A stretch of DNA of 64,000 nt, from positions 1 to 64,000 of the forward strand of contig JAHHHY010000016.1 of NCBI GenBank assembly GCA_019359125.1, read 5' to 3'. Both the position numbers and the translations under genes were made by a program. Below the pieces are notes generated by a model. That model ran no database searches. It saw nothing but the letters and a program-made list of their open reading frames with translations, and was not told the DNA's origin. This DNA is from Pleurocapsa minor GSE-CHR-MK 17-07R. GTDB lineage: Bacteria; Chloroflexota; Anaerolineae; Aggregatilineales; Phototrophicaceae. Shown here one piece after another: positions 1 to 64,000 of the stretch (positions are counted from its first letter, which is position 1; the number at the start of each line of letters is the position of its first letter).

Positions 1-70
1 ACGGTGGTCTTGCATGGGGGGTGGGCTTCATCTCTCCATCAGGCTTGTTGCCTCAAGGGACTGCCAAGCG

Positions 71-145
71 CTCACCCCCTGTTCTGCTTGCCGTCTTATT
101 CTACGGCCTTTTCAAGATACAAGGGGAATGAGGGGAGAGGTGAGG
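71..145. repeat. Imperfect inverted repeat downstream of dnaE
   Basis: CTCACCCCCT at 71-80 is mirrored by AGGGGAGAGGTGAG at 131-144. The same CTCACCCC...GGGGTGAG theme recurs at 25451-25593, 44957-45036 and 53008-53045, so this is a member of a dispersed intergenic family. There is no T-tract next to it, so it is not a convincing terminator for dnaE. Confidence 0.5.
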
Positions 146-155
146 TATTGTGCCG

Positions 156-216
156 GACGAGGCAGGCCTCGTCCCTACGGTACGGGTGGTGGCGTAGGGA
201 CACGGCCTGCCGTGTC
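156..216. repeat. Composite palindromic repeat (BIME-like)
   Basis: Two imperfect palindromes, at 156-173 (GACGAGGCAGGCCTCGTC) and 199-216 (GACACGGCCTGCCGTGTC), face each other across a 15-base spacer. Each carries its constant flank on the inside (CCTAC and GTAGG). The same palindrome-CCCCTAC-spacer-GTAGGGG-palindrome layout recurs at 18268-18397, 33440-33569 and 33626-33756 with different palindrome words. It lies just past the dnaE stop codon. Confidence 0.7.
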
Positions 217-224
217 CGTGCTGG

Positions 225-3200
225 CTACCCCACGCGCACCACCTCCACGCCGCTGACGCGCTCCAGCTTGCGCTGAAGCTCCTCGCCCCAGCAGGTCGTG
301 AAATCGAAATCCAGCCATTCCACCTCGTCGGTGTCTTTCTGCGCGATGGCGATTTCAAACGTGTCGCTGCCGGGCAGCTCCCTCAGCGCGCCGATCAGCC
401 GCTCCAGCCGCATCCGGTCACGCGTGATGTCGCCGTTGCGCAGGAAACGGATGGTAATCATGCGCGTCGCCTGCGCTGTGCGCTCGCTTTCAAACATCAG
501 CTCCGGCGGCACATAGGCGGGCGCGGGCGGCGCTGCGGGCGGGGCCGCCATGGAGACGGTGGTGACCTGCGTCGCGCTCACGCCCACTTCGTCGGACGGC
601 CACTCCGGCTCCTGCGACGAATCGGCCACATAGCCCTCGTCGTCGATGTCGTCCGGCGGGGGGATATAAGCGGGCGGCGCGTAGGCCGGGGGCGCGGGCT
701 GGTCGCCCATGATCGGGCGGAATCCATCCTCCGGCGTATCGCGCTGCACCACCACGAAGTCAAACGACTGTGTGGCGCGGTCGACGATGATCTGCGGCTC
801 GCCGCGCTTCAGGTCCAGCGTGCCGTTGATGTGGATGACCTCGCCCTCGACAAACGACTCCTGCAGGCGCGTCCATGTCTTGGGAAACAGCACCGCGCTG
901 ACAGTGCCGTATTTGTCCTCCAGCGTCACGATCGCCATCATGTCTTTCGACTTGGTGACGGTGCGGCGGATGCCCGTAATCAGCCCGACGAAGCGCACCG
1001 GCCGCTCGTGCATGTCCGGCCCGTAGCTGTGCAGCTCGGTGCTGCTGGCGATATTCGAGTCTTTCAGCAGCTCCATCACCGGGTCAATCGGATGGCTGCT
1101 GAGGTACAGGCCCAGCAGGTCTTTTTCCCAGTTCAGCATCTCGCGCACGGTGGCATCGCCCGCGTGTGGCAGGTGCGAGAGCAGGTCGTCGGTGTCGGCG
1201 GCGCTGTCGCCAAACAGGCTGGACTGGCCCATCTCTTTGGTGCGATGCAGGGTGGTGCTGTGCTGCATCAGGCGTTCCAGCGCGTTCAGCAGCGTGGGGC
1301 GCGTGCCGAAGATATCCAGCGCGCCCACCATAATCAGCGATTCCAGCGCCTTCTTGCCCACCTGGCGCAGGTCGACACGGCGGCACAGGTCATCCAGGCT
1401 GGCGTAGGCGCCCGCCCGGTCGCGCTCCTGAATCAGATGCGACAGCGCGCCGATGCCTGCGTTCTTGATGGCCGCCAGCCCGAAGCGGATGGCGCGTTCG
1501 CCGCTGTCCAGATATTCAATGTCGAAGTCAAGCACGCTGTGGTTGATGCTGGGCGGCAGGATGGCGATGCCCAGGCGCTTGCATTCGGCCAGGCAGGCCG
1601 TCACCTTGTCCTTGTCGTCAAAGTAGACCGAGAGCAGCGCCGCCATGTATTCCGGCGTGTAATGCGCCTTGAGGAACGCGCTTTGCACCGTAATGACCGC
1701 ATAGTCGGCGGCGTGACTGTTATGCACAATCAGGTCATTGGCGATGAAGTTGTGGTGACCCTCAATGGTGAGGTCGTAGGTCACTTCTTCGCCACAGGGT
1801 TCAATTGAGACGATTCTGTCCCAGTAAATGTCACTGTGTGCAATCGAAGCTAAAGCTGGTTCGTCGAGGAATTCTGCAATTCTTGCGACGGTCTGCCTTG
1901 AGAATCCTTGTTTTGTGCGCGTGGATACGGGAGACAATTCCCGAATTGCGATACCGGATTGCCTTCCAAACTCTTTTACGGACATGGAACGATCTGCCAG
2001 GTGCTGGCGGATGCTCGTTTTTATGTTCAGCGGAATGATGTCTTTGGTGGAGTCACTTTCCACTTCATGCGTTGTTAGTTGGCAGAGACTAGAACGCTTT
2101 TGCTCTATCACCATATGGGCACCAATGTGCTCATAAAAGCGCGCGATATTCTCCGCTCCGGTCACAAATACCTGCCAGCCAATTCTTCCATCTTTATAGT
2201 TGAAAGTCACTTGCCTTATACGGCTTACAATGCCAAATCGCACGAGCAGATGATGAACTTGGCGGGCAAGCGTTTCAGATGCCGTCGCATAGAAAAGGCT
2301 CCTGCCTTTCAGATTGACATGTCCATCACCATCCCACATGCGTCCGAGGATGATGCCTATGCATCTGTTGGTCAGGCTGAACACCTGCTGAGGTAAAACT
2401 TTGTTGCGTGCGTTCTTGCCCCATAATCCCAGTGATTTGGCCCAATCTACCAAGCCCTGTGGCAGAGAACGATCAATTCGCTTGCTGTAAACTGACCACA
2501 CTTGCTTGTGAGTGCCTATGGATGCTCTGGAATTTGGGAAAGTTTCCATGCATCTAACGTAATCATGCAGGTGATTCTCATCGCCTGTATAGAAATACAC
2601 TCCTGTTGTGTGACAGAGATTTCCTTCCGCAATGAGGTGACCTAATACTGCGCAGTAATTGTCTGGCCACACATCTGTTCCTTCTACAGGAAGCATACGT
2701 GGTGTTGCGATGAAGTCCCCTGGGGACAAACGATCCAGACGATTCCATCCCGATTGCGTCAGGAATGGATGATTGGCAGTCGCTTTGATTTGTTTGCCAA
2801 GCCTGGTTGTGATTCTATATACCGGCTTAAGGCCATTATTGAAAAACGCTGTGATCTTCGCACGTTCCAGCTTGCCGCTTTCTTCGTTCAGAGCAAGGAC
2901 TGATCCGCCTTCATAGTCTTCAAGTGCATCCAGACGCACAAGCGCGCCGGTGTCCGCATTCAGGACGAGCGTGTCGCCGGTCAAACACTTGTTGAACCCA
3001 TAATTGGCGAAGAACTCGATATCGTCGAAGATTTTCCCGGCGATTTCTTTGGTCATCGTCGGGTCGACCTGTGGGCCGCGCTCCTCAAACGTGACGCGGT
3101 GCTTTTGCAGGTCTTCCTTCTTTTTCTTCGACACGGCGCGGCGCATCAGGTCGGCCTCGCCCAGCGAGTAGCCGAACAGCCCGCTGGCCACCTGCATGAT

Positions 3201-5297
3201 CTGCTCCTGGTAGACCATGATGCCGTAGGTCTCTTCCAGGAAGCGGCCCATGCCCGGATGGTGATACAGCACCGGCTCGTCACCATGCATACGGGCGTTG
3301 TAGGTGGGGATATAGTCCATCGGGCCGGGGCGATACAGCGCCACCGCGGCCACGATGTGCTCGAATTTCGACGGGCGCATGTCGCGCAGCATCGACTGCA
3401 TGCCCGTGCTTTCAACCTGGAACACGCCGATGGTATCGCCCCGGCTGAGCAGCACGAAGGCCTGTTCCAGGCGCCTGTCTTCTTCGGGATCGCCGGATGG
3501 TCGGTACGGGATATTGTCCATCGTATAGCGCACGCCATGATGCTTGTGGATCAGGTCGCTGGCACGGCGCACAATCGTCAGCGTGGACAGGCCGAGGAAG
3601 TCGATCTTCAGCAGGCCGATGCTCTCGGCCGTCTCCATCGGGAACTGCGTGACCTGTTTCAGCGCGCTGCGCTCGTCTTCGCGCGTCTGACGTGCCAGCG
3701 GCAGATACTCCACCAGCGGCTGGTCAGCGACGATCACGCCGGCTGCATGCACGCTCGTGTGGCGGTTCATGCCCTGCAGCAGCGTCGCCACCTCCATCAC
3801 ACCTTTGAGCTGGGCATCGCTGTTCACCAGCTTCTTCAGGTCGGGCAGGTCCTCGATATACTGCGGGATCGCCTTCGGCTTCGGCTCGGTGGGAATCATG
3901 CCGACGGCCTGATTGACCACGCTCAGGTCCAGGCCAAATGCGCGGGCCACGTCGCGCACGGCCGCTTTCGCGCCCATCGTCCCGAATGTGATGATCGCCG
4001 CGACTTTGTCCTCGCCGTATTTGCGCACGGTGTAATCGATCATCTCGCCGCGCCGGTCATCGGGGAAGTCCATGTCGATGTCGGGCATGGTCACGCGGCC
4101 GGGATTCAGGAATCGCTCGAACAGCAGGTTGTTCTGGATCGGGTCGATATTGGTGATGCCCAGGCAGTACAGCGCCAGGCTGCCCGCGCCGGAACCGCGC
4201 ACGTTCCACCAGATATCCGCGTGGCGAGCAAATTCGCACAGGTCCCACACGATCAGGAAGTAGGTGTTGAAGCCCATCCGGCTGATCGTCTCCAGTTCGA
4301 AATTGAAGCGCTCCAGCAGCGCGGCATCGTGGCTGGCGCGGTCGCCATAGCGCCAGCGCAGCCCTTTCTCGCACAGATAGCGCAGATAGTCCGGCTCGGT
4401 GAAGCCATCCGGCACGGTGAAGATCGGCAGGTGATAGGTCTTATCATCCAGGTTGACATCGGTGCACATCTCGGCAATCGCCAGCGACGAGGTCAGCGCC
4501 TCGCCGTCGGCGATGTGGCCAAACGTCGCCCACATCTCGGACTGGTCGCTCAGGTAATAGCTGTTATCGCTCAGCGACATGCGCTTCGCCTTGTCCTGAG
4601 ACTTCAGCGCGCCGGTCTGGATGCATAGCAGCGTGTCGTGCGCCTCATAATCGGTGCTGAGCACGTAGTGCACGTCGTTGGTCGCCAGAAAGCGCAGGTC
4701 ATCGCGCTTGCCGATATCGATCAGCCAGTCATTGACGACTTTCAGTTCGGGGATGTCGTGGCTTTGCAGCTCCAGGTAAAAACGGTCACGGCCAAAGACC
4801 TGCAGATGCCAGTCGATCAGGTCGCGGGCGGCATCTTCACGCCCCTCCATAATCATGCCGGGGATTTCAGCGGCCAGGCAACCGCTGGTCACGATCAGGC
4901 CTTCGCTGTGCGCGGCCAGAAACTCGCGGTCGATGCGCGGGCGGTAGTAATAGCCCTCAAGCTGGGCCACCGAGGCGATGCGGCACAGGTTCTTATAGCC
5001 GGTATTGTTCATCGCCAACATCAGCAGGTGCGACGGCGACTTGTCCAGCTTCGGATCTTTGTCGGTCATGCGGCGCGGCGCCAGATAGCCCTCCATGCCG
5101 ATGACGGGCTGCACGCCGGCCTTCTTGGCAGCGCGGTAGAAATCCATCACGCCGTACATCGCGCCGTGGTCGGTGATCGCCAGCGCGCGCATCTCCAGCT
5201 CTTTGGCGCGGCCGACCAGCTTGCCAATTTCGCTCAGGCCGTCCAGCAGCGAATATTCGGTATGCACGTGCAGATGCACGAAATCCTGGGTGCTCAT
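225..5297 (-). CDS. dnaE: DNA polymerase III subunit alpha with intein
   Basis: Replicative polymerase catalytic subunit, 1690 aa before splicing and about 1267 aa after. The N-terminal PHP domain shows HVHTEYS and ITDHGAMYG. The polymerase core has the catalytic motif PDIDMDF (Asp406 and Asp408) and IDFLGL. An OB-fold (RPVRFVGLITGIRRT) follows, then a Pro/Ala-rich linker and a short C-terminal domain. An intein (residues 771-1193) splits the conserved GFNK/SHAADYA motif. The start is set at ATG 5297. An upstream in-frame TTG at 5318 is possible but would leave almost no leader after the candidate extended -10 box at 5339-5347. Transcribed divergently from the TPR-like gene. Identity is very secure. 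Confidence 0.97.
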   Translation of the reverse strand: MSTQDFVHLHVHTEYSLLDGLSEIGKLVGRAKELEMRALAITDHGAMYGVMDFYRAAKKAGVQPVIGMEGYLAPRRMTDKDPKLDKSPSHLLMLAMNNTGYKNLCRIASVAQLEGYYYRPRIDREFLAAHSEGLIVTSGCLAAEIPGMIMEGREDAARDLIDWHLQVFGRDRFYLELQSHDIPELKVVNDWLIDIGKRDDLRFLATNDVHYVLSTDYEAHDTLLCIQTGALKSQDKAKRMSLSDNSYYLSDQSEMWATFGHIADGEALTSSLAIAEMCTDVNLDDKTYHLPIFTVPDGFTEPDYLRYLCEKGLRWRYGDRASHDAALLERFNFELETISRMGFNTYFLIVWDLCEFARHADIWWNVRGSGAGSLALYCLGITNIDPIQNNLLFERFLNPGRVTMPDIDMDFPDDRRGEMIDYTVRKYGEDKVAAIITFGTMGAKAAVRDVARAFGLDLSVVNQAVGMIPTEPKPKAIPQYIEDLPDLKKLVNSDAQLKGVMEVATLLQGMNRHTSVHAAGVIVADQPLVEYLPLARQTREDERSALKQVTQFPMETAESIGLLKIDFLGLSTLTIVRRASDLIHKHHGVRYTMDNIPYRPSGDPEEDRRLEQAFVLLSRGDTIGVFQVESTGMQSMLRDMRPSKFEHIVAAVALYRPGPMDYIPTYNARMHGDEPVLYHHPGMGRFLEETYGIMVYQEQIMQVASGLFGYSLGEADLMRRAVSKKKKEDLQKHRVTFEERGPQVDPTMTKEIAGKIFDDIEFFANYGFNKCLTGDTLVLNADTGALVRLDALEDYEGGSVLALNEESGKLERAKITAFFNNGLKPVYRITTRLGKQIKATANHPFLTQSGWNRLDRLSPGDFIATPRMLPVEGTDVWPDNYCAVLGHLIAEGNLCHTTGVYFYTGDENHLHDYVRCMETFPNSRASIGTHKQVWSVYSKRIDRSLPQGLVDWAKSLGLWGKNARNKVLPQQVFSLTNRCIGIILGRMWDGDGHVNLKGRSLFYATASETLARQVHHLLVRFGIVSRIRQVTFNYKDGRIGWQVFVTGAENIARFYEHIGAHMVIEQKRSSLCQLTTHEVESDSTKDIIPLNIKTSIRQHLADRSMSVKEFGRQSGIAIRELSPVSTRTKQGFSRQTVARIAEFLDEPALASIAHSDIYWDRIVSIEPCGEEVTYDLTIEGHHNFIANDLIVHNSHAADYAVITVQSAFLKAHYTPEYMAALLSVYFDDKDKVTACLAECKRLGIAILPPSINHSVLDFDIEYLDSGERAIRFGLAAIKNAGIGALSHLIQERDRAGAYASLDDLCRRVDLRQVGKKALESLIMVGALDIFGTRPTLLNALERLMQHSTTLHRTKEMGQSSLFGDSAADTDDLLSHLPHAGDATVREMLNWEKDLLGLYLSSHPIDPVMELLKDSNIASSTELHSYGPDMHERPVRFVGLITGIRRTVTKSKDMMAIVTLEDKYGTVSAVLFPKTWTRLQESFVEGEVIHINGTLDLKRGEPQIIVDRATQSFDFVVVQRDTPEDGFRPIMGDQPAPPAYAPPAYIPPPDDIDDEGYVADSSQEPEWPSDEVGVSATQVTTVSMAAPPAAPPAPAYVPPELMFESERTAQATRMITIRFLRNGDITRDRMRLERLIGALRELPGSDTFEIAIAQKDTDEVEWLDFDFTTCWGEELQRKLERVSGVEVVRVG
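1719..2987 (-). mobile_element. DnaE intein with DOD-type homing endonuclease
   Basis: A 423-residue in-frame insertion. It starts with Cys (CLTGDTLV) and ends ANDLIVHN, followed by extein Ser1194. Splicing blocks are visible: block A at the start, block B ATANHPFLT with its Thr and His, and block F/G TYDLTIEGHHNFIANDLIVHN split over the C-terminus. Two LAGLIDADG-type motifs lie between them, LGHLIAEGNL and LGRMWDGDGHV, both with the acidic residue retained, so the endonuclease may be active. A helix-turn-helix-like stretch (FGRQSGIAIRELS...SRQTVARIAEFL) sits between endonuclease and C-terminal splicing block. DNA is visibly more AT-rich than the dnaE exteins, which fits horizontal acquisition. 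Confidence 0.95.
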
Positions 5298-5338
5298 AAG
5301 GCTGCTTTTACGATTCAACAGGCGTCTGATTCAGCCCG

Positions 5339-5347
5339 ATTATAGCA
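5339..5347 (-). promoter_or_regulatory. Extended -10 promoter of dnaE
   Basis: On the minus strand the sequence reads TGCTATAAT, a perfect sigma-70-type extended -10. No good -35 lies 17 nt upstream. Transcription would start near 5332, giving a leader of about 35 nt to ATG 5297. Confidence 0.55.
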
Positions 5348-5409
5348 TCCAACCGGCCGCATTAACGGGCGCGCGGGTTAGAAAATGCGTGCGAATATCG
5401 TCTGCATCT

Positions 5410-5438
5410 TTGCAATTCACCCACATTATCGCTATACA
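5410..5438 (+). promoter_or_regulatory. Candidate promoter of the TPR-like gene
   Basis: TTGCAA at 5410-5415 and TATACA at 5433-5438 are separated by 17 nt. A start near 5445 would precede ATG 5472 and excludes the longer reading frame beginning at 5385. Confidence 0.35.
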
Positions 5439-5471
5439 TCTGACTTTGATCGCCGAGGCCGCAACCATCTG

Positions 5472-7601
5472 ATGAACTGGATTGAATCGTTTCTTTCTGC
5501 GCTGCGCCCCTCTCAGGGGTCGGGGACTGCCGCCAATGTGCCCGACCTGATCGCCGGTGTGACCGCCAAACGCTCCGGCCAGACTGCCGAGGCGCTGGCC
5601 GCGTTTGAGCGGGCCGCCGCACACCCCACCACGCAAATCGAACAGGTGATGATCGTCAGGCTGATGGTCGAGACGCATCTGGCCGCCCGTCAGGTCGCCG
5701 CCGCACGCGCATTGACCGAGAAGCATCCGCCGCAGGGGTATGTCGGGTCGGCGGCGGCGCATGCCTGGCTGGCATCCGGTATGGTGGCCGAGGCCGAGGG
5801 CAACCTGACCGCCGCGGGCGAGGCCTACAGCAAAGCGGTCAAGGCCTGCCGGGAAGCCGCCAATCCGCCGCTGGAGGGCCTGGCGATGGCCTATGGCGCG
5901 GCGGTTGACTTGCAGGCGGGCAGCGCGGACTATGCCGTCAAGGTGCTGCGTGAGGCCCTGCCGAAGATGCTGAGTGTGGGCGAACAGGAGAATAGTTCGT
6001 ACTTTCAGGGCATTCTGGGGCAGGCATTGATCGCCACCGGCCAGGAGACGACCGGCGCGGGCCTGATCGGCCAGGCGCTGGAAACGTCGGTGCGCCTGAA
6101 TGATATTGGGCGTATTCGCCTGTGGTCGTTTGCCCTGGCCGAGCGCGCCTTTGCCGATGCCCGCCATTTCGACGCCGATACGCACCTGTCGCGCGCGCTG
6201 ACGCTGTTTCCGCCCGACGAAGCCAGCGAGGCGCACGTGCGCACGCTGACGCTGTATGCCCTGAATGACCTGGCCCAGAACGAGACGACGCGCGCCGTGG
6301 CGTCGGCTGAACGTGCGTGTGCGCTGGCCGATGCCCCCGACATGTCGCCAGTGGTGCGCCAGCGTGCCCGCGAAGCCCGTGCGCTGGCCCTGAAAACGTC
6401 CGGCCGGCTGGAAGACGCGATTGCTGAATTTGCCGCGCTGGCCGAGTCCGCCGCTTTGTCGCCACGCGCCCGGCGCCAGTATGCGGCGGCACTGGCCGAC
6501 ACCGGCAGGCCCGCTGAGGCACTGACCGTGCTGGAAGCCATGAAGGCCGCGCATACTGGCACACTGGAAGAAGCCCTCGCCCTGCGTGATATTGGCCTGG
6601 TGCACATGAAAGCCGGGCAGACGACGCAGGCGATTGCCGCGTGGGTCGCGGCGGTGCCGCTGTGCGAGGCGCAGCATGCCTGGGCCACGGCAGTGCGCGT
6701 GCTGTGCGAAATCAGCCTGGCGCGCCGGTCGCTGGGGCAGCCTGCCCGTGCCCTGAAAGACATCGATTCTGCGCTGATGCTGCTCACCCGCCTGAGCGAA
6801 CATGAAGTGGAGACACGCGGCGTGGTGCTGTCGCATGCCGCCAATGCCTATGCTGAAACCGGGGATATCGAAAGCACGGACGCGTTTTTCACCGAGGCCA
6901 TCGCCATCGCCGCACGGGTGGGTGACCGCGCCGCTGAGGCGATGCGGCTGGGCAATTATGGCTGGTTCCTGATGCAGATTGGCCGCCCGCGCAGCGCCGT
7001 GGTCAAGCTGGAGCGTGCGCTGGAGCTGGGCGAAGCACTCGATAATCCGGTGCAGCGCGGCGTGCATTTTGACTCGCTGGGGTCGGCCTTTGATCAGCTG
7101 AACGACTTCGCCAGCGGACACAAGTATCACGAGGATGCGGCGGCGCTGCTGGAGGCCGCAGGCGCGACCACCTGGCTGGCCTCGTGCCGCGTGAACTGGG
7201 CCATGACCTGCCTGTCGTTGGGCGAGCTGGAGCGCGCCCGTGACCTGCTGGGGCAGGCGCTGTCGGCTATGGGTCAGGTGACCGGCGCCGCCGATGTGCG
7301 CCTGCGGGCCGAGACCGCGCTGGCCAATCTGGCCCTGCGCGAGAAACAGCCGGATGCCGCGCTGACGACGCGCCTTGTGGCAGAGGCGCGCACGCTGGAG
7401 AATCGGCGGCTGCTGGCGGATGCGCTGGCGGTGCACAGCCAGACGCTGGCCGACACCGGCGATGCGGGGGGTGCAAAGTCGGCGTGGGACGAGGCGGCGC
7501 GCCTGTTCACCATGATGCACATGCCGCAGGCGCGTATGAGCCCGGCGTGGCTGTCTGGCCAGGCCGATGCAGCGGAACCGCGCCCGTCAGACCTGGCCTG
7601 A
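5472..7601 (+). CDS. TPR-repeat-like alpha-helical protein
   Basis: A 709-residue Ala/Leu-rich protein made almost wholly of predicted helical hairpins. Spaced TPR-type signatures are visible, for example AEALAAFERAAAHP near the N-terminus, EALTVLEAMKAAHTGT, and ALELGEALDNPVQRGVHFDSLGS in the C-terminal third. No catalytic domain, signal peptide or membrane segment is visible, so a cytoplasmic scaffold or protein-interaction role is inferred. The start at 5472 (MNWIESFLSAL) is preferred over 5385 because the upstream residues are compositionally unlike the rest and a candidate promoter lies between the two. It is convergent with the cupin gene, with 16 nt between the stops. Confidence 0.75.
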   Translation: MNWIESFLSALRPSQGSGTAANVPDLIAGVTAKRSGQTAEALAAFERAAAHPTTQIEQVMIVRLMVETHLAARQVAAARALTEKHPPQGYVGSAAAHAWLASGMVAEAEGNLTAAGEAYSKAVKACREAANPPLEGLAMAYGAAVDLQAGSADYAVKVLREALPKMLSVGEQENSSYFQGILGQALIATGQETTGAGLIGQALETSVRLNDIGRIRLWSFALAERAFADARHFDADTHLSRALTLFPPDEASEAHVRTLTLYALNDLAQNETTRAVASAERACALADAPDMSPVVRQRAREARALALKTSGRLEDAIAEFAALAESAALSPRARRQYAAALADTGRPAEALTVLEAMKAAHTGTLEEALALRDIGLVHMKAGQTTQAIAAWVAAVPLCEAQHAWATAVRVLCEISLARRSLGQPARALKDIDSALMLLTRLSEHEVETRGVVLSHAANAYAETGDIESTDAFFTEAIAIAARVGDRAAEAMRLGNYGWFLMQIGRPRSAVVKLERALELGEALDNPVQRGVHFDSLGSAFDQLNDFASGHKYHEDAAALLEAAGATTWLASCRVNWAMTCLSLGELERARDLLGQALSAMGQVTGAADVRLRAETALANLALREKQPDAALTTRLVAEARTLENRRLLADALAVHSQTLADTGDAGGAKSAWDEAARLFTMMHMPQARMSPAWLSGQADAAEPRPSDLA

Positions 7602-7617
7602 TGTCCTCCGGCTGACG

Positions 7618-8004
7618 TCAGTGATTAGACGACAGCGGCACATGGAACGTGGTCGCCACAGAGCGGTTTGGAAAGAAGCCGATCGCACGCGCCAGGCCAC
7701 CGCGACTGCTGCGCAGCTCGTGGCGCACCCCAGCCGGCACCAGCAGCAGGCTGCCCGCGGACATCTGCACCGGATTGCCATCCACCAGCACGACGATGTC
7801 GCCTTCCATGCACATGATCACTTCTTCGCTGCTGTCGGTATGCGCCCCCACCACGCAGTCGTCGTCCAGCACCATATAAATCAGGGTGCTATTGCTGGGC
7901 GCACGCCCCTCAAACGAGACATATGCTGTGCGCATCGGGGCATTGTCTTCCCCGACAAAGCGTTCTTCATAAACAGAAATGCTGTCCAGACGTGTCGCGC
8001 GCAT
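7618..8004 (-). CDS. Small cupin-domain protein
   Basis: A 128-residue single-domain protein with the two conserved cupin motifs. Motif 1 reads VVGAHTDSSEEVIMCMEGD (G-X5-H-X-H-like with a Glu) and motif 2 reads GSLLLVPAGVRHELRS (G-X5-P-X-G-X2-H). These normally form a beta-barrel with a bound metal. The substrate cannot be told from sequence; stand-alone cupins range from isomerases and dioxygenases to sensors. It is followed, convergently, by the TPR-like gene. No clear promoter was found in the 226-nt spacer upstream. Confidence 0.8.
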   Translation of the reverse strand: MRATRLDSISVYEERFVGEDNAPMRTAYVSFEGRAPSNSTLIYMVLDDDCVVGAHTDSSEEVIMCMEGDIVVLVDGNPVQMSAGSLLLVPAGVRHELRSSRGGLARAIGFFPNRSVATTFHVPLSSNH

Positions 8005-8217
8005 GAGACTTGGTCACCATAAGTGCATACATACATTGGCGGGCACCGATCGCCCGTCAACACACTGCTTTGGTCGTGATCTGCAGCGATTCGAATCTAT
8101 AGTTTTAGCATTATGTATGTGACTTTTACAGGGTTTATTCTCAAATTCTAAGAGTTCGGACGCGGGTCCGTTTGTTATGTTCTGTGAAAACGCTGCTGAT
8201 TGCGCGGTCGGGTGCGT

Positions 8218-8223
8218 TATAAT
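8218..8223 (+). promoter_or_regulatory. TATAAT box for a leaderless gene
   Basis: A perfect TATAAT lies 7 nt before ATG 8231, so transcription would begin at or next to the start codon. No convincing -35 is seen. The same arrangement occurs at 12963 and 27892. The 226-nt spacer (8005-8230) otherwise holds only a small palindrome (CGGAC-GCGG-GTCCG). Confidence 0.5.
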
Positions 8224-8230
8224 GCCGCTC

Positions 8231-10009
8231 ATGAACAGTTCATCTTCCCGTGGATCGTCTTCATTTCGCCTGGCCCATCTGCTGATGCTGGGGCTGATGC
8301 TGTTTGCTTTTGCATGCAGCGCGGTCATGAGCCGGACAGTTTTCGAGCGCATGCCGCATCTGGAGGACGAGCTGGCGTATGTGTTTCAGGCGCGCACGCT
8401 GGCCGGCGGACAGCTCGTGGTCGAATCGCCCCAGCCGCAGGCCGCCTTCTGGCAGCCGTTCGTCGTCGACCGGGACGGCACCCGTTTTGGCAAATACACG
8501 CTGGGCTGGCCCGCGCATCTGACGCTGGGCGAATGGCTGGGCGGCCAGCTCTGGTTCATCAACGCGGCCTTTTCGGCGCTGGCCGTGGGCGTCACCTTTC
8601 GCGTGACCCTTCAAGTTTTTAGTAAGTACGATATTTCCGTGGCGGCGGCGGCGCTGGTCGCCTTCAGCCCGATGGCGCTGCTGCTGAATGCCTCGCTGAT
8701 GGGCCACACGGTCGCGCTGTTCTGGACCGGCCTGTTCATCAGCGCATGCCACAGCCTGGAATATGACCGGCGCGGCGGGCGAAAGCGCCTGCTGTGGGGC
8801 GTCGTGGCTGGCGTGGCGATGGGCCTGCTGGTCATCACCCGCCCCGCGACCGCGCTGGCCGTCGCGATTCCGTTTGCGGCCTACAGCGCCATCCGCCTGC
8901 TGCGTATTTTGCTGCGCGCCCGCCGGACGCTGATTCCCGCCGCCGCGCCGCTGGTCGCCCTGACGGCGGTCACGCTGCTGTTTGCGCTGCTGATTCCCGT
9001 GTACAACTATGCGGCCACGGGAGACGCCCGCCAGAATCTGTACACGCTGGTGTGGGAATACGACCGCATCGGCTTCGGGCCCGGCTATGGCCGCAACGGG
9101 CACACGCTGGAAAAGGGCGTGCGCCACATGCGCTTCGACCTGTCGCTGACGGCCGCCGATTTGTTCGGCTGGCAGGCCGAGCCGCTGACCGACGCGACCG
9201 GCGCGGTGCGCGCCCCGCTGACCGATCATTTCCTCAATCAGGCCGATTACTATCCGGTCGTCGGGCTGAGCTGGGTCCTGCTGCCGCTGGGCTTCCTCGT
9301 CGCGTTCGGGCGGCGCAGTTGGGCGTATTTCCTGTGGGGGCTGATCGGGCTGGCGTGGCTGGCACTGCCCTTTCACCTGGGCGACGGCTCGCTCTCGCGC
9401 AATCCAGACATCGCGTGGATCATCATCTTCGGCCTGATGGCATGGGTGTGCGCGCCGCTGCTGGTGCTGGGCGACCGGCGCGCCACCTGGTCGTGGCTGA
9501 TCGCAGCCGTCGCGCTCTCGCTCATCATCGTGCAGCTCACCTACTGGATCGGCTCGCAGCGATACAGCACGCGCTACTACTACGAGGGCGTGCTGAGCGC
9601 GGCCATTTTTACGGCGCTGCCGATCGCCTGGCTGGCGCGGCGCGTCCCCCGGGGACTCGTCTACGGGGCGTTTGCCGCTGTGCTGGCGCTCAGCTTTTTC
9701 GGCTATGCGGTGCCGCGTGTGGGGGTATTGCGCGGCTTCAACCTGATGGATGGCGCGCTGGTGGCGCAGATTCAGGCGCTGCGCGACCCGGCCCGCGAGA
9801 CGCTGGTGCTGGTCACCGGGGACGATGTGCGCTGGCGCAGTTATGGCGAGCTAATGGCGATCACCAGCCCGTACCTGGACAGCCCGATTGTGGCGGCGCG
9901 CATCACGCCCGGCATCTCGCGTGAGGACGTGCTGGCGCGCTTTCCCGACCGCGAAGTCATCGACCTGACGGCGCAGGAAAATACGATCTTCTTCCCTGAG
10001 CCGCCGTGA
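8231..10009 (+). CDS. GT-C family membrane glycosyltransferase-like protein
   Basis: A 592-residue polytopic membrane protein with about a dozen hydrophobic segments. It resembles the GT39/ArnT-PMT (GT-C) superfamily, which transfers sugars from lipid-linked donors on the outer face of the membrane. The first extracytoplasmic loop contains an acidic pair in HLEDELAY, placed like the catalytic DE/DD of the superfamily. The C-terminal soluble part is short. The start is put at ATG 8231, 7 nt after a TATAAT box; ATG 8222 overlaps that box. A copy of its last 28 codons lies at 11649-11735. Acceptor and sugar are unknown. Confidence 0.75.
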   Translation: MNSSSSRGSSSFRLAHLLMLGLMLFAFACSAVMSRTVFERMPHLEDELAYVFQARTLAGGQLVVESPQPQAAFWQPFVVDRDGTRFGKYTLGWPAHLTLGEWLGGQLWFINAAFSALAVGVTFRVTLQVFSKYDISVAAAALVAFSPMALLLNASLMGHTVALFWTGLFISACHSLEYDRRGGRKRLLWGVVAGVAMGLLVITRPATALAVAIPFAAYSAIRLLRILLRARRTLIPAAAPLVALTAVTLLFALLIPVYNYAATGDARQNLYTLVWEYDRIGFGPGYGRNGHTLEKGVRHMRFDLSLTAADLFGWQAEPLTDATGAVRAPLTDHFLNQADYYPVVGLSWVLLPLGFLVAFGRRSWAYFLWGLIGLAWLALPFHLGDGSLSRNPDIAWIIIFGLMAWVCAPLLVLGDRRATWSWLIAAVALSLIIVQLTYWIGSQRYSTRYYYEGVLSAAIFTALPIAWLARRVPRGLVYGAFAAVLALSFFGYAVPRVGVLRGFNLMDGALVAQIQALRDPARETLVLVTGDDVRWRSYGELMAITSPYLDSPIVAARITPGISREDVLARFPDREVIDLTAQENTIFFPEPP

Positions 10010-10041
10010 TGTGGGCATGACTTTCGCCGACGGCTCTTTAT

Positions 10042-11499
10042 TCACCCTCCGAGCGCATACACCCGCAGTAGAGGACGCCCCGGCGCACCCTCAATTTCAG
10101 CGACCAGCCGACCAGGCGCTGTATCCGGTGCATAAGCCAAGTCTTCCAGCACAGCATAGACATGCGGAGCGCGATTTGCGTCCAACTGGACTGCAAGTGC
10201 CGGAATATCCTCTCCATTCGGATTCAGCCGTGGGCAATCCACCACCAAATCTATCGCGATGTAACGCAGGCTGAGGCAGTTGGCCAGCAGACCAATTACG
10301 CGCTCCGCCCCTTCTTCACGCAGCACCTCCAGCGCTTCATGCAATCCAAAGCCGCTCCCTTCTGCCGTGATGTACTCGTTGCGATCGTTAGTTGTCAGCG
10401 ACAGATTGAGCGGATCGCTCGTCAGTGACGCCGCGAACGGCAGCCAAACCAGCACCGCCCACCCCAGAATTACAGCCAGCGCTGCGCGGCGAATCAGCGG
10501 CCCGTATCTGACACTGATACTCTCCACTGCCACTGCGCCGCACAGTATCAGCAAGTTCAGCGGCGGGATGATATGGCGCGAGTCTTGTCTGCCACTGAAC
10601 GAAAGCACAATCAGCGGTGCGATCAGCACCAGCGGCAGATACAAGCGCCGTCGAAGCAGCAGCACAGTCACACCTGCCAACAGCAGAACCGCCATCAAGG
10701 TACCGGCGTAGCCGTTCAGGGTGTCGAACACCAGCGCCCATTTGTCAAGGTACGTGCTGCGCGCCACGCTGGATGGACTTTGCAGATAAAAGAATGGATC
10801 GATGCCACGTGTAAGCAGCACGCCCAGAAACAGCGCACTAAGTCCCAAACCTGCCAGCAGCGCTATTACACCCCAGCGCGCATTCTCCCGCCATGAACGA
10901 CCTGGCGGCTTCAACGTCAGCGCGGCAGCCAGTGGGATGCCGAGATAGGGCAGCGCCGAGACTTTTGCGCCTACTGCCACGAACAGCACCACGCCGCACA
11001 AAACGGCATCAAGCCATTGCGCTCGCAACCACAGGCGAGCTGCAAAGTATAGGCCTACCAACACCGCTGAAGCAGATACAGGGTCAGCCAGCGCCAGGCG
11101 GTCGAAGAACAAATTGTATGCGCTGAATGTGAACAACAGCGCGGCCAGCACGCCACTCCAACCACCCGCCAACAGGCGTGCAGTAGCTATCGCCGCCGCG
11201 ACGCCTGGAAGGACGCTGAGGATGGTCGCGACACGTGCCACAAACACTGGTGCACCACCCGTCTGCGCTTGTGCCACCACATAAAGCCAGACGGTAAACT
11301 GCCGCCCCTCTTCTGCACGGGCAAGCAGCCCCTGTTCACGCACCAGGTTTCCAAAATTAATATGAAATGCTTCGTCGACAAACGGCGGAAATGCGTTGAG
11401 CGCCACCATGCGCGTTAGCCAGAACAACAACAGCACTGCAACGGCCACCTTGCAGGATAATGCTTTCTTCCTCCTGCTGATTTCTGACTTCATGCTCAT
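10042..11499 (-). CDS. GT39-like membrane glycosyltransferase
   Basis: A 485-residue polytopic protein with an N-terminal membrane helix followed by FPPFVDEAFHINFGN. The DE pair in this first loop is typical of GT39/PMT-type GT-C enzymes. Further hydrophobic helices follow, then a soluble C-terminal domain of about 100 residues. GC content is lower than in neighbouring genes. It is bounded by two 92-bp near-identical copies of the 3' end of the upstream GT-C gene (9923-10014 and 11649-11740), suggesting that this gene was inserted as a unit. It is convergent with the 8231 gene. ATG 11499 and 11493 are both possible starts. Confidence 0.75.
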   Translation of the reverse strand: MSMKSEISRRKKALSCKVAVAVLLLFWLTRMVALNAFPPFVDEAFHINFGNLVREQGLLARAEEGRQFTVWLYVVAQAQTGGAPVFVARVATILSVLPGVAAAIATARLLAGGWSGVLAALLFTFSAYNLFFDRLALADPVSASAVLVGLYFAARLWLRAQWLDAVLCGVVLFVAVGAKVSALPYLGIPLAAALTLKPPGRSWRENARWGVIALLAGLGLSALFLGVLLTRGIDPFFYLQSPSSVARSTYLDKWALVFDTLNGYAGTLMAVLLLAGVTVLLLRRRLYLPLVLIAPLIVLSFSGRQDSRHIIPPLNLLILCGAVAVESISVRYGPLIRRAALAVILGWAVLVWLPFAASLTSDPLNLSLTTNDRNEYITAEGSGFGLHEALEVLREEGAERVIGLLANCLSLRYIAIDLVVDCPRLNPNGEDIPALAVQLDANRAPHVYAVLEDLAYAPDTAPGRLVAEIEGAPGRPLLRVYALGG

Positions 11500-11598
11500 T
11501 CAGGCATACAGGATTGAAGAGAATCTAAGGCATTCACGAGATGAACTTTCACCTAAACGACCAAGTCTCAAGCGGCGAACTGTATGATTACAGCAGAC

Positions 11599-11604
11599 AT
11601 TATA
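11599..11604 (-). promoter_or_regulatory. Candidate -10 box upstream of the GT39-like gene
   Basis: TATAAT on the minus strand, about 100 nt before ATG 11499, in an AT-rich spacer. TTGATC lies 20 nt upstream, which is too far for an ideal -35. The same spacer could also fire towards the FRG gene. Confidence 0.3.
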
Positions 11605-11648
11605 GTGTATATTTTCTCTATTATGATCAATGGACAGGGAAAGTGTAA

Positions 11649-11735
11649 GAGGACGTGCTGGCACGCTTTCCCGACCGCGAAGTCATCGACCTGACGGCGC
11701 AGGAGAACACGATCTTCTTCCCTGAAGCGCCGTGA
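11649..11735 (+). pseudogene. 3'-end remnant of a GT-C gene
   Basis: This segment matches the last 28 codons and stop of the GT-C gene at 8231-10009. The match extends to 11740, aligned with 9923-10014: 87 of 92 bases are identical by my alignment. Four of the five differences are synonymous and one changes Pro to Ala. It has no start or upstream coding sequence. The synonymous bias says it came from a real coding paralogue or allele, not from drift of a non-coding copy. Confidence 0.85.
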
Positions 11736-11780
11736 TGTGGAAGCAAACAGGATTCTGACTTACTCAAGGAGAGATTATAA

Positions 11781-12890
11781 ATGACTGACCTTCATATCCA
11801 GCCATTCAGCTCCGCCAGGGAATTCCTTGAGGCGCTTCGCCTGAGCAACAATAGCTGGTCAAATGATCCGAAAAAAACTCAGGACTGGGAACGTGAATGG
11901 ATTTTCAGAGGAGAAGGACAAGGACCGAACGACACTAATTGGTTTCCATTAATGCCGACGGCTTGGCGTCCAGATAAGCAGAAAATAACGGAGCCACTTG
12001 GGAAGCTGATTCAAGAAATAGATCGGAGTTCGACATTTGGTTCAATGATGAATTCTGATTTATATATTTGGAGATCATGGGTCTATCATAATCAAAACCT
12101 TACGGAAGTTGATCGAGTAGCTAAATTTATGCGTGTCCGTGAAGCGATTCGCGATGCCTTTGCAGAATTGACTTTGGTAAATGAATTTGTCCGGCTTGCC
12201 GATGAAATAGGTTTTTCAATTCAATCATTGCCGGAATGGACAAAGGATGTTGAATCTTTCGTACGAAAATACGTGTCTCTGTATGAACCTGACACTACGC
12301 AACGAGAGCGTTTTGAATCGGAACGGATCCAGTTTGGTGATGAATTTGTTGATCGAAGATTTACGTTTTGGGAATCGCCAGCAATTGCTCTTGCCAGACA
12401 TCATGGTATCCCAACTCGGTTGCTTGACTGGACTCGAAATCCTATGATCGCAGCTTATTTCGCGGCGGCTCAGGCACAGTACAAAGACAATGGCTTTCTC
12501 TCTGTTTACGGGTTGCACACACTTCATACCAGCAGAAAGATCAAAACAGTTGAGGTTATGGCGACCGAAAACGATTTCCTTCGAGCACAGCTTGGGTTGT
12601 TTACTGTTGATATAAAAGGACATTCAGATTACGTGAATCGGGGAAGTTATTCTGGGCTACTAGAATCATTACAAGAAGAGTACGTATTCACACAAAAGCC
12701 CTTTCGAGCCTTTATACTTCCAGTATCCGAAGCATCTGAGTTACTCCGGTTACTATGGGTTGAACGAGTTACTGCGGCTCACCTTATGCCAACCTTGGAT
12801 CACGTAGCTGAAGCTGTTAATTTGAAATTGAAGCTCACTGAAAACATACTCGGCATTGTCAAGAACAAAATAAAAACCACCTTGAAATGA
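11781..12890 (+). CDS. FRG-domain protein
   Basis: A 369-residue protein with the FRG domain (named for its Phe-Arg-Gly motif). WIFRGEGQG lies at residues 40-48, and the diagnostic HHGIPTRLLDWT is near residue 206, followed by AAYFAA. FRG proteins occur in many bacteria, often in variable or defence-related regions, and their biochemical role is poorly known. The gene is strikingly AT-rich against its surroundings and has a textbook Shine-Dalgarno (AAGGAGAG, 7 nt before ATG), unlike the leaderless genes nearby. This suggests transfer from another host. No second toxin, antitoxin or nuclease gene is paired with it. Confidence 0.85.
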   Translation: MTDLHIQPFSSAREFLEALRLSNNSWSNDPKKTQDWEREWIFRGEGQGPNDTNWFPLMPTAWRPDKQKITEPLGKLIQEIDRSSTFGSMMNSDLYIWRSWVYHNQNLTEVDRVAKFMRVREAIRDAFAELTLVNEFVRLADEIGFSIQSLPEWTKDVESFVRKYVSLYEPDTTQRERFESERIQFGDEFVDRRFTFWESPAIALARHHGIPTRLLDWTRNPMIAAYFAAAQAQYKDNGFLSVYGLHTLHTSRKIKTVEVMATENDFLRAQLGLFTVDIKGHSDYVNRGSYSGLLESLQEEYVFTQKPFRAFILPVSEASELLRLLWVERVTAAHLMPTLDHVAEAVNLKLKLTENILGIVKNKIKTTLK

Positions 12891-12962
12891 GTAGGTTTGA
12901 AGACCTTCCCCTTCAAAATGTTAGCTGCGGCGATGTAGTGCCCCGCGCGCACAGTTTCACGG

Positions 12963-12968
12963 TATAAT
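12963..12968 (+). promoter_or_regulatory. TATAAT box for a leaderless gene
   Basis: A perfect TATAAT lies 6 nt before ATG 12975. This predicts transcription starting at the ATG and so a leaderless message for the 12975-14179 gene pair. Confidence 0.5.
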
Positions 12969-12974
12969 CGGGCC

Positions 12975-13505
12975 ATGCAAGCAAATATCCTGCCCGACTA
13001 TCACTTTCTGCTGATCGCGTCCAACCTGGGCAGCGAGTATCTGTTTGATGCGTCGCGCGCCTACTGGCAGGCCTTTCAGCCCATCGTCATTCCCGACACG
13101 CAGTTTCTGGCCATCCTGCCGGTTGGCCGCACCATCAGCGTGACGGTGGTCGCCCTGCGCGATACCGCCCCGCAGTTTGGCGTGGATATCGCCCGTGTGG
13201 CGCCATTCGCGTTTTTCGATCCGGTCGTGTATGACACGCTGGACGAGACGCGTGCCGAGATGAACCGCCGCGCCGCCAGCAATCAGCCGTTTGGGGTGCC
13301 GCTGGGCATCGGCATCGCCACCACGACGCCGTTTATCCCCACGCCGGCCATCACGCTCGCGCCCGGCTATGTCACCGCCACGCCCAACGGCTCTGGCGTG
13401 CCCACGCCGATCACCACTCCGGCGCCCACGGGCGGCGAGGCGGCCGCCACCGGGGCGGCCCCAGCGCCCACCAATACACCTGGTCCCATCATCGGGGGAG
13501 GCTAA
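12975..13505 (+). CDS. Hypothetical protein with Thr/Pro-rich tail
   Basis: A 176-residue protein of unknown function. The first ~110 residues look like a compact soluble domain (ILPDYHFLLIASN, VIPDTQFLAILPVGRTISVT). The C-terminal ~65 residues are Thr-, Pro- and Ala-rich with TPFIPTPAITLAP-type repeats and probably disordered. There is no signal peptide. It begins 6 nt after a TATAAT box and is followed after 5 nt by the holin-4-like gene, so the two are probably co-transcribed. I recognise no family. Confidence 0.6.
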   Translation: MQANILPDYHFLLIASNLGSEYLFDASRAYWQAFQPIVIPDTQFLAILPVGRTISVTVVALRDTAPQFGVDIARVAPFAFFDPVVYDTLDETRAEMNRRAASNQPFGVPLGIGIATTTPFIPTPAITLAPGYVTATPNGSGVPTPITTPAPTGGEAAATGAAPAPTNTPGPIIGGG

Positions 13506-13510
13506 CGCGC

Positions 13511-14179
13511 ATGAAATTCATCTTCACTGTCATCGTGAATATGCTCAGCTTTGCGGTGCTCACCTCCGGCCTGTTTCCGGGCATCCGCATCGCGGGCGAC
13601 TGGCCGCTGACGCTGCTCATCACGGCGACGCTGTTTGCGCTCATCAACGCCATCGTCAAGCCGATCCTGAAATTCCTCACCTGCCCGTTCATCCTGCTTT
13701 CGCTGGGCCTGTTCCTGTTCGTCATCAATGCTGGCCTGCTGCTGCTGACCGCGGGCATCACCGGCTGGGCGGATGGCAATCTGCAGGGCGTGAACGGCCA
13801 GCTTCAGGTCGATACCTTCGGCTGGGCGCTGGGCGGCTCGATCTGCCTGAGCATCCTGAATGTCGTGCTGGGCAAGGTGCTCGAAGTCGGGAGTTCTCCC
13901 TTTCGTCGCGAAAAGCCGGTGAAGGCGGTGTATGTGGTGCAGCAGCAGCGGCCAGACCTGGACGCGCAGTTTGACGCCTATGTGCGCAGCCAGCAGCCGC
14001 AGCAGCCGTATGTCCCGCCGGGACAGCAACCGCCGCCCTACTACCCGCCGCAGCCCCCGTATCCGCCGGGCCAGCCGCCGCAATATCCGCCGCAGCCGGG
14101 GCAGGGAGGCTATCCGCCCCAGCAGCCACCGAATCCACCACAGAATCCCTACGGCGCGCCCCCACCGCCGCGCCGCTGA
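13511..14179 (+). CDS. Phage holin-4/YvlD-like membrane protein
   Basis: A 222-residue protein. The first ~120 residues have four hydrophobic segments and match the mycobacterial 4-TMS phage holin superfamily (PF04020/YvlD type): KFIFTVIVNMLSFAVLTSGL, LINAIVKPILKFLTCPF and GWALGGSICLSILNVVLG. The last ~70 residues are Pro/Gln/Tyr-rich (PPYPPGQPPQYPP) and probably a disordered cytoplasmic tail. Despite the name, chromosomal members are usually not phage lysis proteins and their role is unclear. A strong Shine-Dalgarno (GGGGGAGG) precedes the ATG. No phage genes are nearby. Confidence 0.75.
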   Translation: MKFIFTVIVNMLSFAVLTSGLFPGIRIAGDWPLTLLITATLFALINAIVKPILKFLTCPFILLSLGLFLFVINAGLLLLTAGITGWADGNLQGVNGQLQVDTFGWALGGSICLSILNVVLGKVLEVGSSPFRREKPVKAVYVVQQQRPDLDAQFDAYVRSQQPQQPYVPPGQQPPPYYPPQPPYPPGQPPQYPPQPGQGGYPPQQPPNPPQNPYGAPPPPRR

Positions 14180-14263
14180 CGACTAAACAGAATACGCCGG
14201 AGTTGGCGTTTCGACCGAAAGAGTTGGTTTGGGGCGATTGTCGCCTGAAGGACGCAGTTCAGC

Positions 14264-16129
14264 ATGGCGAGTCAGGCCGCCGCACAACCGTATCGTGACC
14301 TTGAAAAGCTCGTGCGCCGCTGGGACAGCCGCTGGCGCAGGGGCCGCCTCGCGCTGTGGATTCCCCGCGCGCTGGCTGCCGCACTGGCCGCCTGCATCAT
14401 GCTGGCCGTCATCGCCCGCCTGACGCCGCTGCTGACGTCGGGCGCGCTGCTGGCCGTGAGCGTGATTATTCTCTTGGCTGCCTGCATCGTGACCGGCACC
14501 GTCGTCTGGCTGCGCGAACGCCAGGTGCTGACCGCCGCGCGCCGCTTCGACCGCATGCTGGGCCTGAACGAAAGCGTCTCGACCGCGCTGGAACTGCGCG
14601 ACGGCGCCATCCGCACCACCGATGAATTTCTCTCGCTTCAGCTTGCCGATGCCCGCGACCGGGCCAGCAGCGCGCCCGCCAGCCTGATGATCCCGATGGG
14701 CTGGCGCTGGCGTGAACTGGTCGGCGTTGCCGCGCTCATCGCCATCCTCGCGCTGCTGATCGCGCTGCCCAACCCAAATGACCTGCTGGCCGCGCAGGAT
14801 GCCAATGTGCGCGAGGCCATCGCTGAGGCCGCCGAGACCGTGCGCGATCTGACGCAGCAGGTGGCCGCCGATGATGCCCTGACCGACGCCGAGCGCCAGC
14901 GCCTGCTGGAGACGCTGCAAACCAGCCTGGAGACGCTTAACCAGTCCGATGTGTCGCCAGAAGAAGCGTTTGCCGCGCTGTCTGACGCTGAAAGCGCGCT
15001 GGAGGGGCTGTCACAGTCGCTGGGTCAGCAGGCCAGCGAGGCCGAGAATGCCGCCCAGCAGGCCGCCGATGCCCTGCGCGAGATGACCGGCAGCGGCGGG
15101 GCTGGGGCGGGTGACGCCTTCCAGCAGCTCGCGCAGCAGCTTCAAGACATGGCCAGCCAGACCGGCCAGATGTCGCAGGCCGACCCCGCGTTGCAGGAAG
15201 CGTATGAGCAGCTTCAGCAGGCCGCCCAGCAGATGCAGCAGGGCGCGGGCCAGAATCCGGGCATGCAGCAGGCCGCCGGGAATATGCAGCAGGCCGCTGA
15301 AAATATGCAGAACGGCCAGACCTCGGCCGCGATGCAGAATCTGAGCGAAGCCGCCGAGCAGGCGCAGCAGGCCGGTGAACAGAATCAGCAGACGCAGGAA
15401 TCGGCCGAGCAGGCCAGCCAACAGGCGCAGCAGGCCCAGCAGGCGCAGCAAAACCTGAGCGAACAGCAGAATGGCCAGGAAGGCCAGTCGAGCGAGCAGC
15501 AGGGCCAGCAGGGTCAACAAGGCCAGCAGTCTGGTCAGGAAGGTCAGCAGGGCCAGCAGGGACAATCCGGCCAGGATGGCCAGCAGGGCGACCAGGGCCA
15601 GAGCGCAGGCCAGAGCGATAATCCCAGCGAGTCCGGCGGGCAGCAAAGCCAGTCCGGCCAGAGCGGCCAAACGGGCCAGCAGGCGGGTGCGCAGCAGGGA
15701 CAGCAGGCCGGCGCAGGCGAACAGCCGGACGGTTCGCAAATGTCTGGCGCGGCTGGTGCGGCCAGCGGCGCGGGCGATGACAGCGGCGAGACGGCCCAGG
15801 GCCAGACGTCAGCCGGGCAGGGCGCGCAGGACGCAGCCAATGCGCCCGACGGCGAAGGCCAGCGCGAATACGAGCCGATTTACGCGCCCGTGCGCCTGGG
15901 CGGCACCGGCACCGAGGAGTCGTTCCTCCAGTCTGACGACCCGAATGCGCCCGTCATTCAGGGTGAATTCGCGCAGAACCAGACCGGCAATTCGACCGTG
16001 CCCTACAATCAGGTGTTCAACAGCTACGCCAATGCGGCCAATCAGGCACTGCAAAACAACTATGTCCCGCTGGGCATGCGCGACATCATCCGCGATTATT
16101 TCGCCTCGCTGGAGCCATCGGGGAACTGA
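14264..16129 (+). CDS. Membrane protein with long Gln-rich coiled region
   Basis: A 621-residue protein. Two closely spaced N-terminal membrane segments (about residues 36-75) and a third near residue 155 precede a helical region and a ~250-residue Gln/Ala/Gly/Ser-rich tract made of AQQAQQAQQ and GQQGQQGQ runs. The C-terminal ~70 residues are conserved-looking (YEPIYAPVRLGG, NNYVPLGMRDIIRDYFASLEP). Proteins ending in a PLGMRDIIRDYF-type motif, often annotated DUF4175-like, commonly sit near MoxR/DUF58/von Willebrand modules, but none is seen here. The tract is probably a flexible spacer. The Shine-Dalgarno is GAAGGA, 10 nt before ATG. Confidence 0.65.
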   Translation: MASQAAAQPYRDLEKLVRRWDSRWRRGRLALWIPRALAAALAACIMLAVIARLTPLLTSGALLAVSVIILLAACIVTGTVVWLRERQVLTAARRFDRMLGLNESVSTALELRDGAIRTTDEFLSLQLADARDRASSAPASLMIPMGWRWRELVGVAALIAILALLIALPNPNDLLAAQDANVREAIAEAAETVRDLTQQVAADDALTDAERQRLLETLQTSLETLNQSDVSPEEAFAALSDAESALEGLSQSLGQQASEAENAAQQAADALREMTGSGGAGAGDAFQQLAQQLQDMASQTGQMSQADPALQEAYEQLQQAAQQMQQGAGQNPGMQQAAGNMQQAAENMQNGQTSAAMQNLSEAAEQAQQAGEQNQQTQESAEQASQQAQQAQQAQQNLSEQQNGQEGQSSEQQGQQGQQGQQSGQEGQQGQQGQSGQDGQQGDQGQSAGQSDNPSESGGQQSQSGQSGQTGQQAGAQQGQQAGAGEQPDGSQMSGAAGAASGAGDDSGETAQGQTSAGQGAQDAANAPDGEGQREYEPIYAPVRLGGTGTEESFLQSDDPNAPVIQGEFAQNQTGNSTVPYNQVFNSYANAANQALQNNYVPLGMRDIIRDYFASLEPSGN

Positions 16130-16224
16130 TCCGCCCGGCGCGGCGCATATTTCTTGCTTGTGTTTGTGTGGCGAAGTCTATACGCTTGCAACGGGACCAA
16201 TTCACGAATGCAGGGTGCGGGCTT

Positions 16225-18186
16225 ATGTGCGGAATCTCCGGCGTGTGGTGGCTGGACGGACGACTCATCGACGGCGCGCTGGTGCTGGCTGCGGCGAATA
16301 CCATGCGCCATCGCGGGCCGGACGGCGAAGGCCATCTGCTGCTCAACACGCGCACGGGCGCGCACGACCCACGCATCGGGCCGGATACGCCGCCCGGCCT
16401 GCCGTTTCATACGCCCATCGATTCTCCGGCCGAGTTTGCGCCAGACCTGTCGCTCAGCCAGCGGCGGCTGGCCATCATCGATACCTCGCCCGCCGGTCAC
16501 GAACCGATGACTGTCCGCGACAGCCAGGCGGCAGGCAGGCTGTGGCTCACCTTCAACGGCGAAATTTATAACTACATCGAAATCCGCGACGACCTGCGCG
16601 CGCTGGGCTATACCTTCCACACCGAATGCGACGCCGAGGTCATCCTGCAGGCCTATGCCGCGTGGGGAACCGACTGCCTGAGCCGCTTCGTGGGCATGTT
16701 CGCCTTCGCGCTGTGGGACCAGGACAAGGGGCATCTGTGGTGCGCGCGCGATCGCTTCGGCGTGAAGCCGTTCTACTACACGGCCGACGCGGGCAAATTT
16801 GCCTTTGCCAGCGAGATGAAAGCACTGCGCGTGCTCTCGCCAGAGGCGTCCGCGCCAGACATGACCCAGCTGGCCTGGTTCCTGCACACCGGCGGCGTAT
16901 TCAACCCGCCCTACACCTTCTTCGAGGGCATCCGCGAGCTGCGCGGCGGTCACACGCTGCTGGTCACGCGAGACGGCGTGGGCGAGCAAATACCCTACTG
17001 GGACGTGAATATCGCCCGCGCCCGCGAGACCTATGACTACACGGACCCGGAAGCCGAGCTGCTGCGCCTGATGCGCGACAGCGTGCGCCTGCGCCTACGC
17101 GCCGATGTCCCCGTGGGCACTTGCCTCAGCGGCGGGCTGGACTCCAGCACGATTATCGCGCTGGCCACCGAGCAGCTTGGCGACGCGGCGCGCATGAACA
17201 GCTTCAGCAGCATTTATCCCGTCAAAGGGCTGGACGAGCGCCGTTATATCGACATCATGGCGGGGCGCTGCGGCGCGATCCGCCACGAGACCACGCCCCA
17301 GCCGGACGGTTTTATGGCCGCGCTGGAAAAAATCACCTGGCACCAGGATATCCCCACCGCCAGCCCGACGCTGTATTCGCAGTACAACGTGATGGCGCTG
17401 GCACACGGCGTGGTCACGGTGCTGCTGGACGGCCAGGGGGCAGACGAGCTGTTCGGCGGCTATCTCAGCCATGTCGTGGTGCACCTGCGCGCACTGCAAA
17501 AGCGCGACCCGCTGCGCTTCATGCGTGAAGGGGCATCGTTTGCCGCCGAGGTGTATCCGCGCTTCTTCGCCTTCGCCAACCCGCGTGAGTTTGCGGCGCG
17601 GGCGCTGTTCACGCTGCGTCACGGGCGCAGGCCGCCGGGTGCGCTCAGGTCAGACTATGTGCCTGCGGCCCAGTCGCGCGAGGCGACGCGCCATGCACGC
17701 GCATTCAACAGCGGTGACGCGCTGAACGACCACCTGTACCAGTCAGTCATGCAGGAGAGTATCCCCGCGCTGCTGCACTACGAAGACCGCAACAGCATGG
17801 CCTGGGGCATTGAGGCGCGCGTGCCGTTCCTTGATCACCGCGTGGCGGAATTCGCGCTGGGTGTGCCCGGCGACCTGAAGGTGCGCGGTGCCGAGACCAA
17901 GCGCTTCGCCCGTCGTGCTTTTTCCCGCGTGCTGCCCGATGAAATCGCTTGGCGCAAAGACAAGCTGGGCTATCCCACCCCGTTTGGCGTCTGGCTGCGA
18001 AGCCATGCGCCGCTGCAAAACGAGGCGCGTGCGCTGCTGTTTGATGGCGCGGCCAAGCGCGATTGGTGCGATGCGTCTCACGTGGGCGCACTGTGGAACC
18101 AGCATGTCAGCGGGCAGGCCGACCACAGCCGCGCACTCTACAGCCTGATCACTGCCGAGATGTGGCTGCGCGTCTTCCACGCGTAG
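16225..18186 (+). CDS. asnB: Asparagine synthetase (glutamine-hydrolysing)
   Basis: A 653-residue enzyme that makes asparagine from aspartate, glutamine and ATP. The start is fixed at ATG 16225 because MCGISGVWW places the catalytic Cys at position 2 after Met removal, as in all class II amidotransferases. The glutaminase domain continues with FNGEIYNYIEIR. The synthetase domain has the pyrophosphate loop SGGLDSS near residue 302 and the C-terminal GIEARVPFLDHR. The length fits the AsnB family, whose members also include glycan- and antibiotic-modifying amidotransferases. It stands alone, convergent with the ATPase gene across a repeat-bearing spacer. Confidence 0.93.
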   Translation: MCGISGVWWLDGRLIDGALVLAAANTMRHRGPDGEGHLLLNTRTGAHDPRIGPDTPPGLPFHTPIDSPAEFAPDLSLSQRRLAIIDTSPAGHEPMTVRDSQAAGRLWLTFNGEIYNYIEIRDDLRALGYTFHTECDAEVILQAYAAWGTDCLSRFVGMFAFALWDQDKGHLWCARDRFGVKPFYYTADAGKFAFASEMKALRVLSPEASAPDMTQLAWFLHTGGVFNPPYTFFEGIRELRGGHTLLVTRDGVGEQIPYWDVNIARARETYDYTDPEAELLRLMRDSVRLRLRADVPVGTCLSGGLDSSTIIALATEQLGDAARMNSFSSIYPVKGLDERRYIDIMAGRCGAIRHETTPQPDGFMAALEKITWHQDIPTASPTLYSQYNVMALAHGVVTVLLDGQGADELFGGYLSHVVVHLRALQKRDPLRFMREGASFAAEVYPRFFAFANPREFAARALFTLRHGRRPPGALRSDYVPAAQSREATRHARAFNSGDALNDHLYQSVMQESIPALLHYEDRNSMAWGIEARVPFLDHRVAEFALGVPGDLKVRGAETKRFARRAFSRVLPDEIAWRKDKLGYPTPFGVWLRSHAPLQNEARALLFDGAAKRDWCDASHVGALWNQHVSGQADHSRALYSLITAEMWLRVFHA

Positions 18187-18267
18187 GCGAAATATCCCAT
18201 GCTGACGGGCCGCATTTTTATGATATAGCGCACGGATTGGGATATATGGCGGATTTTTTGCTCCAGC

Positions 18268-18397
18268 GGGCGCATCGCGATGCGCCCCTACGCCCCAGTC
18301 ATGCGAAGTATAGATGTACGCGATGGCTATTCAGCATCAGGACAGTTTTTGATGACCGGCCAGGTCGGCAGTTGTAGGGGCGCATCGCGATGCGCCC
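18268..18397. repeat. Composite palindromic repeat (BIME-like)
   Basis: Two perfect 20-bp palindromes GGGCGCATCGCGATGCGCCC, at 18268-18287 and 18378-18397, face each other with CCCCTAC and GTAGGGG on their inner sides and about 85 nt between. Both palindromes carry the same word here, unlike at 156-216 or 33440-33569. The element fills the gap between the convergent asnB and ATPase genes. Confidence 0.8.
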
Positions 18398-18459
18398 GCC
18401 GAAACATTCAACATGACCGCTTTCACACTCACCTCTCTGTCCGCCCCATAACATCCCGC

Positions 18460-19269
18460 CTACTCCTCCAGCAGGCGGCGCAGGAAAATCTCCGGGTTAT
18501 TCAGAAACGAACGCAGCAGGATCACGCTCTCCAGCGACTCGTACGGCACGCGCTGAATCGCGCCATCGTCAAACGCGATCAGGTCCGCGCCCGGATAGGC
18601 CATCAGGATGGGCGAATGGGTGGCGATGACAAACTGCGACCCGCGCTGCACCATCCCGTGAATCATGGCCAGCAGGCTCATCTGGCGGGTGGGCGACAGC
18701 GGCGCTTCCGGCTCATCGAGCAGATACAGCCCGTCCGGCACAAAGCGCGCCGAAAACAGCTTGAGGAAGCTTTCGCCATGCGACTGCGCGTCGAGGCCGT
18801 CGCCATAGCGGTGCTGAATCTCGCCCAGCTGATTCTGAAACGGCACCCGCGCCCACGTCTGCGCCGTGCTGCTGGCATTCGCCATCTCGGCATCGACATC
18901 GCGCAGGTCGCGCAGCAGGTCAGCCTTTTGCTGGGCGACCTGGCGCGCATAGCCGAAGAAGTCCTCAGCGCGCAGGAAGAAGCCGCGTTTCTTGCGGCCG
19001 CTCCACGCCCAGCGCAGCGCCTGGGCCAGCTCCCGCGCCGCCTGCAGCGTGGGGTCGCGGTCGACATGTTCCAGGCCGATGCTGGGCAGATGCGCGGCGC
19101 AGGCAGCCGCCTCCAGCAGCGTCGACTTGCCGGAGCCGTTTTCACCGACGAAGATCGTCACCGGGCTGGAGAACGCCAGCGTGTCCAGCGTGCGCACGAC
19201 CGGCACGTTGAACGGGTAGGCATCAATCTCAGCAAATGTTGAGGGCTTGCTCACCTCGCGTAACAGCAT
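18460..19269 (-). CDS. AAA/ABC-type ATPase (COG3910-like)
   Basis: A 269-residue stand-alone ATPase. The Walker A motif VGENGSGKST is at residues 41-50, the Walker B with catalytic Glu is LLDEPEAPLSP, and a switch His is in FVIATHSPILMAYPG. The order and spacing match the predicted ATPases of COG3910, which lack membrane domains and may act on nucleic acids or proteins. The function is not established. The start at 19269 (MLLREVSKP) is preferred over 19350, whose extra residues (CSCNCPGRHAGR) are untypical. Divergent from homoserine dehydrogenase across a 140-nt spacer. Confidence 0.85.
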   Translation of the reverse strand: MLLREVSKPSTFAEIDAYPFNVPVVRTLDTLAFSSPVTIFVGENGSGKSTLLEAAACAAHLPSIGLEHVDRDPTLQAARELAQALRWAWSGRKKRGFFLRAEDFFGYARQVAQQKADLLRDLRDVDAEMANASSTAQTWARVPFQNQLGEIQHRYGDGLDAQSHGESFLKLFSARFVPDGLYLLDEPEAPLSPTRQMSLLAMIHGMVQRGSQFVIATHSPILMAYPGADLIAFDDGAIQRVPYESLESVILLRSFLNNPEIFLRRLLEE

Positions 19270-19409
19270 CGCGTCTATCCTGAATAAGGTACGCCGCCCG
19301 GCATGACGGCCCGGGCAATTACAGCTACAATCATGGTTCTTTATGCGCACTCAGGCGCGGGCTGTGACAGGCCGGGTCTGGCGTGAAATTCAGCGGAGAA
19401 TAGCACAAG

Positions 19410-20435
19410 ATGAAGATTGCGCTCATTGGGTTTGGCGTTGTCGGGCAGGGGCTGGCGCAGATTCTGCTGGACAAGGCGGACGATTTGCAGGCACGCTACG
19501 GGTTCGAGGCGCAGATTGTCGCCGTGGCCACGCGCTCACGCGGGTCGCTGATGCATCCGTCGGGGCTGGACACCGCCGCGCTGCTGGCTGCCGCGGGGTC
19601 TGGCGACCTGGCCAAATATTCCGACCAGCCCGGCCTGGCACGCGGCGCCAGCGCGATGACCATCGCCCGCGAGTCGGCCGCCGATGTGCTGATCGAGGTC
19701 AGCCCGTCGAACCTGACCGACGGCCAGCCCGCGATTGAGCTGTGCGAAGCGGCTTTCACATCGGGCAAGCATGTCGTGCTGGCGAACAAAGGCGCGCTGC
19801 TGCATGGCTATGCCCGCCTGAATGCCGCCGCCCGCGCCGCCGGTAAGCACCTGCTGTTCGAGGCGTCTGTGATGGCAGGCACGCCGTCGCTGCGGCTGGG
19901 GATGCAGGCGCTGGCCGGATGCACCATCACGCAGGCGCGCGGCATCGTCAATGGCACGACCAATTACATCCTCACGCAGATGGAAGGCGGCCTGAGCTAC
20001 GCCGACGCGCTGGCCGACGCACAGCGCCTGGGCTATGCCGAGACTGACCCAACTGCCGATGTCGAGGGCTGGGACGCCGCTGCCAAGGCGGTCATCCTGG
20101 GCGCGGCGTTGTTTGGCAAACAGTTTGCCTTTGCCGATATGTCCGTGCGCGGCATCAGCCAGCTCACCCCGGCCGATATCAGCGCCGCCGCCGCGGCTGG
20201 CGAACGCTGGAAGCTGATCGCCGAAGTCACGCCGGCCGGGGCCAGCGTCGCACCGATGCGCCTGCCCATCACGCATCCGCTGTCGGGCGTGGCCGGGGCG
20301 ACCAACGCGCTCACCATCACGACCGACCTGCTGGGTGATGTCACGCTGATCGGCAAGGGCGCAGGCGGCATCCAGACCGGCTTTGGCCTGCTGAGCGACC
20401 TGCTGGAGATTCACCGGACGGGTCAGGCGAGATAA
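19410..20435 (+). CDS. hom: Homoserine dehydrogenase
   Basis: A 341-residue oxidoreductase converting aspartate semialdehyde to homoserine, the branch point to threonine and methionine. The N-terminal NAD(P)-binding motif is GFGVVG (residues 7-12). The dimerisation/catalytic region shows ANKGALL, GIVNGTTNYIL and DPTADVEGWDAAAK, with the conserved catalytic Asp and Lys. There is no C-terminal ACT domain, so this is the short form, which is expected to lack allosteric inhibition by threonine. That is notable because the threonine synthase in this window carries its own receiver domain. Shine-Dalgarno GGAGAA lies upstream. No kinase or threonine synthase is adjacent. Confidence 0.93.
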   Translation: MKIALIGFGVVGQGLAQILLDKADDLQARYGFEAQIVAVATRSRGSLMHPSGLDTAALLAAAGSGDLAKYSDQPGLARGASAMTIARESAADVLIEVSPSNLTDGQPAIELCEAAFTSGKHVVLANKGALLHGYARLNAAARAAGKHLLFEASVMAGTPSLRLGMQALAGCTITQARGIVNGTTNYILTQMEGGLSYADALADAQRLGYAETDPTADVEGWDAAAKAVILGAALFGKQFAFADMSVRGISQLTPADISAAAAAGERWKLIAEVTPAGASVAPMRLPITHPLSGVAGATNALTITTDLLGDVTLIGKGAGGIQTGFGLLSDLLEIHRTGQAR

Positions 20436-20450
20436 TCCGCAGGTGCCGCC

Positions 20451-20571
20451 GCCTGAGGCTCAAAGCTTCAGGCTACAAGAAGCCCAAGTCCCTGAAGGGA
20501 CTGAAAAGCAGGGTCCCGGAGTGAGTGAAACCATTGGCTTCACCTGGCGTACAGGAGATGAGACCCGTCTC
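20451..20571. other. Cluster of four small inverted repeats
   Basis: Four hairpin-forming segments lie in 120 nt: 20451-20473 (10-bp stem including a G-T pair, loop CAA), 20487-20502 (AGTCCC-TGAA-GGGACT), 20525-20543 (GTGAA...TTCAC) and 20560-20571 (GAGAC-CC-GTCTC). None has a T-tract, so they are not ordinary terminators. The density suggests a structured transcript or a remnant of a mobile-element end. It lies between hom and the HtrA-like gene. Confidence 0.35.
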
Positions 20572-20628
20572 GTCTGACGAATATTTTGCATCACAAAACA
20601 CGATAAAGTGGGTAGATGGAGCCTGAAC

Positions 20629-21882
20629 ATGCATCGCGGAAATGAACGACGGTGGATCACGAGCGCGCTGGTCGCCGGCCTGCTGCTGCTGGCAGCCTGT
20701 CAGGGCGCCATGCCGCCCCCGCCGGACGCAGTGCTGAGCACGCCGCCCGCCGCGCTGGACATCAACACCAGCCTGCGCCAGCCGCTGCCCACGCCCGTGC
20801 CCGCCAACATCGTCAATGATGCCGACGCTGAATATCTGCTGCTGACCAACCTGTACGAGCGCGTCTCGCCGTCGGTGGTCAACATCGAGGTGACGATCGA
20901 CAACCCCGTGCACAGCTTCATCCAGGAGCTGTCCAGCGGCAGCGGCTTCGTGCTGGATGCCGACGGCCACATCATCACCAACGCGCATGTGGTGGCCGAC
21001 ACCAGCAGCATCATCGTCACGTTTAACGATGGCTATGTGGCCGAGGCCGAGCTGGTCGGGCTGGACAGCTACAGCGACCTGGCCCTGCTCAAAGTCGAGG
21101 TCGATGCCGGGCGGCTGTTCCCGGTCACGTTTGGCGATTCCGGGTTGGTGCGCGTGGGTCAGCGGGCGGTCGCCATCGGCAATCCGTTCGGGCTGGCCAG
21201 CTCGATGAGCGACGGGATCGTCAGCGCGTTGGGCCGCCAGCTTCCCAGCGCCGAGATGATCACCAACACGGCGGTCGGCTTTCAGAATCCGAATATCATT
21301 CAGGTGGACACGCCGATCAACCCCGGCAACAGCGGCGGCCCGCTGCTGAACAGCGCCGGCGAGGTCATCGGCGTCAATACGGCCATCCGCACCGAGACCG
21401 GCATCTTCGAGGGCGTCGGCTTTGCCGTGCCATCGGCCACGGTGCTGCGCGTGATTCCCGACCTGCTGGACGACGGCAGCGTGGACTATTCGTATATCGG
21501 CATCTCCAGCGAGTCGGCCGATGACGGCTTTGGCGTGGCCGGGCTGGTCGATGTGCTGGAGCTGCCGGTGCAGGCTGGCGTGCTGATCGCCAGCGTCACA
21601 CCCGGTTCCCCGGCACAGCAGGCCGGGCTGCTGGGCGGCACGCGCGAGGTCAATATCCGGGGACGCACGCTGTGCGTGGGCGGCGACATCGTGGTCGCGG
21701 TGGACGACCTGACCGTGCGCAACATGGACGAGCTGGTCAGCTATCTGGTGACGCACACGCGCCCGGGCGACACCGTGCAGATGCGCATTGTGCGCGGCCA
21801 GGAAACGTTCGACCTGTCCGTGGCGCTTCAGTCGCGGCCCGCGCAGGTGGAGCCATCGCCCGCCTGCGGATCGGCATCCTGA
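20629..21882 (+). CDS. HtrA/DegP-like serine protease lipoprotein
   Basis: A 417-residue envelope protease. An N-terminal hydrophobic segment ends in the lipobox LLAAC, with the lipidated Cys at 24. A trypsin-like domain carries the triad His120 (ITNAHVV), Asp150 (SDLALL) and Ser235 (NPGNSGGP). A single PDZ-like domain follows (VGGDIVVAVDDLTVRNMDELVSYL). HtrA proteases degrade or refold damaged envelope proteins, with the PDZ domain binding C-termini. The start at 20629 is supported by GGAG 8 nt upstream; a GTG at 20608 is less likely. The membrane anchor by lipid, rather than a transmembrane helix, is the main peculiarity. Confidence 0.92.
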   Translation: MHRGNERRWITSALVAGLLLLAACQGAMPPPPDAVLSTPPAALDINTSLRQPLPTPVPANIVNDADAEYLLLTNLYERVSPSVVNIEVTIDNPVHSFIQELSSGSGFVLDADGHIITNAHVVADTSSIIVTFNDGYVAEAELVGLDSYSDLALLKVEVDAGRLFPVTFGDSGLVRVGQRAVAIGNPFGLASSMSDGIVSALGRQLPSAEMITNTAVGFQNPNIIQVDTPINPGNSGGPLLNSAGEVIGVNTAIRTETGIFEGVGFAVPSATVLRVIPDLLDDGSVDYSYIGISSESADDGFGVAGLVDVLELPVQAGVLIASVTPGSPAQQAGLLGGTREVNIRGRTLCVGGDIVVAVDDLTVRNMDELVSYLVTHTRPGDTVQMRIVRGQETFDLSVALQSRPAQVEPSPACGSAS

Positions 21883-21951
21883 GAGACACGCTTTAATCGG
21901 GCCGGCCAGCACCGGCTATGCTTTGTTGCGCGAGAAAGGCGGCGCGGCCGT

Positions 21952-22518
21952 ATGTTGCTCGATTTCACACAGCTTATTCTGGAGACAACTCGCCTGCGGC
22001 TGCGTCCGCCCCGCGAAAGCGACACCGCCGCTATCGCCACCCAGGCCAACCACCCGCTGGTGGCCAAAGGCACGCTGCGCATGCCGCACCCGTATACGCC
22101 GATGGATGCGCGCAAGTATGTGCATGTGGCCTATGAAGGGAGGGCGAGCGGGCTGTGGCTGCCGTGCCTGCTGGAGCGCAAGGGCGATGCAGCGTTTATC
22201 GGGCTGATGGGGCTGAATCTGACGCCGGAGTATCGGCGCGGCGAGCTGGGCTACTGGCTGGGCGTGCCCTACTGGAACAAAGGCTATGCCACCGAGGCGG
22301 CGGCCGCCCTGATCGATTATGGGTTCCAGGCGCTCGACCTGATCCGCATCCAGGCCAACCATTTTGTTGATAATCCGGCCAGCGGGCGCGTGATGCAGAA
22401 GCTGGGCATGCGCTATGAAGGCACGCTGCGCAGCTACTTCATCCGCTTTGGCGAGCCCAAAGACACCGCCTTCTACGCCATCCTGCGCGAAGAGTGGGAA
22501 CAGGCGCGCAGGCGCTAG
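21952..22518 (+). CDS. GNAT acetyltransferase, RimJ/RimL type
   Basis: A 188-residue N-acetyltransferase of the GNAT fold (Acetyltransf_3 group). Motif A (LGYWLGVPYWNKGYATEA) provides the acetyl-CoA pyrophosphate loop. The later NPASGRVMQKLGMRYEGTLRSY is the typical C-terminal signature of RimJ/RimL-like proteins, which acetylate N-terminal amines of ribosomal proteins or small molecules. The substrate is unknown. A GAGAAAGG sequence upstream could serve as ribosome-binding site. It is convergent with the next gene, with only 6 nt between stops. Confidence 0.85.
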   Translation: MLLDFTQLILETTRLRLRPPRESDTAAIATQANHPLVAKGTLRMPHPYTPMDARKYVHVAYEGRASGLWLPCLLERKGDAAFIGLMGLNLTPEYRRGELGYWLGVPYWNKGYATEAAAALIDYGFQALDLIRIQANHFVDNPASGRVMQKLGMRYEGTLRSYFIRFGEPKDTAFYAILREEWEQARRR

Positions 22519-22524
22519 GCGCTG

Positions 22525-23133
22525 CTATTTGTCGGCGAGCTGCTGCGGCTTGCTGTACAGCCACCAGAACTGCTTGTTGTCATAGGCCGGGGCGATTTCC
22601 GCTGACCAGATAAAGTCAGCCGGGCGCACCCAGCGGCGCAGGCGGCTGTCCACTGCGCGCATGGCCTCCTCAATCTCGGTCGTCGGCTGGCCTTCGGCGG
22701 TCAGCGCCATCAGCAGTTCCTGGGCGATGGTGCGGCGCAGCGCTTCGGGCATATAACTGCTGGCGGCCATGCGCGGGTTCTCGCGCAGTTCCTCGAAGTA
22801 GGCATCCATCGCCTTCAAGCGCGAGAGCGCCTCGCGGTTCATTTTGGCGTCATAGTGGCCCTGCCAGGCACGGCGCGCCGTCTCATGGGCGGCCTCGGTG
22901 CGCGACAATTCTTCCTGCTGGGCGGGCGACAGCCGGTCACGCTGGGCAGCCAGGCGGCGCAGGCGCATCAGCAGCGCGCCCACGGTCAGGCTGGGCATCT
23001 GCCCCATCGAGAACAGGCCGCCGCTGCCGGTCTTGCCATACAGCTCGCTGCCTTTCACGTAGTCCCCCAGGCCGCTGACCATCGCTTTTGCTTCTTTCAG
23101 GTCGCTGTCCACGGTGTAATTGGTTTCGCTCAT
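22525..23133 (-). CDS. Hypothetical helical protein
   Basis: A 202-residue soluble protein without signal peptide or membrane segment. It looks mostly alpha-helical with a charged central region (LRRLAAQRDRLSPAQQEELSRTEAAHETARRAWQGHY) that may form a coiled coil. The C-terminus is aromatic-rich (RWVRPADFIWSAEIAPAY, QFWWLY). I recognise no named family. It precedes the GNAT gene at 23174-23677 on the same strand in gene-map order, but the two are separated by about 40 nt, so co-transcription from the GNAT gene is possible. Confidence 0.65.
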   Translation of the reverse strand: MSETNYTVDSDLKEAKAMVSGLGDYVKGSELYGKTGSGGLFSMGQMPSLTVGALLMRLRRLAAQRDRLSPAQQEELSRTEAAHETARRAWQGHYDAKMNREALSRLKAMDAYFEELRENPRMAASSYMPEALRRTIAQELLMALTAEGQPTTEIEEAMRAVDSRLRRWVRPADFIWSAEIAPAYDNKQFWWLYSKPQQLADK

Positions 23134-23173
23134 GGCATTTTTCCTCCGTTAGCGGGCGGCTGGCACGCTCAGT

Positions 23174-23677
23174 TTAACAGGCATTCACAGTGCTGCGCCG
23201 TTCCATCAGGACTGTATCATGCCATTGGCCGTCGCGCATGGCGATGCGTTCGCGGTAGCCCACCAGGCGAAAGCCGCAGGCCGTGTGCAGCGCGATGCTG
23301 GCTTCATTGGCGCGAAAGATGACCGATTGCAGCGTCCAGAAGCCAGCCTGTTCGCTGGCCGCGATCAGCGCATCCAGCAGGGCGCGCCCCACGCCTGCGC
23401 CACGCGCTGCGCCGGCGACATAAATCGTCACTTCGGCCACGCCGGCATAGGCGGCACGCGCCGAAATCGGGCTGAGCACTGCCCAGCCCAGCACGGCTCC
23501 GTCACGCTCTGCCACCAGGCGCGGCTGCACGACGTGTGCCGCATCCCAGACTTCCCACTCCGGCAGGCTGGACTCAAACGTCGCCCGCCCGGTATTCATG
23601 CCTTCCTCGTAGATGGCCGCCACAGCGGCCCAGTCCTCCGCCAGCATCGGGCGGATGGAGAGATCGGTATGCGTCAT
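23174..23677 (-). CDS. GNAT acetyltransferase, phosphinothricin-type
   Basis: A 167-residue acetyltransferase. It has the phosphinothricin/methionine-sulfoximine acetyltransferase pattern: an N-terminal RPMLAEDWAAVAAIYEEGMNTGRATFE, an acetyl-CoA loop AGAARGAGVGRALLDALI, and C-terminal NEASIALHTACGFRLVGYRERI. Such enzymes acetylate small amines such as methionine sulfoximine; the natural substrate here is unknown. The start is placed at ATG 23677. Reading further upstream would translate through the palindromic repeat at 23877-23901, which is implausible. It lies directly upstream of the 22525-23133 gene. Confidence 0.85.
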   Translation of the reverse strand: MTHTDLSIRPMLAEDWAAVAAIYEEGMNTGRATFESSLPEWEVWDAAHVVQPRLVAERDGAVLGWAVLSPISARAAYAGVAEVTIYVAGAARGAGVGRALLDALIAASEQAGFWTLQSVIFRANEASIALHTACGFRLVGYRERIAMRDGQWHDTVLMERRSTVNAC

Positions 23678-23805
23678 ATGATGCCCGCCTGTGATGGGTA
23701 TGCATTGTGTGCCCTTAAGACTACCGCTTTTTGCGCGATTTTGGCTGGTGCTTCTGGCCCGGCGAATGATCGGCCACTTCACCCAGGCCGCATGCAAGCC
23801 AAAAT

Positions 23806-23838
23806 AATGGGGACAGCCCTGCCGTCTCCATTGGCACC
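23806..23838. repeat. Palindromic repeat, ACAGCCCTGCCGT type
   Basis: GGGGACAGCCCTGCCGTCTCC followed by ATTGGCACC. The same unit occurs inverted at 24665-24691 (GGTGCCAAC then GGGGACAGCCCTGCCGTCCCC), so it is a dispersed element with a conserved outer arm. Confidence 0.55.
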
Positions 23839-23876
23839 AGGTCAAGAAATTCCGCCAGGGATTCAGTCGGATTCCG

Positions 23877-23901
23877 GGGCGGACACATAGGTCCGCCCCT
23901 A
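23877..23901. repeat. Solo palindrome with CCCCTAC flank
   Basis: GGGCGGAC-ACATAG-GTCCGCCC followed by CTAC. It is half of the composite repeat type seen at 18268, without a facing partner. Confidence 0.65.
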
Positions 23902-23910
23902 CATGCACGT

Positions 23911-24261
23911 TTATTCAAACGTGACCACTGGTCGGATTTCGACGCTGCCCTCGCGCGCAACGGGGATTTTCGAGGCGATTTCGATGGCTTCATCAACATC
24001 TTTGCAGTCGATGATGTAGAAGCCAGCCAGACCTTCGGGGGCTTCGGCAAACGGACCATCGGTGGTTAGCGTTTTGCCATCGCGGACGCGGATGGTGGTG
24101 GCAGCAGAGGTGGGGCGGACGGCTTCGCCTGAAATGATGGTGGCGCGCTGGCTGGCATATTCAAAAAAGGCGTTGTAGTCCTGTATCTCCTGCATCTGTT
24201 CTTCCTTCGTCATGTTGGCTGCGGCGGCCTCGTTACGATAGTTGAGCATCATGAATTTCAC
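23911..24261 (-). CDS. YCII-related (DGPF-type) protein
   Basis: A 116-residue protein of the YCII/DGPF family. The characteristic TDGPFAEAPEGLAGFYIIDCKDVDEAIEIASKIP contains the DGPF motif, and EIRPVVTFE ends the ferredoxin-like fold. In actinobacteria and relatives these small proteins often sit near ECF sigma factors, but their activity is unknown. The start is a GTG at 24261, giving MKFMMLNYRNE, with AGGAGA 7 nt upstream. The longer ATG start at 24327 adds untypical residues and is rejected. No sigma factor is adjacent. Confidence 0.85.
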   Translation of the reverse strand: MKFMMLNYRNEAAAANMTKEEQMQEIQDYNAFFEYASQRATIISGEAVRPTSAATTIRVRDGKTLTTDGPFAEAPEGLAGFYIIDCKDVDEAIEIASKIPVAREGSVEIRPVVTFE

Positions 24262-24610
24262 GAGAAGTTCTCCTGACTGGCTTGTGCCATTGATAAGGTG
24301 AAACGCGCTTTTTCGCATTTCTATCAATACGTCGAATGAGAGTCCATCAAAATGACATCTTTTCTCATTTTAATCTCTCTCTCATTTTTACATGAGAACT
24401 GATGCTGCCGGAAAACTACAATATCGATTGCCAGCGCGAATTAACCGATCGTGGCGATCAGCACCGCGAGGACTTTGTCATGCTACTGCCGGAAGGGGGT
24501 CTCGATTTGTGCCGGATTATGTCCTGTGGTGGTCTCTATCCTTCATCAGGTGGGCGGATTTGAAGGAAAGAAACCTCACAGTTCAACATATTCGTCGGCG
24601 AAGCACGTAG

Positions 24611-24638
24611 CCGGGGCGCACCTGCGTGTGCGCCCCGG
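24611..24638. repeat. Palindromic repeat, GGGGCGCAC type
   Basis: An imperfect palindrome, GGGGCGCACCTGCGTGTGCG followed by CCCC. It belongs to the same GC-palindrome family as 18268 and 25356 but lacks the CCCCTAC flank. Confidence 0.55.
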
Positions 24639-24664
24639 CAGAAAAGAGAAGAACCGTCTGAACA

Positions 24665-24691
24665 TGGTGCCAACGGGGACAGCCCTGCCGT
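24665..24691. repeat. Palindromic repeat, ACAGCCCTGCCGT type (inverted copy)
   Basis: GGTGCCAAC followed by GGGGACAGCCCTGCCGTCCCC; the reverse orientation of the element at 23806-23838. Confidence 0.55.
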
Positions 24692-24720
24692 CCCCCTGAC
24701 AAATTTCACTGCCTGCTTGC

Positions 24721-25200
24721 CTAGTCGTGATGCACGGCCTCCGCCACGGGTGACCAGTTGTCAGGGGCCACCGCCGGAGGATTGACCACATAAAGGTGAT
24801 GATAATGGGCTTCCAGCAGCTCATCCAGATGATGAATTTCCGCCGTGCTGCTATGCACCAGCCGGTGTCCGTTGACAGTTTCGCGCACGATGACCGATTC
24901 TGCCAGCAGGTCATCAGCGGCCCGGGCGATGCCCTCGGCCAGATCGTCATACTTGTAGACGGCGGTCGCCAGCGTCAGGCCGTATTCAGCCGCGATGGCC
25001 TGATACGCCGCAATGTCCCCGGTTTCGCTTTCGCTGAAACGGTACTCGCTGGCATCCATGCCCAGCCAGTTGAGATTGGTCGCAGGCAGCATCTTCACCA
25101 GCGTCACGCTGGCCTGCTGGTCCTGTGCCAGCTTGCAGGCCGCCCGTACTGCCAGCGTCGTCCACTTCGTGTCTGCCATTTGAACCAGGATTGTCGCCAT
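24721..25200 (-). CDS. Universal stress protein-like protein
   Basis: A 159-residue protein with the alternating beta/alpha pattern of the universal stress protein (USP) fold. ATILVQMADTKWTTLAVRAACKLAQDQQASVTLVKML is the first strand-helix-strand. The C-terminal ATP-binding signature G-x2-G-x9-G-S/T of ATP-binding USPs is not visible; instead the end reads LLEAHYHHLYVVNPP. It may therefore be a non-nucleotide-binding member. GAGGG lies 11 nt before the ATG. It is transcribed alone. Confidence 0.65.
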   Translation of the reverse strand: MATILVQMADTKWTTLAVRAACKLAQDQQASVTLVKMLPATNLNWLGMDASEYRFSESETGDIAAYQAIAAEYGLTLATAVYKYDDLAEGIARAADDLLAESVIVRETVNGHRLVHSSTAEIHHLDELLEAHYHHLYVVNPPAVAPDNWSPVAEAVHHD

Positions 25201-25355
25201 GATGTCTATTTCCCTCGTGGGAGCACTTGTTGTTCGTCAATAGTATTATTCTAGTCCCGATTACATGGCCGTGAATGTAAGATTTCGCAATTTATTGTGT
25301 AGTCTGCATAGTCTTTTCAGGGACAGCGTTTAGGTTGATTGCCTAAAGCACCAGC

Positions 25356-25375
25356 GGGCGCATGGCGATGCGCCC
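25356..25375. repeat. GC palindrome, GCGCATGGCGATGCGC type
   Basis: GGGCGCATGGCGATGCGCCC is a one-base variant of the palindrome at 18268, without the CCCCTAC flank. Confidence 0.6.
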
Positions 25376-25406
25376 CACGCATTACCTTGAGCGTGCAAAA
25401 AAGCGA

Positions 25407-25695
25407 TGAACCGCCAGGAGCGCCAGAAAAATGCTCTTCCCAGGCACGTGGCCTCACCCCTCGGCCCCCTCTCTCCACGGTGTGGACGAGGGGATGACTT
25501 ACGGCCAACGTGTAAGCGAAAGACCACGCGTTTTGTCCCTCATCCACATCGTGGAGAGGGACGGCTGAGCGCAGCGAAGCAGGGTGAGGCGGGGTAGTGG
25601 CGCGTTTCAAACTATTTACCTTAAACCACTTTGACGGTATCAGTGCGTTTTTGAGTCCCTTCAAATCCTGGCGTTCTTGGCGTCTTGGCGGTTCA
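25407..25695. repeat. Nested inverted-repeat element
   Basis: The outer arms are TGAACCGCCAGGAGCGCCAG at 25407-25426 and, inverted, TGAACCGCCAAGACGCCAAG at 25676-25695. Inside lies a second inverted pair: CCTCACCCCTCGG...CTCTCCAC near 25451 and GTGGAGAGGGACGG...AGGGTGAGG near 25593. The CGCTGCGCTCA-type word in the inner right arm is shared with the element at 44957-45036. It has the look of a MITE or a composite of two repeat families. Confidence 0.5.
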
Positions 25696-25835
25696 AATGA
25701 TCCTTAATGTAAATCGCATGGAAACCTTTTCGGATGAACCTCTGTGTGTCCGCCCGGTTTGCTCAAGGAATCCCCGTTTCAGCGCAAAGCGATTAGAATA
25801 GGGGACATTGTGGACACAGGCAGGATGGGGACTTT

Positions 25836-26819
25836 ATGGTCAGGGCATTGGTCACCGGCGGAACAGGCTTTGTGGGATCATGCATCGCGCGTGAGCTGGC
25901 GGCAGCGGGGCACACCGTGCGCGTGCTGCATCGCGCCAGCTCGCGGCTGACGGCGCTGGAGGGCGTGTCTTACGAAAGCGCGCTGGGCGATGTGACCGAT
26001 GCTGACGCGCTGCATGCCGCGTGCGAGGGCTGCGACTGGGTGTTTCACGTGGCCGCCGTGGCCGATTACTGGCGCGCCGACCGCGACTATATGATGGATG
26101 TCAACGTGGGCGGCACGCTCAAGGTGCTGGCGGCAGCGAAGGCAGCAGGCGTTAAACGCGTCGTGTTTACCAGCAGCGCGGCCGCGCTGGGCATGGCGCA
26201 CGACGAATCGCCCGCCGACGAGAGCATGCGCTTCAACCTGTCACCGTCGCGCTTTCCCTACGGCTACAGCAAGGCGCTGGCTGAAATCTATGTGCAGGAG
26301 GCGGTGGCGGACGGGCAGGATATCGTCATTATGAACCCGGTGGTCATCATGGGCCCCGGCGACCTGAACCGCATCAGCGGCGAATTCGTCATCCGCATCC
26401 ACGAGCTGGGCGCGCTGATGCCGGTGCCGCCGGGCGGCGTGGCCGTCACCGATGTGCGCGACGTCGCCCGCTGGCATATTGCCGCCGCCGAGCGCGGCCG
26501 CACGGGCGAACGCTATATCCTGGGCACCGAGAACCTGCGCTATCCGTACTGGTTCGCGCTGATCGCCAAAACGATTGGCGCGCCTGCCCCCGGCCTGCCG
26601 GTTCCCGCCGGGCTGCTGGGGCCGCTGGCCGACAGCATCGACCTGATTCGCGGGCTGGGCGTGAAGGTGCCGGTCGATGGCAATCAGCTTCGGCTGGGGG
26701 CGCGCGCCTTATATTTCCGCTTCGAGAAGGCCTGGGGCGAGCTGGGCGAGCCGACCGTGAGCATGCGCGACAGCGTGCATGATACGTTCACGTGGTATCA
26801 GGAGCACGGCTTTCTGTGA
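25836..26819 (+). CDS. NAD-dependent epimerase/reductase (dihydroflavonol reductase/HpnA type)
   Basis: A 327-residue extended short-chain dehydrogenase. The N-terminal cofactor motif TGGTGFVG (residues 8-15) and the catalytic YGYSK (Tyr142, Lys146) are intact, with the Ser of TSSAAALG upstream. The layout resembles dihydroflavonol-4-reductase-like proteins and the hopanoid-associated HpnA group, which act on sugars, sterols or hopanoid side chains. The substrate cannot be decided, and no hopanoid genes are in the window. GGATGGGG precedes ATG 25836. Downstream is the DUF4288-like gene, 27 nt away on the same strand. Confidence 0.85.
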   Translation: MVRALVTGGTGFVGSCIARELAAAGHTVRVLHRASSRLTALEGVSYESALGDVTDADALHAACEGCDWVFHVAAVADYWRADRDYMMDVNVGGTLKVLAAAKAAGVKRVVFTSSAAALGMAHDESPADESMRFNLSPSRFPYGYSKALAEIYVQEAVADGQDIVIMNPVVIMGPGDLNRISGEFVIRIHELGALMPVPPGGVAVTDVRDVARWHIAAAERGRTGERYILGTENLRYPYWFALIAKTIGAPAPGLPVPAGLLGPLADSIDLIRGLGVKVPVDGNQLRLGARALYFRFEKAWGELGEPTVSMRDSVHDTFTWYQEHGFL

Positions 26820-26846
26820 GCGAAGGCCTCAGGAAAGGGCAGGGAC

Positions 26847-27203
26847 ATGCCATTTGTTCCACAGGATGCCAACTGGTATTGGGCAGAGATCGTGCTGGAA
26901 ATCACAGTAGAAGGCCTGCCCGGAAACACGATCGAAATCAATCTTACGCTGATCAGGGCAACTTCACCTGAGCAGGCATACTTTCATGCCATTGCATTGG
27001 GACAGCAAAGCGAAGTCCGGGATTCTAACATTGAGGGAAAACAGATCGTGACCCGATTTCTCGGTTTGCGGAATCTTGATGTTATTCATGATGCGCTGGA
27101 GCATGGCTGCGAACTGCTCTACGAAGAGAAATACAACCTGTCGCCAGCGGAATTGGATGCGCTCATTCGCCAGAAAGATGACCTGAATCTGTTCCGGCTC
27201 TGA
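26847..27203 (+). CDS. DUF4288-like small protein
   Basis: A 118-residue soluble protein. WYWAEIVLEITVEG, RATSPEQAYFHAIALGQQ and TRFLGLRNLDVIHDALEHGCELLYEE match the pattern of the DUF4288 family, whose function is unknown. AGGGAC lies just upstream of ATG. The DNA is noticeably less GC-rich than the epimerase gene before it. Together with the convergent gene at 27221 it forms a low-GC patch, which suggests recent acquisition. Confidence 0.65.
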   Translation: MPFVPQDANWYWAEIVLEITVEGLPGNTIEINLTLIRATSPEQAYFHAIALGQQSEVRDSNIEGKQIVTRFLGLRNLDVIHDALEHGCELLYEEKYNLSPAELDALIRQKDDLNLFRL

Positions 27204-27220
27204 ATGTCGCTTAGACGCGC

Positions 27221-27691
27221 TTACGACTTTTTCTCAGCTTCATTTGCGCGCTGACCCCCTGCGTACCTGCGTTTATCAGATGACACGCGACTCAAGAACC
27301 GACTGATTTCATAGACATCCCGAAACTGACCTTCACCACCGAGTACCTGTACTCTGAACCTGATATCCCTTACAGCCAGGATCACTGTGTCAGCTTTTGT
27401 CTTGGACGATGCATCATTAGCATCTACATGCACAGACTCCATATCCGCATAATCTATAAATATCCATCGCTCCGAATAAAAATGCAGACCCTCCGTGGTA
27501 AATATCAGATTTGACCTGACATCCTGCTGATTGTCGTACACAGCTATAATTTCTTCTTCGCCCTTGATAACGTCCGCGTAAAAATTGAACAGTTCTATCC
27601 AATCCGGCGCTGAGCCAAGCCTAACGCTGTCGATTGGTTTCAGAATGCGATGAACACGCGAATAAAGTAATTCTTTGAAGCTGAAGTTCAT
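27221..27691 (-). CDS. Hypothetical protein with PH-like domain
   Basis: A 156-residue protein whose core (EEIIAVYDNQQDVRSNLIFT, WIFIDYADMESVHVDA) resembles the bacterial PH-like domains that follow an NLIFTxEGL pattern. This is a weak match. The start is set at ATG 27691 because GAGGA lies 6 nt upstream; ATG 27745 would add 18 residues. The gene is AT-rich compared with flanking genes. It is convergent with the DUF4288-like gene (17 nt apart) and divergent from the GT-C gene at 27905. Confidence 0.55.
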   Translation of the reverse strand: MNFSFKELLYSRVHRILKPIDSVRLGSAPDWIELFNFYADVIKGEEEIIAVYDNQQDVRSNLIFTTEGLHFYSERWIFIDYADMESVHVDANDASSKTKADTVILAVRDIRFRVQVLGGEGQFRDVYEISRFLSRVSSDKRRYAGGQRANEAEKKS

Positions 27692-27891
27692 ATCGTCCTC
27701 AGGCTGGAGATTGCCAGGACTGTTTTGAGAGAAAAGCACAGCCACTGTTGAAATCTGCCGATGGCAGAGGCCACAGGTTTATGCCTGTAAAACCATTAGT
27801 CTAAAGTCTTTCAAATTCTATCTGCAAGTTCATAAAAAGAACGCGTCACCAGCGATAATGCCCCGGTCTTTCGCGCAGGGGCATTCTTCTC

Positions 27892-27897
27892 TACAAT
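27892..27897 (+). promoter_or_regulatory. TACAAT box for a leaderless gene
   Basis: TACAAT ends 7 nt before ATG 27905. A perfect inverted repeat (AATGCCCC at 27857-27864, GGGGCATT at 27878-27885) lies just upstream, across the -35 position, and could be an operator. Confidence 0.4.
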
Positions 27898-27904
27898 CAC
27901 CGGC

Positions 27905-29956
27905 ATGATCCGCAAGCTGACCTTTCCCCTTCTCGCTGCGCTGGCGATGCTGGCCGCTGCCGTGCTGGCGACATGGCCGCTGGCCGCGCAGCTCGATTCG
28001 CACCTGATCGGGCATCCGTTTGGCGATACGACCGAGTATCTGCGCCACATCTGGGCGCTGGGGCAGGCGCTGCTGGCCGGGCGCGACCCGTTCTTTCAGC
28101 CAGATTTGCTCTACCCGGCCGGGCTGGATGGCGCGTGGCTGTGGAGCCTGCCGCTGCAAAGCTTCCCGCAGGTTGTGCTGCAATTCGTCATGCCGCTGAC
28201 AGCCGCGCACAACCTGACCGCACTGGGCATCCTGACGCTGAACGGGCTGACGATGGCTTGTTTTGTGCGCTGGCTGCTGCGTCACGAGGTCCGCTTTGCG
28301 GCGACCGGCCGCGCGGTCGATGCTGCTGCACTGCTGGCGGGCGTCAGCTTCACGATTGCACCGTCGGTCATGGGTCAACTCGGCATCGGCCACACAGGCG
28401 TGATCTCGCTCTATCCGGCCGTCGGCTTCCTGTGGGCGCTGCTGCGGCTGATCGCGCCGCGTCCGCGAACGCGCCGGGCACTGGCCGGGGAAATCGCGCT
28501 GACGGGCGCGTTGTTCGCGGCCAGCCTGTGGGGCAGCCTGACGCTGCTGGTCTATGTGACCGCGCCGCTGGCTGTCTTTGCGCTGATTCGAGCGTACCAG
28601 GCGCGTGCGCTGCTGCGCTGGGCGGCGGCCTGCATCGTCGGCGGCCTGTTCACGCTGCCGTTCGTGCTGCCCGCGCTGGGTGCTGCCGAGCGTGCTGGCG
28701 ACGGCTTCACCAGCGAGGGGGCGGTCACCTTCAGTGCCGACCTGCTGGCGGTCGTTTCCCCATCCTTCAACAATCCGCTATATGCCAATTTTACCTACAA
28801 CCGTGCCGTACTTGGAATTGACCCTTTTGAGGGTGCTGCCTATCTAGGTATCCTGCCGATGCTGCTGGGCATTTTGGCTCTTTTTCGCGTGAAACAGGCC
28901 CGTTTATGGGCGCTGATGATCGCGCTGGTGTGGCTGTTTTCGCTCGGCCCGCTGCTGAAAGTCCTCGGAAATCTCGTCAGCGTGACGCTCGATGGCTATC
29001 CGGGTTACGTCAGCCTGCCGCATGCCCTGCTCAGCCAGCTTCCCGGCCTGGACATCGCGCGCACGCCGGCCCGTTTCAACCTGGCCGTGAGCATCGGCAT
29101 GGCGGTCGTGCTGGCCTATGGCGCGTGCGTCGCGCTGACCTGGCTGTCGCGCCGCCAGACGCGGCTGGTCGGGCCAGCCACTGCACTGCTGCTGCTGGCC
29201 ATCGGGCTGGACCTGCGCTGGTTCGCGGCCTTCCCGATGATCCCGGCGGATATCCCGCTGGCCGTCACCGCGCTGTCTGACCACGACGAACGCGCCCGCG
29301 CCGTGTTTAACGTGCCGTGGGATCATCCGCTGGTGGATAAAGAAGCGATGTACCTGCAGACCGAGCACACGCTGCCGCTGATCGGCGGGCACATCGCCCG
29401 GCAGACGCCGCTCAATCCGGCCAAAGGCGCGCTGCTTCAGGGGACACTCCAGGCCGACCTGCTGCACGAGGCGGGCGTCGATGTCATCATCCTGCACCGC
29501 AACTGGGACGACGACGCAGGCGCGCTGGAGGCGGCGCTGCGGGCGCGTTTCGGCCAGCCGTATCACGAGGACGAGGCGCTGCTGATCTTCCGCGTGCCCG
29601 CCTACAGCGGCCCGGCGGCCGGCTTTGTCGCGCTCAGCCAGATTCCCGAACGCCTGACCAACACGGGCGATCTGTATTTCTACGCGCCAGCGCCCGGCGG
29701 CGCATTGTTCAGCGCCGATGTCCGCGCCCTGCCCTCGCCCAGTACACTGGTTTTATCGCTGGATGGCGTCGTGCTGGGCAGCTTCCCGATCAACGGCGCG
29801 GCGCAGGTCACATTATGGGTGCCGTTTGAGGCGGGCTATCACACGCTAACGGCCGCGCTGGAAGCACCATGCGCCGGTGCGCCTTTCGACGGGCTGGCGT
29901 GTGCCGCGCTGGAACTGACGAATATCACGTTTGCCCCGCCGGAGGCCGCGCCATGA
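27905..29956 (+). CDS. Polytopic GT-C-like membrane protein, first tandem paralogue
   Basis: A 683-residue protein with about 11 hydrophobic segments and a C-terminal extracytoplasmic domain of about 200 residues. The first loop contains GDTTEYLRHIW, an Asp/Glu-bearing loop in the position expected of GT-C glycosyltransferases (YfhO/ArnT-like). Conserved patches such as LPGLDIARTPARFN and LLHEAGVDVIILHRN are shared with the next gene, showing that the two are paralogues. Its TGA overlaps the next ATG (ATGA), implying translational coupling. The sugar donor and acceptor are unknown. Confidence 0.75.
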   Translation: MIRKLTFPLLAALAMLAAAVLATWPLAAQLDSHLIGHPFGDTTEYLRHIWALGQALLAGRDPFFQPDLLYPAGLDGAWLWSLPLQSFPQVVLQFVMPLTAAHNLTALGILTLNGLTMACFVRWLLRHEVRFAATGRAVDAAALLAGVSFTIAPSVMGQLGIGHTGVISLYPAVGFLWALLRLIAPRPRTRRALAGEIALTGALFAASLWGSLTLLVYVTAPLAVFALIRAYQARALLRWAAACIVGGLFTLPFVLPALGAAERAGDGFTSEGAVTFSADLLAVVSPSFNNPLYANFTYNRAVLGIDPFEGAAYLGILPMLLGILALFRVKQARLWALMIALVWLFSLGPLLKVLGNLVSVTLDGYPGYVSLPHALLSQLPGLDIARTPARFNLAVSIGMAVVLAYGACVALTWLSRRQTRLVGPATALLLLAIGLDLRWFAAFPMIPADIPLAVTALSDHDERARAVFNVPWDHPLVDKEAMYLQTEHTLPLIGGHIARQTPLNPAKGALLQGTLQADLLHEAGVDVIILHRNWDDDAGALEAALRARFGQPYHEDEALLIFRVPAYSGPAAGFVALSQIPERLTNTGDLYFYAPAPGGALFSADVRALPSPSTLVLSLDGVVLGSFPINGAAQVTLWVPFEAGYHTLTAALEAPCAGAPFDGLACAALELTNITFAPPEAAP

Positions 29957-32361
29957 GCCGCCGACTCGCCCTGCCGCTTGGCATTTTCTTCGCCTATCTG
30001 GTCATCGCCGTGGCAGTCACCTGGCCGCTGGCCACCATGCTCGACAGTGCGCTGGCAGGCTTCCCTTACGGTGACGCCTACGAGACCGCCCATCATATGT
30101 GGTGGTTCGGCCATGCGCTGCAAACCGGGCAGTCGCCGTTTTTCGCCTCAAACCTGGCCTATCCGGCCGGGCTGGACGGCATCACGCTGTGGTCGAACCC
30201 GCTGCATTTCTTCCCCGCGTGGCTGATGACCTATGTCATGCCGCTGGCAGTCGCCTATAACCTCCAGCTTTTGCTGACGCTGGCCCTGAACGGGCTGGCC
30301 GCGTGGGGGCTGGCGCGCTGGCTGCTGCGGAGAGAATGGCCAAACGCACCCGCTGCGCTGCCCGCGTTCTTCGCCGGGCTGGTCTTCATGCTGTTTCCGG
30401 CCATGCAGGGGCATCTGGGGGCGGGCCACGCCGGGCTGATGGTGCAGTGGCCGCTGCCGCTGGCGGCATGGGCACTGCTGCGCCTGGATGGGCATCGGCG
30501 CGTCCGCGATGTGCTGCTGGCTGCCGGGCTGGGCGCGCTGGTCAATGCAGGGCATCCGCTGCAACTGCTGTATGCGCTGGCGCCGCTGGCCGGGGTGCTG
30601 CTGCTGGCCGCGTTGGCGCGTCGGGCATGGGGGACGGCTGGACGCATCGGCGCAGCATCTGCCCTGGCTGTGGCGCTGGCCGTCGTCTTCCTGATTCCCA
30701 CCTTCAGCGCGACCTTCGGCAGCGCGGCCTACGCCGACGAAGGCGGATCAGTCCGCTACAGCATCGATCTGCTGGCCCCGGTCACGCCATCGTTCTTTCA
30801 CCCGGTCGCCAGCGCGTGGGAGTACCCGCGCCGCGTGCTGGGCGTGAACATCGACGAAGGCGCGGCCTACCTGGGCCTCGCGGCGGGCGGACTGGCCCTG
30901 CTGGCCATGCTGCGGGCGCGACCATCGCGGGTGTGGGCAGTGCTGGCGCTGCTGGCCATCTTGCTGGCGCTGGGGCCGCTGCTGAAAGTATTCGACACGC
31001 CGGTCAGCTTCACCATCGACGGCTATCGCTCATATGTCACGCTGCCGTGGGCGCTGGCCGCTGATTTGCCCGGTTTCAGCCTGGCCCGTGCGCCCGGCCG
31101 ATTCACCTTCGTGCTGGCGCTGGCCCTGTCTGTTCTGACGTCATATGGCGCGGGATGGCTGTCTGTCCATGCGCGACGCGTGAGCATGGTCGCATTGCCC
31201 GCGCTGATGCTGCTGACCGCCTTCGAGTATCAGACCTTCTGGCCGCTGCCGACCACCACGGCCATGGTGCCACAGGCGATTGCGGACCTGCGCGACAGGC
31301 AGGATATCCGCGCAGTATTCGACATTCCGTGGGGCAATCTGGTGACCGCCAAGGCCGGCCTGTTCCTGCAAACGGCGCACGAGCACAACCTGATCGCCGG
31401 GCAGGTCACGCGGAGCACGCCGGTCAGCCCGGCCCGCCTGACGCTGCTGGAGACGCATCTCTCGCCGGATTTGCTGCGCGATGTCGGCGTGGATGTGGTC
31501 ATCGTGCACCGCGGGCAGGACGCGGACGGGTCGCTGTACGCGCGCGCGCTCGATCGGCTGGGCGCGCCCGCCTACGAGGACGCAAGCTACGCGGTATTTG
31601 ATGTGCCGCAGACCAGCGCCGCCCCGCGCTATGACACCGTGCAGGCGACAACCCAGCCCGCGCCCGCCGCCACGACCTATGTGTATGCGCCGTATCCGCT
31701 GTGGGTGCGCGTGCGGGCAACTGCGTCGTCCGCCGATGTCAGCACGCGGGCGGTCCGCCTGCTGATCGACGACACGCCCGCCAACAGCGCCAGCGTGACG
31801 AACGAGACGGCGCTGGAATGGTTCCTGCCGCTGACGGGCGGTTTCCACACCCTCACTGTGACCGGCGAACCCGCCTGCCCGGCCCGCGTCCCGGCGGGGC
31901 AGACGTGCGCCGTGCTGGTCTCGCCGCTGGAAGTCGCTCCCGGTGAGGATGCTGTCTTCACCGACCTTGATTTCCGTGCGCCGGGACAGGCCAACACCGA
32001 CTACGCGCTCACCCTGCGCGCCGCCTTCGTGCCGCTGCTCTCCCCGGCGGGCAACACCACCCTGCGCGTGCCGCTGTGGTGGAGTTTCGCCCGCGCCATC
32101 ACGCAGAATGACATTCGTTTCGTGCATGTGATCGCGCCCGATGGGTCGCTGGCCGCCCAGCAGGATACTCCGTTAGCGGATGCCGCTGCCGGGGCGATGC
32201 TGGCCGACACCGCGCTGATCGACATCGCCGACCTGCCGCCCGGCGAATACCGCCTGCGCGTGGGCTGGTACACCTACCCGGAGATTGCGCCCTACTGCGC
32301 GCTCGACTTTGGCCGCTGTGAGGGCGATTTCCTCGATCTGGGCGCCGTCGCTATCCGCTGA
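29953..32361 (+). CDS. Polytopic GT-C-like membrane protein, second tandem paralogue
   Basis: An 802-residue paralogue of the preceding protein. It shares the N-terminal membrane core (TWPLATMLDSALAGFPYGDAYE), LPGFSLARAPGRFT and LLRDVGVDVVIVHRG. It then carries an extra C-terminal extracytoplasmic domain of about 120 residues (beta-rich, ending PPGEYRLRVGWYTYPE), absent from the first copy. The start at 29953 overlaps the previous stop by 4 nt. It probably acts in the same surface-glycan pathway, perhaps with a different acceptor. Confidence 0.75.
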   Translation: MSRRLALPLGIFFAYLVIAVAVTWPLATMLDSALAGFPYGDAYETAHHMWWFGHALQTGQSPFFASNLAYPAGLDGITLWSNPLHFFPAWLMTYVMPLAVAYNLQLLLTLALNGLAAWGLARWLLRREWPNAPAALPAFFAGLVFMLFPAMQGHLGAGHAGLMVQWPLPLAAWALLRLDGHRRVRDVLLAAGLGALVNAGHPLQLLYALAPLAGVLLLAALARRAWGTAGRIGAASALAVALAVVFLIPTFSATFGSAAYADEGGSVRYSIDLLAPVTPSFFHPVASAWEYPRRVLGVNIDEGAAYLGLAAGGLALLAMLRARPSRVWAVLALLAILLALGPLLKVFDTPVSFTIDGYRSYVTLPWALAADLPGFSLARAPGRFTFVLALALSVLTSYGAGWLSVHARRVSMVALPALMLLTAFEYQTFWPLPTTTAMVPQAIADLRDRQDIRAVFDIPWGNLVTAKAGLFLQTAHEHNLIAGQVTRSTPVSPARLTLLETHLSPDLLRDVGVDVVIVHRGQDADGSLYARALDRLGAPAYEDASYAVFDVPQTSAAPRYDTVQATTQPAPAATTYVYAPYPLWVRVRATASSADVSTRAVRLLIDDTPANSASVTNETALEWFLPLTGGFHTLTVTGEPACPARVPAGQTCAVLVSPLEVAPGEDAVFTDLDFRAPGQANTDYALTLRAAFVPLLSPAGNTTLRVPLWWSFARAITQNDIRFVHVIAPDGSLAAQQDTPLADAAAGAMLADTALIDIADLPPGEYRLRVGWYTYPEIAPYCALDFGRCEGDFLDLGAVAIR

Positions 32362-32469
32362 CGCATGCGGCTGTTAAATATCATTGTGGCGACTATCCAT
32401 CCATCCCCATGTTGCGGTAAAGTAAATGAAAATATCCGGATATTTGCCTTTTGAAATGAGACCCATACC

Positions 32470-33369
32470 ATGACGATTTCGCTGGCGAACGCCCCCGTCT
32501 CGTGGGGCATTTATGAGTTTGAAGAAATTGCGCCCAAGTATCCGTTTAGCCGGGTGATGGACGAAATCCGCGACACGGGTTACCTGGGCACCGAGCTGGG
32601 CCCATGGGGCTTTTATCCCACCGACCCGGAGCGCCTGCGCGCCGAGCTGGCCGCCCGCAACCTGCGCATGCTGTCGGCCTATGTACCAGTCACTTTTGCT
32701 GATGCCTCGGCCATCGATCAGGCAGAGGCCAGCGCGCTGCAAACGGCCCGCCTGCTGGCTTCACAGGACGCCGTGGCGGTCGTGCTGGCGGACAACAACG
32801 GCACCGTGCCGGAGCTGAGCCAGCGGGCAGGCAAGCGCGCCGGCCAGAGCGCGCTCTCCCCCGCTGAATGGGATGTGTATGCAGCGGGCGTGAATCGCGT
32901 CGCACGCAAAATTTACGACGAAACCGGCCTGAAGGTGGTGTTTCATCACCACTGCGGCGGCTATGTGGAAACTGCCGAGGAAGTGCGCCATCTGATGGGG
33001 CGCGTGGACGAGGCGCTGGTCGGCCTGTGCCTCGATACCGGGCACTGGCACTTTGCTGGCGGCGATGCGCTGGACGCGGTGCGCGAATATGGCACCCGTG
33101 TGCGCTATCTGCACCTGAAGGACTGCGACCCGGTCAAGCGCAGGCAGGCCATCGAGCAGGACCTGAATTATTTCCAGTCCACCGGGCTGGGCGTGTTCTG
33201 CGAGCTGGGCCAGGGCGATGTGGATTTCGAGACGCTGATCAGCCAGGTCAGCGCGCTGGGCTATCACGGCTGGGCGGTGGTGGAGCAGGACGTGCTGGTG
33301 GACGACCTGGATGCGCCGCGTGCCAGCGCCGAACGCAACCGCGACTACCTGCGCAGCATCGGGCTGTAA
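32470..33369 (+). CDS. IolE-like sugar phosphate isomerase/dehydratase family protein
   Basis: A 299-residue TIM-barrel protein of the xylose-isomerase-like (AP endonuclease 2) family. NAPVSWGIYEF at the N-terminus is typical of IolE (2-keto-myo-inositol dehydratase) and close relatives. Metal-binding candidates are the His of VVFHHHCGGY, the Asp/His of CLDTGHWHF, the His/Asp of YLHLKDCD and the Glu of VFCELGQGDVDF. No other inositol catabolism genes are adjacent, so true IolE activity is uncertain. No clear promoter box was found in the 108-nt upstream spacer. Confidence 0.85.
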   Translation: MTISLANAPVSWGIYEFEEIAPKYPFSRVMDEIRDTGYLGTELGPWGFYPTDPERLRAELAARNLRMLSAYVPVTFADASAIDQAEASALQTARLLASQDAVAVVLADNNGTVPELSQRAGKRAGQSALSPAEWDVYAAGVNRVARKIYDETGLKVVFHHHCGGYVETAEEVRHLMGRVDEALVGLCLDTGHWHFAGGDALDAVREYGTRVRYLHLKDCDPVKRRQAIEQDLNYFQSTGLGVFCELGQGDVDFETLISQVSALGYHGWAVVEQDVLVDDLDAPRASAERNRDYLRSIGL

Positions 33370-33439
33370 GCAATAAGTTAAAAGTTAAAAGGCGAAAGTT
33401 AAAAGGGGCGAGGGCAGGATTCGTCAAATTGAACCCGCC

Positions 33440-33569
33440 GGGCGGCTCGCGAGCCGCCCCTACCACAGCCGACCTTGCAGGTCATCAGGGACTGTCGTGA
33501 GGCCAGATACCTGTCGTGATCATTTTTCTTCGTACGGTTGGTGGCGTAGGGGCTCGTCGCGACGAGCCC
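33440..33569. repeat. Composite palindromic repeat, copy 1 of tandem unit
   Basis: GGGCGGCTCGCGAGCCGCCC at 33440-33459 with CCTAC on its inner side, and GGGCTCGTCGCGACGAGCCC at 33550-33569 with GTAGG on its inner side. The two palindrome words differ while the flanks are constant. Confidence 0.8.
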
Positions 33570-33625
33570 GCCGAAACAGCCTGTCACCATGCCTTTTGGA
33601 CCGGCGTCTGTCGGCGTTTCAGCAC

Positions 33626-33756
33626 GGGCGGCTCGCGAGCCGCCCCTACCACAGCCGACCTTGCAGGTCATCAGGGACTTGTCCTGCGGCCAGATACCTG
33701 TCGCAGTCATTTTTCTTCGTACGGTTGGTGGCGTAGGGGCTCGTCGCGACGAGCCC
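33626..33756. repeat. Composite palindromic repeat, copy 2 of tandem unit
   Basis: The same pair of palindromes as at 33440-33569, offset by 186-187 nt. One nucleotide has been gained in the central spacer. Confidence 0.8.
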
Positions 33757-33868
33757 GCCGAAGCAGCCTGTCACCATGCCTTTTGGACCGGCGTCTGTAT
33801 GTCCGCCCATGTCCAGCGCGATCATCCTTCGCCTTTTTTAACTTTTAACTTTCCCCTTTGAAATCTCC

Positions 33869-34369
33869 CTACAAATACTCGCGCATGGCGGCATCCGCGA
33901 TGTCATTGAGCAGGGCGGGCGTGTAGGGCGTGTCGCTGAGGGTGTAGGTGAGCGCCGCAAACAGCAGGATGAGCGCGTATTCATAGCGCGGGCCGGCCGG
34001 TTCGTCGCCGCAGATGAGCGCGTCCATGCCCATCGGCGCAAAATTCGACAGCACGCGCAGGCAGGCCGCCGGATAGCGCGCCCAGCGCGGCAGCGGGCGC
34101 TGCGTGTTTGTCTGCATCTGGCGGGCGCTTTGCAGGGTGAAGCTGACCGGCTGATCGGGGTTGATGTCGAGCGCGGTCAGCGTGAAGCGGGGCGTGCCAT
34201 TCAGGTGGCCTGCCAGCCACAGGTCGCGGCCGGGGGCGCAGAACAGAATATCCGGCTCGCCCCCGCTGAACTGGTTCTGATAGCCAATCAGCAGGCGCAG
34301 CGGCGGGTCGCCCGCACTCAGTATGGGCAGCTCCGCCACGTTATCCGCGCCCCTGCGGTGAGTTGCCAT
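33869..34369 (-). CDS. Short degenerate galactokinase/GHMP-like protein
   Basis: A 166-residue protein. Two stretches resemble the N-terminal half of galactokinase: FCAPGRDLWLAGHLNG (compare APGRVNLIGEHTDYNG) and WARYPAACLRVL...GMDALICGDEPAGPR (compare W-x-Y...GFDA-I-GD-P-GAGLSSSA). The ATP-binding GLSSSA loop is replaced by GPRYEYALIL, and the protein stops at less than half the usual ~380 residues. It is therefore unlikely to be an active kinase. Its ATG lies 29 nt inside the histidine kinase gene, so it is translationally coupled. The stop codon lies 17 nt from the MITE-like element, which may have truncated it. Family call is tentative. Confidence 0.5.
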   Translation of the reverse strand: MATHRRGADNVAELPILSAGDPPLRLLIGYQNQFSGGEPDILFCAPGRDLWLAGHLNGTPRFTLTALDINPDQPVSFTLQSARQMQTNTQRPLPRWARYPAACLRVLSNFAPMGMDALICGDEPAGPRYEYALILLFAALTYTLSDTPYTPALLNDIADAAMREYL

Positions 34370-35663
34370 TGTCCATGATGCTGCGCACGCTGCGCTTGCC
34401 GCCGGCCATCAGCGGCAGCACCACGATGAATTCGCTGCCAGGCAGGCGCTCCGGGTCAAAGCCCGGGCTGACCGCGCTGATGCTGCCGCCGTGCGCCTCC
34501 ACCACGCCCTTGCACACCGCCAGCCCCAGGCCGATGCCGCCGCCGCGAAAGGCCGTCTTGCTGGTGGAATGCAGCATATGGTCATTGGTGGTATTGAAGC
34601 GCTCGAAAATGCGATCGACCGCGTCACGCGGGATGCCGATGCCTGTGTCTTTCACGGAAATGCGGATATTGGTGTCTTCCGGGCCGGTGCCCACCAGCGG
34701 CGTGACCGTCACCGTGATGGTGCCATTATCGGGCGTGAACTTGATCGCATTGCCGATCAGGTTGCGCATCACCAGCTCGGTCAGGTCCCAGTCGGCCAGC
34801 ATCCGGCTGGGCGCGCCGGCCAGCGCCAGCGTGATATTCATGCGCCGGTCTTTGATGGCCTGCTGATAGAAGCCCACCGCGCGCTGGATGACCTCGGTGA
34901 TATTGACCGGCGAAATCGACAGTTCCAGACGGTTGTTGATGATACGGCTGGTCGTCAGGATTTCGTTGATGATGGCCTGCATGCGGGTGATCGCCTGGCT
35001 CATGCCCTCCACCAGCAGGCGCGACCCGTCATCCTGGGCCAGCACCGTGCGAATGGCCGGATTCTCCATCAGCAGGCGGTTATAGCCGATCAGCAGCGTC
35101 AGCGGCGTGCGCAGTTCGTGCGCCGTGATGTTGATGAAGGCGTCTTTGACATTGTCCAGATGGCGCAGGTCTTCGTTGAACTTTTCCAGCTCGCGGATGC
35201 GCGTCTCCAGGCGAACGGCCACTTCCTGCGTATAGTTCTTCTGCGCCTGGCCCAGCAGGTCAGACTCAATTTTGTCCTGGCCGCCGCCCAGATAAAAATG
35301 CAGCTGGTTGGGCAGATGCTCCACGTCCAGCGGCTTCAGCAGGAAGCCCGTGATGCCGGCCACCATCGACATTTCGCGCTGGCCGGTCATCACCTGCGCC
35401 GTCAGCGCGACGATGGGCGTACTGGCAAAGCGCGGGTCGGCGCGCAGGGTGGTGGCGATTTCGCGCCCGCCGATGTCCGGCAGGTTGATATCGGTCAGGA
35501 TCAGGTCGGGCAGCTCCATGCGCGCCATGTCGATGCCCTGCAGGCCGCGCTCGGCCGTCAGCACGCGGAAACCGGCAAAATGCAGCGTGCGCTCCACCAG
35601 CATACGGCTGCCGGGGTCGTCTTCGATATACAGGATGGTATAGGGGGCAGATTGTTCGGTCAT
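34341..35663 (-). CDS. Receiver-histidine kinase hybrid, soluble
   Basis: A 440-residue cytoplasmic kinase. A CheY-like receiver comes first (YIEDD at 12-16, phospho-acceptor Asp58 in LTDINLP, Thr88, Lys110 in LLKP). A ~35-residue coiled linker follows, then a HisKA dimerisation domain with phospho-acceptor His182 (TAHELRTPL) and an HATPase_c domain (N-box LIGNAIKF, G1 DTGIGIP, G2 GIGLGLAV). No membrane segment is seen, so the input is either intracellular or phosphoryl transfer through the N-terminal receiver. Its start overlaps the stop of the threonine-synthase-receiver gene by 4 nt. The obvious partner is that receiver domain. Confidence 0.93.
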   Translation of the reverse strand: MTEQSAPYTILYIEDDPGSRMLVERTLHFAGFRVLTAERGLQGIDMARMELPDLILTDINLPDIGGREIATTLRADPRFASTPIVALTAQVMTGQREMSMVAGITGFLLKPLDVEHLPNQLHFYLGGGQDKIESDLLGQAQKNYTQEVAVRLETRIRELEKFNEDLRHLDNVKDAFINITAHELRTPLTLLIGYNRLLMENPAIRTVLAQDDGSRLLVEGMSQAITRMQAIINEILTTSRIINNRLELSISPVNITEVIQRAVGFYQQAIKDRRMNITLALAGAPSRMLADWDLTELVMRNLIGNAIKFTPDNGTITVTVTPLVGTGPEDTNIRISVKDTGIGIPRDAVDRIFERFNTTNDHMLHSTSKTAFRGGGIGLGLAVCKGVVEAHGGSISAVSPGFDPERLPGSEFIVVLPLMAGGKRSVRSIMDNGNSPQGRG

Positions 35664-37339
35664 TCGATTTTTGTCACCAGCTTCTCGACGAGGTCTTCGT
35701 CGATTGAGCCGCCTTTTTGCAATAATAAATGGACCTGGTCATTCAGCCAGCCGCGCTCGCGGGCGGTCAGCTCTTTGGCGGTAATCACGACGATCGGGAT
35801 ACTGTTCAGGCGCGGGTCGGCCTTCATCTGCTCGATCACGGCAAAGCCATCCACGCCGGGCATCATCAGGTCGGTCACCACCAGATCGGGCTGGAAATCG
35901 CGCACCAGCGCCATGCCTTCCGCGCCGTCATGGGCCAGCCGCACATCATAATCACCGCGCGCCTGCATGACGCGGGCGATCAGGCGGGCGGCGTCCACGT
36001 TGTCTTCCATCACGACCACACGGCGCACATTCTCGCTCAGGCCTTCCAGCGCGGAAATCAGGCTTTCGGGCGGCAGCGCGGGCGCATGGGCGCGATGGCT
36101 GACATCGAACTGGCGCTGCCACTGCTCGTCCAGGATTTCCAGCTCCACCGGCAGGGTGTGGCCGGAACAGTTCACGACGACCACATCATCCGGCTTGATG
36201 ATGCCTTCCTGCACCATCTTGAACAGCCCGGCAAAGGTGACGCCGGTGGCCGGCTCCACCGAGATGCCGTCGTTGCGGGCCAGCACACGGGTGGCGTCGA
36301 AGGCTTGCTGGTCACTGGCGGAGATGAATGTGCCACCGAAGTCCTGGACATAGTCGTAGAGCAGTTCGTAGGCGCGGCCCGGATTGCCAGTCGCCAGCGT
36401 GGCGATGACGGTGTCCGGCCGCTCGACGGGCGTGGCGATGCGCTGCCCGCGCTGGAAGGCCTCCACCATCGGCGCGCAGCCCTCAGACTGCACAATGCCC
36501 ATTTTCGGCATCCGGTCGATCAGACCAAAGTCATACATCTCGCGGAAGCCCTTGCCCACGCCGATCGGCCCCATGCCGCCGCTGACCCCCTGGATGAACC
36601 AGTCGGGAGAGCGCCAGCGGGCGTTGTCGTCCGGCACGGCGGGCAGCATCTCGCGATCAAAGGCAAGCTGCTCGGCGATTTCATAGGCCATCGTCTTCAT
36701 CGCCTCGATGGCGGCCGTGCTCTTGATGCCGCGATCGAGGAAGATGCCGCGCCGCGCCGCAAACTTGGCGGCCAGTTCTTTGGTTTGGTCATAGGTGCCG
36801 GTCACCTTGATGACTTCGGCCCCATACAGCGCCGCCTCGCGCATCTTCTCGTTGGGCGTCAGCGTGGGGAAAAACGCCCACACCTTGATGCCCGCGCGCG
36901 CGCCATAGGCCGCATAGGCGATGGCGACGTTGCCGGTGCTGGCCACCACCACTTCTTCCACGCCCAGCTCTTTCAGCGCCGAAATGGCGACCGTGGCCTG
37001 GCGATCCTTGAAGCTGGCGGTTGGGCCCTGGCGCTCGTCCTTGATATACAGGTGTTTCAGCCCCAGATTGGCGGCCAGCACGCGGCTGCGAATCAGCGGG
37101 GTATCGCCTTCGCCCAGCGAGACGATATTGGCCGCGTCGGTGATCGGCAGCACCTCGGCATAGCGCCACAGGCTGTGGCGGCGGCGGCCCAGGTCATCGA
37201 CCCACGCCTCCACATTCAGCTCGCTCAGGTCATAGCGCGCCTCGAGGATATTCTCGCCGCACTTCGGACATCCAGACAGATGCCGCGTCAGCGACATGCG
37301 CGTATGACAGTTGATACATTCCAGTTCAAAACGCTTCAC
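35660..37339 (-). CDS. Threonine-synthase-like PLP enzyme fused to a receiver domain
   Basis: A 559-residue fusion. Residues 8-27 form a CxxC...CxxC zinc ribbon (Cys8, 11, 24, 27). Residues ~70-400 are a fold-type II PLP enzyme with the Schiff-base Lys111 in TASFKDRQA and a glycine loop ASTGNVAIAYAAY, matching threonine synthase (O-phosphohomoserine to threonine). Residues 441-559 are a complete CheY-like receiver: Glu445/Asp446, phospho-acceptor Asp490 (VTDLMMPG), Thr520 and Lys542. The start is GTG 37339 after GGGAA. The downstream histidine kinase overlaps by 4 nt. I infer that phosphorylation tunes catalysis or localisation. Homoserine dehydrogenase lies elsewhere in the window. The PLP call is strong; exact substrate is less so. 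Confidence 0.9.
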   Translation of the reverse strand: MKRFELECINCHTRMSLTRHLSGCPKCGENILEARYDLSELNVEAWVDDLGRRRHSLWRYAEVLPITDAANIVSLGEGDTPLIRSRVLAANLGLKHLYIKDERQGPTASFKDRQATVAISALKELGVEEVVVASTGNVAIAYAAYGARAGIKVWAFFPTLTPNEKMREAALYGAEVIKVTGTYDQTKELAAKFAARRGIFLDRGIKSTAAIEAMKTMAYEIAEQLAFDREMLPAVPDDNARWRSPDWFIQGVSGGMGPIGVGKGFREMYDFGLIDRMPKMGIVQSEGCAPMVEAFQRGQRIATPVERPDTVIATLATGNPGRAYELLYDYVQDFGGTFISASDQQAFDATRVLARNDGISVEPATGVTFAGLFKMVQEGIIKPDDVVVVNCSGHTLPVELEILDEQWQRQFDVSHRAHAPALPPESLISALEGLSENVRRVVVMEDNVDAARLIARVMQARGDYDVRLAHDGAEGMALVRDFQPDLVVTDLMMPGVDGFAVIEQMKADPRLNSIPIVVITAKELTARERGWLNDQVHLLLQKGGSIDEDLVEKLVTKIE

Positions 37340-37395
37340 AGTGGTTCCCGGTTTCAGTTCGAAAGTAACACCTTATTAAGCATATCGCGTTGGCG

Positions 37396-39222
37396 TCAGG
37401 ATACGACTTGAGATTGCTGCGCCATCTTGCTGACACGCTCGTCAAACAGCCTGGCCGCCTCATCATAAATGATCTGGTCGTAACGCGTCAGGTGGCGGAT
37501 GAGCGCCATTTCCTCGTCACCAGGCGGCTTCGCAGCGGAGGCAGGCGCGGTATTGATGCGCACCTTGTTTGGGATTTGCGGCCAGCCAAAGCGATGGCTG
37601 AGCAGGCGCAGCGATTCACCATAGCGTTCCTGCACCCCCACAAAGGCAAAATTGCGCATGCGCTCCAGCGCCACCGGCAGCATACGCTCATAGTCGGCAT
37701 CTGTCAGCGTTCCCTGAAGCTCCCACAGATAGGCGGTGAAGGCGGCATTGTCCATCAGATTCACCGGCCCCAGCGCCAGCTTGTGCAGATCGAGATCCCA
37801 CGCGAAGTGGATGAGCGCAGAATGGCCGGACATCGGCCCCAGCAGCGGGTCGCGCAGGTACTCCAGCAGCGATAGATTTTGCCCCGCACGACGTGTATCG
37901 ATGAGCGGCAGACGCTGCATGTGTTTGTAGCGCGAGATAACGCGGCTGGCGGGATCGCGCAGGAAGGTGACGACTTCCGGCCTGACGGGCGCGATGTAAT
38001 CGAGGAAGAAGTGCTGAAAATGGCCCATAAACAGCCGATAGCGGCGCATCTGCTCGGGGCTGAAGGTAAAGAACTGATCCCAGTGCTGCGCCTGAAGCAC
38101 CATGTGCTCCGGGTAAATGGACGAGAGAATCGCACGGAAGCTGCTGCCCGCCGTCTTGGGCACGTGCAGGAAATACAGCGGCGGCAGCGGGTACGAGACG
38201 TCTTTGGGGGGAGGCGTGAATGTACCAACGAGTTCGTTGTGCGGGCGGCGTATGGTGATTTCGCGAACCGGGAATTTACGGGTATTTACCGGCGCTTCTG
38301 TCTTCACCTCGCTGTACAGCGCGATATAGGCGCGCAGCGAATCGTCCAGGCTTCGGCGTGCGCGCACAACCTGGCTGACGGCACGGGCATCGGAGCCATC
38401 ATACTGTTCAATTTCGCGCTTCAGCACGCCCGCTTCGTGCGGCAGCAGCAGCACGCTGCCCGACAGGTTCCAGCGCAGGCGCATCTCCAGGTTCTCGCTG
38501 GTCAGCATGCCGCCCACGCCAGCCATATCCACCAGCACGACAGCAGCCCCCACGGCGGCGGCTTCCAGCGCGGCGCGTCCGGAGGCAAACACGATATCAT
38601 AGCCGGGCAGCAGTTTTTCCGGCGTATCGGTCTGCGTGTTCATCTGTGCGCCCGCCACATCCAGCGGCACTCCCAGCGAAGCGCAGGCCTCGCGAATCGG
38701 CCTGAGGAAAGTGTCTTCGCTGGCATAATTGCTCAGCACCAGCGCCCGCTGCGGACGCTCTGGCAGCGGCAGCCGGGGCAAAAATATCGTCAGATCGACT
38801 GTATTGGGAATCACGCGGATCAGGGGATCGGGAATCTGCTCTGTATACAGCCTGGCCAGACCCCCCTCATCCACACATACGTAGCGTCGAATCTGCGGCA
38901 GCACCGGCACCTTGTCGTGCCACGCCAGCGCGTCGCGCACCACATAGATGGCGGGCACATCGGGAAAGGCCGCGCAGGCGGCGCGGGCAGGCTGGGTGTG
39001 GTGCGCGTGGATGACCTGTGGCGCGCGCGGTAAAGCAGCCAGATCGGTCACCACGGGGATGCCCGCGGCGCTCAGCTCGGTCGTGACGGACCCGCCCACG
39101 ACGGGAGCATACACCATCGGGCGATGGCCTATCCTGAGCAGACCCAGCGCGTGATCGCGCACGAACGCCTCCGTGCCGGTGCGGCCATTCAGGCACATAT
39201 TGGTGATCAGGATATCGATCAA
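37396..39222 (-). CDS. Glycosyltransferase-sulfotransferase fusion
   Basis: A 608-residue protein. The N-terminal ~300 residues begin IDILITNMCLNGRTGTEAFVRD, a GT4-type GT-B start, with VIPNTVDLTIF and a glycine-rich ASGRAALEAAAVGAAVV donor-side segment. From about residue 345 a sulfotransferase domain follows: the 5'-phosphosulfate loop FLHVPKTAGSSFRAIL and the 3'-phosphate motif FLRDPASRVISRYKH, both intact for PAPS binding. It probably adds a sugar and sulfates it or a neighbouring one on a surface glycan. The start is taken as TTG 39222, because the first beta strand IDILITN would be lost with ATG 39198. Divergent from the GT-B-like gene. Confidence 0.85.
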   Translation of the reverse strand: MIDILITNMCLNGRTGTEAFVRDHALGLLRIGHRPMVYAPVVGGSVTTELSAAGIPVVTDLAALPRAPQVIHAHHTQPARAACAAFPDVPAIYVVRDALAWHDKVPVLPQIRRYVCVDEGGLARLYTEQIPDPLIRVIPNTVDLTIFLPRLPLPERPQRALVLSNYASEDTFLRPIREACASLGVPLDVAGAQMNTQTDTPEKLLPGYDIVFASGRAALEAAAVGAAVVLVDMAGVGGMLTSENLEMRLRWNLSGSVLLLPHEAGVLKREIEQYDGSDARAVSQVVRARRSLDDSLRAYIALYSEVKTEAPVNTRKFPVREITIRRPHNELVGTFTPPPKDVSYPLPPLYFLHVPKTAGSSFRAILSSIYPEHMVLQAQHWDQFFTFSPEQMRRYRLFMGHFQHFFLDYIAPVRPEVVTFLRDPASRVISRYKHMQRLPLIDTRRAGQNLSLLEYLRDPLLGPMSGHSALIHFAWDLDLHKLALGPVNLMDNAAFTAYLWELQGTLTDADYERMLPVALERMRNFAFVGVQERYGESLRLLSHRFGWPQIPNKVRINTAPASAAKPPGDEEMALIRHLTRYDQIIYDEAARLFDERVSKMAQQSQVVS

Positions 39223-39303
39223 AGCGGGTATCTCTATAACCGGATTCAAACAGATGCTATCATAAGTCGACAAGACCTTCCGTTGAATAGTGGGTTTAAG
39301 TCC

Positions 39304-40509
39304 ATGAAGATGCTGTGCTGCCTGTCTGATGATGCGTTGCAAGAGCCAAAAATCCACAGGCTTCTGGTGCAGATGCACGCTGACCTGCTGCTGTTCACAG
39401 GTGCCAGCATGATTGAAATCCCCGACCTGCTGGGCGAAGCACGCGGCATCTTTGACCTCGACGAGCTGACAGCCACGCCGGATGTCATCCTTGCGCGCGG
39501 GCACCTGTTTGCGCTGGCTGCCATCACGCGCTTCCCGACGGTCCCGGTCGTCATGCTGGCCGACCGCTTCGACTGGGAAGTGCTGCCGCCTTTCCTGGCG
39601 CACATCGCGCTGTATGTCGCTTTCAGTGGGGACGATGCCCGCCGGCTGATGCTGGAGTATGGCGTGCACCCGGACCGGGTCGTCACAGCGTTTGTGCCGC
39701 AGACAGACCTGTCTGCGCTGCCGCTGCTGCCTGCCCCGCAGACGCCGCCGCGGCGGGCGCTGATTGCCGATGACACGCCCGACAACGAGCCGTGGATCGC
39801 CGCCATCACGCATGTCTTCCAGACGGAAGGCATCGACGTGCAGGTGCTGCCCGTGAAGCAGGTGCCGCCTGATTACGCGGAAAAACTGGCCGATATTGAC
39901 CTCGTCGTCGCACATGGGGAGCTGGCCGCGGCCGCAGCCGCCTGTGGCCGCCGCGTGATCATCGCCGCGCCGCGCACGACAACCTGGATGCTGCGCCTGC
40001 ACACGCTGGATGATTTCCTGATGCGTGCGTTTACGCCCAAATTTGGCGAGGATGCGTATCAGGATCCGGGACCACTGCGCGTCGCGCTGGCCCAGCGCGA
40101 GCATGATGAAGTCGCTGCCCTGGCCGAAAAAGTGCGGGCGCACACGCTGGCTGGCATTCGGGCGCGCATCCACGGACTGGAGCGCGTGTCGGCGCCCGAC
40201 CTGACTAGCCTGGGCGCGCATTGCACCTGGGCTGCACGGGCCTTTTCGAACGGCATCGGCGGGGAGCTGGCGCTGGCCCACGGCCGCGTCGCGCTGCTCG
40301 AACGCGCCCTGGCGGAAGCCCAGTCTGCCCGTGGAACGCGGACTGTTTCGATCACGACGCTTGATCCAGAGGCCTATCGCGCGCCGCGCCCGGCAGATTG
40401 CAGCGCGATTCAGGCAGAACTGGATATGATGAAAAATACGAAATTGATCCGTTACATTGTTCAGCCGTGGTGGAACTTCCGCGCCCGCATGCGCAAGGCA
40501 CGCGGCTGA
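39304..40509 (+). CDS. Glycosyltransferase-like protein (GT-B, partial features)
   Basis: A 401-residue soluble protein. Rossmann-like patterns (MKMLCCLSDDALQE, VPVVMLADRFDW, RRALIADDTPDNEPWIAA, DIDLVVAHGELAAAAAACGRRVIIAAP) suggest two GT-B half-domains. The usual GT4 donor-binding E-x7-E is not clear, so the call is tentative. The C-terminal ~60 residues are helical and basic. The start is ATG 39304; reading from 39124 would overlap the divergent fusion gene. Downstream after 33 nt is the DegT-type aminotransferase, suggesting a common glycan-synthesis role. Confidence 0.6.
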   Translation: MKMLCCLSDDALQEPKIHRLLVQMHADLLLFTGASMIEIPDLLGEARGIFDLDELTATPDVILARGHLFALAAITRFPTVPVVMLADRFDWEVLPPFLAHIALYVAFSGDDARRLMLEYGVHPDRVVTAFVPQTDLSALPLLPAPQTPPRRALIADDTPDNEPWIAAITHVFQTEGIDVQVLPVKQVPPDYAEKLADIDLVVAHGELAAAAAACGRRVIIAAPRTTTWMLRLHTLDDFLMRAFTPKFGEDAYQDPGPLRVALAQREHDEVAALAEKVRAHTLAGIRARIHGLERVSAPDLTSLGAHCTWAARAFSNGIGGELALAHGRVALLERALAEAQSARGTRTVSITTLDPEAYRAPRPADCSAIQAELDMMKNTKLIRYIVQPWWNFRARMRKARG

Positions 40510-40542
40510 CGCTGGCCGTTTGCCCAACCAGGAGCAGTGCTG

Positions 40543-41619
40543 ATGCAGATTCCAATCTCGAAAGTGGTGCTGGGTGAGGCCGAAAAACAGGCCGTGCTGC
40601 GCGTGCTGGACAGCGGCACGCTGACCCAGGGCGAGGAAGTCGCGGCCTTCGAGCGCGAATTCGCCAACCTGCATCAGGCGGCGCACGGGGTGGCTGTCAA
40701 CAACGGCACCTCGGCGCTGATCGCCGCGCTGCTGGCGCACGACATTGGCCGCGATGACGAGGTGATCGTGCCGTCGTTCTCGTTTTTTGCCACGGCCTCC
40801 AGCGTGCTGGCGGTGGGCGGCGTGCCCGTCTTTGCCGACATCGAGCCGGACACGTTTTGCCTGTCGCCGGAAGCGGCAGAGCGCGCCATCACCCCGCTGA
40901 CAAAAGCGATCATGCCGGTGCATTTGTTTGGCCAGATGGCGGACATGCCAGCATTTGCCGATATATGTGCGCGCCACGGTCTGGCGCTGATCGAGGATGC
41001 GGCGCAGGCGCACGGTGCGACGCTGGATGGGCGCTATGCCGGAAGCTGGGGCACGGCCACCTTCAGCCTGTATGCCAGCAAGAACATCATGGCTGGCGAG
41101 GGCGGCATGGTGCTGACCAACGACGCCGACACCGCCGAGCGCCTGCGCGTTATCCGCAACCAGGGCATGGCCAGGCAGTATGTGCATGAACGGCTGGGCT
41201 ATAACCTGCGCATGACCGAGATTGCCGCGGCCATTGGGCGGGTGCAGCTGGCCGGGCTGAACGCGGGCAACGCGCAGCGGCGGGCCAACGCTGATTTCTT
41301 CAATGCCCACCTGCGCGGGGTGACCACGCCGGTCGAGCGGACGGGCAGCGCCTCGTGCTGGCACCAGTACACGCTGATGCTGCCCGCGCATGTCGACCGT
41401 GACACGCTGGTGCGCGCGCTGAACGACAGCGGCATCGGCGCGAAGGTGTATTACCCGATTCCGCTGCACCGCCAGCCGGTCTTTGGCAGCGTGCAGCCCA
41501 GCCTGCCCCACACCGAGACGGCCGCCGCACATGTGGTCAGCCTGCCGGTGCATCCGCATCTGACGACCGAGGAGCGCGCCTATATTGTCGAGACGGTCAA
41601 CCGGCTGGCGGGCGCGTGA
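40543..41619 (+). CDS. DegT/DnrJ/EryC1/StrS-family sugar aminotransferase
   Basis: A 358-residue PLP-dependent aminotransferase of the family that aminates nucleotide-linked keto-sugars. The Schiff-base Lys180 lies in SLYASKNIMAGEGG. Conserved motifs include NNGTSALIAALLA, VIVPSFSFFATASS, EDAAQAHGA and GYNLRMTEIAAAIG. It likely makes an amino-sugar for a surface glycan built by the neighbouring glycosyltransferases. AGGAG lies 9 nt before ATG 40543, which favours this over a GTG at 40537. It is convergent with the PH-like membrane gene, with the ends overlapping by 23 nt. Confidence 0.93.
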   Translation: MQIPISKVVLGEAEKQAVLRVLDSGTLTQGEEVAAFEREFANLHQAAHGVAVNNGTSALIAALLAHDIGRDDEVIVPSFSFFATASSVLAVGGVPVFADIEPDTFCLSPEAAERAITPLTKAIMPVHLFGQMADMPAFADICARHGLALIEDAAQAHGATLDGRYAGSWGTATFSLYASKNIMAGEGGMVLTNDADTAERLRVIRNQGMARQYVHERLGYNLRMTEIAAAIGRVQLAGLNAGNAQRRANADFFNAHLRGVTTPVERTGSASCWHQYTLMLPAHVDRDTLVRALNDSGIGAKVYYPIPLHRQPVFGSVQPSLPHTETAAAHVVSLPVHPHLTTEERAYIVETVNRLAGA

Positions 41620-42121
41620 CGCGTTTTTCGATGGCCGCGATCAGCCGGTCATAGTCGGCATGACTGCGCGTATTCACGCTGATGACCGGATGCAGCCCTT
41701 CTCCTGAAAAGAACCCCACCAGCCGATACTGCGGCGGCAGCCCGCGCAGCAGCAGCAGCTTGCCCGCCGCAGGGCGGTATTTCTTTTTGCCCACAGCGCG
41801 CTTGCGATACACTTCCGCACCTTCCGGCGGCAGCGACGGGTCCTCGGTCAGCGCGAGTACATCCACCCACGGCACGAGACGGTCACGCCACACGGCCGGT
41901 TGCAGCAGCAGGCCGTCCTCGCGCAGCGTGATATCCGGGGCACGGGCGGTATTCTGCAGCACGGGCAGGGCCAGCAGCGCCAGGAAAACGGCCGCCAGCG
42001 CCATCAGCGGATAGCCAGACGCCCCGATCAGCCCCAGCACGGCGGCGCACACCCACATAACGATCGTCAGGATCAGCGCGCCGATTTCGCCAGCGCGTTT
42101 GCCTTTCAGCGATGATTGCAT
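41597..42121 (-). CDS. Small membrane protein with PH-like domain
   Basis: A 174-residue protein with two N-terminal transmembrane helices (IGALILTIVMWVCAAVLGLIG and PLMALAAVFLALLALPVL). The soluble domain that follows resembles bacterial PH domains (ITLREDGLLLQPAVWRDRLVPW). AAGGA lies just upstream of ATG 42121. The upstream DUF2142-like gene ends 11 nt earlier on the same strand, so the two probably form an operon. No function is assigned. Confidence 0.65.
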   Translation of the reverse strand: MQSSLKGKRAGEIGALILTIVMWVCAAVLGLIGASGYPLMALAAVFLALLALPVLQNTARAPDITLREDGLLLQPAVWRDRLVPWVDVLALTEDPSLPPEGAEVYRKRAVGKKKYRPAAGKLLLLRGLPPQYRLVGFFSGEGLHPVISVNTRSHADYDRLIAAIEKRVTRPPAG

Positions 42122-42132
42122 GTCATTCCTTC

Positions 42133-43467
42133 TCATGGCCAGGTCAGCGGCAGCACCCGCCAGACGACGAATGCGTTGAGCGCCAGCAGCACGCCGATGC
42201 CCGCCAGCGACGGCAGCCACGGGGCACGGCGAATCATGCGCCCCAGACCGTCCAGCCCGAAGGCGAACCACGCGCCCAGCGGCAGCATCAGCGGGAACAG
42301 ATAGCGCCCCTGCACCTGATAAAACTCGATGTTGTAGTACAGAAACTGGGCAAAGGCGATTGTCGCCACTGCCCCCAGGATAACGGCCCCAAAGCGCGCC
42401 TCAGGCGACAGGCTGGCGCGTCGGGGGCGCAGCAGCCAGCCCAGGCCAGCCGCGCCATGCAGGCCCAGGATCACGCCATAGCACCAGGCGGGCAGCGGGA
42501 AGGCCATCCAGCCAAGCTGTCCCCAGAAGCTGTTGAAGGTGGTCTGCACGGCGCTGACGAGCGTCTGCCCGGCGCCCCACGACGCGATAATCTCGCGCGT
42601 GCGCGGCTGGCCGACGACGACCGCATCATGCGCGCGCAGGCCGAGCGCGTCGGGGAAGCCATACACGCCGAAATTACGCAGCCACCACAGCGCCCCCAGC
42701 GCCAGCGCGGGCACGGCGAACAATACGGCGTAGCGCGCCAGCGTCGGCCAGAACGGGCGTGTCTCGCGCCCCTGAAGTGCCCGGATGAGCAGCGCCAGCG
42801 GCAGCACCCCGCCCAGCAGGAACGTGTTCGCCTTGGTCAGAAAGCCGATGCCCATCACGATGCCGAGGGCCCACGCGGGCACCGCATCGCCACGGACGAC
42901 GCGCAGCGCCAGCAGTACGCCCAGCGCGACGATCAACTCGGCCAGCCCGTCATTGTTGACGGACGCCAGAATCGCCAGATGCTGCGGCACCAGTGCGATC
43001 ACCGCCGCGCCCGTCCAGGCGATGAACCAGCGGTCGGGCCCGGCCAGGGCGCGCAGCGCGGCATAACTCATGGCGATCACGCCCAGCCCAATCAGCGCCG
43101 AGGCCAGGCGTAAAGCGATCAGGCTGCCATTCGAGAGCGCGTAGGCAGGCGAGAGCAGCAGATAATACAGCGGCGGCTGATGGTCCTCATACTGCACGGC
43201 ATCGATGTCGGCCAGGTTTTCAGGGGCGAAGCGCGAGCTGGTCAGCACGCCCAGGTAGGCCTGATCCCAGTCGCCGGATGTGATGACCGGGCAGCAGCCG
43301 GACGCCGCGATCTGCGCGATCACGTTGACATGGGCGGGCTCGTCGGGCGACTGGTAGGGCGCGGTGCGCAGCGCATAGGTCGCCAGCAGGGCGGCGACAA
43401 TCACCAGCAGCAGCGCGACCGCTGGCAGCTCATAGGGGCGAAAACGTGAGTTCAACCTGATTTTCAT
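42133..43467 (-). CDS. DUF2142/GT-C-like membrane protein
   Basis: A 444-residue polytopic membrane protein with about 11 hydrophobic segments. The first extracytoplasmic loop contains APYQSPDEPAHV; this P-D-E-P motif is typical of DUF2142 proteins, which are related to GT-C glycosyltransferases. A conserved QVQGRYLFPLMLP near the C-terminus also fits that family. The likely role is transfer of a sugar from a polyprenyl carrier. The start at 43467 follows a CAGGAT sequence. It is the fifth GT-C-like protein in the window. Confidence 0.75.
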   Translation of the reverse strand: MKIRLNSRFRPYELPAVALLLVIVAALLATYALRTAPYQSPDEPAHVNVIAQIAASGCCPVITSGDWDQAYLGVLTSSRFAPENLADIDAVQYEDHQPPLYYLLLSPAYALSNGSLIALRLASALIGLGVIAMSYAALRALAGPDRWFIAWTGAAVIALVPQHLAILASVNNDGLAELIVALGVLLALRVVRGDAVPAWALGIVMGIGFLTKANTFLLGGVLPLALLIRALQGRETRPFWPTLARYAVLFAVPALALGALWWLRNFGVYGFPDALGLRAHDAVVVGQPRTREIIASWGAGQTLVSAVQTTFNSFWGQLGWMAFPLPAWCYGVILGLHGAAGLGWLLRPRRASLSPEARFGAVILGAVATIAFAQFLYYNIEFYQVQGRYLFPLMLPLGAWFAFGLDGLGRMIRRAPWLPSLAGIGVLLALNAFVVWRVLPLTWP

Positions 43468-43528
43468 CCTGTGCTGAACGAAAGTCATAAATGATTTGCA
43501 AAAATATAGTGTACCAGACCGCGAAAAT

Positions 43529-43557
43529 TTGCCGTTTTTTCATTTTCACACTCTACT
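43529..43557 (+). promoter_or_regulatory. Candidate promoter of the TPR/PPC protein gene
   Basis: TTGCCG (43529-43534) and TCTACT (43552-43557) are spaced 17 nt in an AT-rich stretch. Both boxes are imperfect. Confidence 0.3.
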
Positions 43558-43606
43558 TATGCACAATCAGAAATGTAACGCGCAGTGCCAAAAGGAAAAC
43601 CAGGCG

Positions 43607-44950
43607 ATGTCTACCTCGCAACAGCTACAGCAGGCCTTTCAGCTCATCAAAGCCGGCAATAAAACAGACGCAGCCAAACTGCTTGTCCCGATCGTGCGCA
43701 ATGAACCGAATAATGCGGATGCCTGGTGGCTGCTGTCAAACGCCGTCACCAATGTGGAGCAGCAGCGGCGGGCGCTGGAAAAAGTGCTCAGCCTGCGCCC
43801 GGACGACGACCGTGCCCGCCGCAAGCTGGCACAGGTGACCGGCGCGCCGCCCCCGGAAAGCATCGCCCCTACGGTGATGCTGCCCAAGTCGGACATGCTG
43901 GCGCCGAAATCAGATCCATTTGCACAGAGTGCCTACGGCGGAGACGATCCGTTCGCGGGCATGGGCAGCTCGTCCGCCGGCTACACGCAGGACCCGTTTG
44001 CGCCGGCTTCGAGCGCCCCGCAGCCGCGCCGCAGCGGCCCGCCCATGGCCTCCGCCCCGATGATGCAGCAGCAGCGCCGTGGCCGCAGCTTTGGCTGCAA
44101 CTGCTGCCTGGTGTTCGTGGTCCTGTTCCTGGTAGCGTCGCTGGCCTGTGTGGGCGTGCTCCTGTTTGCGGGCAGCCAGGTTGCAAACTGGCTGGGTGCC
44201 ACTTCCATTAACGATGTTCCCTCCGTATTTCTGGGCACGGCAACGGCGCGCCCGGGTTCACCGATGGACCAGTTACTGCGCCAGGCCGGCATCACCGATG
44301 GCAACGTCGGCGCGCTGGTGGGCACCGCCGAGGCGCTGGGCACGTCCGTGGGCGGCGACTTCGCCGGCGCGGCAGCCACAGCACAGGCCGCCCTGGGCGG
44401 TCTGCAGGGCCTCAGCGGTGACGCACTGGCCACAGCGCAGGCGGCGCTGGGGGGTGTAAATGGTGACGCGCTGGCGACCGCACAGGCGGCGCTCGGCGGC
44501 GCAGATGCCCAGGCCCTCGTGCTGACGGCGCAGGCCGCGCTTGGCGGCAGCGGCCTCGACCTGTCCGCGATTTCCTCGGCGCTCTCCACCGCCAATATTG
44601 GCGATGCCTATCCGGAAGGCGTGTTTACCGACCGTGGCAGCATCGCGGTGGGCCAGGAAGCGACCGGCACCGTCAACCAGAGCGGCGGCGATGTCTACCG
44701 CTTTAACGGATCGGCCGGGCAGGTGCTCGTCATCAATGTGACCAGCAGCGCAAACTCGTCCCTGGACGGCTATCTGCGCGTGTATGGCCCCGACAATACG
44801 CTGGTGGCCTACGATGATGACGGCGCGGGCTATCCCAATGCCGAGCTGACCTTCACGCTTCCGGCGAACGGTAATTACCTGTTCGTGGTGACGTCCTTTG
44901 CGGGCAGCTCGTCGGGCGAATACACGCTGGCCGTGGCGCAGGGCGAGTAA
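43607..44950 (+). CDS. TPR/PPC-domain membrane-anchored protein with TAQAALGG repeats
   Basis: A 447-residue protein. Residues 1-75 form two TPR-like helical hairpins (FQLIKAGNKTDAAKLLVPIV, DAWWLLSNAV). A Pro/Ser-rich linker and one membrane helix (CLVFVVLFLVASLACVGVLLF) follow. The outer part has four to five TAQAALGG repeats and ends in a beta-rich pre-peptidase C-terminal (PPC) domain (GGDVYRFNGSAGQVLVINVT, SSLDGYLRVYGPDNTLVAYD). This suggests a cytoplasmic TPR linked to an outside PPC domain, perhaps for protein contacts or cell-wall binding. ATG 43607 follows AAAGGAAAACCAGG. The frame upstream to 43496 is not supported. Confidence 0.75.
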   Translation: MSTSQQLQQAFQLIKAGNKTDAAKLLVPIVRNEPNNADAWWLLSNAVTNVEQQRRALEKVLSLRPDDDRARRKLAQVTGAPPPESIAPTVMLPKSDMLAPKSDPFAQSAYGGDDPFAGMGSSSAGYTQDPFAPASSAPQPRRSGPPMASAPMMQQQRRGRSFGCNCCLVFVVLFLVASLACVGVLLFAGSQVANWLGATSINDVPSVFLGTATARPGSPMDQLLRQAGITDGNVGALVGTAEALGTSVGGDFAGAAATAQAALGGLQGLSGDALATAQAALGGVNGDALATAQAALGGADAQALVLTAQAALGGSGLDLSAISSALSTANIGDAYPEGVFTDRGSIAVGQEATGTVNQSGGDVYRFNGSAGQVLVINVTSSANSSLDGYLRVYGPDNTLVAYDDDGAGYPNAELTFTLPANGNYLFVVTSFAGSSSGEYTLAVAQGE

Positions 44951-44956
44951 TTACCC

Positions 44957-45036
44957 ACCTCACCCCGTTTCGCTGCGCTCAACCGCCCCTCTCCGCGCGG
45001 AGAGGGGAAAAAACCCGCAGGGTTTTGGGGTGAGGT
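44957..45036. repeat. Hairpin repeat, ACCTCACCCC...GGGGTGAGGT
   Basis: The outer arms ACCTCACCCC (44957-44966) and GGGGTGAGGT (45027-45036) are perfect. Inside, a perfect 22-bp palindrome occupies 44986-45007 (CCCCTCTCCGCG and its complement), next to an AAAACCCGCAGGGTTTT hairpin. It shares the GCTGCGCTCA word with the element at 25407-25695. Confidence 0.65.
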
Positions 45037-45080
45037 TGGCTCATTCAAAACGGGATAAGCCCAGCCCATCAGCCGATGCA

Positions 45081-45118
45081 AACAAAAAATCCCTCTCGCC
45101 TGAGAGGGATTTTTTGTT
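45081..45118. terminator. Bidirectional intrinsic terminator
   Basis: A perfect 16-bp stem (45081-45096 with 45103-45118) around the loop CGCCTG. The stem contains A6 on the left and T6 on the right, so it can stop transcription in both directions. It serves the convergent TPR/PPC and oppF-like genes. Confidence 0.9.
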
Positions 45119-45133
45119 CGTGTGCTGCGCTCG

Positions 45134-46177
45134 CTAGAACGGGGTCACGCGGTGGCAGGCCACAAAATGGCCGGGTTCCATCTCCACCAGCTCCGGATCG
45201 GGGTCCTGGTAGCAGATGCCGGACAGGGCGACCGGGCAGCGCGTGTTGAAGTTGCAGCCGACCGGCGGGCGCGCCGGGCTGGGCACGTCACCCTTGAGGA
45301 TGATGCGCTGGCGGTTGCGTTCGACCATCGGATCGGGCACCGGCACGGCCGAGAGCAGCGCCTGCGTGTACGGATGCAGCGGGTTGTCGTACACCACGTC
45401 CGTGGGGCCGATCTCCACGATCTTGCCCAGGTACATCACCGCGACGCGGTCGCAGATGTGGCGCACCATGCTCAGGTCGTGGGCGATGAACAGGTAGGTC
45501 AGGTTGAATTCTTCCTGCAGGTCTTCCAGCAGGTTGACGACCTGCGCCTGAATCGACACGTCGAGCGCCGAAATCGGCTCGTCGGCCACGATGAACGTGG
45601 GGCGCAGGGCCAGGGCGCGGGCGATGCCGATGCGCTGGCGCTGGCCGCCGGAAAACTCGTGCGGGTAGCGGTTGACATAGTACGGGTTCAGGCCCACGCG
45701 CTGCAGCAGCGCCTCGACATATTCCTGAAGCTCGACCTTGTTCTGAATCACGTTGTGGATCTTCAGCGGCTCAGACACGATATTGCCCACGCTCATGCGC
45801 GGGTTCAGGCTGGCGAACGGGTCCTGGAAAATCATCTGCATCTTGCGGCGCATGTTGCGCAGCTCGTTGCCACCCATCGTCGTCAGTTCGTGGCCTTCAA
45901 ACTTCACCGAGCCGGCGGTCGGCTTGTAGAGCTGAAGCACTGTGCGGCCAGTCGTGCTTTTGCCGCAGCCAGACTCGCCCACCAGGCCAAGTGTCTCGCC
46001 TTTGTAGACATTAAAGCTGACGCCGTCCACGGCTTTCACCGCGCCGACCTGGCGCTGCACGATCACGCCGGAGCTGATCGGGAAGTGTTTCTTGAGGTTA
46101 CTGACGCTGACCACAAGTTCGCGGCCCTGTGCGTCATGGGTGGTGGCGGCGGGTGCCGCTGCCGGTGCACTAGACAT
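45134..46177 (-). CDS. Oligopeptide/dipeptide ABC transporter ATPase, OppF/DppF type
   Basis: A 347-residue ABC ATPase. Walker A is GESGCGKST, the Q-loop is [11 protein letters not shown], the signature is FSGGQRQR, and Walker B is [12 protein letters not shown] with the switch His in IAHDLS. The C-terminal oligo_HPY extension ([15 protein letters not shown], with Cys pairs [11 protein letters not shown] and CYQD) identifies the oligopeptide/dipeptide group. The start at 46177 overlaps the end of the OppD-like gene by 8 nt. No permease or binding protein is adjacent, so these ATPases must energise permeases encoded elsewhere. Confidence 0.93.
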
Positions 46178-47195
46178 GCTGTGTCTCCATCGCCTCGGGT
46201 AGGGGCTGACCATTACGAACATCAATCCAGCATGCCTTCAGGTGCTCTTCATGGGCCTCGGGGCCGGGCATGAGCGGCGGCATCTGTTCTTCACATTTGG
46301 CAATCTTGTAGGTGCAGCGCGGCGCAAACGGGCAGCCGGTGGGCGGCTTGCGCATATCCGGCGGCGCACCCTCGATCTGCACCAGGCGCTCACGGTTGTT
46401 GCTGGTGTCATGGCGCGGCAGCGAACGCAGCAGGCCCAGCGTATACGGGTGGCGCGTGTCGCCAAACACTTCTTCCACCGGGCCGCGCTCGACGATGCGG
46501 CCGCCGTACATCACCTGTACTGTGTCAGACAGGCCAGCAACCACGCCCAGGTCATGGCTGATCCAGATGATCGCCATGCCGAACTGGTCGCGCAGGTTCT
46601 TGATCAGCTCGATGATCTGCGCCTGAATAGTCACGTCCAGCGCGGTGGTCGGCTCATCGGCAATCAGCAGCTTGGGATTGCACGACAGCGCCATAGCGAT
46701 CATCACGCGCTGGCGCATACCACCCGAAAACTGATGCGGGAAGTTCTTCAGGCGGCGCTTGGCGTCCGGGATACCCACCATCGTGAGCAGCTCGGCAGCG
46801 CGTTCAGTGGCGGCCTTGTTGTCCATCCCCATATGCAGTTTGAGGGCTTCGGTAATCTGGGTGCCAATCGTGAGGACGGGGTTGAGCGAGGTCATCGGGT
46901 CCTGGAAAATCATGGCGATTTCGGCGCCGCGCACCAGGCGCATTTCTTCGTTTTTCAGTTTCAGCAGGTCGCGCCCCTGAAACAGCACTTCGCCTTTTTC
47001 AATCTTCCCAGGGGGCATCGCGATCAGGCGCATAATCGAGAGGGCGTGCACGCTTTTACCGCTGCCGCTCTCGCCGACGACGCCGAGTGTCTCGCGTTCA
47101 TTCAGCACATACGATACGTCGTTTACGGCGTAGACGACGCCTTCCTGGGTGTAGAAACGGGTGACGAGGTTTTTCACCTCCATTAAGACGCCCAA
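46170..47195 (-). CDS. Oligopeptide/dipeptide ABC transporter ATPase, OppD/DppD type
   Basis: A 341-residue ABC ATPase forming a heterodimer with the OppF-like protein. Walker A is GESGSGKS (residues 41-48), the Q-loop is [11 protein letters not shown], the signature is FSGGMRQR, and Walker B is [12 protein letters not shown]. The oligo_HPY region is [14 protein letters not shown] with CPFAPRC. The start is taken as TTG 47195, because AAGGA lies 8 nt upstream; ATG 47183 lacks one. It uptakes peptides or similar solutes together with unseen permeases. Confidence 0.93.
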
Positions 47196-47554
47196 CGGAT
47201 TTATCCTTCCAACATCGACGGCCTGAAATGCCGCGTACGATTCTTTGAAAATCTTTAAGACTTCTATGGACCGTGAGTTTGCACAACAACAGCCCGACTG
47301 TCAAGCGCGGCGCATACCATGCAGGTCCACTGATGCCCATTATACGTCATGCTGCTGGCTATTCGGGAGATTGCCGTAGGCCAGCCGTTTGCGCACTACA
47401 CATTAAGAATACACAGGAAATTGCAATAAAGTTCAAAGTTGCGCCAAAGGCGCAGCGGTGTATCTCACTTAATGCCCATATTTCTTCATGCACGGCGCGC
47501 ATGTGCAGGCTATACTCTGTAAAGAAGTCGACAGCCGCAGCCTTGAAAGCCCGT
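47196..47554. other. 359-nt divergent spacer
   Basis: This region separates the oppD-like gene (minus) and the Ser/Thr kinase gene (plus). It holds a minus-strand TATAAT at 47339-47344 (leader of about 135 nt to 47195) and a plus-strand TATACT at 47511-47516 (about 38 nt before ATG 47555). Neither has a good -35. No gene is supported. Confidence 0.4.
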
Positions 47555-49327
47555 ATGAGCGCCCCATCAGACCCACTTATCGGACAACAACTGGGTGATT
47601 ACCAGATCGAGGAAATTCTCGGGCGCGGGGGGATGGCGCGCGTGTACAAGGGCTATGACACGCAGTTAGACCGCTATGCCGCGGTCAAAGTCATCGACAC
47701 CACGCTGCTGGGCACCGAAAACGAGGAAGAATACCGCCAGCGTTTCCAGCGCGAGGCGCGCGCCATCGCCAAGCTGAATCACCCGAATATCGTGGGCATC
47801 TACCAGTTTGGCGAATTCAACGACCTGTACTACATGGCGATGAAATTTATCGAGGGACGCGACCTGGGCCAGATCCTGACGCGCTCCGGCGAGAAATTCA
47901 CGCCCTCGCAGGTGCTGCGCATCATCCACGATATCGCCGGGGCGCTGGACTATGCCCACGCGGGCGGCGTGATTCACCGCGACGTGAAGCCCTCAAATAT
48001 CATGATTACCCCGCAGGGCGGCGCCATCCTGACGGACTTTGGCCTGGCGCTCAGCGTGCCGGAAGGCACCATGGGCAACACCTTCGGCAGCGCGCACTAT
48101 ATCGCCCCGGAACAGGCCGTGTCGTCGGCCGATGCCGTGCCGCAAAGCGACCTGTATTCGCTCGGCGTGGTGCTGTATCAGCTGATGGTGGGCAAGGTGC
48201 CGTTTGACGACCCCAGCGCGATGAGCGTGGCGCTCAAGCATCTGCGCGATGCCCCGGTGCCGCCGCGCCAGCTCAATCCGTCGATACTGCCCGCCGTGGA
48301 AGCGGTCATCCTGAAGACGTTAGAAAAATTCCCCGAAAATCGCTATCAGAACGGCGAAGCATTTGCGCGCGCGCTGGAACAGGCGATGGGCGTGAGCACG
48401 CTCAGCGATTCGGCCTCGCTGCCCGCCCGCCAGATGCTGCCCACCACCACCGCCGAAGTGCGCGCGGTGCGCGATCCGGGCAGCGCCGGCACGATCAACC
48501 TGCCGCTGTCGAATATTTCGCGGCCCGACCCGCGTCCGTCGCTGGCGCTGGCCGAGCTGGATGTCGATACCAATCGCGGCGCATCGGTGGCCAAGCGTAT
48601 CTCGCAGCAGATGGCGGCGGCCCCGTCACAGCGCCCGCCCAGACAGCGGCGCGGGATGCTGGTCATGGGCGGCATCATCGGCCTCGCGCTGGCGATCGGC
48701 GCGCTGGTCGTGGCCTCGCGCCCGCCAGAGAACACGCTCAGCGCGGCCGCCCTCGCCACCGAGACGCTGTCACCGCCCACGCGCGCCGTGACGCAGACGA
48801 GTCCGCCGACCAGCATGCCCAGCAGCACGCCTGCCCCGCCCAGCCCGACGACGCGCGCCACCCTGCGGCCCAGCGCCACGTCCCGCGCCATCATCGGCGG
48901 GGAAGTCGATGCGCCCACGGCCACACCTGTTTTGGAAAGGGACAATTCCGTCGCGCTGATGTATGATGGCAATGAACTCATCATTCGCAACCAGTCTGAT
49001 GACCTGGTGAATCTGAGTGGCATCTCGTTCGTGCGGCCAGCGGCGGACGGGCAGAATGAGTCCAGCTTCAGCGTGGACCAGCTCACAGGCGGGTCTGCGC
49101 CAGTGTTTGCGCTGCCGCCGGGCGATTGCTTCGCGCTGTGGCGCATCGACCTGCCGATCCAGCCGATTGATGAGGGGTGTGCGCAGCGCCATGCCTGGCG
49201 TGAACTGGGCGCACCACGCTGGTTCTGGATCAGCAGCCGCGAGGGCGCGCAGTTTGAAGTGCGGCGCAGTGGGGCTGTGCTGGCGACCTGCACAATCGCG
49301 GCCGGCACATGCAGCTTTACACCATAA
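47555..49327 (+). CDS. Membrane-anchored Ser/Thr protein kinase
   Basis: A 590-residue Hanks-type kinase. The catalytic domain covers ~14-275: Gly-loop LGRGGMARVYKG, Lys in AAVKVID, HRDVKPSN (His141-Asp143) and DFG in LTDFGLA, all intact. A disordered linker follows, then one membrane helix (MLVMGGIIGLALAIGALVV) and a Thr/Pro-rich spacer. The outside domain of ~140 residues (ALMYDGNELIIRNQSDDLVNLSG) is not PASTA and has three Cys. This layout suggests sensing of an extracellular signal. The start ATG 47555 is chosen because kinase homology begins 14 residues later. Upstream sequence is not coding. Confidence 0.93.
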   Translation: MSAPSDPLIGQQLGDYQIEEILGRGGMARVYKGYDTQLDRYAAVKVIDTTLLGTENEEEYRQRFQREARAIAKLNHPNIVGIYQFGEFNDLYYMAMKFIEGRDLGQILTRSGEKFTPSQVLRIIHDIAGALDYAHAGGVIHRDVKPSNIMITPQGGAILTDFGLALSVPEGTMGNTFGSAHYIAPEQAVSSADAVPQSDLYSLGVVLYQLMVGKVPFDDPSAMSVALKHLRDAPVPPRQLNPSILPAVEAVILKTLEKFPENRYQNGEAFARALEQAMGVSTLSDSASLPARQMLPTTTAEVRAVRDPGSAGTINLPLSNISRPDPRPSLALAELDVDTNRGASVAKRISQQMAAAPSQRPPRQRRGMLVMGGIIGLALAIGALVVASRPPENTLSAAALATETLSPPTRAVTQTSPPTSMPSSTPAPPSPTTRATLRPSATSRAIIGGEVDAPTATPVLERDNSVALMYDGNELIIRNQSDDLVNLSGISFVRPAADGQNESSFSVDQLTGGSAPVFALPPGDCFALWRIDLPIQPIDEGCAQRHAWRELGAPRWFWISSREGAQFEVRRSGAVLATCTIAAGTCSFTP

Positions 49328-49425
49328 CGCGCCGGATGTGCATAATAGAAGGTGTTTGAAGACCTGTATGAGGAATCTACAGGGATACGCTGTATCAGGT
49401 AATTGCGGATTCAGGACGTACGATC

Positions 49426-49983
49426 ATGATTGATGACATTCTAAAAGAAGCCCAGTCGAAGATGAAATCTGCCATCAGCGTCTTTGAGCAGGACCTGCAT
49501 GGCATGCGCGGCGGCCGCGCCAGCACCGCGCTGGTGGAGCGCCTGATCGTGGACTACTACGGCCAGGAAACCGAGCTGCGCCAGCTGGCGACGATCTCGA
49601 CGCCAGAGCCGATGCAGATTCTGATTCGCCCGTTTGACAAGGCCGCGGTGAAGGCCATCGAGAAGGCGATTCACAACTCGGATATCAACATCAACCCGCA
49701 GACGGACTCCGACGCTGTTCGCCTGAATATGCCCCCGCTGACGCGTGAGCGCCGCCAGGAACTGGTCAAGTTCCTGCACAAGCGCATGGAAGACGCGCGC
49801 ATCGCGGTGCGCAACATCCGCCGCAATTCCAACGATGACATCAAGGAATACGAAAAAGAGAAAATGATCTCTGAGGATGAGGCGAAGTGGGGCGAGGAAG
49901 AAGTGCAGAAATTCACCAACAAGTCGATTGCCCAGATTGACGACCTGGGGAAGGCCAAAGAGCAGGAAATCCTGACGGTTTAG
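49426..49983 (+). CDS. frr: Ribosome recycling factor
   Basis: A 185-residue protein of typical length. It splits post-termination ribosomes together with EF-G and tRNA-like shape. Signature segments include MKSAISVFEQDLHGMRGGRAS, NININPQTDSDAVRLNMPPLTRERR and the C-terminal DDIKEYEKEKMISEDEAKWGEEEVQKFT. AGGACG lies upstream of the ATG. It is followed 40 nt later by uppS, a common bacterial gene order (frr-uppS). Confidence 0.97.
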   Translation: MIDDILKEAQSKMKSAISVFEQDLHGMRGGRASTALVERLIVDYYGQETELRQLATISTPEPMQILIRPFDKAAVKAIEKAIHNSDININPQTDSDAVRLNMPPLTRERRQELVKFLHKRMEDARIAVRNIRRNSNDDIKEYEKEKMISEDEAKWGEEEVQKFTNKSIAQIDDLGKAKEQEILTV

Positions 49984-50023
49984 CACGTCTGGCCGCCAGA
50001 CCTGAGAGGGATGCAGCGAACGC

Positions 50024-50773
50024 ATGGCACTGATGACGAAATCCGAGCAGGCGCCCACAGAGGGCGTCCCCAATGTGCCCACGCATGTCGCCATCATCAT
50101 GGATGGCAACGGCCGGTGGGCGAAGCAGCATGGCCTGCCGCGCCCGGAAGGGCATCGTCATGGCGTGGAGAACCTGCGCCGTGTGCTGCGCGCCTGCGTG
50201 CAGGAAGGCGTCAAAATCCTCACGATTTACGCCTTCTCCACCGAAAACTGGAATCGCCCGAAGTATGAAGTGGATGCGCTGATGCGCCTGCTGGAAATGT
50301 TCATCGAGCGCGAGCTGGACGAGCTGGACAGCCAGGGCGTGCAGATTCGCCACATTGGCGACCTGGAAGGCGTGAACCTGCGCCTGGCGCGCAAAATTCG
50401 CAGCGCCACCGCCCGCACCGCGCATAACAACACGCTGATCCTGAACGTGGCTTTCAACTATGGCGGCCGCAAAGAGATCGTGCAGGCCGTGAAGCGCATC
50501 GTGCGCGAGGGTGTGCCGGAAGACAACATCACCGAGGAGCTGATCAGCCGTTATATGTACACCGGCGATCTGCCCGACCCGGACCTGATTATCCGCACCA
50601 GCGGCGAGCTGCGCGTGAGCAATTTCCTGATCTGGCAAAGCTCGTACAGCGAGTTTTACGTCACGCCCACGCTGTGGCCGGACTTTGACCAGAACGAATT
50701 TCATCTCGCGCTGGAGACGTACGCGGCCCGCACCCGCCGCTTCGGCAAGACCGACGACCAGGTCAACGGCTAA
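50024..50773 (+). CDS. uppS: Isoprenyl transferase (undecaprenyl diphosphate synthase)
   Basis: A 249-residue cis-prenyltransferase that makes the polyprenyl diphosphate carrier for cell-wall and glycan synthesis. The catalytic Asp lies in [11 protein letters not shown]. Other family motifs are [41 protein letters not shown] and the C-terminal [27 protein letters not shown]. Polyprenyl phosphate is the sugar carrier used by the GT-C proteins of this window. GAGAGGG precedes the ATG. An intrinsic terminator follows at 50804. Confidence 0.96.
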
Positions 50774-50803
50774 GCGTACATTCCCCCACATTACCCTGCA
50801 CAC

Positions 50804-50843
50804 ACCCTTCTTCCCGATGAGCGATTCAGGAAGAAGGGTTTTT
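50804..50843 (+). terminator. Intrinsic terminator of frr-uppS
   Basis: An 11-bp stem ACCCTTCTTCC/GGAAGAAGGGT (50804-50814 with 50829-50839) followed by a run of five T. It ends just before the stop codon of the convergent histidine kinase gene. Confidence 0.85.
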
Positions 50844-50845
50844 GT

Positions 50846-52240
50846 TTACTGCGCATTCAGCGGCAGCGCCACCACAAAGGTCGTGCCCAGCATCGGCACG
50901 CCAGGGCTTTCGACGGTCACACGGCCGCTGTGCAGCTCGACAATCGCCTTGACGATCGCCAGGCCCAGCCCGGCCCCGCCAGAGTCGCGATTACGCGAAG
51001 AATCGACGCGATAGAAGCGGTCAAACACATGCTTCTGATCGGCCAGCGGGATGCCGTGGCCGGTATCCGCCACGCGCAGGATCGCCTGCTCCCCTTCTGT
51101 CGTCACAGCGACGGTGACGGTCCCGCCCTGCGGCGTGTGCGTCAGCGCATTCTGGATCAGGTTGTTGAGCACCTGCATCAGCCGGTCAGGGTCGACCTTC
51201 ACCTGGACTTCCTGCTCTGGCAGGCTGACGCGCAAAGACACCTGCTGGCGCTGGGCGACCGCCTCAAATGGCGTGATGGCGCGCTCGGCCAGCGCATTCA
51301 GGCTGACCTGCTGCACGCGCATCGGCAGGCGTTTGGCCTCGGCCTGGGCCAGCAGATGCAGGTCGTTCACCAGCGTTTGCAGCAGCGTCACCTGCTCTGA
51401 CAGCACCCGGATCTCGTCTTTGTTCAGCGGATACACGTCATCCAGCAGCGCCTGCAAATTGGCATTGAGGACGGTCAGCGGGGTGCGCAGCTCGTGCGCC
51501 ACATCGGACACCATGCTGCGGCGCAGGCGCTCGGCTTCTTCCAGGCCCTGCGCCATCTCATTGAAAGCGACGGCCATGTCCTGCAGCTCGCTCGATCCGC
51601 GTTTGGCGGCGCGCACGCTCAGGTTGCGGCTGCTCAGGCTGCGCGCTGTCGCGGCAAGCTGAATCAGCGGCCGCGTGAGCTGGCGGCTGACGAGGATACC
51701 TGCAATCACGCTGATGACGCCGGCCAACAGGATGATAAACACGAAGCCGGCAAACAGCGGCCGTGTGAAATCACTCGAGGTCGTGTTTTCGGCGGGCACG
51801 CGCGGCAGATCGATTTCCGCGACATACAGCCTACCCAGCAGTTCGCCGTTCAGCGCCACCGGAATGGCATCTTCAGGCGGAATATTGATGATGGATTCCA
51901 GCGCGCTCGCCTCTTCACCATAGCCCGTGTAAATCAGCCGGTCGAAGGTATCGGTGAAGATGATATGCACTGGCGGCTGATTCAGCCCACGCGGGATGAA
52001 CATGTTCTGGGCATCGAGGAAATCTTCCACGCCATCCCACGAGCCGTTCTGCTGATAGTAGCCCGTGATCTGTTCCACCAGGCCGCCGGTCGATTGCAGC
52101 TCGGCGGCGATGATGCCCGTCGGCAGACCCGCGCTCAGGAACTGCGAGGTAATCAACCCCAGCAGCAGAAATGAGGCCAGAATGACGAGGGTGAAAGACA
52201 GGCTCAGCCGCACCCACATCCGATTCAGCATCTGCCTCAT
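50846..52240 (-). CDS. Sensor histidine kinase, BaeS-like
   Basis: A 464-residue membrane kinase. It has an N-terminal membrane helix (SLSFTLVILASFLLLGLITSQF), an extracytoplasmic domain of ~130 residues, a second helix (PLFAGFVFIILLAGVISVIAGILV), HAMP, HisKA with phospho-acceptor His249 (SDVAHELRTPL), and HATPase_c (NLIQNALTH, DTGHGIP, GGAGLGLAI). Its start overlaps the response regulator stop by 4 nt, so the two form one two-component system. The signal is unknown. The adjacent efflux and binding-protein genes are possible targets. Confidence 0.95.
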   Translation of the reverse strand: MRQMLNRMWVRLSLSFTLVILASFLLLGLITSQFLSAGLPTGIIAAELQSTGGLVEQITGYYQQNGSWDGVEDFLDAQNMFIPRGLNQPPVHIIFTDTFDRLIYTGYGEEASALESIINIPPEDAIPVALNGELLGRLYVAEIDLPRVPAENTTSSDFTRPLFAGFVFIILLAGVISVIAGILVSRQLTRPLIQLAATARSLSSRNLSVRAAKRGSSELQDMAVAFNEMAQGLEEAERLRRSMVSDVAHELRTPLTVLNANLQALLDDVYPLNKDEIRVLSEQVTLLQTLVNDLHLLAQAEAKRLPMRVQQVSLNALAERAITPFEAVAQRQQVSLRVSLPEQEVQVKVDPDRLMQVLNNLIQNALTHTPQGGTVTVAVTTEGEQAILRVADTGHGIPLADQKHVFDRFYRVDSSRNRDSGGAGLGLAIVKAIVELHSGRVTVESPGVPMLGTTFVVALPLNAQ

Positions 52241-52962
52241 GGTTCACCCAGCCTATAGCCGATGCCATACACCGTCTGGATGTAGACCGGCTGGTTCGGA
52301 TTCGGCTCAATCTTTTTGCGCAGGTTGCGGATGTGGCTGTCCAGCGTGCGTTCCAGCGTCTCGTAGTCATAGCCCAGCCGCTTCTGCACCAGCTCGGCCC
52401 GCGAGAACGGGTAGCTGGGCTGGCGGATGAGCAGCGCCAGCAGGTTGAATTCGGTCGGCGTCAGGTCGATGGCGCGGTCATTCAGCGTGACGTGATGGCG
52501 CGCCATATCGACGACCAGGTCTTTATAGCGGTAGATGCGCTCGGTCGTGGCAGACGCCTCTAAGTCGCGCCTGCGGAAGGTCGAGCGCACGCGCGCCACA
52601 ATCTCGCGCGGGTTGAACGGCTTGGTCACATAGTCGTCGGCGCCCATCTCCAGGCCAATGATCTTGTCGGTGTCGTCCACCCGCGCCGTCAGCATCAGGA
52701 TATGGGTGTGGGCCAGGTGTTCGCTGGTGCGGATGGCACGCGTGATCTCCAGGCCGTCCTTCATCGGCAGCATCAGGTCCAGAATGACCAGTTCCGGGCG
52801 TTCACGCGTGAGGATGTGCATGGCGGTATTGCCGTCGTTGGCCGTGAACACGGTGTAGCCGGCCTGCTCCAGATAGGCCCGCACCACGCGCACGATCTCT
52901 TTGTCGTCATCCACGATCAGCACGCGCTGGTCTTCGGGTCGGGTTACTGCGTTGTCCATCAT
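52237..52962 (-). CDS. OmpR/PhoB-family response regulator
   Basis: A 241-residue regulator. The receiver domain has Asp18-Asp20 (VDDD), phospho-acceptor Asp62 (VILDLMLP), Thr in LTARVDD and Lys in VTKPF. A winged-helix DNA-binding domain follows (DLTPTEFNLLALLIRQP, RTLDSHIRNLRKKIE, VYGIGYRL). The start is put at ATG 52962, since AGGA at the second codon of the longer frame fits as its ribosome-binding site. It is coupled to the downstream kinase (ATGA overlap). Confidence 0.95.
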   Translation of the reverse strand: MMDNAVTRPEDQRVLIVDDDKEIVRVVRAYLEQAGYTVFTANDGNTAMHILTRERPELVILDLMLPMKDGLEITRAIRTSEHLAHTHILMLTARVDDTDKIIGLEMGADDYVTKPFNPREIVARVRSTFRRRDLEASATTERIYRYKDLVVDMARHHVTLNDRAIDLTPTEFNLLALLIRQPSYPFSRAELVQKRLGYDYETLERTLDSHIRNLRKKIEPNPNQPVYIQTVYGIGYRLGEP

Positions 52963-53007
52963 CAGATTCCTCATGACAGCTGTATTGGTTGGGTGTAAAC
53001 GGGCGAA

Positions 53008-53045
53008 ACCTCACCCCCGAAACCCTGCGGTTTTGGGGATGAGGT
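53008..53045. repeat. Hairpin repeat, ACCTCACCCC type
   Basis: ACCTCACCCCC at the left and GGGGATGAGGT at the right, with inner AAACC-CTGC-GGTTT. It sits between the double binding-protein gene and the response regulator. There is no T-run, so termination is uncertain. Confidence 0.6.
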
Positions 53046-53075
53046 CTTGCCGGACTGGCGGCTGGCTAGGGACAT

Positions 53076-55316
53076 TCAGTCTCCGCACCAGGCCACGCAC
53101 GCGCCATCCAGATAGCGGCTGGCTTCGCTCACTGCGCCGTCCTCCATGCTGACGATCAGCACCGAGCTGGTCAGGGCGCCGCTCCCCGTCGTGGCCGGGG
53201 TATAGTCGCCCTGCACGCCGGTATACGACTCCTGATCGAGCAGCCACGAGCGCACGTCGCTCACGGCGATACCACTTTCGCTGACCGCATCATGCACCAG
53301 ATAGACCGCATCGTAATAGGCGGCGCTCTGCGGAATCGGGCTGGCGTTGTAGCGGTCTTCAAAGCGCGCCACAAAGTCGGCCGTCGCCCACGAGCTACCC
53401 GTGGACCACCAGTTCACCGGCCCCACCACCTGCACATCCACGCCGCTGTGCTGCTCAACGAATTCCGGCGTCAGGTAGCCATACACGAACACGCCATCCC
53501 AGCCCGCCGCGTCGAGCGCGGACAGCAGTGACGAGGCCGCCGGCTGCGTCGACCACACGGCCACCGCCTCGACGCCGCTGTCGACCAGCTGCGCCGCAAC
53601 CTCCGTCAGGTCCGTTTCGCCCACGTTATGCTCCAGCGCCAGCAGCACCTCGCCATCATCAGAAGCCGCGATGCCACTTTCAAACGCGCTGATGCCATCC
53701 ACGCCATAGTCGGCATTCACGGCGACCGTGGCGATGCGCGTCAGGCCCAGGTTCTCCGTCAGGTAATCAGCGGCGGAGGCGGCCAGCGATTCGTCGGTCG
53801 GGCGCAGCTGGAACACATAGTCGCCCGATTCCACGCGGCTGATCTGCGGGCTGGTGGCTGTCACCAGTTGAAGCACAGACGAATCCTCGGCAGCATTCAG
53901 GCTGTTCATGATTTGTCCATTGTAATCCGGCCCCAGCACGATCTGCACACCGTCATCGGCGGCTTCCTGCAATGCGCTTTCGGCTTCCTCGTCGGAATTG
54001 GCTTCGTACACATTCAGCGAGAGCGTGTAGCGCGTGTTGTCCGGGTCGATCAGCCCGCCCTGGGCGTTGATTTCGCGGATGGCCAGGCGCACGGCATCCT
54101 CGATGCTGGCGGTCGTGCTGGCGGTCACATCGCCCTCCGCCACGATCAGGCCCAGGCGCAGCGTGCCATTGGCGTCTACGTCTTCGCCCGTGGTATCGGC
54201 CAGCCAGTATGACGGGCAGTTCTGGCACGTTTCGCCAGCATAGACAGCGGCCTCCAGCGTGCGGCCCGCGCTGCGCTGCACCAGGCGCACGCTGTCGGTC
54301 TGCGCGCCCTCATACGTGCCCTGCACGCCGGTCAGGTCGCCGGTGCCGCGCAGCCAGGTATTGACTGACGAGGCCGTGGCGCTGCCCGCATCCACCGCCG
54401 CCGCGATCAGGTTGACGGCATCGTAGTAGGCGGCCGAGCCGTCTTCCGGCTGGGCATTCCAGCGGGCGCTGTACTCGCGCACGAATGCCTGGCTGGCCGC
54501 ATCATAAGCTGCCGACGTCCAGCCAGTCAGGCTGAAGACCTCGCTGTCGGTCTCGATATCCAGCAGCGGCGCGCCGCCGTAGACGATCACGCCTTCCCAG
54601 CGCGCCGCCTCCAGCGCCTCAATCAGGCGGGTGACCTGCGCCTCACGCGCCCAGATAAACACGGCCTGTGCGCCGGAATCGCGCAGCGTCTGCGCCTCCA
54701 CACTGAAATTGGTGCGGTCGGCATCGAAGGTGATATCGGTCACGATCGCGTCGGCGCCGGCCTCGGCTTCAAAGGCGTCGTGCGCGTCGGTGGCGCTGGA
54801 CGTGGTCGCCGTCAGCATGCCGATGCTGTCAAACTGGCGCTCGTTGGCCAGATAATCGGCGGCGGCCTGGGCCCACTCGCTCGTCTGGCTGGAGAGCGCG
54901 TAGATCGAAGTCGTGGCCGGGGCATCGGGATTGCCCAGCAGCACCGGCACGTCCGGCGTGCCCGCATTCTGGATGGCCTGCGCCAGCGTCGGATCATCCG
55001 GCCCCAGCACCGCGACCACGTTATCGGCCACGGCATCGGCCAGCGCATCGACGGCCTCGGCCTGGGTATCCGCCTCGTAGTACAAGACCTCGAAGCCATA
55101 GCGCCGGTTATCCGTGGCGACCACGCCGTTATCATCGTTGATCTGCGCGGCGGCCAGCACAGCGGCCTGATAGAGCGCGCTGTTTTCGCCGCTGCTGCCC
55201 CCGATAAAGCCGATGCGCAGCGTTTCATCCAGTCTGTTCTGGGCCGAAGCGGCCAGCGCCGCGCCCAGCAGGGCGGCCACGGTGACACCCCCTGCCAACA
55301 CTTGTTTTGCGTTCAT
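53076..55316 (-). CDS. Secreted double periplasmic-binding protein
   Basis: A 746-residue exported protein with two homologous branched-chain amino-acid-type binding domains (Peripla_BP_6/ANF receptor fold) in one chain. The signal peptide ends at ASA|QN. Domain 1 starts LRIGFIGGSSGENSALYQAA and domain 2 starts LRLGLIVAEGDVTASTTAS. Each repeats YYDAV...LTGVQG/YTGVQG and ends in a Cys pair (CQNC and CVAWC). There is no lipobox, and no permease or ATPase of the Liv type is nearby. The domains may bind a ligand for signalling, perhaps to the neighbouring histidine kinase. AAGGA precedes ATG 55316. Confidence 0.85.
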   Translation of the reverse strand: MNAKQVLAGGVTVAALLGAALAASAQNRLDETLRIGFIGGSSGENSALYQAAVLAAAQINDDNGVVATDNRRYGFEVLYYEADTQAEAVDALADAVADNVVAVLGPDDPTLAQAIQNAGTPDVPVLLGNPDAPATTSIYALSSQTSEWAQAAADYLANERQFDSIGMLTATTSSATDAHDAFEAEAGADAIVTDITFDADRTNFSVEAQTLRDSGAQAVFIWAREAQVTRLIEALEAARWEGVIVYGGAPLLDIETDSEVFSLTGWTSAAYDAASQAFVREYSARWNAQPEDGSAAYYDAVNLIAAAVDAGSATASSVNTWLRGTGDLTGVQGTYEGAQTDSVRLVQRSAGRTLEAAVYAGETCQNCPSYWLADTTGEDVDANGTLRLGLIVAEGDVTASTTASIEDAVRLAIREINAQGGLIDPDNTRYTLSLNVYEANSDEEAESALQEAADDGVQIVLGPDYNGQIMNSLNAAEDSSVLQLVTATSPQISRVESGDYVFQLRPTDESLAASAADYLTENLGLTRIATVAVNADYGVDGISAFESGIAASDDGEVLLALEHNVGETDLTEVAAQLVDSGVEAVAVWSTQPAASSLLSALDAAGWDGVFVYGYLTPEFVEQHSGVDVQVVGPVNWWSTGSSWATADFVARFEDRYNASPIPQSAAYYDAVYLVHDAVSESGIAVSDVRSWLLDQESYTGVQGDYTPATTGSGALTSSVLIVSMEDGAVSEASRYLDGACVAWCGD

Positions 55317-55338
55317 GATGTGCTCGTCCTTTCGCCGC

Positions 55339-57394
55339 TTATTCGTAGCGGAGTGCCTCAATCGGTTCAAGAGATGCTGCCTGATTCGCGGGGTAAACCC
55401 CGAAGAAGATGCCCACCAGGGCGGAGAAACCCAGCCCCAGCACGATGGAATTGAGTGAGACGGTGGCGTCCAGCACGCCGCTGGCATTGGCCAGCACGGC
55501 CACGCCCACCCCCGCTGCCACGCCCAGCAGACCGCCCAGCAGGCTGAGGAAGATGGTCTCGATCAGGAACTGCTGCAGGATGTGGCTGCGGCGCGCACCG
55601 ATGGCCTTGCGCAGGCCAATTTCCTTGGTGCGCTCCGTCACGCTGACCAACATGATATTCATGATGCCGATGCCGCCCACCACCAGCGAGATGGCCCCGA
55701 TCGCGCCCAGCAGCACCGTCAGCGTGCCGGTGATCTGGCTGGCCGTCTCCAGAAGCTGGTTCTGGTCGGAGACGTTGAAGTCGTTCTCATCATCGCCGGT
55801 CAGCTCATGCTGGTCGCGCATCACTTCTTCGATGTCGGCGGTGATCGCGTCTGACTGCTCGGTATCCAGCATCTCGACCACGATGCTCGACACATAGTAG
55901 TTGCCGCTGCCGGAAGCGCGTGCGTCAAACAGCTTGCGGTGGCCGGTGGACAGCGGGATATACACCTGGAGGTTCGGGTCTGCGCCGAAGCCGGCATCCT
56001 GCTCCTCAAACACGCCGATGACCTCGTAGCGCGCGCCATCGATGCGGATGTATTCACCCAGCGGATTCAGCCCGCCAAACAGCTCCTCGGCGGCGGACTG
56101 GCCCAGCACGACCACCTGGGCATTGCGCCGATACTGCGCCGGGGTGATGAACTCGCCGATCTCGATGGCGATGTTGCGCACCTCGGCATAGGCCTCGGAT
56201 ACACCCAGCACAGTCGCCGAATAGCTGGTCTGGTCAGAGCGCACGGTGACGCCATTTTCGCTGAACTGGCCCATCACCACGCCGACGTTGTCCACGCGTT
56301 CGGAGATGGCGGCCACATCTTCCATCGTAAGCGTCTGCGAAGCGCCGCCCCCGCCGCCCATAGGCCCAAAGCCACCCGCGCCCGACGATACCGTGAGCAG
56401 GTTGACGCCGGTGCCCTGAATCTGCTCGGTGATGGAGCTGGTGGCGCCCTGGCCCACGGCCAGCAGCGCGACGACCGAGCCCACGCCGATGATCATGCCC
56501 AGCATGGTCAGGAACGAGCGCAGCTTGTTGGCCAGCAGCGCGTTGAAGGCCACCACCAGGTTCTGCCCGATGCTGATGCTGGTGCGCTTCTGATACTGAC
56601 CCTGCAAAATGTCCTTGGCGCTGCTGTCGTCCGTGTCCAGCTCGTGCGGACGCGGGATGAAGACCTGAAGCACCAGCCCCGCCGAGCCAGCCATCGCCAC
56701 CCAGAAACCGACGCCCATCATCTCGACGAAACTGACAGGAATGGGCAGCACGGCATCGATGATAAACAGGCTGATAAAGTAGGCCATCGCCGCCAGGCCA
56801 GCCAGCGTCGTCAGCCCGGTGGCCAGCTTGTTGAAGCGCGGCTTCCAGGCGGCCAGCGCCATCACGGCAAGGCTGACCAGCGCGGCGGCCAGCACCAGCG
56901 GGCGCAGGCTGTCGGTGGGCAGTCCACCGCCGAAGCCGCCGGGCAAGCCGCCCGCCGCGCCGCCGGTCGACTGGGGCTGTGTGCTTTGCGTCGGCGCAGT
57001 CACCGGGGCGGGTGTCGCCTGGGCGGCCGGGGCGACCGACTGGAAGCCGCCGCCGCTTTGCACGGGCGCTGGCGTCGCCTGCGGGGCTGTGCCGCCCATT
57101 TGCCCCATCAGCGCGGGGTCAAAACCTTCCGGGAGCTGTGACGGATCAAAACCCTCCGGAAGCTGGAACTGCGATGGGTCGAAGCCCTCGGGTAACTGCA
57201 TTTGCGAGGGATCGAAGCCTTCCGGCAGCGTGATGCCCGCGGGCAGCGCGCCCGTCCCGAACGACGACCAGGGTGCCAGCACCACGTAGGCGAACAGCAC
57301 GACCAGGGCCAGCGCGCCGACGATGAGGTTCTTGCGGTACAGCGCCAGCGTCTGCCGGTTCACGATGCCCTGAAGGCGCGCGGGCAGCCGCAGT

Positions 57395-57417
<23 letters not shown>
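55339..57417 (-). CDS. MacB-like ABC permease with extended N-terminus
   Basis: A 692-residue permease. The last ~420 residues are a canonical MacB/FtsX permease: [33 protein letters not shown], a periplasmic core, and three C-terminal helices ([21 protein letters not shown]). The first ~270 residues are unusual. They have one helix at ~31-50, four LPEGFDPSQ-type repeats at 64-102, a Gln/Pro/Thr-rich stretch, and three more helices. The start overlaps the ATPase gene by 23 nt. It works with the ATPase at 57395 and the adaptor at 58171 to export a peptide, lipid or drug. Confidence 0.9.
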
Positions 57418-58132
<715 letters not shown>

Positions 58133-58170
58133 AGCGACCTCCGCGATAAAAGTGGGTTCCTGGATCATCA

Positions 58171-59586
58171 TCAGCCTCCGAACGGGCCGCCAAAGCCCGT
58201 CGGGGCTGCGGCTTCTTCTTCGGGGATGATGACCTGCGCGCCCTCGTCCACGCCGGTCACGACTGTCAGGCCGTCCAGCGTGCTGCCCGTGGTCACGGGC
58301 ACATTGGTGCGCGTGCCGTCGCCCGCCAGCACTTCGACGAATTCATTCGCGCCCAGGCGCTGGATCGCGTCGGTGGGCACTACCAGCACATCCGGCTGGC
58401 TGGCGAGGATGATCTCCACATCGGTCGTCATGCCCACGTACAGCGGCAGCGTGGACGGCGCGCCAAAGTCGATGCGCACGCTGTAGGTCACCGAGCCGTC
58501 ACTGGTTTCCGCGACCGGCGAGATCCGCGTGACCGTGCCTTCCACAATGGTGTCTTCCAGCGCTTCCGGGCTGACCAGCGCGTTCTGGCCCAGCAGGATG
58601 GCCGGGATATCCAGCTCGTCCACCGGCACGTCGATGTGCAGGATGCTGGTATCGACCAGCGTGATGGCCGCTGTGCCGCTGGTCACGGTCTCGCCCACGG
58701 TGATGTCTACCGCGGCAATCGTGCCGCTGAACGGCGCGCTGATTTCCGCGTCTGCCAGCGCCTCACGGGCATTCTCAAGCTCCATTTCAGCCTGTTCCAG
58801 GCGCGCACGCTCAGACGCGATTTCGGTCTCGGTCGGGCCTTCGACCAGCGCGTCATACGAGGCCTGCGCCTGGGCCAGCGAGGCCTGCGCCGAAGCCAGC
58901 TGGATTTCCAGCTCGGAGAGCGTGGTCGTATTGTCGCACTGCGCCTGCGCCAGCATGACCGCGTTTTCTGCCTCCCGCAGCGCCGTGCCCGCCGACGAAT
59001 CCGGGTCGGGGACGAAGGCTGCGTCCATGCTGAACCCGTCATTCACATACTCGGTATAGGCGCGCTCGGCATCGTCCAGGTCGCGCTGGCGGTCGGTCAC
59101 ATCAGAGCAGTTCAGGGTGATGCTGTTGGGCGCGTTGTCCAGGCTGACCTGCGCCTGCAAGACCTGTGACTGCGCCGAGGCCAGGCTGGACTGCGCCTGG
59201 GCAATCTCGCTGGCCGACGGCTCGGCGATGAGCTGCTCATAACTGGCCTGCTGCTGGGCCAGCGACAGCTCCTGCAGGCGAATCTGATAGGCCAGCGTGT
59301 CGGTATTCAGGCGGGCCAGCGGCTGGCCTTCCGTCACCGTCTCGCCCACCGACACCAGCACCTCGGAGACCTGCCCGGAGGTGCCGAAGGTCAGATACAC
59401 ACTGCGCTCGGCATTGACGCTGCCAGAGCTTTCGACTGTCTCATTGATGGTGGTGCGCTCCACCACAACCGTCTCGATATTCTGTGCGCTGGCGACCCCC
59501 TGCTGGTCAGCCAGCAGGTTTGGCACCACCAGGATGGCAGTGATGGCTGCCGCCCCAACTACCCCGATCAGAATCCATCTCCGCAT
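58171..59586 (-). CDS. Membrane-fusion/adaptor protein, HlyD/MacA-like
   Basis: A 471-residue exported adaptor. After an N-terminal helix ([22 protein letters not shown]) it has a lipoyl/biotinyl-type half ([27 protein letters not shown]), a long coiled coil with tandem [11 protein letters not shown]-type heptads, the second lipoyl half ([18 protein letters not shown]), and a beta-barrel ([18 protein letters not shown]). This is the usual MacA/HlyD order. It starts the efflux operon. Outer-membrane TolC is not expected in a Chloroflexota cell, so the adaptor probably modulates the permease. The upstream spacer to 59841 has no other gene. Confidence 0.9.
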
Positions 59587-59841
59587 CTTCAGTCCTCCTC
59601 AGGCTGCCTGTGCCAGGCACAGGGCGCTGCTTTCATGACATTGGCGATACCTTTCATTCTGCCGGGCGAATATGCAGAACTTATGGAGAGCGTCTCCAGC
59701 TTGTATAGAAGTGCCACGCGAAGGAATTGCACGGCGTCTGCACCGGCCCTCCATCAGTTCTGCATCAGCGCGAGCCTATAGTGAGGGCACAGCCCTTTGG
59801 CGCACTGCGCCTGCACCTGCTTAGTTCTGGAGGAAATGACC

Positions 59842-60741
59842 ATGAATCACCGCCACCCCCGCCGCCTGCTGGCTATCACGCTCATGCTGATACTCAGCCT
59901 GTTCGCGGGCATCTTCGCCGTCAGCGCCGACGAAAGCTTCACTGTCACCGCCATCGGCACCGTCAATGTACGCAGCGGCCCGGGCACGGGCTATTCGATC
60001 ATCGGGCGCCTGTTCAACAACCAGAGCGTCACGGCCAATGGGCGCGAGAGCACCAGCAATGACTGGCTGCGCGTGGACTATGAGGGGTCGGAAGGATGGG
60101 TGTCTGCCAGTTATGTCGTGCTGGCGGGCGACCCGACCACGCTGACTATCGTCGAGGCCGCCTCGGCGGAGACTTTTGTGGGCAATACCGGCGTAACTGT
60201 GACGCTGGAGGACAGCACGAATATCCGCGTGGGGCCGGGGACCAACTATCCGGTGATTGCAGCGGGCCAATCGGGCGACCAGTTCGACATCACGGGCCGT
60301 TCCGCCTATGACGCGCGCATCGTGTGTTTTGGCAATCAGCTCAATGACCTGCTGACCGAAGAAGCGCCGGAGGATGTGTGGCTGGAAGTGAACTTTAACG
60401 GCTTCCCCGGCTGGGTGAATTACGCGGTCGTGACCGTCAGCGGGGATTTGTGCAGCGTGGAAGAAGCCGATGCGTCGATGCCCGAAGATGCGCTGGCCAA
60501 CGAGCTGTTTGGCCGCGTGCTGGTCACCACGCTGGAGAATGTCAATCTGCGCGCCAGCAATTTCACCAGCGCCGAAGTCATCGGCGTGATTCCCTTCAAC
60601 ACGACGCTCACGGCTGAGGCGCGCGATGCCTCAGGGAATCGCGTGCGCGTGACCTGGCAGGGCGAGACTGGCTGGATCTCGACCGTCTATATCGAGGTCT
60701 CGTCGGGCAACCTGGACAACCTGACCGAGGCCCAGGAATAA
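59842..60741 (+). CDS. Secreted protein with three SH3-type domains
   Basis: A 299-residue exported protein. The signal peptide (LLAITLMLILSLFAGIFAVSA|DE) precedes three bacterial SH3 (SH3_3) domains, seen as GTVNVRSGPGTGYSIIGRL, STNIRVGPGTNYPVIAAG and ENVNLRASNFTSAEVIGV. Such domains bind peptidoglycan or other envelope polymers. ATG 59842 is chosen because GGAGGA is 7 nt upstream. A TATAGT sequence at 59777-59782 may be its -10. The gene is divergent from the efflux operon. Confidence 0.88.
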   Translation: MNHRHPRRLLAITLMLILSLFAGIFAVSADESFTVTAIGTVNVRSGPGTGYSIIGRLFNNQSVTANGRESTSNDWLRVDYEGSEGWVSASYVVLAGDPTTLTIVEAASAETFVGNTGVTVTLEDSTNIRVGPGTNYPVIAAGQSGDQFDITGRSAYDARIVCFGNQLNDLLTEEAPEDVWLEVNFNGFPGWVNYAVVTVSGDLCSVEEADASMPEDALANELFGRVLVTTLENVNLRASNFTSAEVIGVIPFNTTLTAEARDASGNRVRVTWQGETGWISTVYIEVSSGNLDNLTEAQE

Positions 60742-60770
60742 GCCCAGCGCACTTTCGATCAGGCATTTTC

Positions 60771-60806
60771 AACGCCCCTCGTTCGCGCGAATGAGGGGCG
60801 TTTTGA
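60771..60806 (+). terminator. Intrinsic terminator of the SH3 protein gene
   Basis: The stem AACGCCCCTC/GAGGGGCGTT (60771-60780 with 60793-60802) has an inner TTCG-CG-CGAA extension and is followed by TTTTGATTT. Confidence 0.85.
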
Positions 60807-60857
60807 TTTCAGGGGCAGGAATTTCGAGCCATTTCAGCGCATTTGAAGATTGGGGTA

Positions 60858-60886
60858 TTGACAGATTTCCTGAAGACTAATATAGT
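60858..60886 (+). promoter_or_regulatory. Strong sigma-70-type promoter of the DUF4260 gene
   Basis: A perfect -35 TTGACA (60858-60863), a 17-nt spacer and a TATAGT -10 (60881-60886). It is the best two-box promoter in the window. An extended dyad covers the -10 region. Confidence 0.8.
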
Positions 60887-60911
60887 TAGTTTATCAGCTA
60901 ACGACATTAGT
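60876..60911. promoter_or_regulatory. 36-bp symmetric operator over the -10 region
   Basis: The sequence is a perfectly spaced double dyad: ACTAAT-3-GTTAG-8-CTAAC-3-ATTAGT. It spans the -10 and the transcription start of the promoter at 60858, so a dimeric or tetrameric repressor (for example of the TetR, PadR or MarR type) is likely to bind here. The repressor gene is not in the window. Confidence 0.75.
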
Positions 60912-60929
60912 TTTCAAACGGAGAAGATC

Positions 60930-61352
60930 ATGATCAACAGCCTGAACGCCACGTCCGCCAACACCAACGTTTCCGCCAGCAAGCCCGCTTCGTTCCCGCT
61001 CAGCATGCCGAACCTGCTGCTGCGCCTGGAAGGATTCGCCTTCTTCATGGCCGCCATCGCCGTCTACGCCAGCCAGGGCTTCAGCGGCGTCGCCTTCGCG
61101 CTGCTGCTGCTGGTGCCCGACGTGAGCATGCTGGGGTATCTGGTGAATGTGCGCGTGGGCAGCCGCCTGTATAACATCGTTCACGCCTACAACCTGCCGC
61201 TCATCCTGATCGCGCTGGGCGTCGCGCTGAGTGCGCCGGTCGCGCTGCAAATCGGCCTGATCTGGTTCGCCCATAACAGCATGGACCGCGTCGCCGGGTA
61301 TGGCCTGAAGTACGCGACGACGTTCAAGGACACGCATATCCAGCACGTGTAA
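60930..61352 (+). CDS. DUF4260 membrane protein
   Basis: A 140-residue protein. It has the DUF4260 pattern: LLRLEGFAFFMAAIAVYA, LLVPDVSMLGYLVNVRVGSRLYNIVHAYNLP and IWFAHNSMDRVAGYGLKY...FKDTHI. About four hydrophobic segments are present. Function unknown; members are small integral membrane proteins. GGAGAAG precedes ATG 60930. It lies behind a strong promoter with an operator, so it is probably induced by a specific stimulus. A terminator follows at once, so it is a single-gene unit. Confidence 0.9.
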   Translation: MINSLNATSANTNVSASKPASFPLSMPNLLLRLEGFAFFMAAIAVYASQGFSGVAFALLLLVPDVSMLGYLVNVRVGSRLYNIVHAYNLPLILIALGVALSAPVALQIGLIWFAHNSMDRVAGYGLKYATTFKDTHIQHV

Positions 61353-61377
61353 TGCACCCGCAGTCACAAACCCTATG

Positions 61378-61412
61378 AAAAACAGGATGCCATACGCGGG
61401 CATCCTGTTTTT
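61378..61412. terminator. Bidirectional intrinsic terminator
   Basis: A perfect 14-bp stem AAAAACAGGATGCC/GGCATCCTGTTTTT (61378-61391 with 61399-61412). The A5 and T5 ends allow both directions, serving the DUF4260 gene and the convergent DUF3179 gene. Confidence 0.9.
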
Positions 61413-61442
61413 GTTTGCCCGCTCAGCGGCACGAAGCGCGCA

Positions 61443-62426
61443 TCACGAGCGCCCGAAAATCTCGCAGCCGCGAAACATAATCGAGAAGCCGTACCAGCGC
61501 TGAAACAACTGCAACGGCCGCTCTACCTTCACAATATCCCCCTGCGCGTCAAAAACGGTGCCGTGCTGCACGCGCAGGCCATTGTTCAGCCGCAGGATAT
61601 CGCCGTACCATGAGGCGGAGGTGGCGCTGGTAAAAATCGCATCGGGGATGCGCGACTCGCGGTCGATGTAGACCAGCAGATTGCGCCCATCGAGCGTATC
61701 GAGCGCAAAGTCGTCGCGGCTGTTGATCGTCATGAAGGGATAATAGCGAGCCGAGCGCGCCGTCCACACGCCCAGTCCCATGTCGAGGCGCGGCAGACGG
61801 GTGTCTTCATAGGTGAGGGTGTTGGCCAATCGGTCGGACCATTCCGGGCGGGCGGCCTGGCGAAACTGGTCTTCTTCCTCCGACTCCTCGCGTTCTTTTT
61901 CGGTCAGCGCCAGGCTGCACAATTGCAGCGATGGATAGGCGATCAGGGCATCCCGCGCCAGCATGTGGCGCAGCGTCCCCATGCGCTGTAACTGTTTGCC
62001 TTTGGCCGGGCCATGCAGGCACAGGCCGCCGATGACATCCCAGTACGAGCCTGTCTCCATGTCGCGCAGGATGGCCATCGCGTTGTATATCCCGCCCGGC
62101 GTGAAATGATAAGTCTTTCCCTCAACCACAGACGAGAACAGGGCGCCTGCATTGCAGATCATACAAAAGGTGACCAGCCACTGCGTCTGTTCGCGGCTGC
62201 CCTGGGCCGCATCAAACAGCAGCAGTTCGCGCGTGACAAAGCCAAACGGCTGGCCGCCAATGTCGGCCACCTGCAGGCTGGTCGTTTCGCCCAGCAGATG
62301 CTCGGCCAGGCTTTTTTCCAGCGGCTGGATTTTTTCTGTCCTGACCGGCTTGTCACCGGTCGCTTTTCTCAGAATCGCGCGCGAAACATCAAAGTCTGTC
62401 GGCGCAGATGCAATCGAAGTGGTCAT
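61443..62426 (-). CDS. DUF3179-domain protein
   Basis: A 327-residue protein of the DUF3179 family. Typical segments are WLVTFCMICNAGALF (the usual C-x2-C of the family), METGSYWDVIGGLCLHGPAKGKQLQRM and NGLRVQHGTVFDAQGD. Members are often secreted or lipoproteins, but no signal peptide is seen here. GCAGGAG lies upstream of the ATG. The function is unknown; the paired Cys may bind metal. It follows the secreted-protein gene at 62558 on the same strand. Confidence 0.8.
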   Translation of the reverse strand: MTTSIASAPTDFDVSRAILRKATGDKPVRTEKIQPLEKSLAEHLLGETTSLQVADIGGQPFGFVTRELLLFDAAQGSREQTQWLVTFCMICNAGALFSSVVEGKTYHFTPGGIYNAMAILRDMETGSYWDVIGGLCLHGPAKGKQLQRMGTLRHMLARDALIAYPSLQLCSLALTEKEREESEEEDQFRQAARPEWSDRLANTLTYEDTRLPRLDMGLGVWTARSARYYPFMTINSRDDFALDTLDGRNLLVYIDRESRIPDAIFTSATSASWYGDILRLNNGLRVQHGTVFDAQGDIVKVERPLQLFQRWYGFSIMFRGCEIFGRS

Positions 62427-62557
62427 GGAAACGGCTCCTGCATAAAGTGTGCGTCCAGAGTCAATGGCCCCAGCGGACCAGCATGATGATGTGCAAAAGC
62501 AGACAAGGGAGCAGGCCAGAAAGCCTGTTCCCTGTCTGGATGATACAACAACAGCGC

Positions 62558-63760
62558 TTACAGGAAGCGGAAGACCACCGGGCAGTTGACGATGATGCCC
62601 ACCGAGCCGAACGGACCACCGCCCAGGCCAGTGACCCAGCCGTCCTGCACCAGCCCGAGGATGAAGAACTCCTCAGTCACGCGCGAGCGATAGCCCAGGT
62701 CGATGGCTTCCTGCGTCCACACCACTGGATTCAGGTCCCACAGCGGGCTGTAATCGGTGGCGATGGTCGGGATGCCGCCCAGCGTATTCAGCGGGCCTGC
62801 CGGGCTGTCGCCAGCCAGCGCGCTGTTGAAGCCCTGGCGCTGCGGATTGTCTGCGCCCATCGGGCCATTGACGACCGGGAAGATGCGCTCGACCGCGCTG
62901 ACGAAGCTGTCATCCGCGCCCACGGCGATATCGGCCAGGCCGGGCGCCAGTGTGACATTCTCCATCGCGGCTGCCAGGTCCACGCTGGCATCGGTGCTCA
63001 GATACCACACCGGGCGGGCAAAGCTGAAGCCAAGCGTCAGCGACAGCGTAACGGTGCCTTCTTCAGGGCAAATGCTGACGACTTTGTCGTGCAGGATGCT
63101 GTGGTCGGGCGCCCCGTCGCAGAACTGGTTCAGCGTCTCGGCATCGACATTGAAGGCCACCGTGGGCGCGTTATAGATGTAGCCACCGGCATTGGTCAGC
63201 TCCATCAGCGGGCTGTATTCCGCATCGCCAATCGCGCCGGGCTGGAATGCTGCGGGCGGGAAATAGTCCGGGGCTGCGCCGGGCGTCAGGCTGAGTTCAG
63301 GCGAGAAGTCGACCGTGCCGCGCGCGAAGGTGACCGTCTGGTCCGCTTCCAGCACCGCCGGGCGCACTGCGTTGCCCACGTTGGCATAAGACAGCTTGGC
63401 CGAGAAATTCAGCCCCAGCGCCGCAGCATTGGCCTCGTCGTTGGTATCGGTAATCACATACCAGACAAGCTCTCCGGTGGTCATCTGGCCGCGATACAGC
63501 GGCAGCGTGATGGTGGCCGCGTCGTGGTCGATGGTGCCCGCTGTGACCAGCTGGTACGGGCCAATCAGCTCGCGCTGGACGCTGGATGGGGCGGGGCCAA
63601 AATAAGTCAGGGGAATATCTGCGCCGATGGACGGCGGGGCGGGGGCGGCGTCATCACCGATACCTTCAATATCCTGGGCAACCGAGGGCAACACCAGGAC
63701 CAGCGACAAGGCAGAGGTCGCCAGCAATGCGGAAATCCGCCGTTTGTTCAGATGAAACAT
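62558..63760 (-). CDS. Secreted protein of unknown function
   Basis: A 400-residue exported protein. The signal peptide (RRISALLATSALSLVLVLPSVAQ|DI) is clear. The mature part is rich in beta-strand and turn, with repeated patterns of TITLPLYRGQMTTGELVWYVITD, acidic and Asn-rich stretches, and two Cys pairs (CDGAPD, CPEEG). I recognise no domain. AGGGAGA precedes the ATG. The 14-bp palindrome at 63856 lies about 95 nt upstream of its start. Confidence 0.6.
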   Translation of the reverse strand: MFHLNKRRISALLATSALSLVLVLPSVAQDIEGIGDDAAPAPPSIGADIPLTYFGPAPSSVQRELIGPYQLVTAGTIDHDAATITLPLYRGQMTTGELVWYVITDTNDEANAAALGLNFSAKLSYANVGNAVRPAVLEADQTVTFARGTVDFSPELSLTPGAAPDYFPPAAFQPGAIGDAEYSPLMELTNAGGYIYNAPTVAFNVDAETLNQFCDGAPDHSILHDKVVSICPEEGTVTLSLTLGFSFARPVWYLSTDASVDLAAAMENVTLAPGLADIAVGADDSFVSAVERIFPVVNGPMGADNPQRQGFNSALAGDSPAGPLNTLGGIPTIATDYSPLWDLNPVVWTQEAIDLGYRSRVTEEFFILGLVQDGWVTGLGGGPFGSVGIIVNCPVVFRFL

Positions 63761-63855
63761 ACCAATCTCCCTATCTCACAATGACGAGCAGTAAGGTGCA
63801 CAAACCGATATCGACCTGCTCACTCACTGTAGGGGAATTAAAAAGCGCGCCTCAA

Positions 63856-63869
63856 GTGCAAATTTGCAC
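63856..63869. promoter_or_regulatory. 14-bp perfect palindrome GTGCAAATTTGCAC
   Basis: A possible operator in the spacer between the secreted-protein gene and the partial gene at the window edge. No promoter boxes were resolved around it. Confidence 0.35.
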
Positions 63870-63918
63870 CGACGCCTGTCACTGCCATGCGACAGCGAGA
63901 CAGGAATGGTTGGGGAAT

Positions 63919-64000
63919 TCAGCCTGCGTGGGCGAGCAGCTTCAGGCAGGCTGCAAGCTGCATTTCCAGATCGTGGATGAGCGACTGCGGCTGCTCCTGG
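63919..64000 (-). CDS. Partial gene, C-terminal 26 residues only
   Basis: An open frame enters from the right edge of the window and ends at TGA (63919-63921). The last residues, SLIHDLEMQLAACLKLLAHA, form a helix. Too little is visible to assign a family. Confidence 0.45.
   Translation of the reverse strand, partial: QEQPQSLIHDLEMQLAACLKLLAHAG

Follow-up and report, generated by a model that had tools for sequence, protein, structure and literature searches.

A second, diverged copy of a glycosyltransferase gene's 3' end in Pleurocapsa minor GSE-CHR-MK 17-07R as a possible mark of gene turnover

How does the tail of a gene come to lie a second time, slightly diverged, behind another gene? 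This question is raised by a locus in the genome of Pleurocapsa minor GSE-CHR-MK 17-07R (contig JAHHHY010000016.1), where a GT-C-type membrane glycosyltransferase-like gene, its convergent GT39-like neighbour, a second copy of the GT-C tail and an FRG-domain gene follow each other (Table 1). We analysed this locus in its window, i.e. the whole stretch of 64,000 nucleotides, and compared it with related genomes and with Escherichia coli.

Two copies of one gene tail

Copies A and B align without gaps over 92 bp with 87 identical positions (94.6%, E ~2e-34 within the window). The repeat comprises the final 28 codons of the GT-C gene, the stop codon and 5 further bp, and the homology ends at its borders on both sides, where the adjoining stretches score within their shuffles; the site lies behind the GT-C stop codon. 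The five substitutions are located at repeat positions 15, 57, 60, 78, and 79, and four of the five changed codons are synonymous in the GT-C frame, the remaining one being a P>A exchange in the second-last sense codon. The original prediction, made from the bare sequence, had described a 92-bp repeat with five differences (four synonymous) and a lower-GC gene between a gene end and its diverged copy, and both the repeat and this anatomy are confirmed. It had also proposed looking for further copies next to cargo genes or integrases. A search of the entire genome returned A and B only, and no third tail copy was found where the FRG gene ends on the right (12850-13010).

Table 1. Features of the GT-C locus (positions in the window)
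Feature	Position	Strand	Remarks
GT-C-type membrane glycosyltransferase-like gene, carries copy A	8177..10009	+	ORF start 8177; likelier start 8234 or 8285
Copy A	9923..10014	+	last 28 codons of GT-C, stop codon, 5 bp
GT39-like gene, between copies	10042..11499	-	485 aa; weak PMT_2 match, 19.8 bits, below the cut-off of 26.1
Low-GC region upstream of GT39-like gene	11500..11648		ends at junction with copy B
Copy B, putative displaced 3' end	11649..11740	+	5 substitutions relative to copy A; preceded by an in-frame TAA
FRG-domain gene, next after copy B	11781..12890	+	low GC; PF08867 55.8 bits, cut-off 25

The GT-C gene itself has no Pfam match, and its label stems from the original prediction. 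In 300-base windows, the GC content of the GT39-like gene (0.57-0.61) is lower than that of the GT-C gene (0.61-0.71), and an orthologue with 76% identity is present in a relative of the same genus (G008). To the right of copy B, GC drops further to 0.41-0.46 (11800-12999). Here, the FRG gene starts 46 bp past the stop codon of copy B, and its product matches the PADLOC candidate PDC-S15 (PDLC04937; E 2e-22) across residues 198-353 only. Together, the FRG and PDC-S15 profile matches make it a candidate defence gene. Searches with the DNA of 9800-13000 against plasmids and with the FRG protein against phage records returned no match. Likewise, the Pfam scan of the seven genes at and around the two copies contained no recombinase, in line with the original statement that no integrase is left. 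Genome-wide (4.85 Mb), the recombinase search covered PF00589, for which a single match exceeded the cut-off (contig C19) and another fell short of it (contig C22).

A variable spot behind the GT-C gene and further copies of gene ends

In a set of 60 relatives, the closest GT-C protein has 56% identity, and a contig scan of the genomes gave eight loci at 29-52%. Of 29 relatives' loci, eight have an ArsA-like ATPase gene downstream of GT-C on the same strand, 105 to 2426 bp past the GT-C stop codon, and the interval between the two varies in content: methyltransferase, Uma2, SnoaL/glycosyltransferase/MarR or PAD-type genes, or no gene at all in one relative (G005). Thus, the spot behind the GT-C gene holds alternative contents and has one empty form among relatives at genus and family distance. 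In the present genome, ArsA is found on another contig (C6) and not behind copy B, which means that the spot has also been rearranged in other ways. Neither GT-C with the GT39-like gene alone nor GT-C with the FRG gene alone was present in the 29 relatives' loci, where the nearest GT-C is 56% identical.

Partial gene copies of this type are not restricted to this locus. Our main scan for partial gene copies within 10 kb of the gene spanned 2.48 Mb (own genome, relatives, and E. coli K-12) and detected 16 copies, of which 10 reached the 3' end, none the 5' end, and six were internal. All 16 were direct, and nine of the ten 3'-end cases were situated downstream of the gene. Three of these ten came from a single 19-kb locus of one relative (G012) and one is the GT-C locus itself; no 3'-end case occurred in the 243 kb of G001. 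One internal copy (C5:2977-4497) starts at a distance of 22 bp from the predicted start; if it is counted as a 5' end, the ratio changes to 10 vs 1 (P 0.012). Two 3' cases are weak and possibly of another nature, i.e. a 32-bp upstream match in a tandem gene family (C5:396048) and a 40-bp match near a dispersed intergenic repeat (C15:52301). Without them, the ratio is 8 vs 0 (P 0.008), and 7 vs 0 (P 0.016) if the GT-C locus is excluded as well. Pairs were omitted from the main scan if the neighbours were similar to the gene along at least 40% of its length, e.g. a five-copy family (C15:36605-52297) and a Uma2 pair of G004. A separate control scan of E. coli listed a 39-bp copy 96 bp behind rcsC, barely below the score limit of the main scan. 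This control missed the known pair icd/icdC, whose members are 15 kb apart, even at a 20-kb limit; icdC is called as a gene of its own, which the filter of the control scan would drop.

Two earlier counts were made with a filter under which 5' remnants might be lost if they had been called as small genes, and the main scan was run without it. The first of them (1429 genes) gave 20 3' ends, no 5' end, and one middle piece, several of these being short tandem repeats behind the gene, while the second, with G001 included and a lower score limit, contained one inverted 32-bp match and one G001 paralogue pair. When only intergenic targets were counted, 10 of 16 matches were no more than 20 bp away from a 3' end. 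One match, located at a contig end of G001, was no more than 20 bp away from a start, and for a further one, a tandem-gene match, this distance was 37 bp. The SCO1 case encloses a WD40 gene that breaks off at the displaced end, with a longer relative coming next, as expected if two alleles were joined. An empty site for the amidohydrolase case was not found; its flanking genes are on different contigs in G012, the sole relative of 14 possessing both.

Across eight tabulated pairs, 20 of 33 codon changes were synonymous and 13 non-synonymous. This excess makes neutral decay of both copies unlikely, judged by the codon comparison (P 5e-5 to 1e-3 for assumed synonymous fractions of 0.27-0.33). 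It is small if one copy is taken as constrained and the other as neutral (P 0.018 for an assumed fraction of 0.41, 0.05 for 0.45), so that the divergence is also compatible with an old duplication in place.

Several states of such a locus are observed at kdpE of E. coli. In K-12, the order is kdpE - speFL - speF - potE - ybfI, where ybfI is a 145-bp kdpE 3' end (90% identical) followed by further genes, and no integrase is annotated between kdpE and ybfI, around speF-potE. The interval between kdpE and pgm is empty in O145 RM12367-C1, holds one gene in MZ1211, and speF-potE in ATCC 25922. The identity of ybfI to the kdpE of MZ1211 (88.7%) is no higher than to that of other strains (89.0-90.3%), so that no donor is identified.

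Origin of the displaced gene end

We consider it probable (roughly 0.58) that copy B is the displaced 3' end of a diverged second GT-C version, left behind by the joining of two versions of a gene-turnover spot, of which one would have carried GT-C and the convergent GT39-like gene, the other GT-C' and the FRG gene. Incoming DNA may have undergone homologous recombination through the GT-C side and a non-homologous join at its other end or, alternatively, may have circularised and integrated by a single crossover. Either route would yield the order GT-C, GT39-like gene, GT-C' tail, and FRG gene. That the GT-C locus was formed in the same way as the loci elsewhere, which copy is the newcomer, and the route of recombination are what we infer. 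Several points speak against the joining of two versions. Neither parental version was found in the relatives, and ArsA is on another contig. Moreover, 5' ends of downstream genes should remain as well, and the main scan contained none. Selection against separating genes from their promoters might account for this absence, which is only a guess.

The original prediction had favoured an element integrating in the 3' end of the GT-C gene, and the locus indeed resembles the traces that such elements leave. As in icd/icdC around prophage e14, a diverged copy keeps the gene in frame and a second end lies on the far side. The gene between copies A and B has a lower GC content. Site-specific integration is unsupported, however. 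A tyrosine-recombinase element that brought its own GT-C end and later lost its integrase is an unlikely source: the recombinase gene expected in an e14-type element was missing between and beside the copies in the Pfam scan, the sole PF00589 match above the cut-off is on C19, and comparable scars occur at several genes that, like their end sequences, are unrelated to one another, which a single att-specific recombinase would not explain. A comparable scar also surrounds speF-potE in E. coli. A further reading, very unlikely in our view, is that these genomes carry a class of recombinase-less cassettes of one to a few genes plus 45-90 bp of a host-gene 3' end, which would enter exactly behind stop codons and could spread via any gene tail as a landing site.

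Recombination between paralogues, given in the original prediction as the simpler alternative, would imply a tandem GT-C duplicate that was deleted down to its last 92 bp, with the GT39-like gene inserted later or caught in between. Such recombination is simple, and the response-regulator tail behind a second histidine kinase in G012 does resemble the remainder of a duplicated pair. However, of the 44 relatives matched by GT-C, not one possesses two GT-C loci or a full-length second GT-C (in G053, pieces are on two contigs), and random deletion has no cause to spare 3' ends alone (10 vs no 5' ends), which makes this scenario improbable. An assembly chimera fusing two strain variants of the spot in a metagenome-derived contig appears quite improbable. 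The genome consists of 23 contigs and may be metagenomic, and the layout resembles two haplotypes in series. Yet an assembler is blind to stop codons while the copies favour 3' ends, the same layout is present in the finished K-12 MG1655 chromosome, and the potE/ybfI junction was matched over at least 80% in 1811 of 5426 E. coli genomes.

Finally, copy B might be functional, e.g. as a leader for the FRG gene or as a template for sequence change in GT-C similar to that of diversity-generating retroelements (DGRs). DGRs have this layout, with the 3' end of a gene copied in direct orientation a short distance downstream, and their hallmarks are a reverse transcriptase and adenine-specific differences. 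Both are missing at GT-C: the seven scanned genes encode no reverse transcriptase, and in the alignment the differences are not limited to adenines of either copy, four of five being synonymous. Moreover, the in-frame GTG of copy B has, by eye, no suitably spaced ribosome site. A function of copy B is thus extremely improbable.

Taken by itself, the GT-C locus would be a case of ordinary gene turnover. If the joining of two versions is the correct reading, leftover gene tails would mark integrase-free gene uptake and offer a search target in any genome. The preponderance of 3' over 5' ends is a testable pattern, and E. coli kdpE is a locus with several states among sequenced strains.

Comparison with known systems

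In the partial view of the literature that our search on the general pattern and the kdpE insertion provided, the meningococcal galE remnant was the case returned besides toxin and effector loci. In the type VI secretion clusters of Vibrio cholerae, new genes enter behind a conserved region while old parts and their neighbours are shifted downstream, and no integrase is known in the parts of the study available to us (PMC5361080). These displaced effector genes and orphan immunity arrays have been proposed to arise in a manner similar to homology-facilitated illegitimate recombination (Kirchberger et al. 2017, PMC5361080), and in one case described there the shifted part is the 3' end of an effector gene. 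The V. cholerae clusters comprise toxin effectors and retained immunity genes, unlike the glycosyltransferase-like gene and unrelated neighbours of the GT-C locus. Similarly, according to the portions consulted, a whole galE1 and a truncated remnant galE2 frame the acquired genes of the meningococcal capsule island, which is, in contrast, 24 kb long (PMC5349592). Hotspots of horizontal gene transfer without mobile elements lie between recombining core genes, with homologous recombination in the flanks as the proposed cause (Oliveira et al. 2017, PMC5635113). They share the integrase-free gene turnover between conserved genes, whereas leftover gene ends are not a topic in the sections seen (PMC5635113).

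Among the E. coli loci, icd/icdC around e14 in K-12 differs at 12 positions in 165 bp (nine codons synonymous, two not) and has, like GT-C, a diverged 3' end on either side of the insert with mainly synonymous changes. However, e14 is 15 kb long with an annotated integrase (intE), and the GT-C locus has neither. The kdpE/ybfI locus shares with GT-C a direct 3'-end copy behind other genes and no annotated integrase in between, although the E. coli copy is longer and more diverged, and allelic states are known in E. coli only.

Gene turnover downstream of the GT-C gene

The original prediction of a 92-bp repeat was borne out: the 3' end of the membrane glycosyltransferase-like (GT-C) gene (copy A) recurs as a displaced end (copy B) with five substitutions, synonymous in four of the five changed codons, and the homology stops 5 bp past the GT-C stop codon. 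A whole-genome search for further copies, run as it had proposed, found none elsewhere in the 4.85-Mb genome, which may be metagenomic. The sole gene between the copies (485 aa, weak PMT_2 likeness in Pfam) has a 76% orthologue in the relative G008, among different neighbours. Still lower in GC than this GT39-like gene is the FRG-domain gene right of copy B, which matches PDC-S15, a candidate defence family of PADLOC, and has only distant relatives (best 35%) among the 60 related genomes.

GT-C itself is present in 44 of these 60 genomes, with at most 56% identity over the gene length and as much as 62% over parts; each has a single locus, except G053, where pieces lie on two contigs. Loci were fetched from 30 of the 44, and 29 were compared after dropping G031 (cut gene). 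An ATPase that we take to be ArsA-like follows on the same strand in 8/29 loci (G004, G005, G006, G010, G011, G017, G023, G028) and inverted in G029, with four loci (G009, G014, G007, G036) ending less than 800 bp past the GT-C stop and thus uninformative on the downstream gene. The distance from stop to ATPase ranges from 105 bp (G005, without intervening gene) to 2426 bp, and a Pfam scan, which left out the G017 gene, classed the intervening genes as methyltransferase-type (related pair G010/G011), two Uma2 genes (G004), SnoaL, glycosyltransferase and MarR genes (G006), a PAD-type gene (G028) and one gene without Pfam match (G023). In the window's genome, ArsA is located on contig C6. Because downstream genes vary among the relatives' loci, the region 3' of GT-C is a spot of gene turnover.

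Coordinates and properties of the features
Feature	Location	Strand	Description
DnaE (DNA polymerase III alpha)	225-5318	-	intein with LAGLIDADG domain; PF14890 residues 789-1200, PF14528 residues 991-1066
GT-C gene	8177-10009	+	
Copy A	9923-10014		
GT39-like gene	10042-11499	-	
Copy B	11649-11740		
FRG-domain gene	11781-12890	+	
Inverted stretch	18266-18401		74% similar to the tandem pair, 15 kb away
Tandem pair	33439-33611 / 33625-33798		174 bp, 96% identical
Five-copy set, own-genome contig C15	35533-53203 (L168, L169)		
Phage-capsid-family gene end beside GT39-like orthologue, G008	L112:8702-9761		3'-end copy of the phage-capsid-family gene, another displaced end, adjoining the GT39-like orthologue (76%), which may be chance
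SCO1 gene			tail copy 64 bp, 95%
Amidohydrolase gene			tail copy 75 bp, 83%
FUR gene, G012			3'-end copy
Alpha-amylase gene, G012			3'-end copy
Response-regulator gene, G012			3'-end copy
kdpE/ybfI pair, K-12 MG1655, one copy	L209:16720-16864		
kdpE/ybfI pair, K-12 MG1655, other copy	L209:21055-21199		

Displaced 3' ends in a wider scan

Copies of part of a gene (<40% of the gene) within 10 kb were sought for 1788 genes (own genome 1.196 Mb, relatives 0.705 Mb, the relative G001 0.243 Mb, E. coli K-12 0.340 Mb). The scan, incomplete in that its list misses the known icd/icdC pair, returned 16, all in direct orientation: ten reached the 3' end (own genome 5, relatives 4, G001 0, K-12 1; nine downstream of the gene), none the 5' end, and six were internal. 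The 3'-end excess had P 3e-12 relative to random placement within the gene and P 0.002 relative to 5' ends; the latter became 0.012 if a match 22 bp from a predicted start counted as a 5' end, 0.008 without two weak 3' matches and 0.016 without the GT-C finding too, start codons being those of a simple gene caller, which affects 5' ends more than 3' ends. Selection against insertion in front of genes may underlie the bias.

In the alpha-amylase case, tail copies frame one convergent gene, likewise at GT-C; a WD40 gene breaks off at the displaced SCO1 end, and a longer relative comes next. On contig C15, a C-terminal-coding end of about 170-250 bp occurs five times within 16 kb (87-94% identity), with genes between the copies; some copies sit on longer ORFs and others stand alone. 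This set was treated as a gene family and not counted.

Origin of the GT-C layout

Changed codons in eight pairs, including the G004 Uma2 pair, were synonymous in 20 cases and non-synonymous in 13 (both copies neutral: P 5e-5 with an assumed synonymous fraction of 0.27, 3e-4 with 0.30 and 1e-3 with 0.33; one neutral, one constrained: P 0.018 with 0.41 and 0.05 with 0.45). By their codon changes, the tail copies look like ends of functional gene versions, and an old duplication in place could also be their origin. The GT-C layout fits a joining of two versions of the variable spot, which would have recombined homologously at one end and been linked without homology at the other; parental forms are inferred, the comparison genomes for this locus including no near relative. 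Such joining is proposed for V. cholerae effector loci (PMC5361080) and reported at low frequency for E. coli conjugation, in which linear DNA may alternatively form a circle that integrates by single crossover (PMC3240628); integrase-free hotspots are described as well (PMC5635113). An integrase element at the GT-C 3' end, the reading originally put forward, was not borne out and is less likely, because a Pfam scan of seven genes at and around the copies showed no recombinase and the whole genome has one PF00589 match above the cut-off.

Comparison with E. coli kdpE and icd

In the finished MG1655 genome, a 145-bp kdpE 3' end lies behind speF-potE as the annotated pseudogene ybfI. The kdpE-pgm interval has four states among five E. 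coli genomes: kdpE adjoins pgm with no gene between in O145 RM12367-C1, one gene intervenes in MZ1211, and speF-potE occurs without ybfI in ATCC 25922 (by sequence) and Ec-042-T0 (by annotation). The K-12 ybfI/potE junction (451-bp query) was at least 80% covered in 1811/5426 genomes and the empty interval (301-bp query) in 316/5426, a number that may include near-empty forms as matching segments separated by as much as about 650 bp were joined. ybfI is about equidistant from five kdpE versions (88.7-90.3%). K-12 kdpE has the same pattern as GT-C, a 3' end displaced behind other genes, and the e14 prophage at icd is the integrase-made counterpart of such a displaced end.
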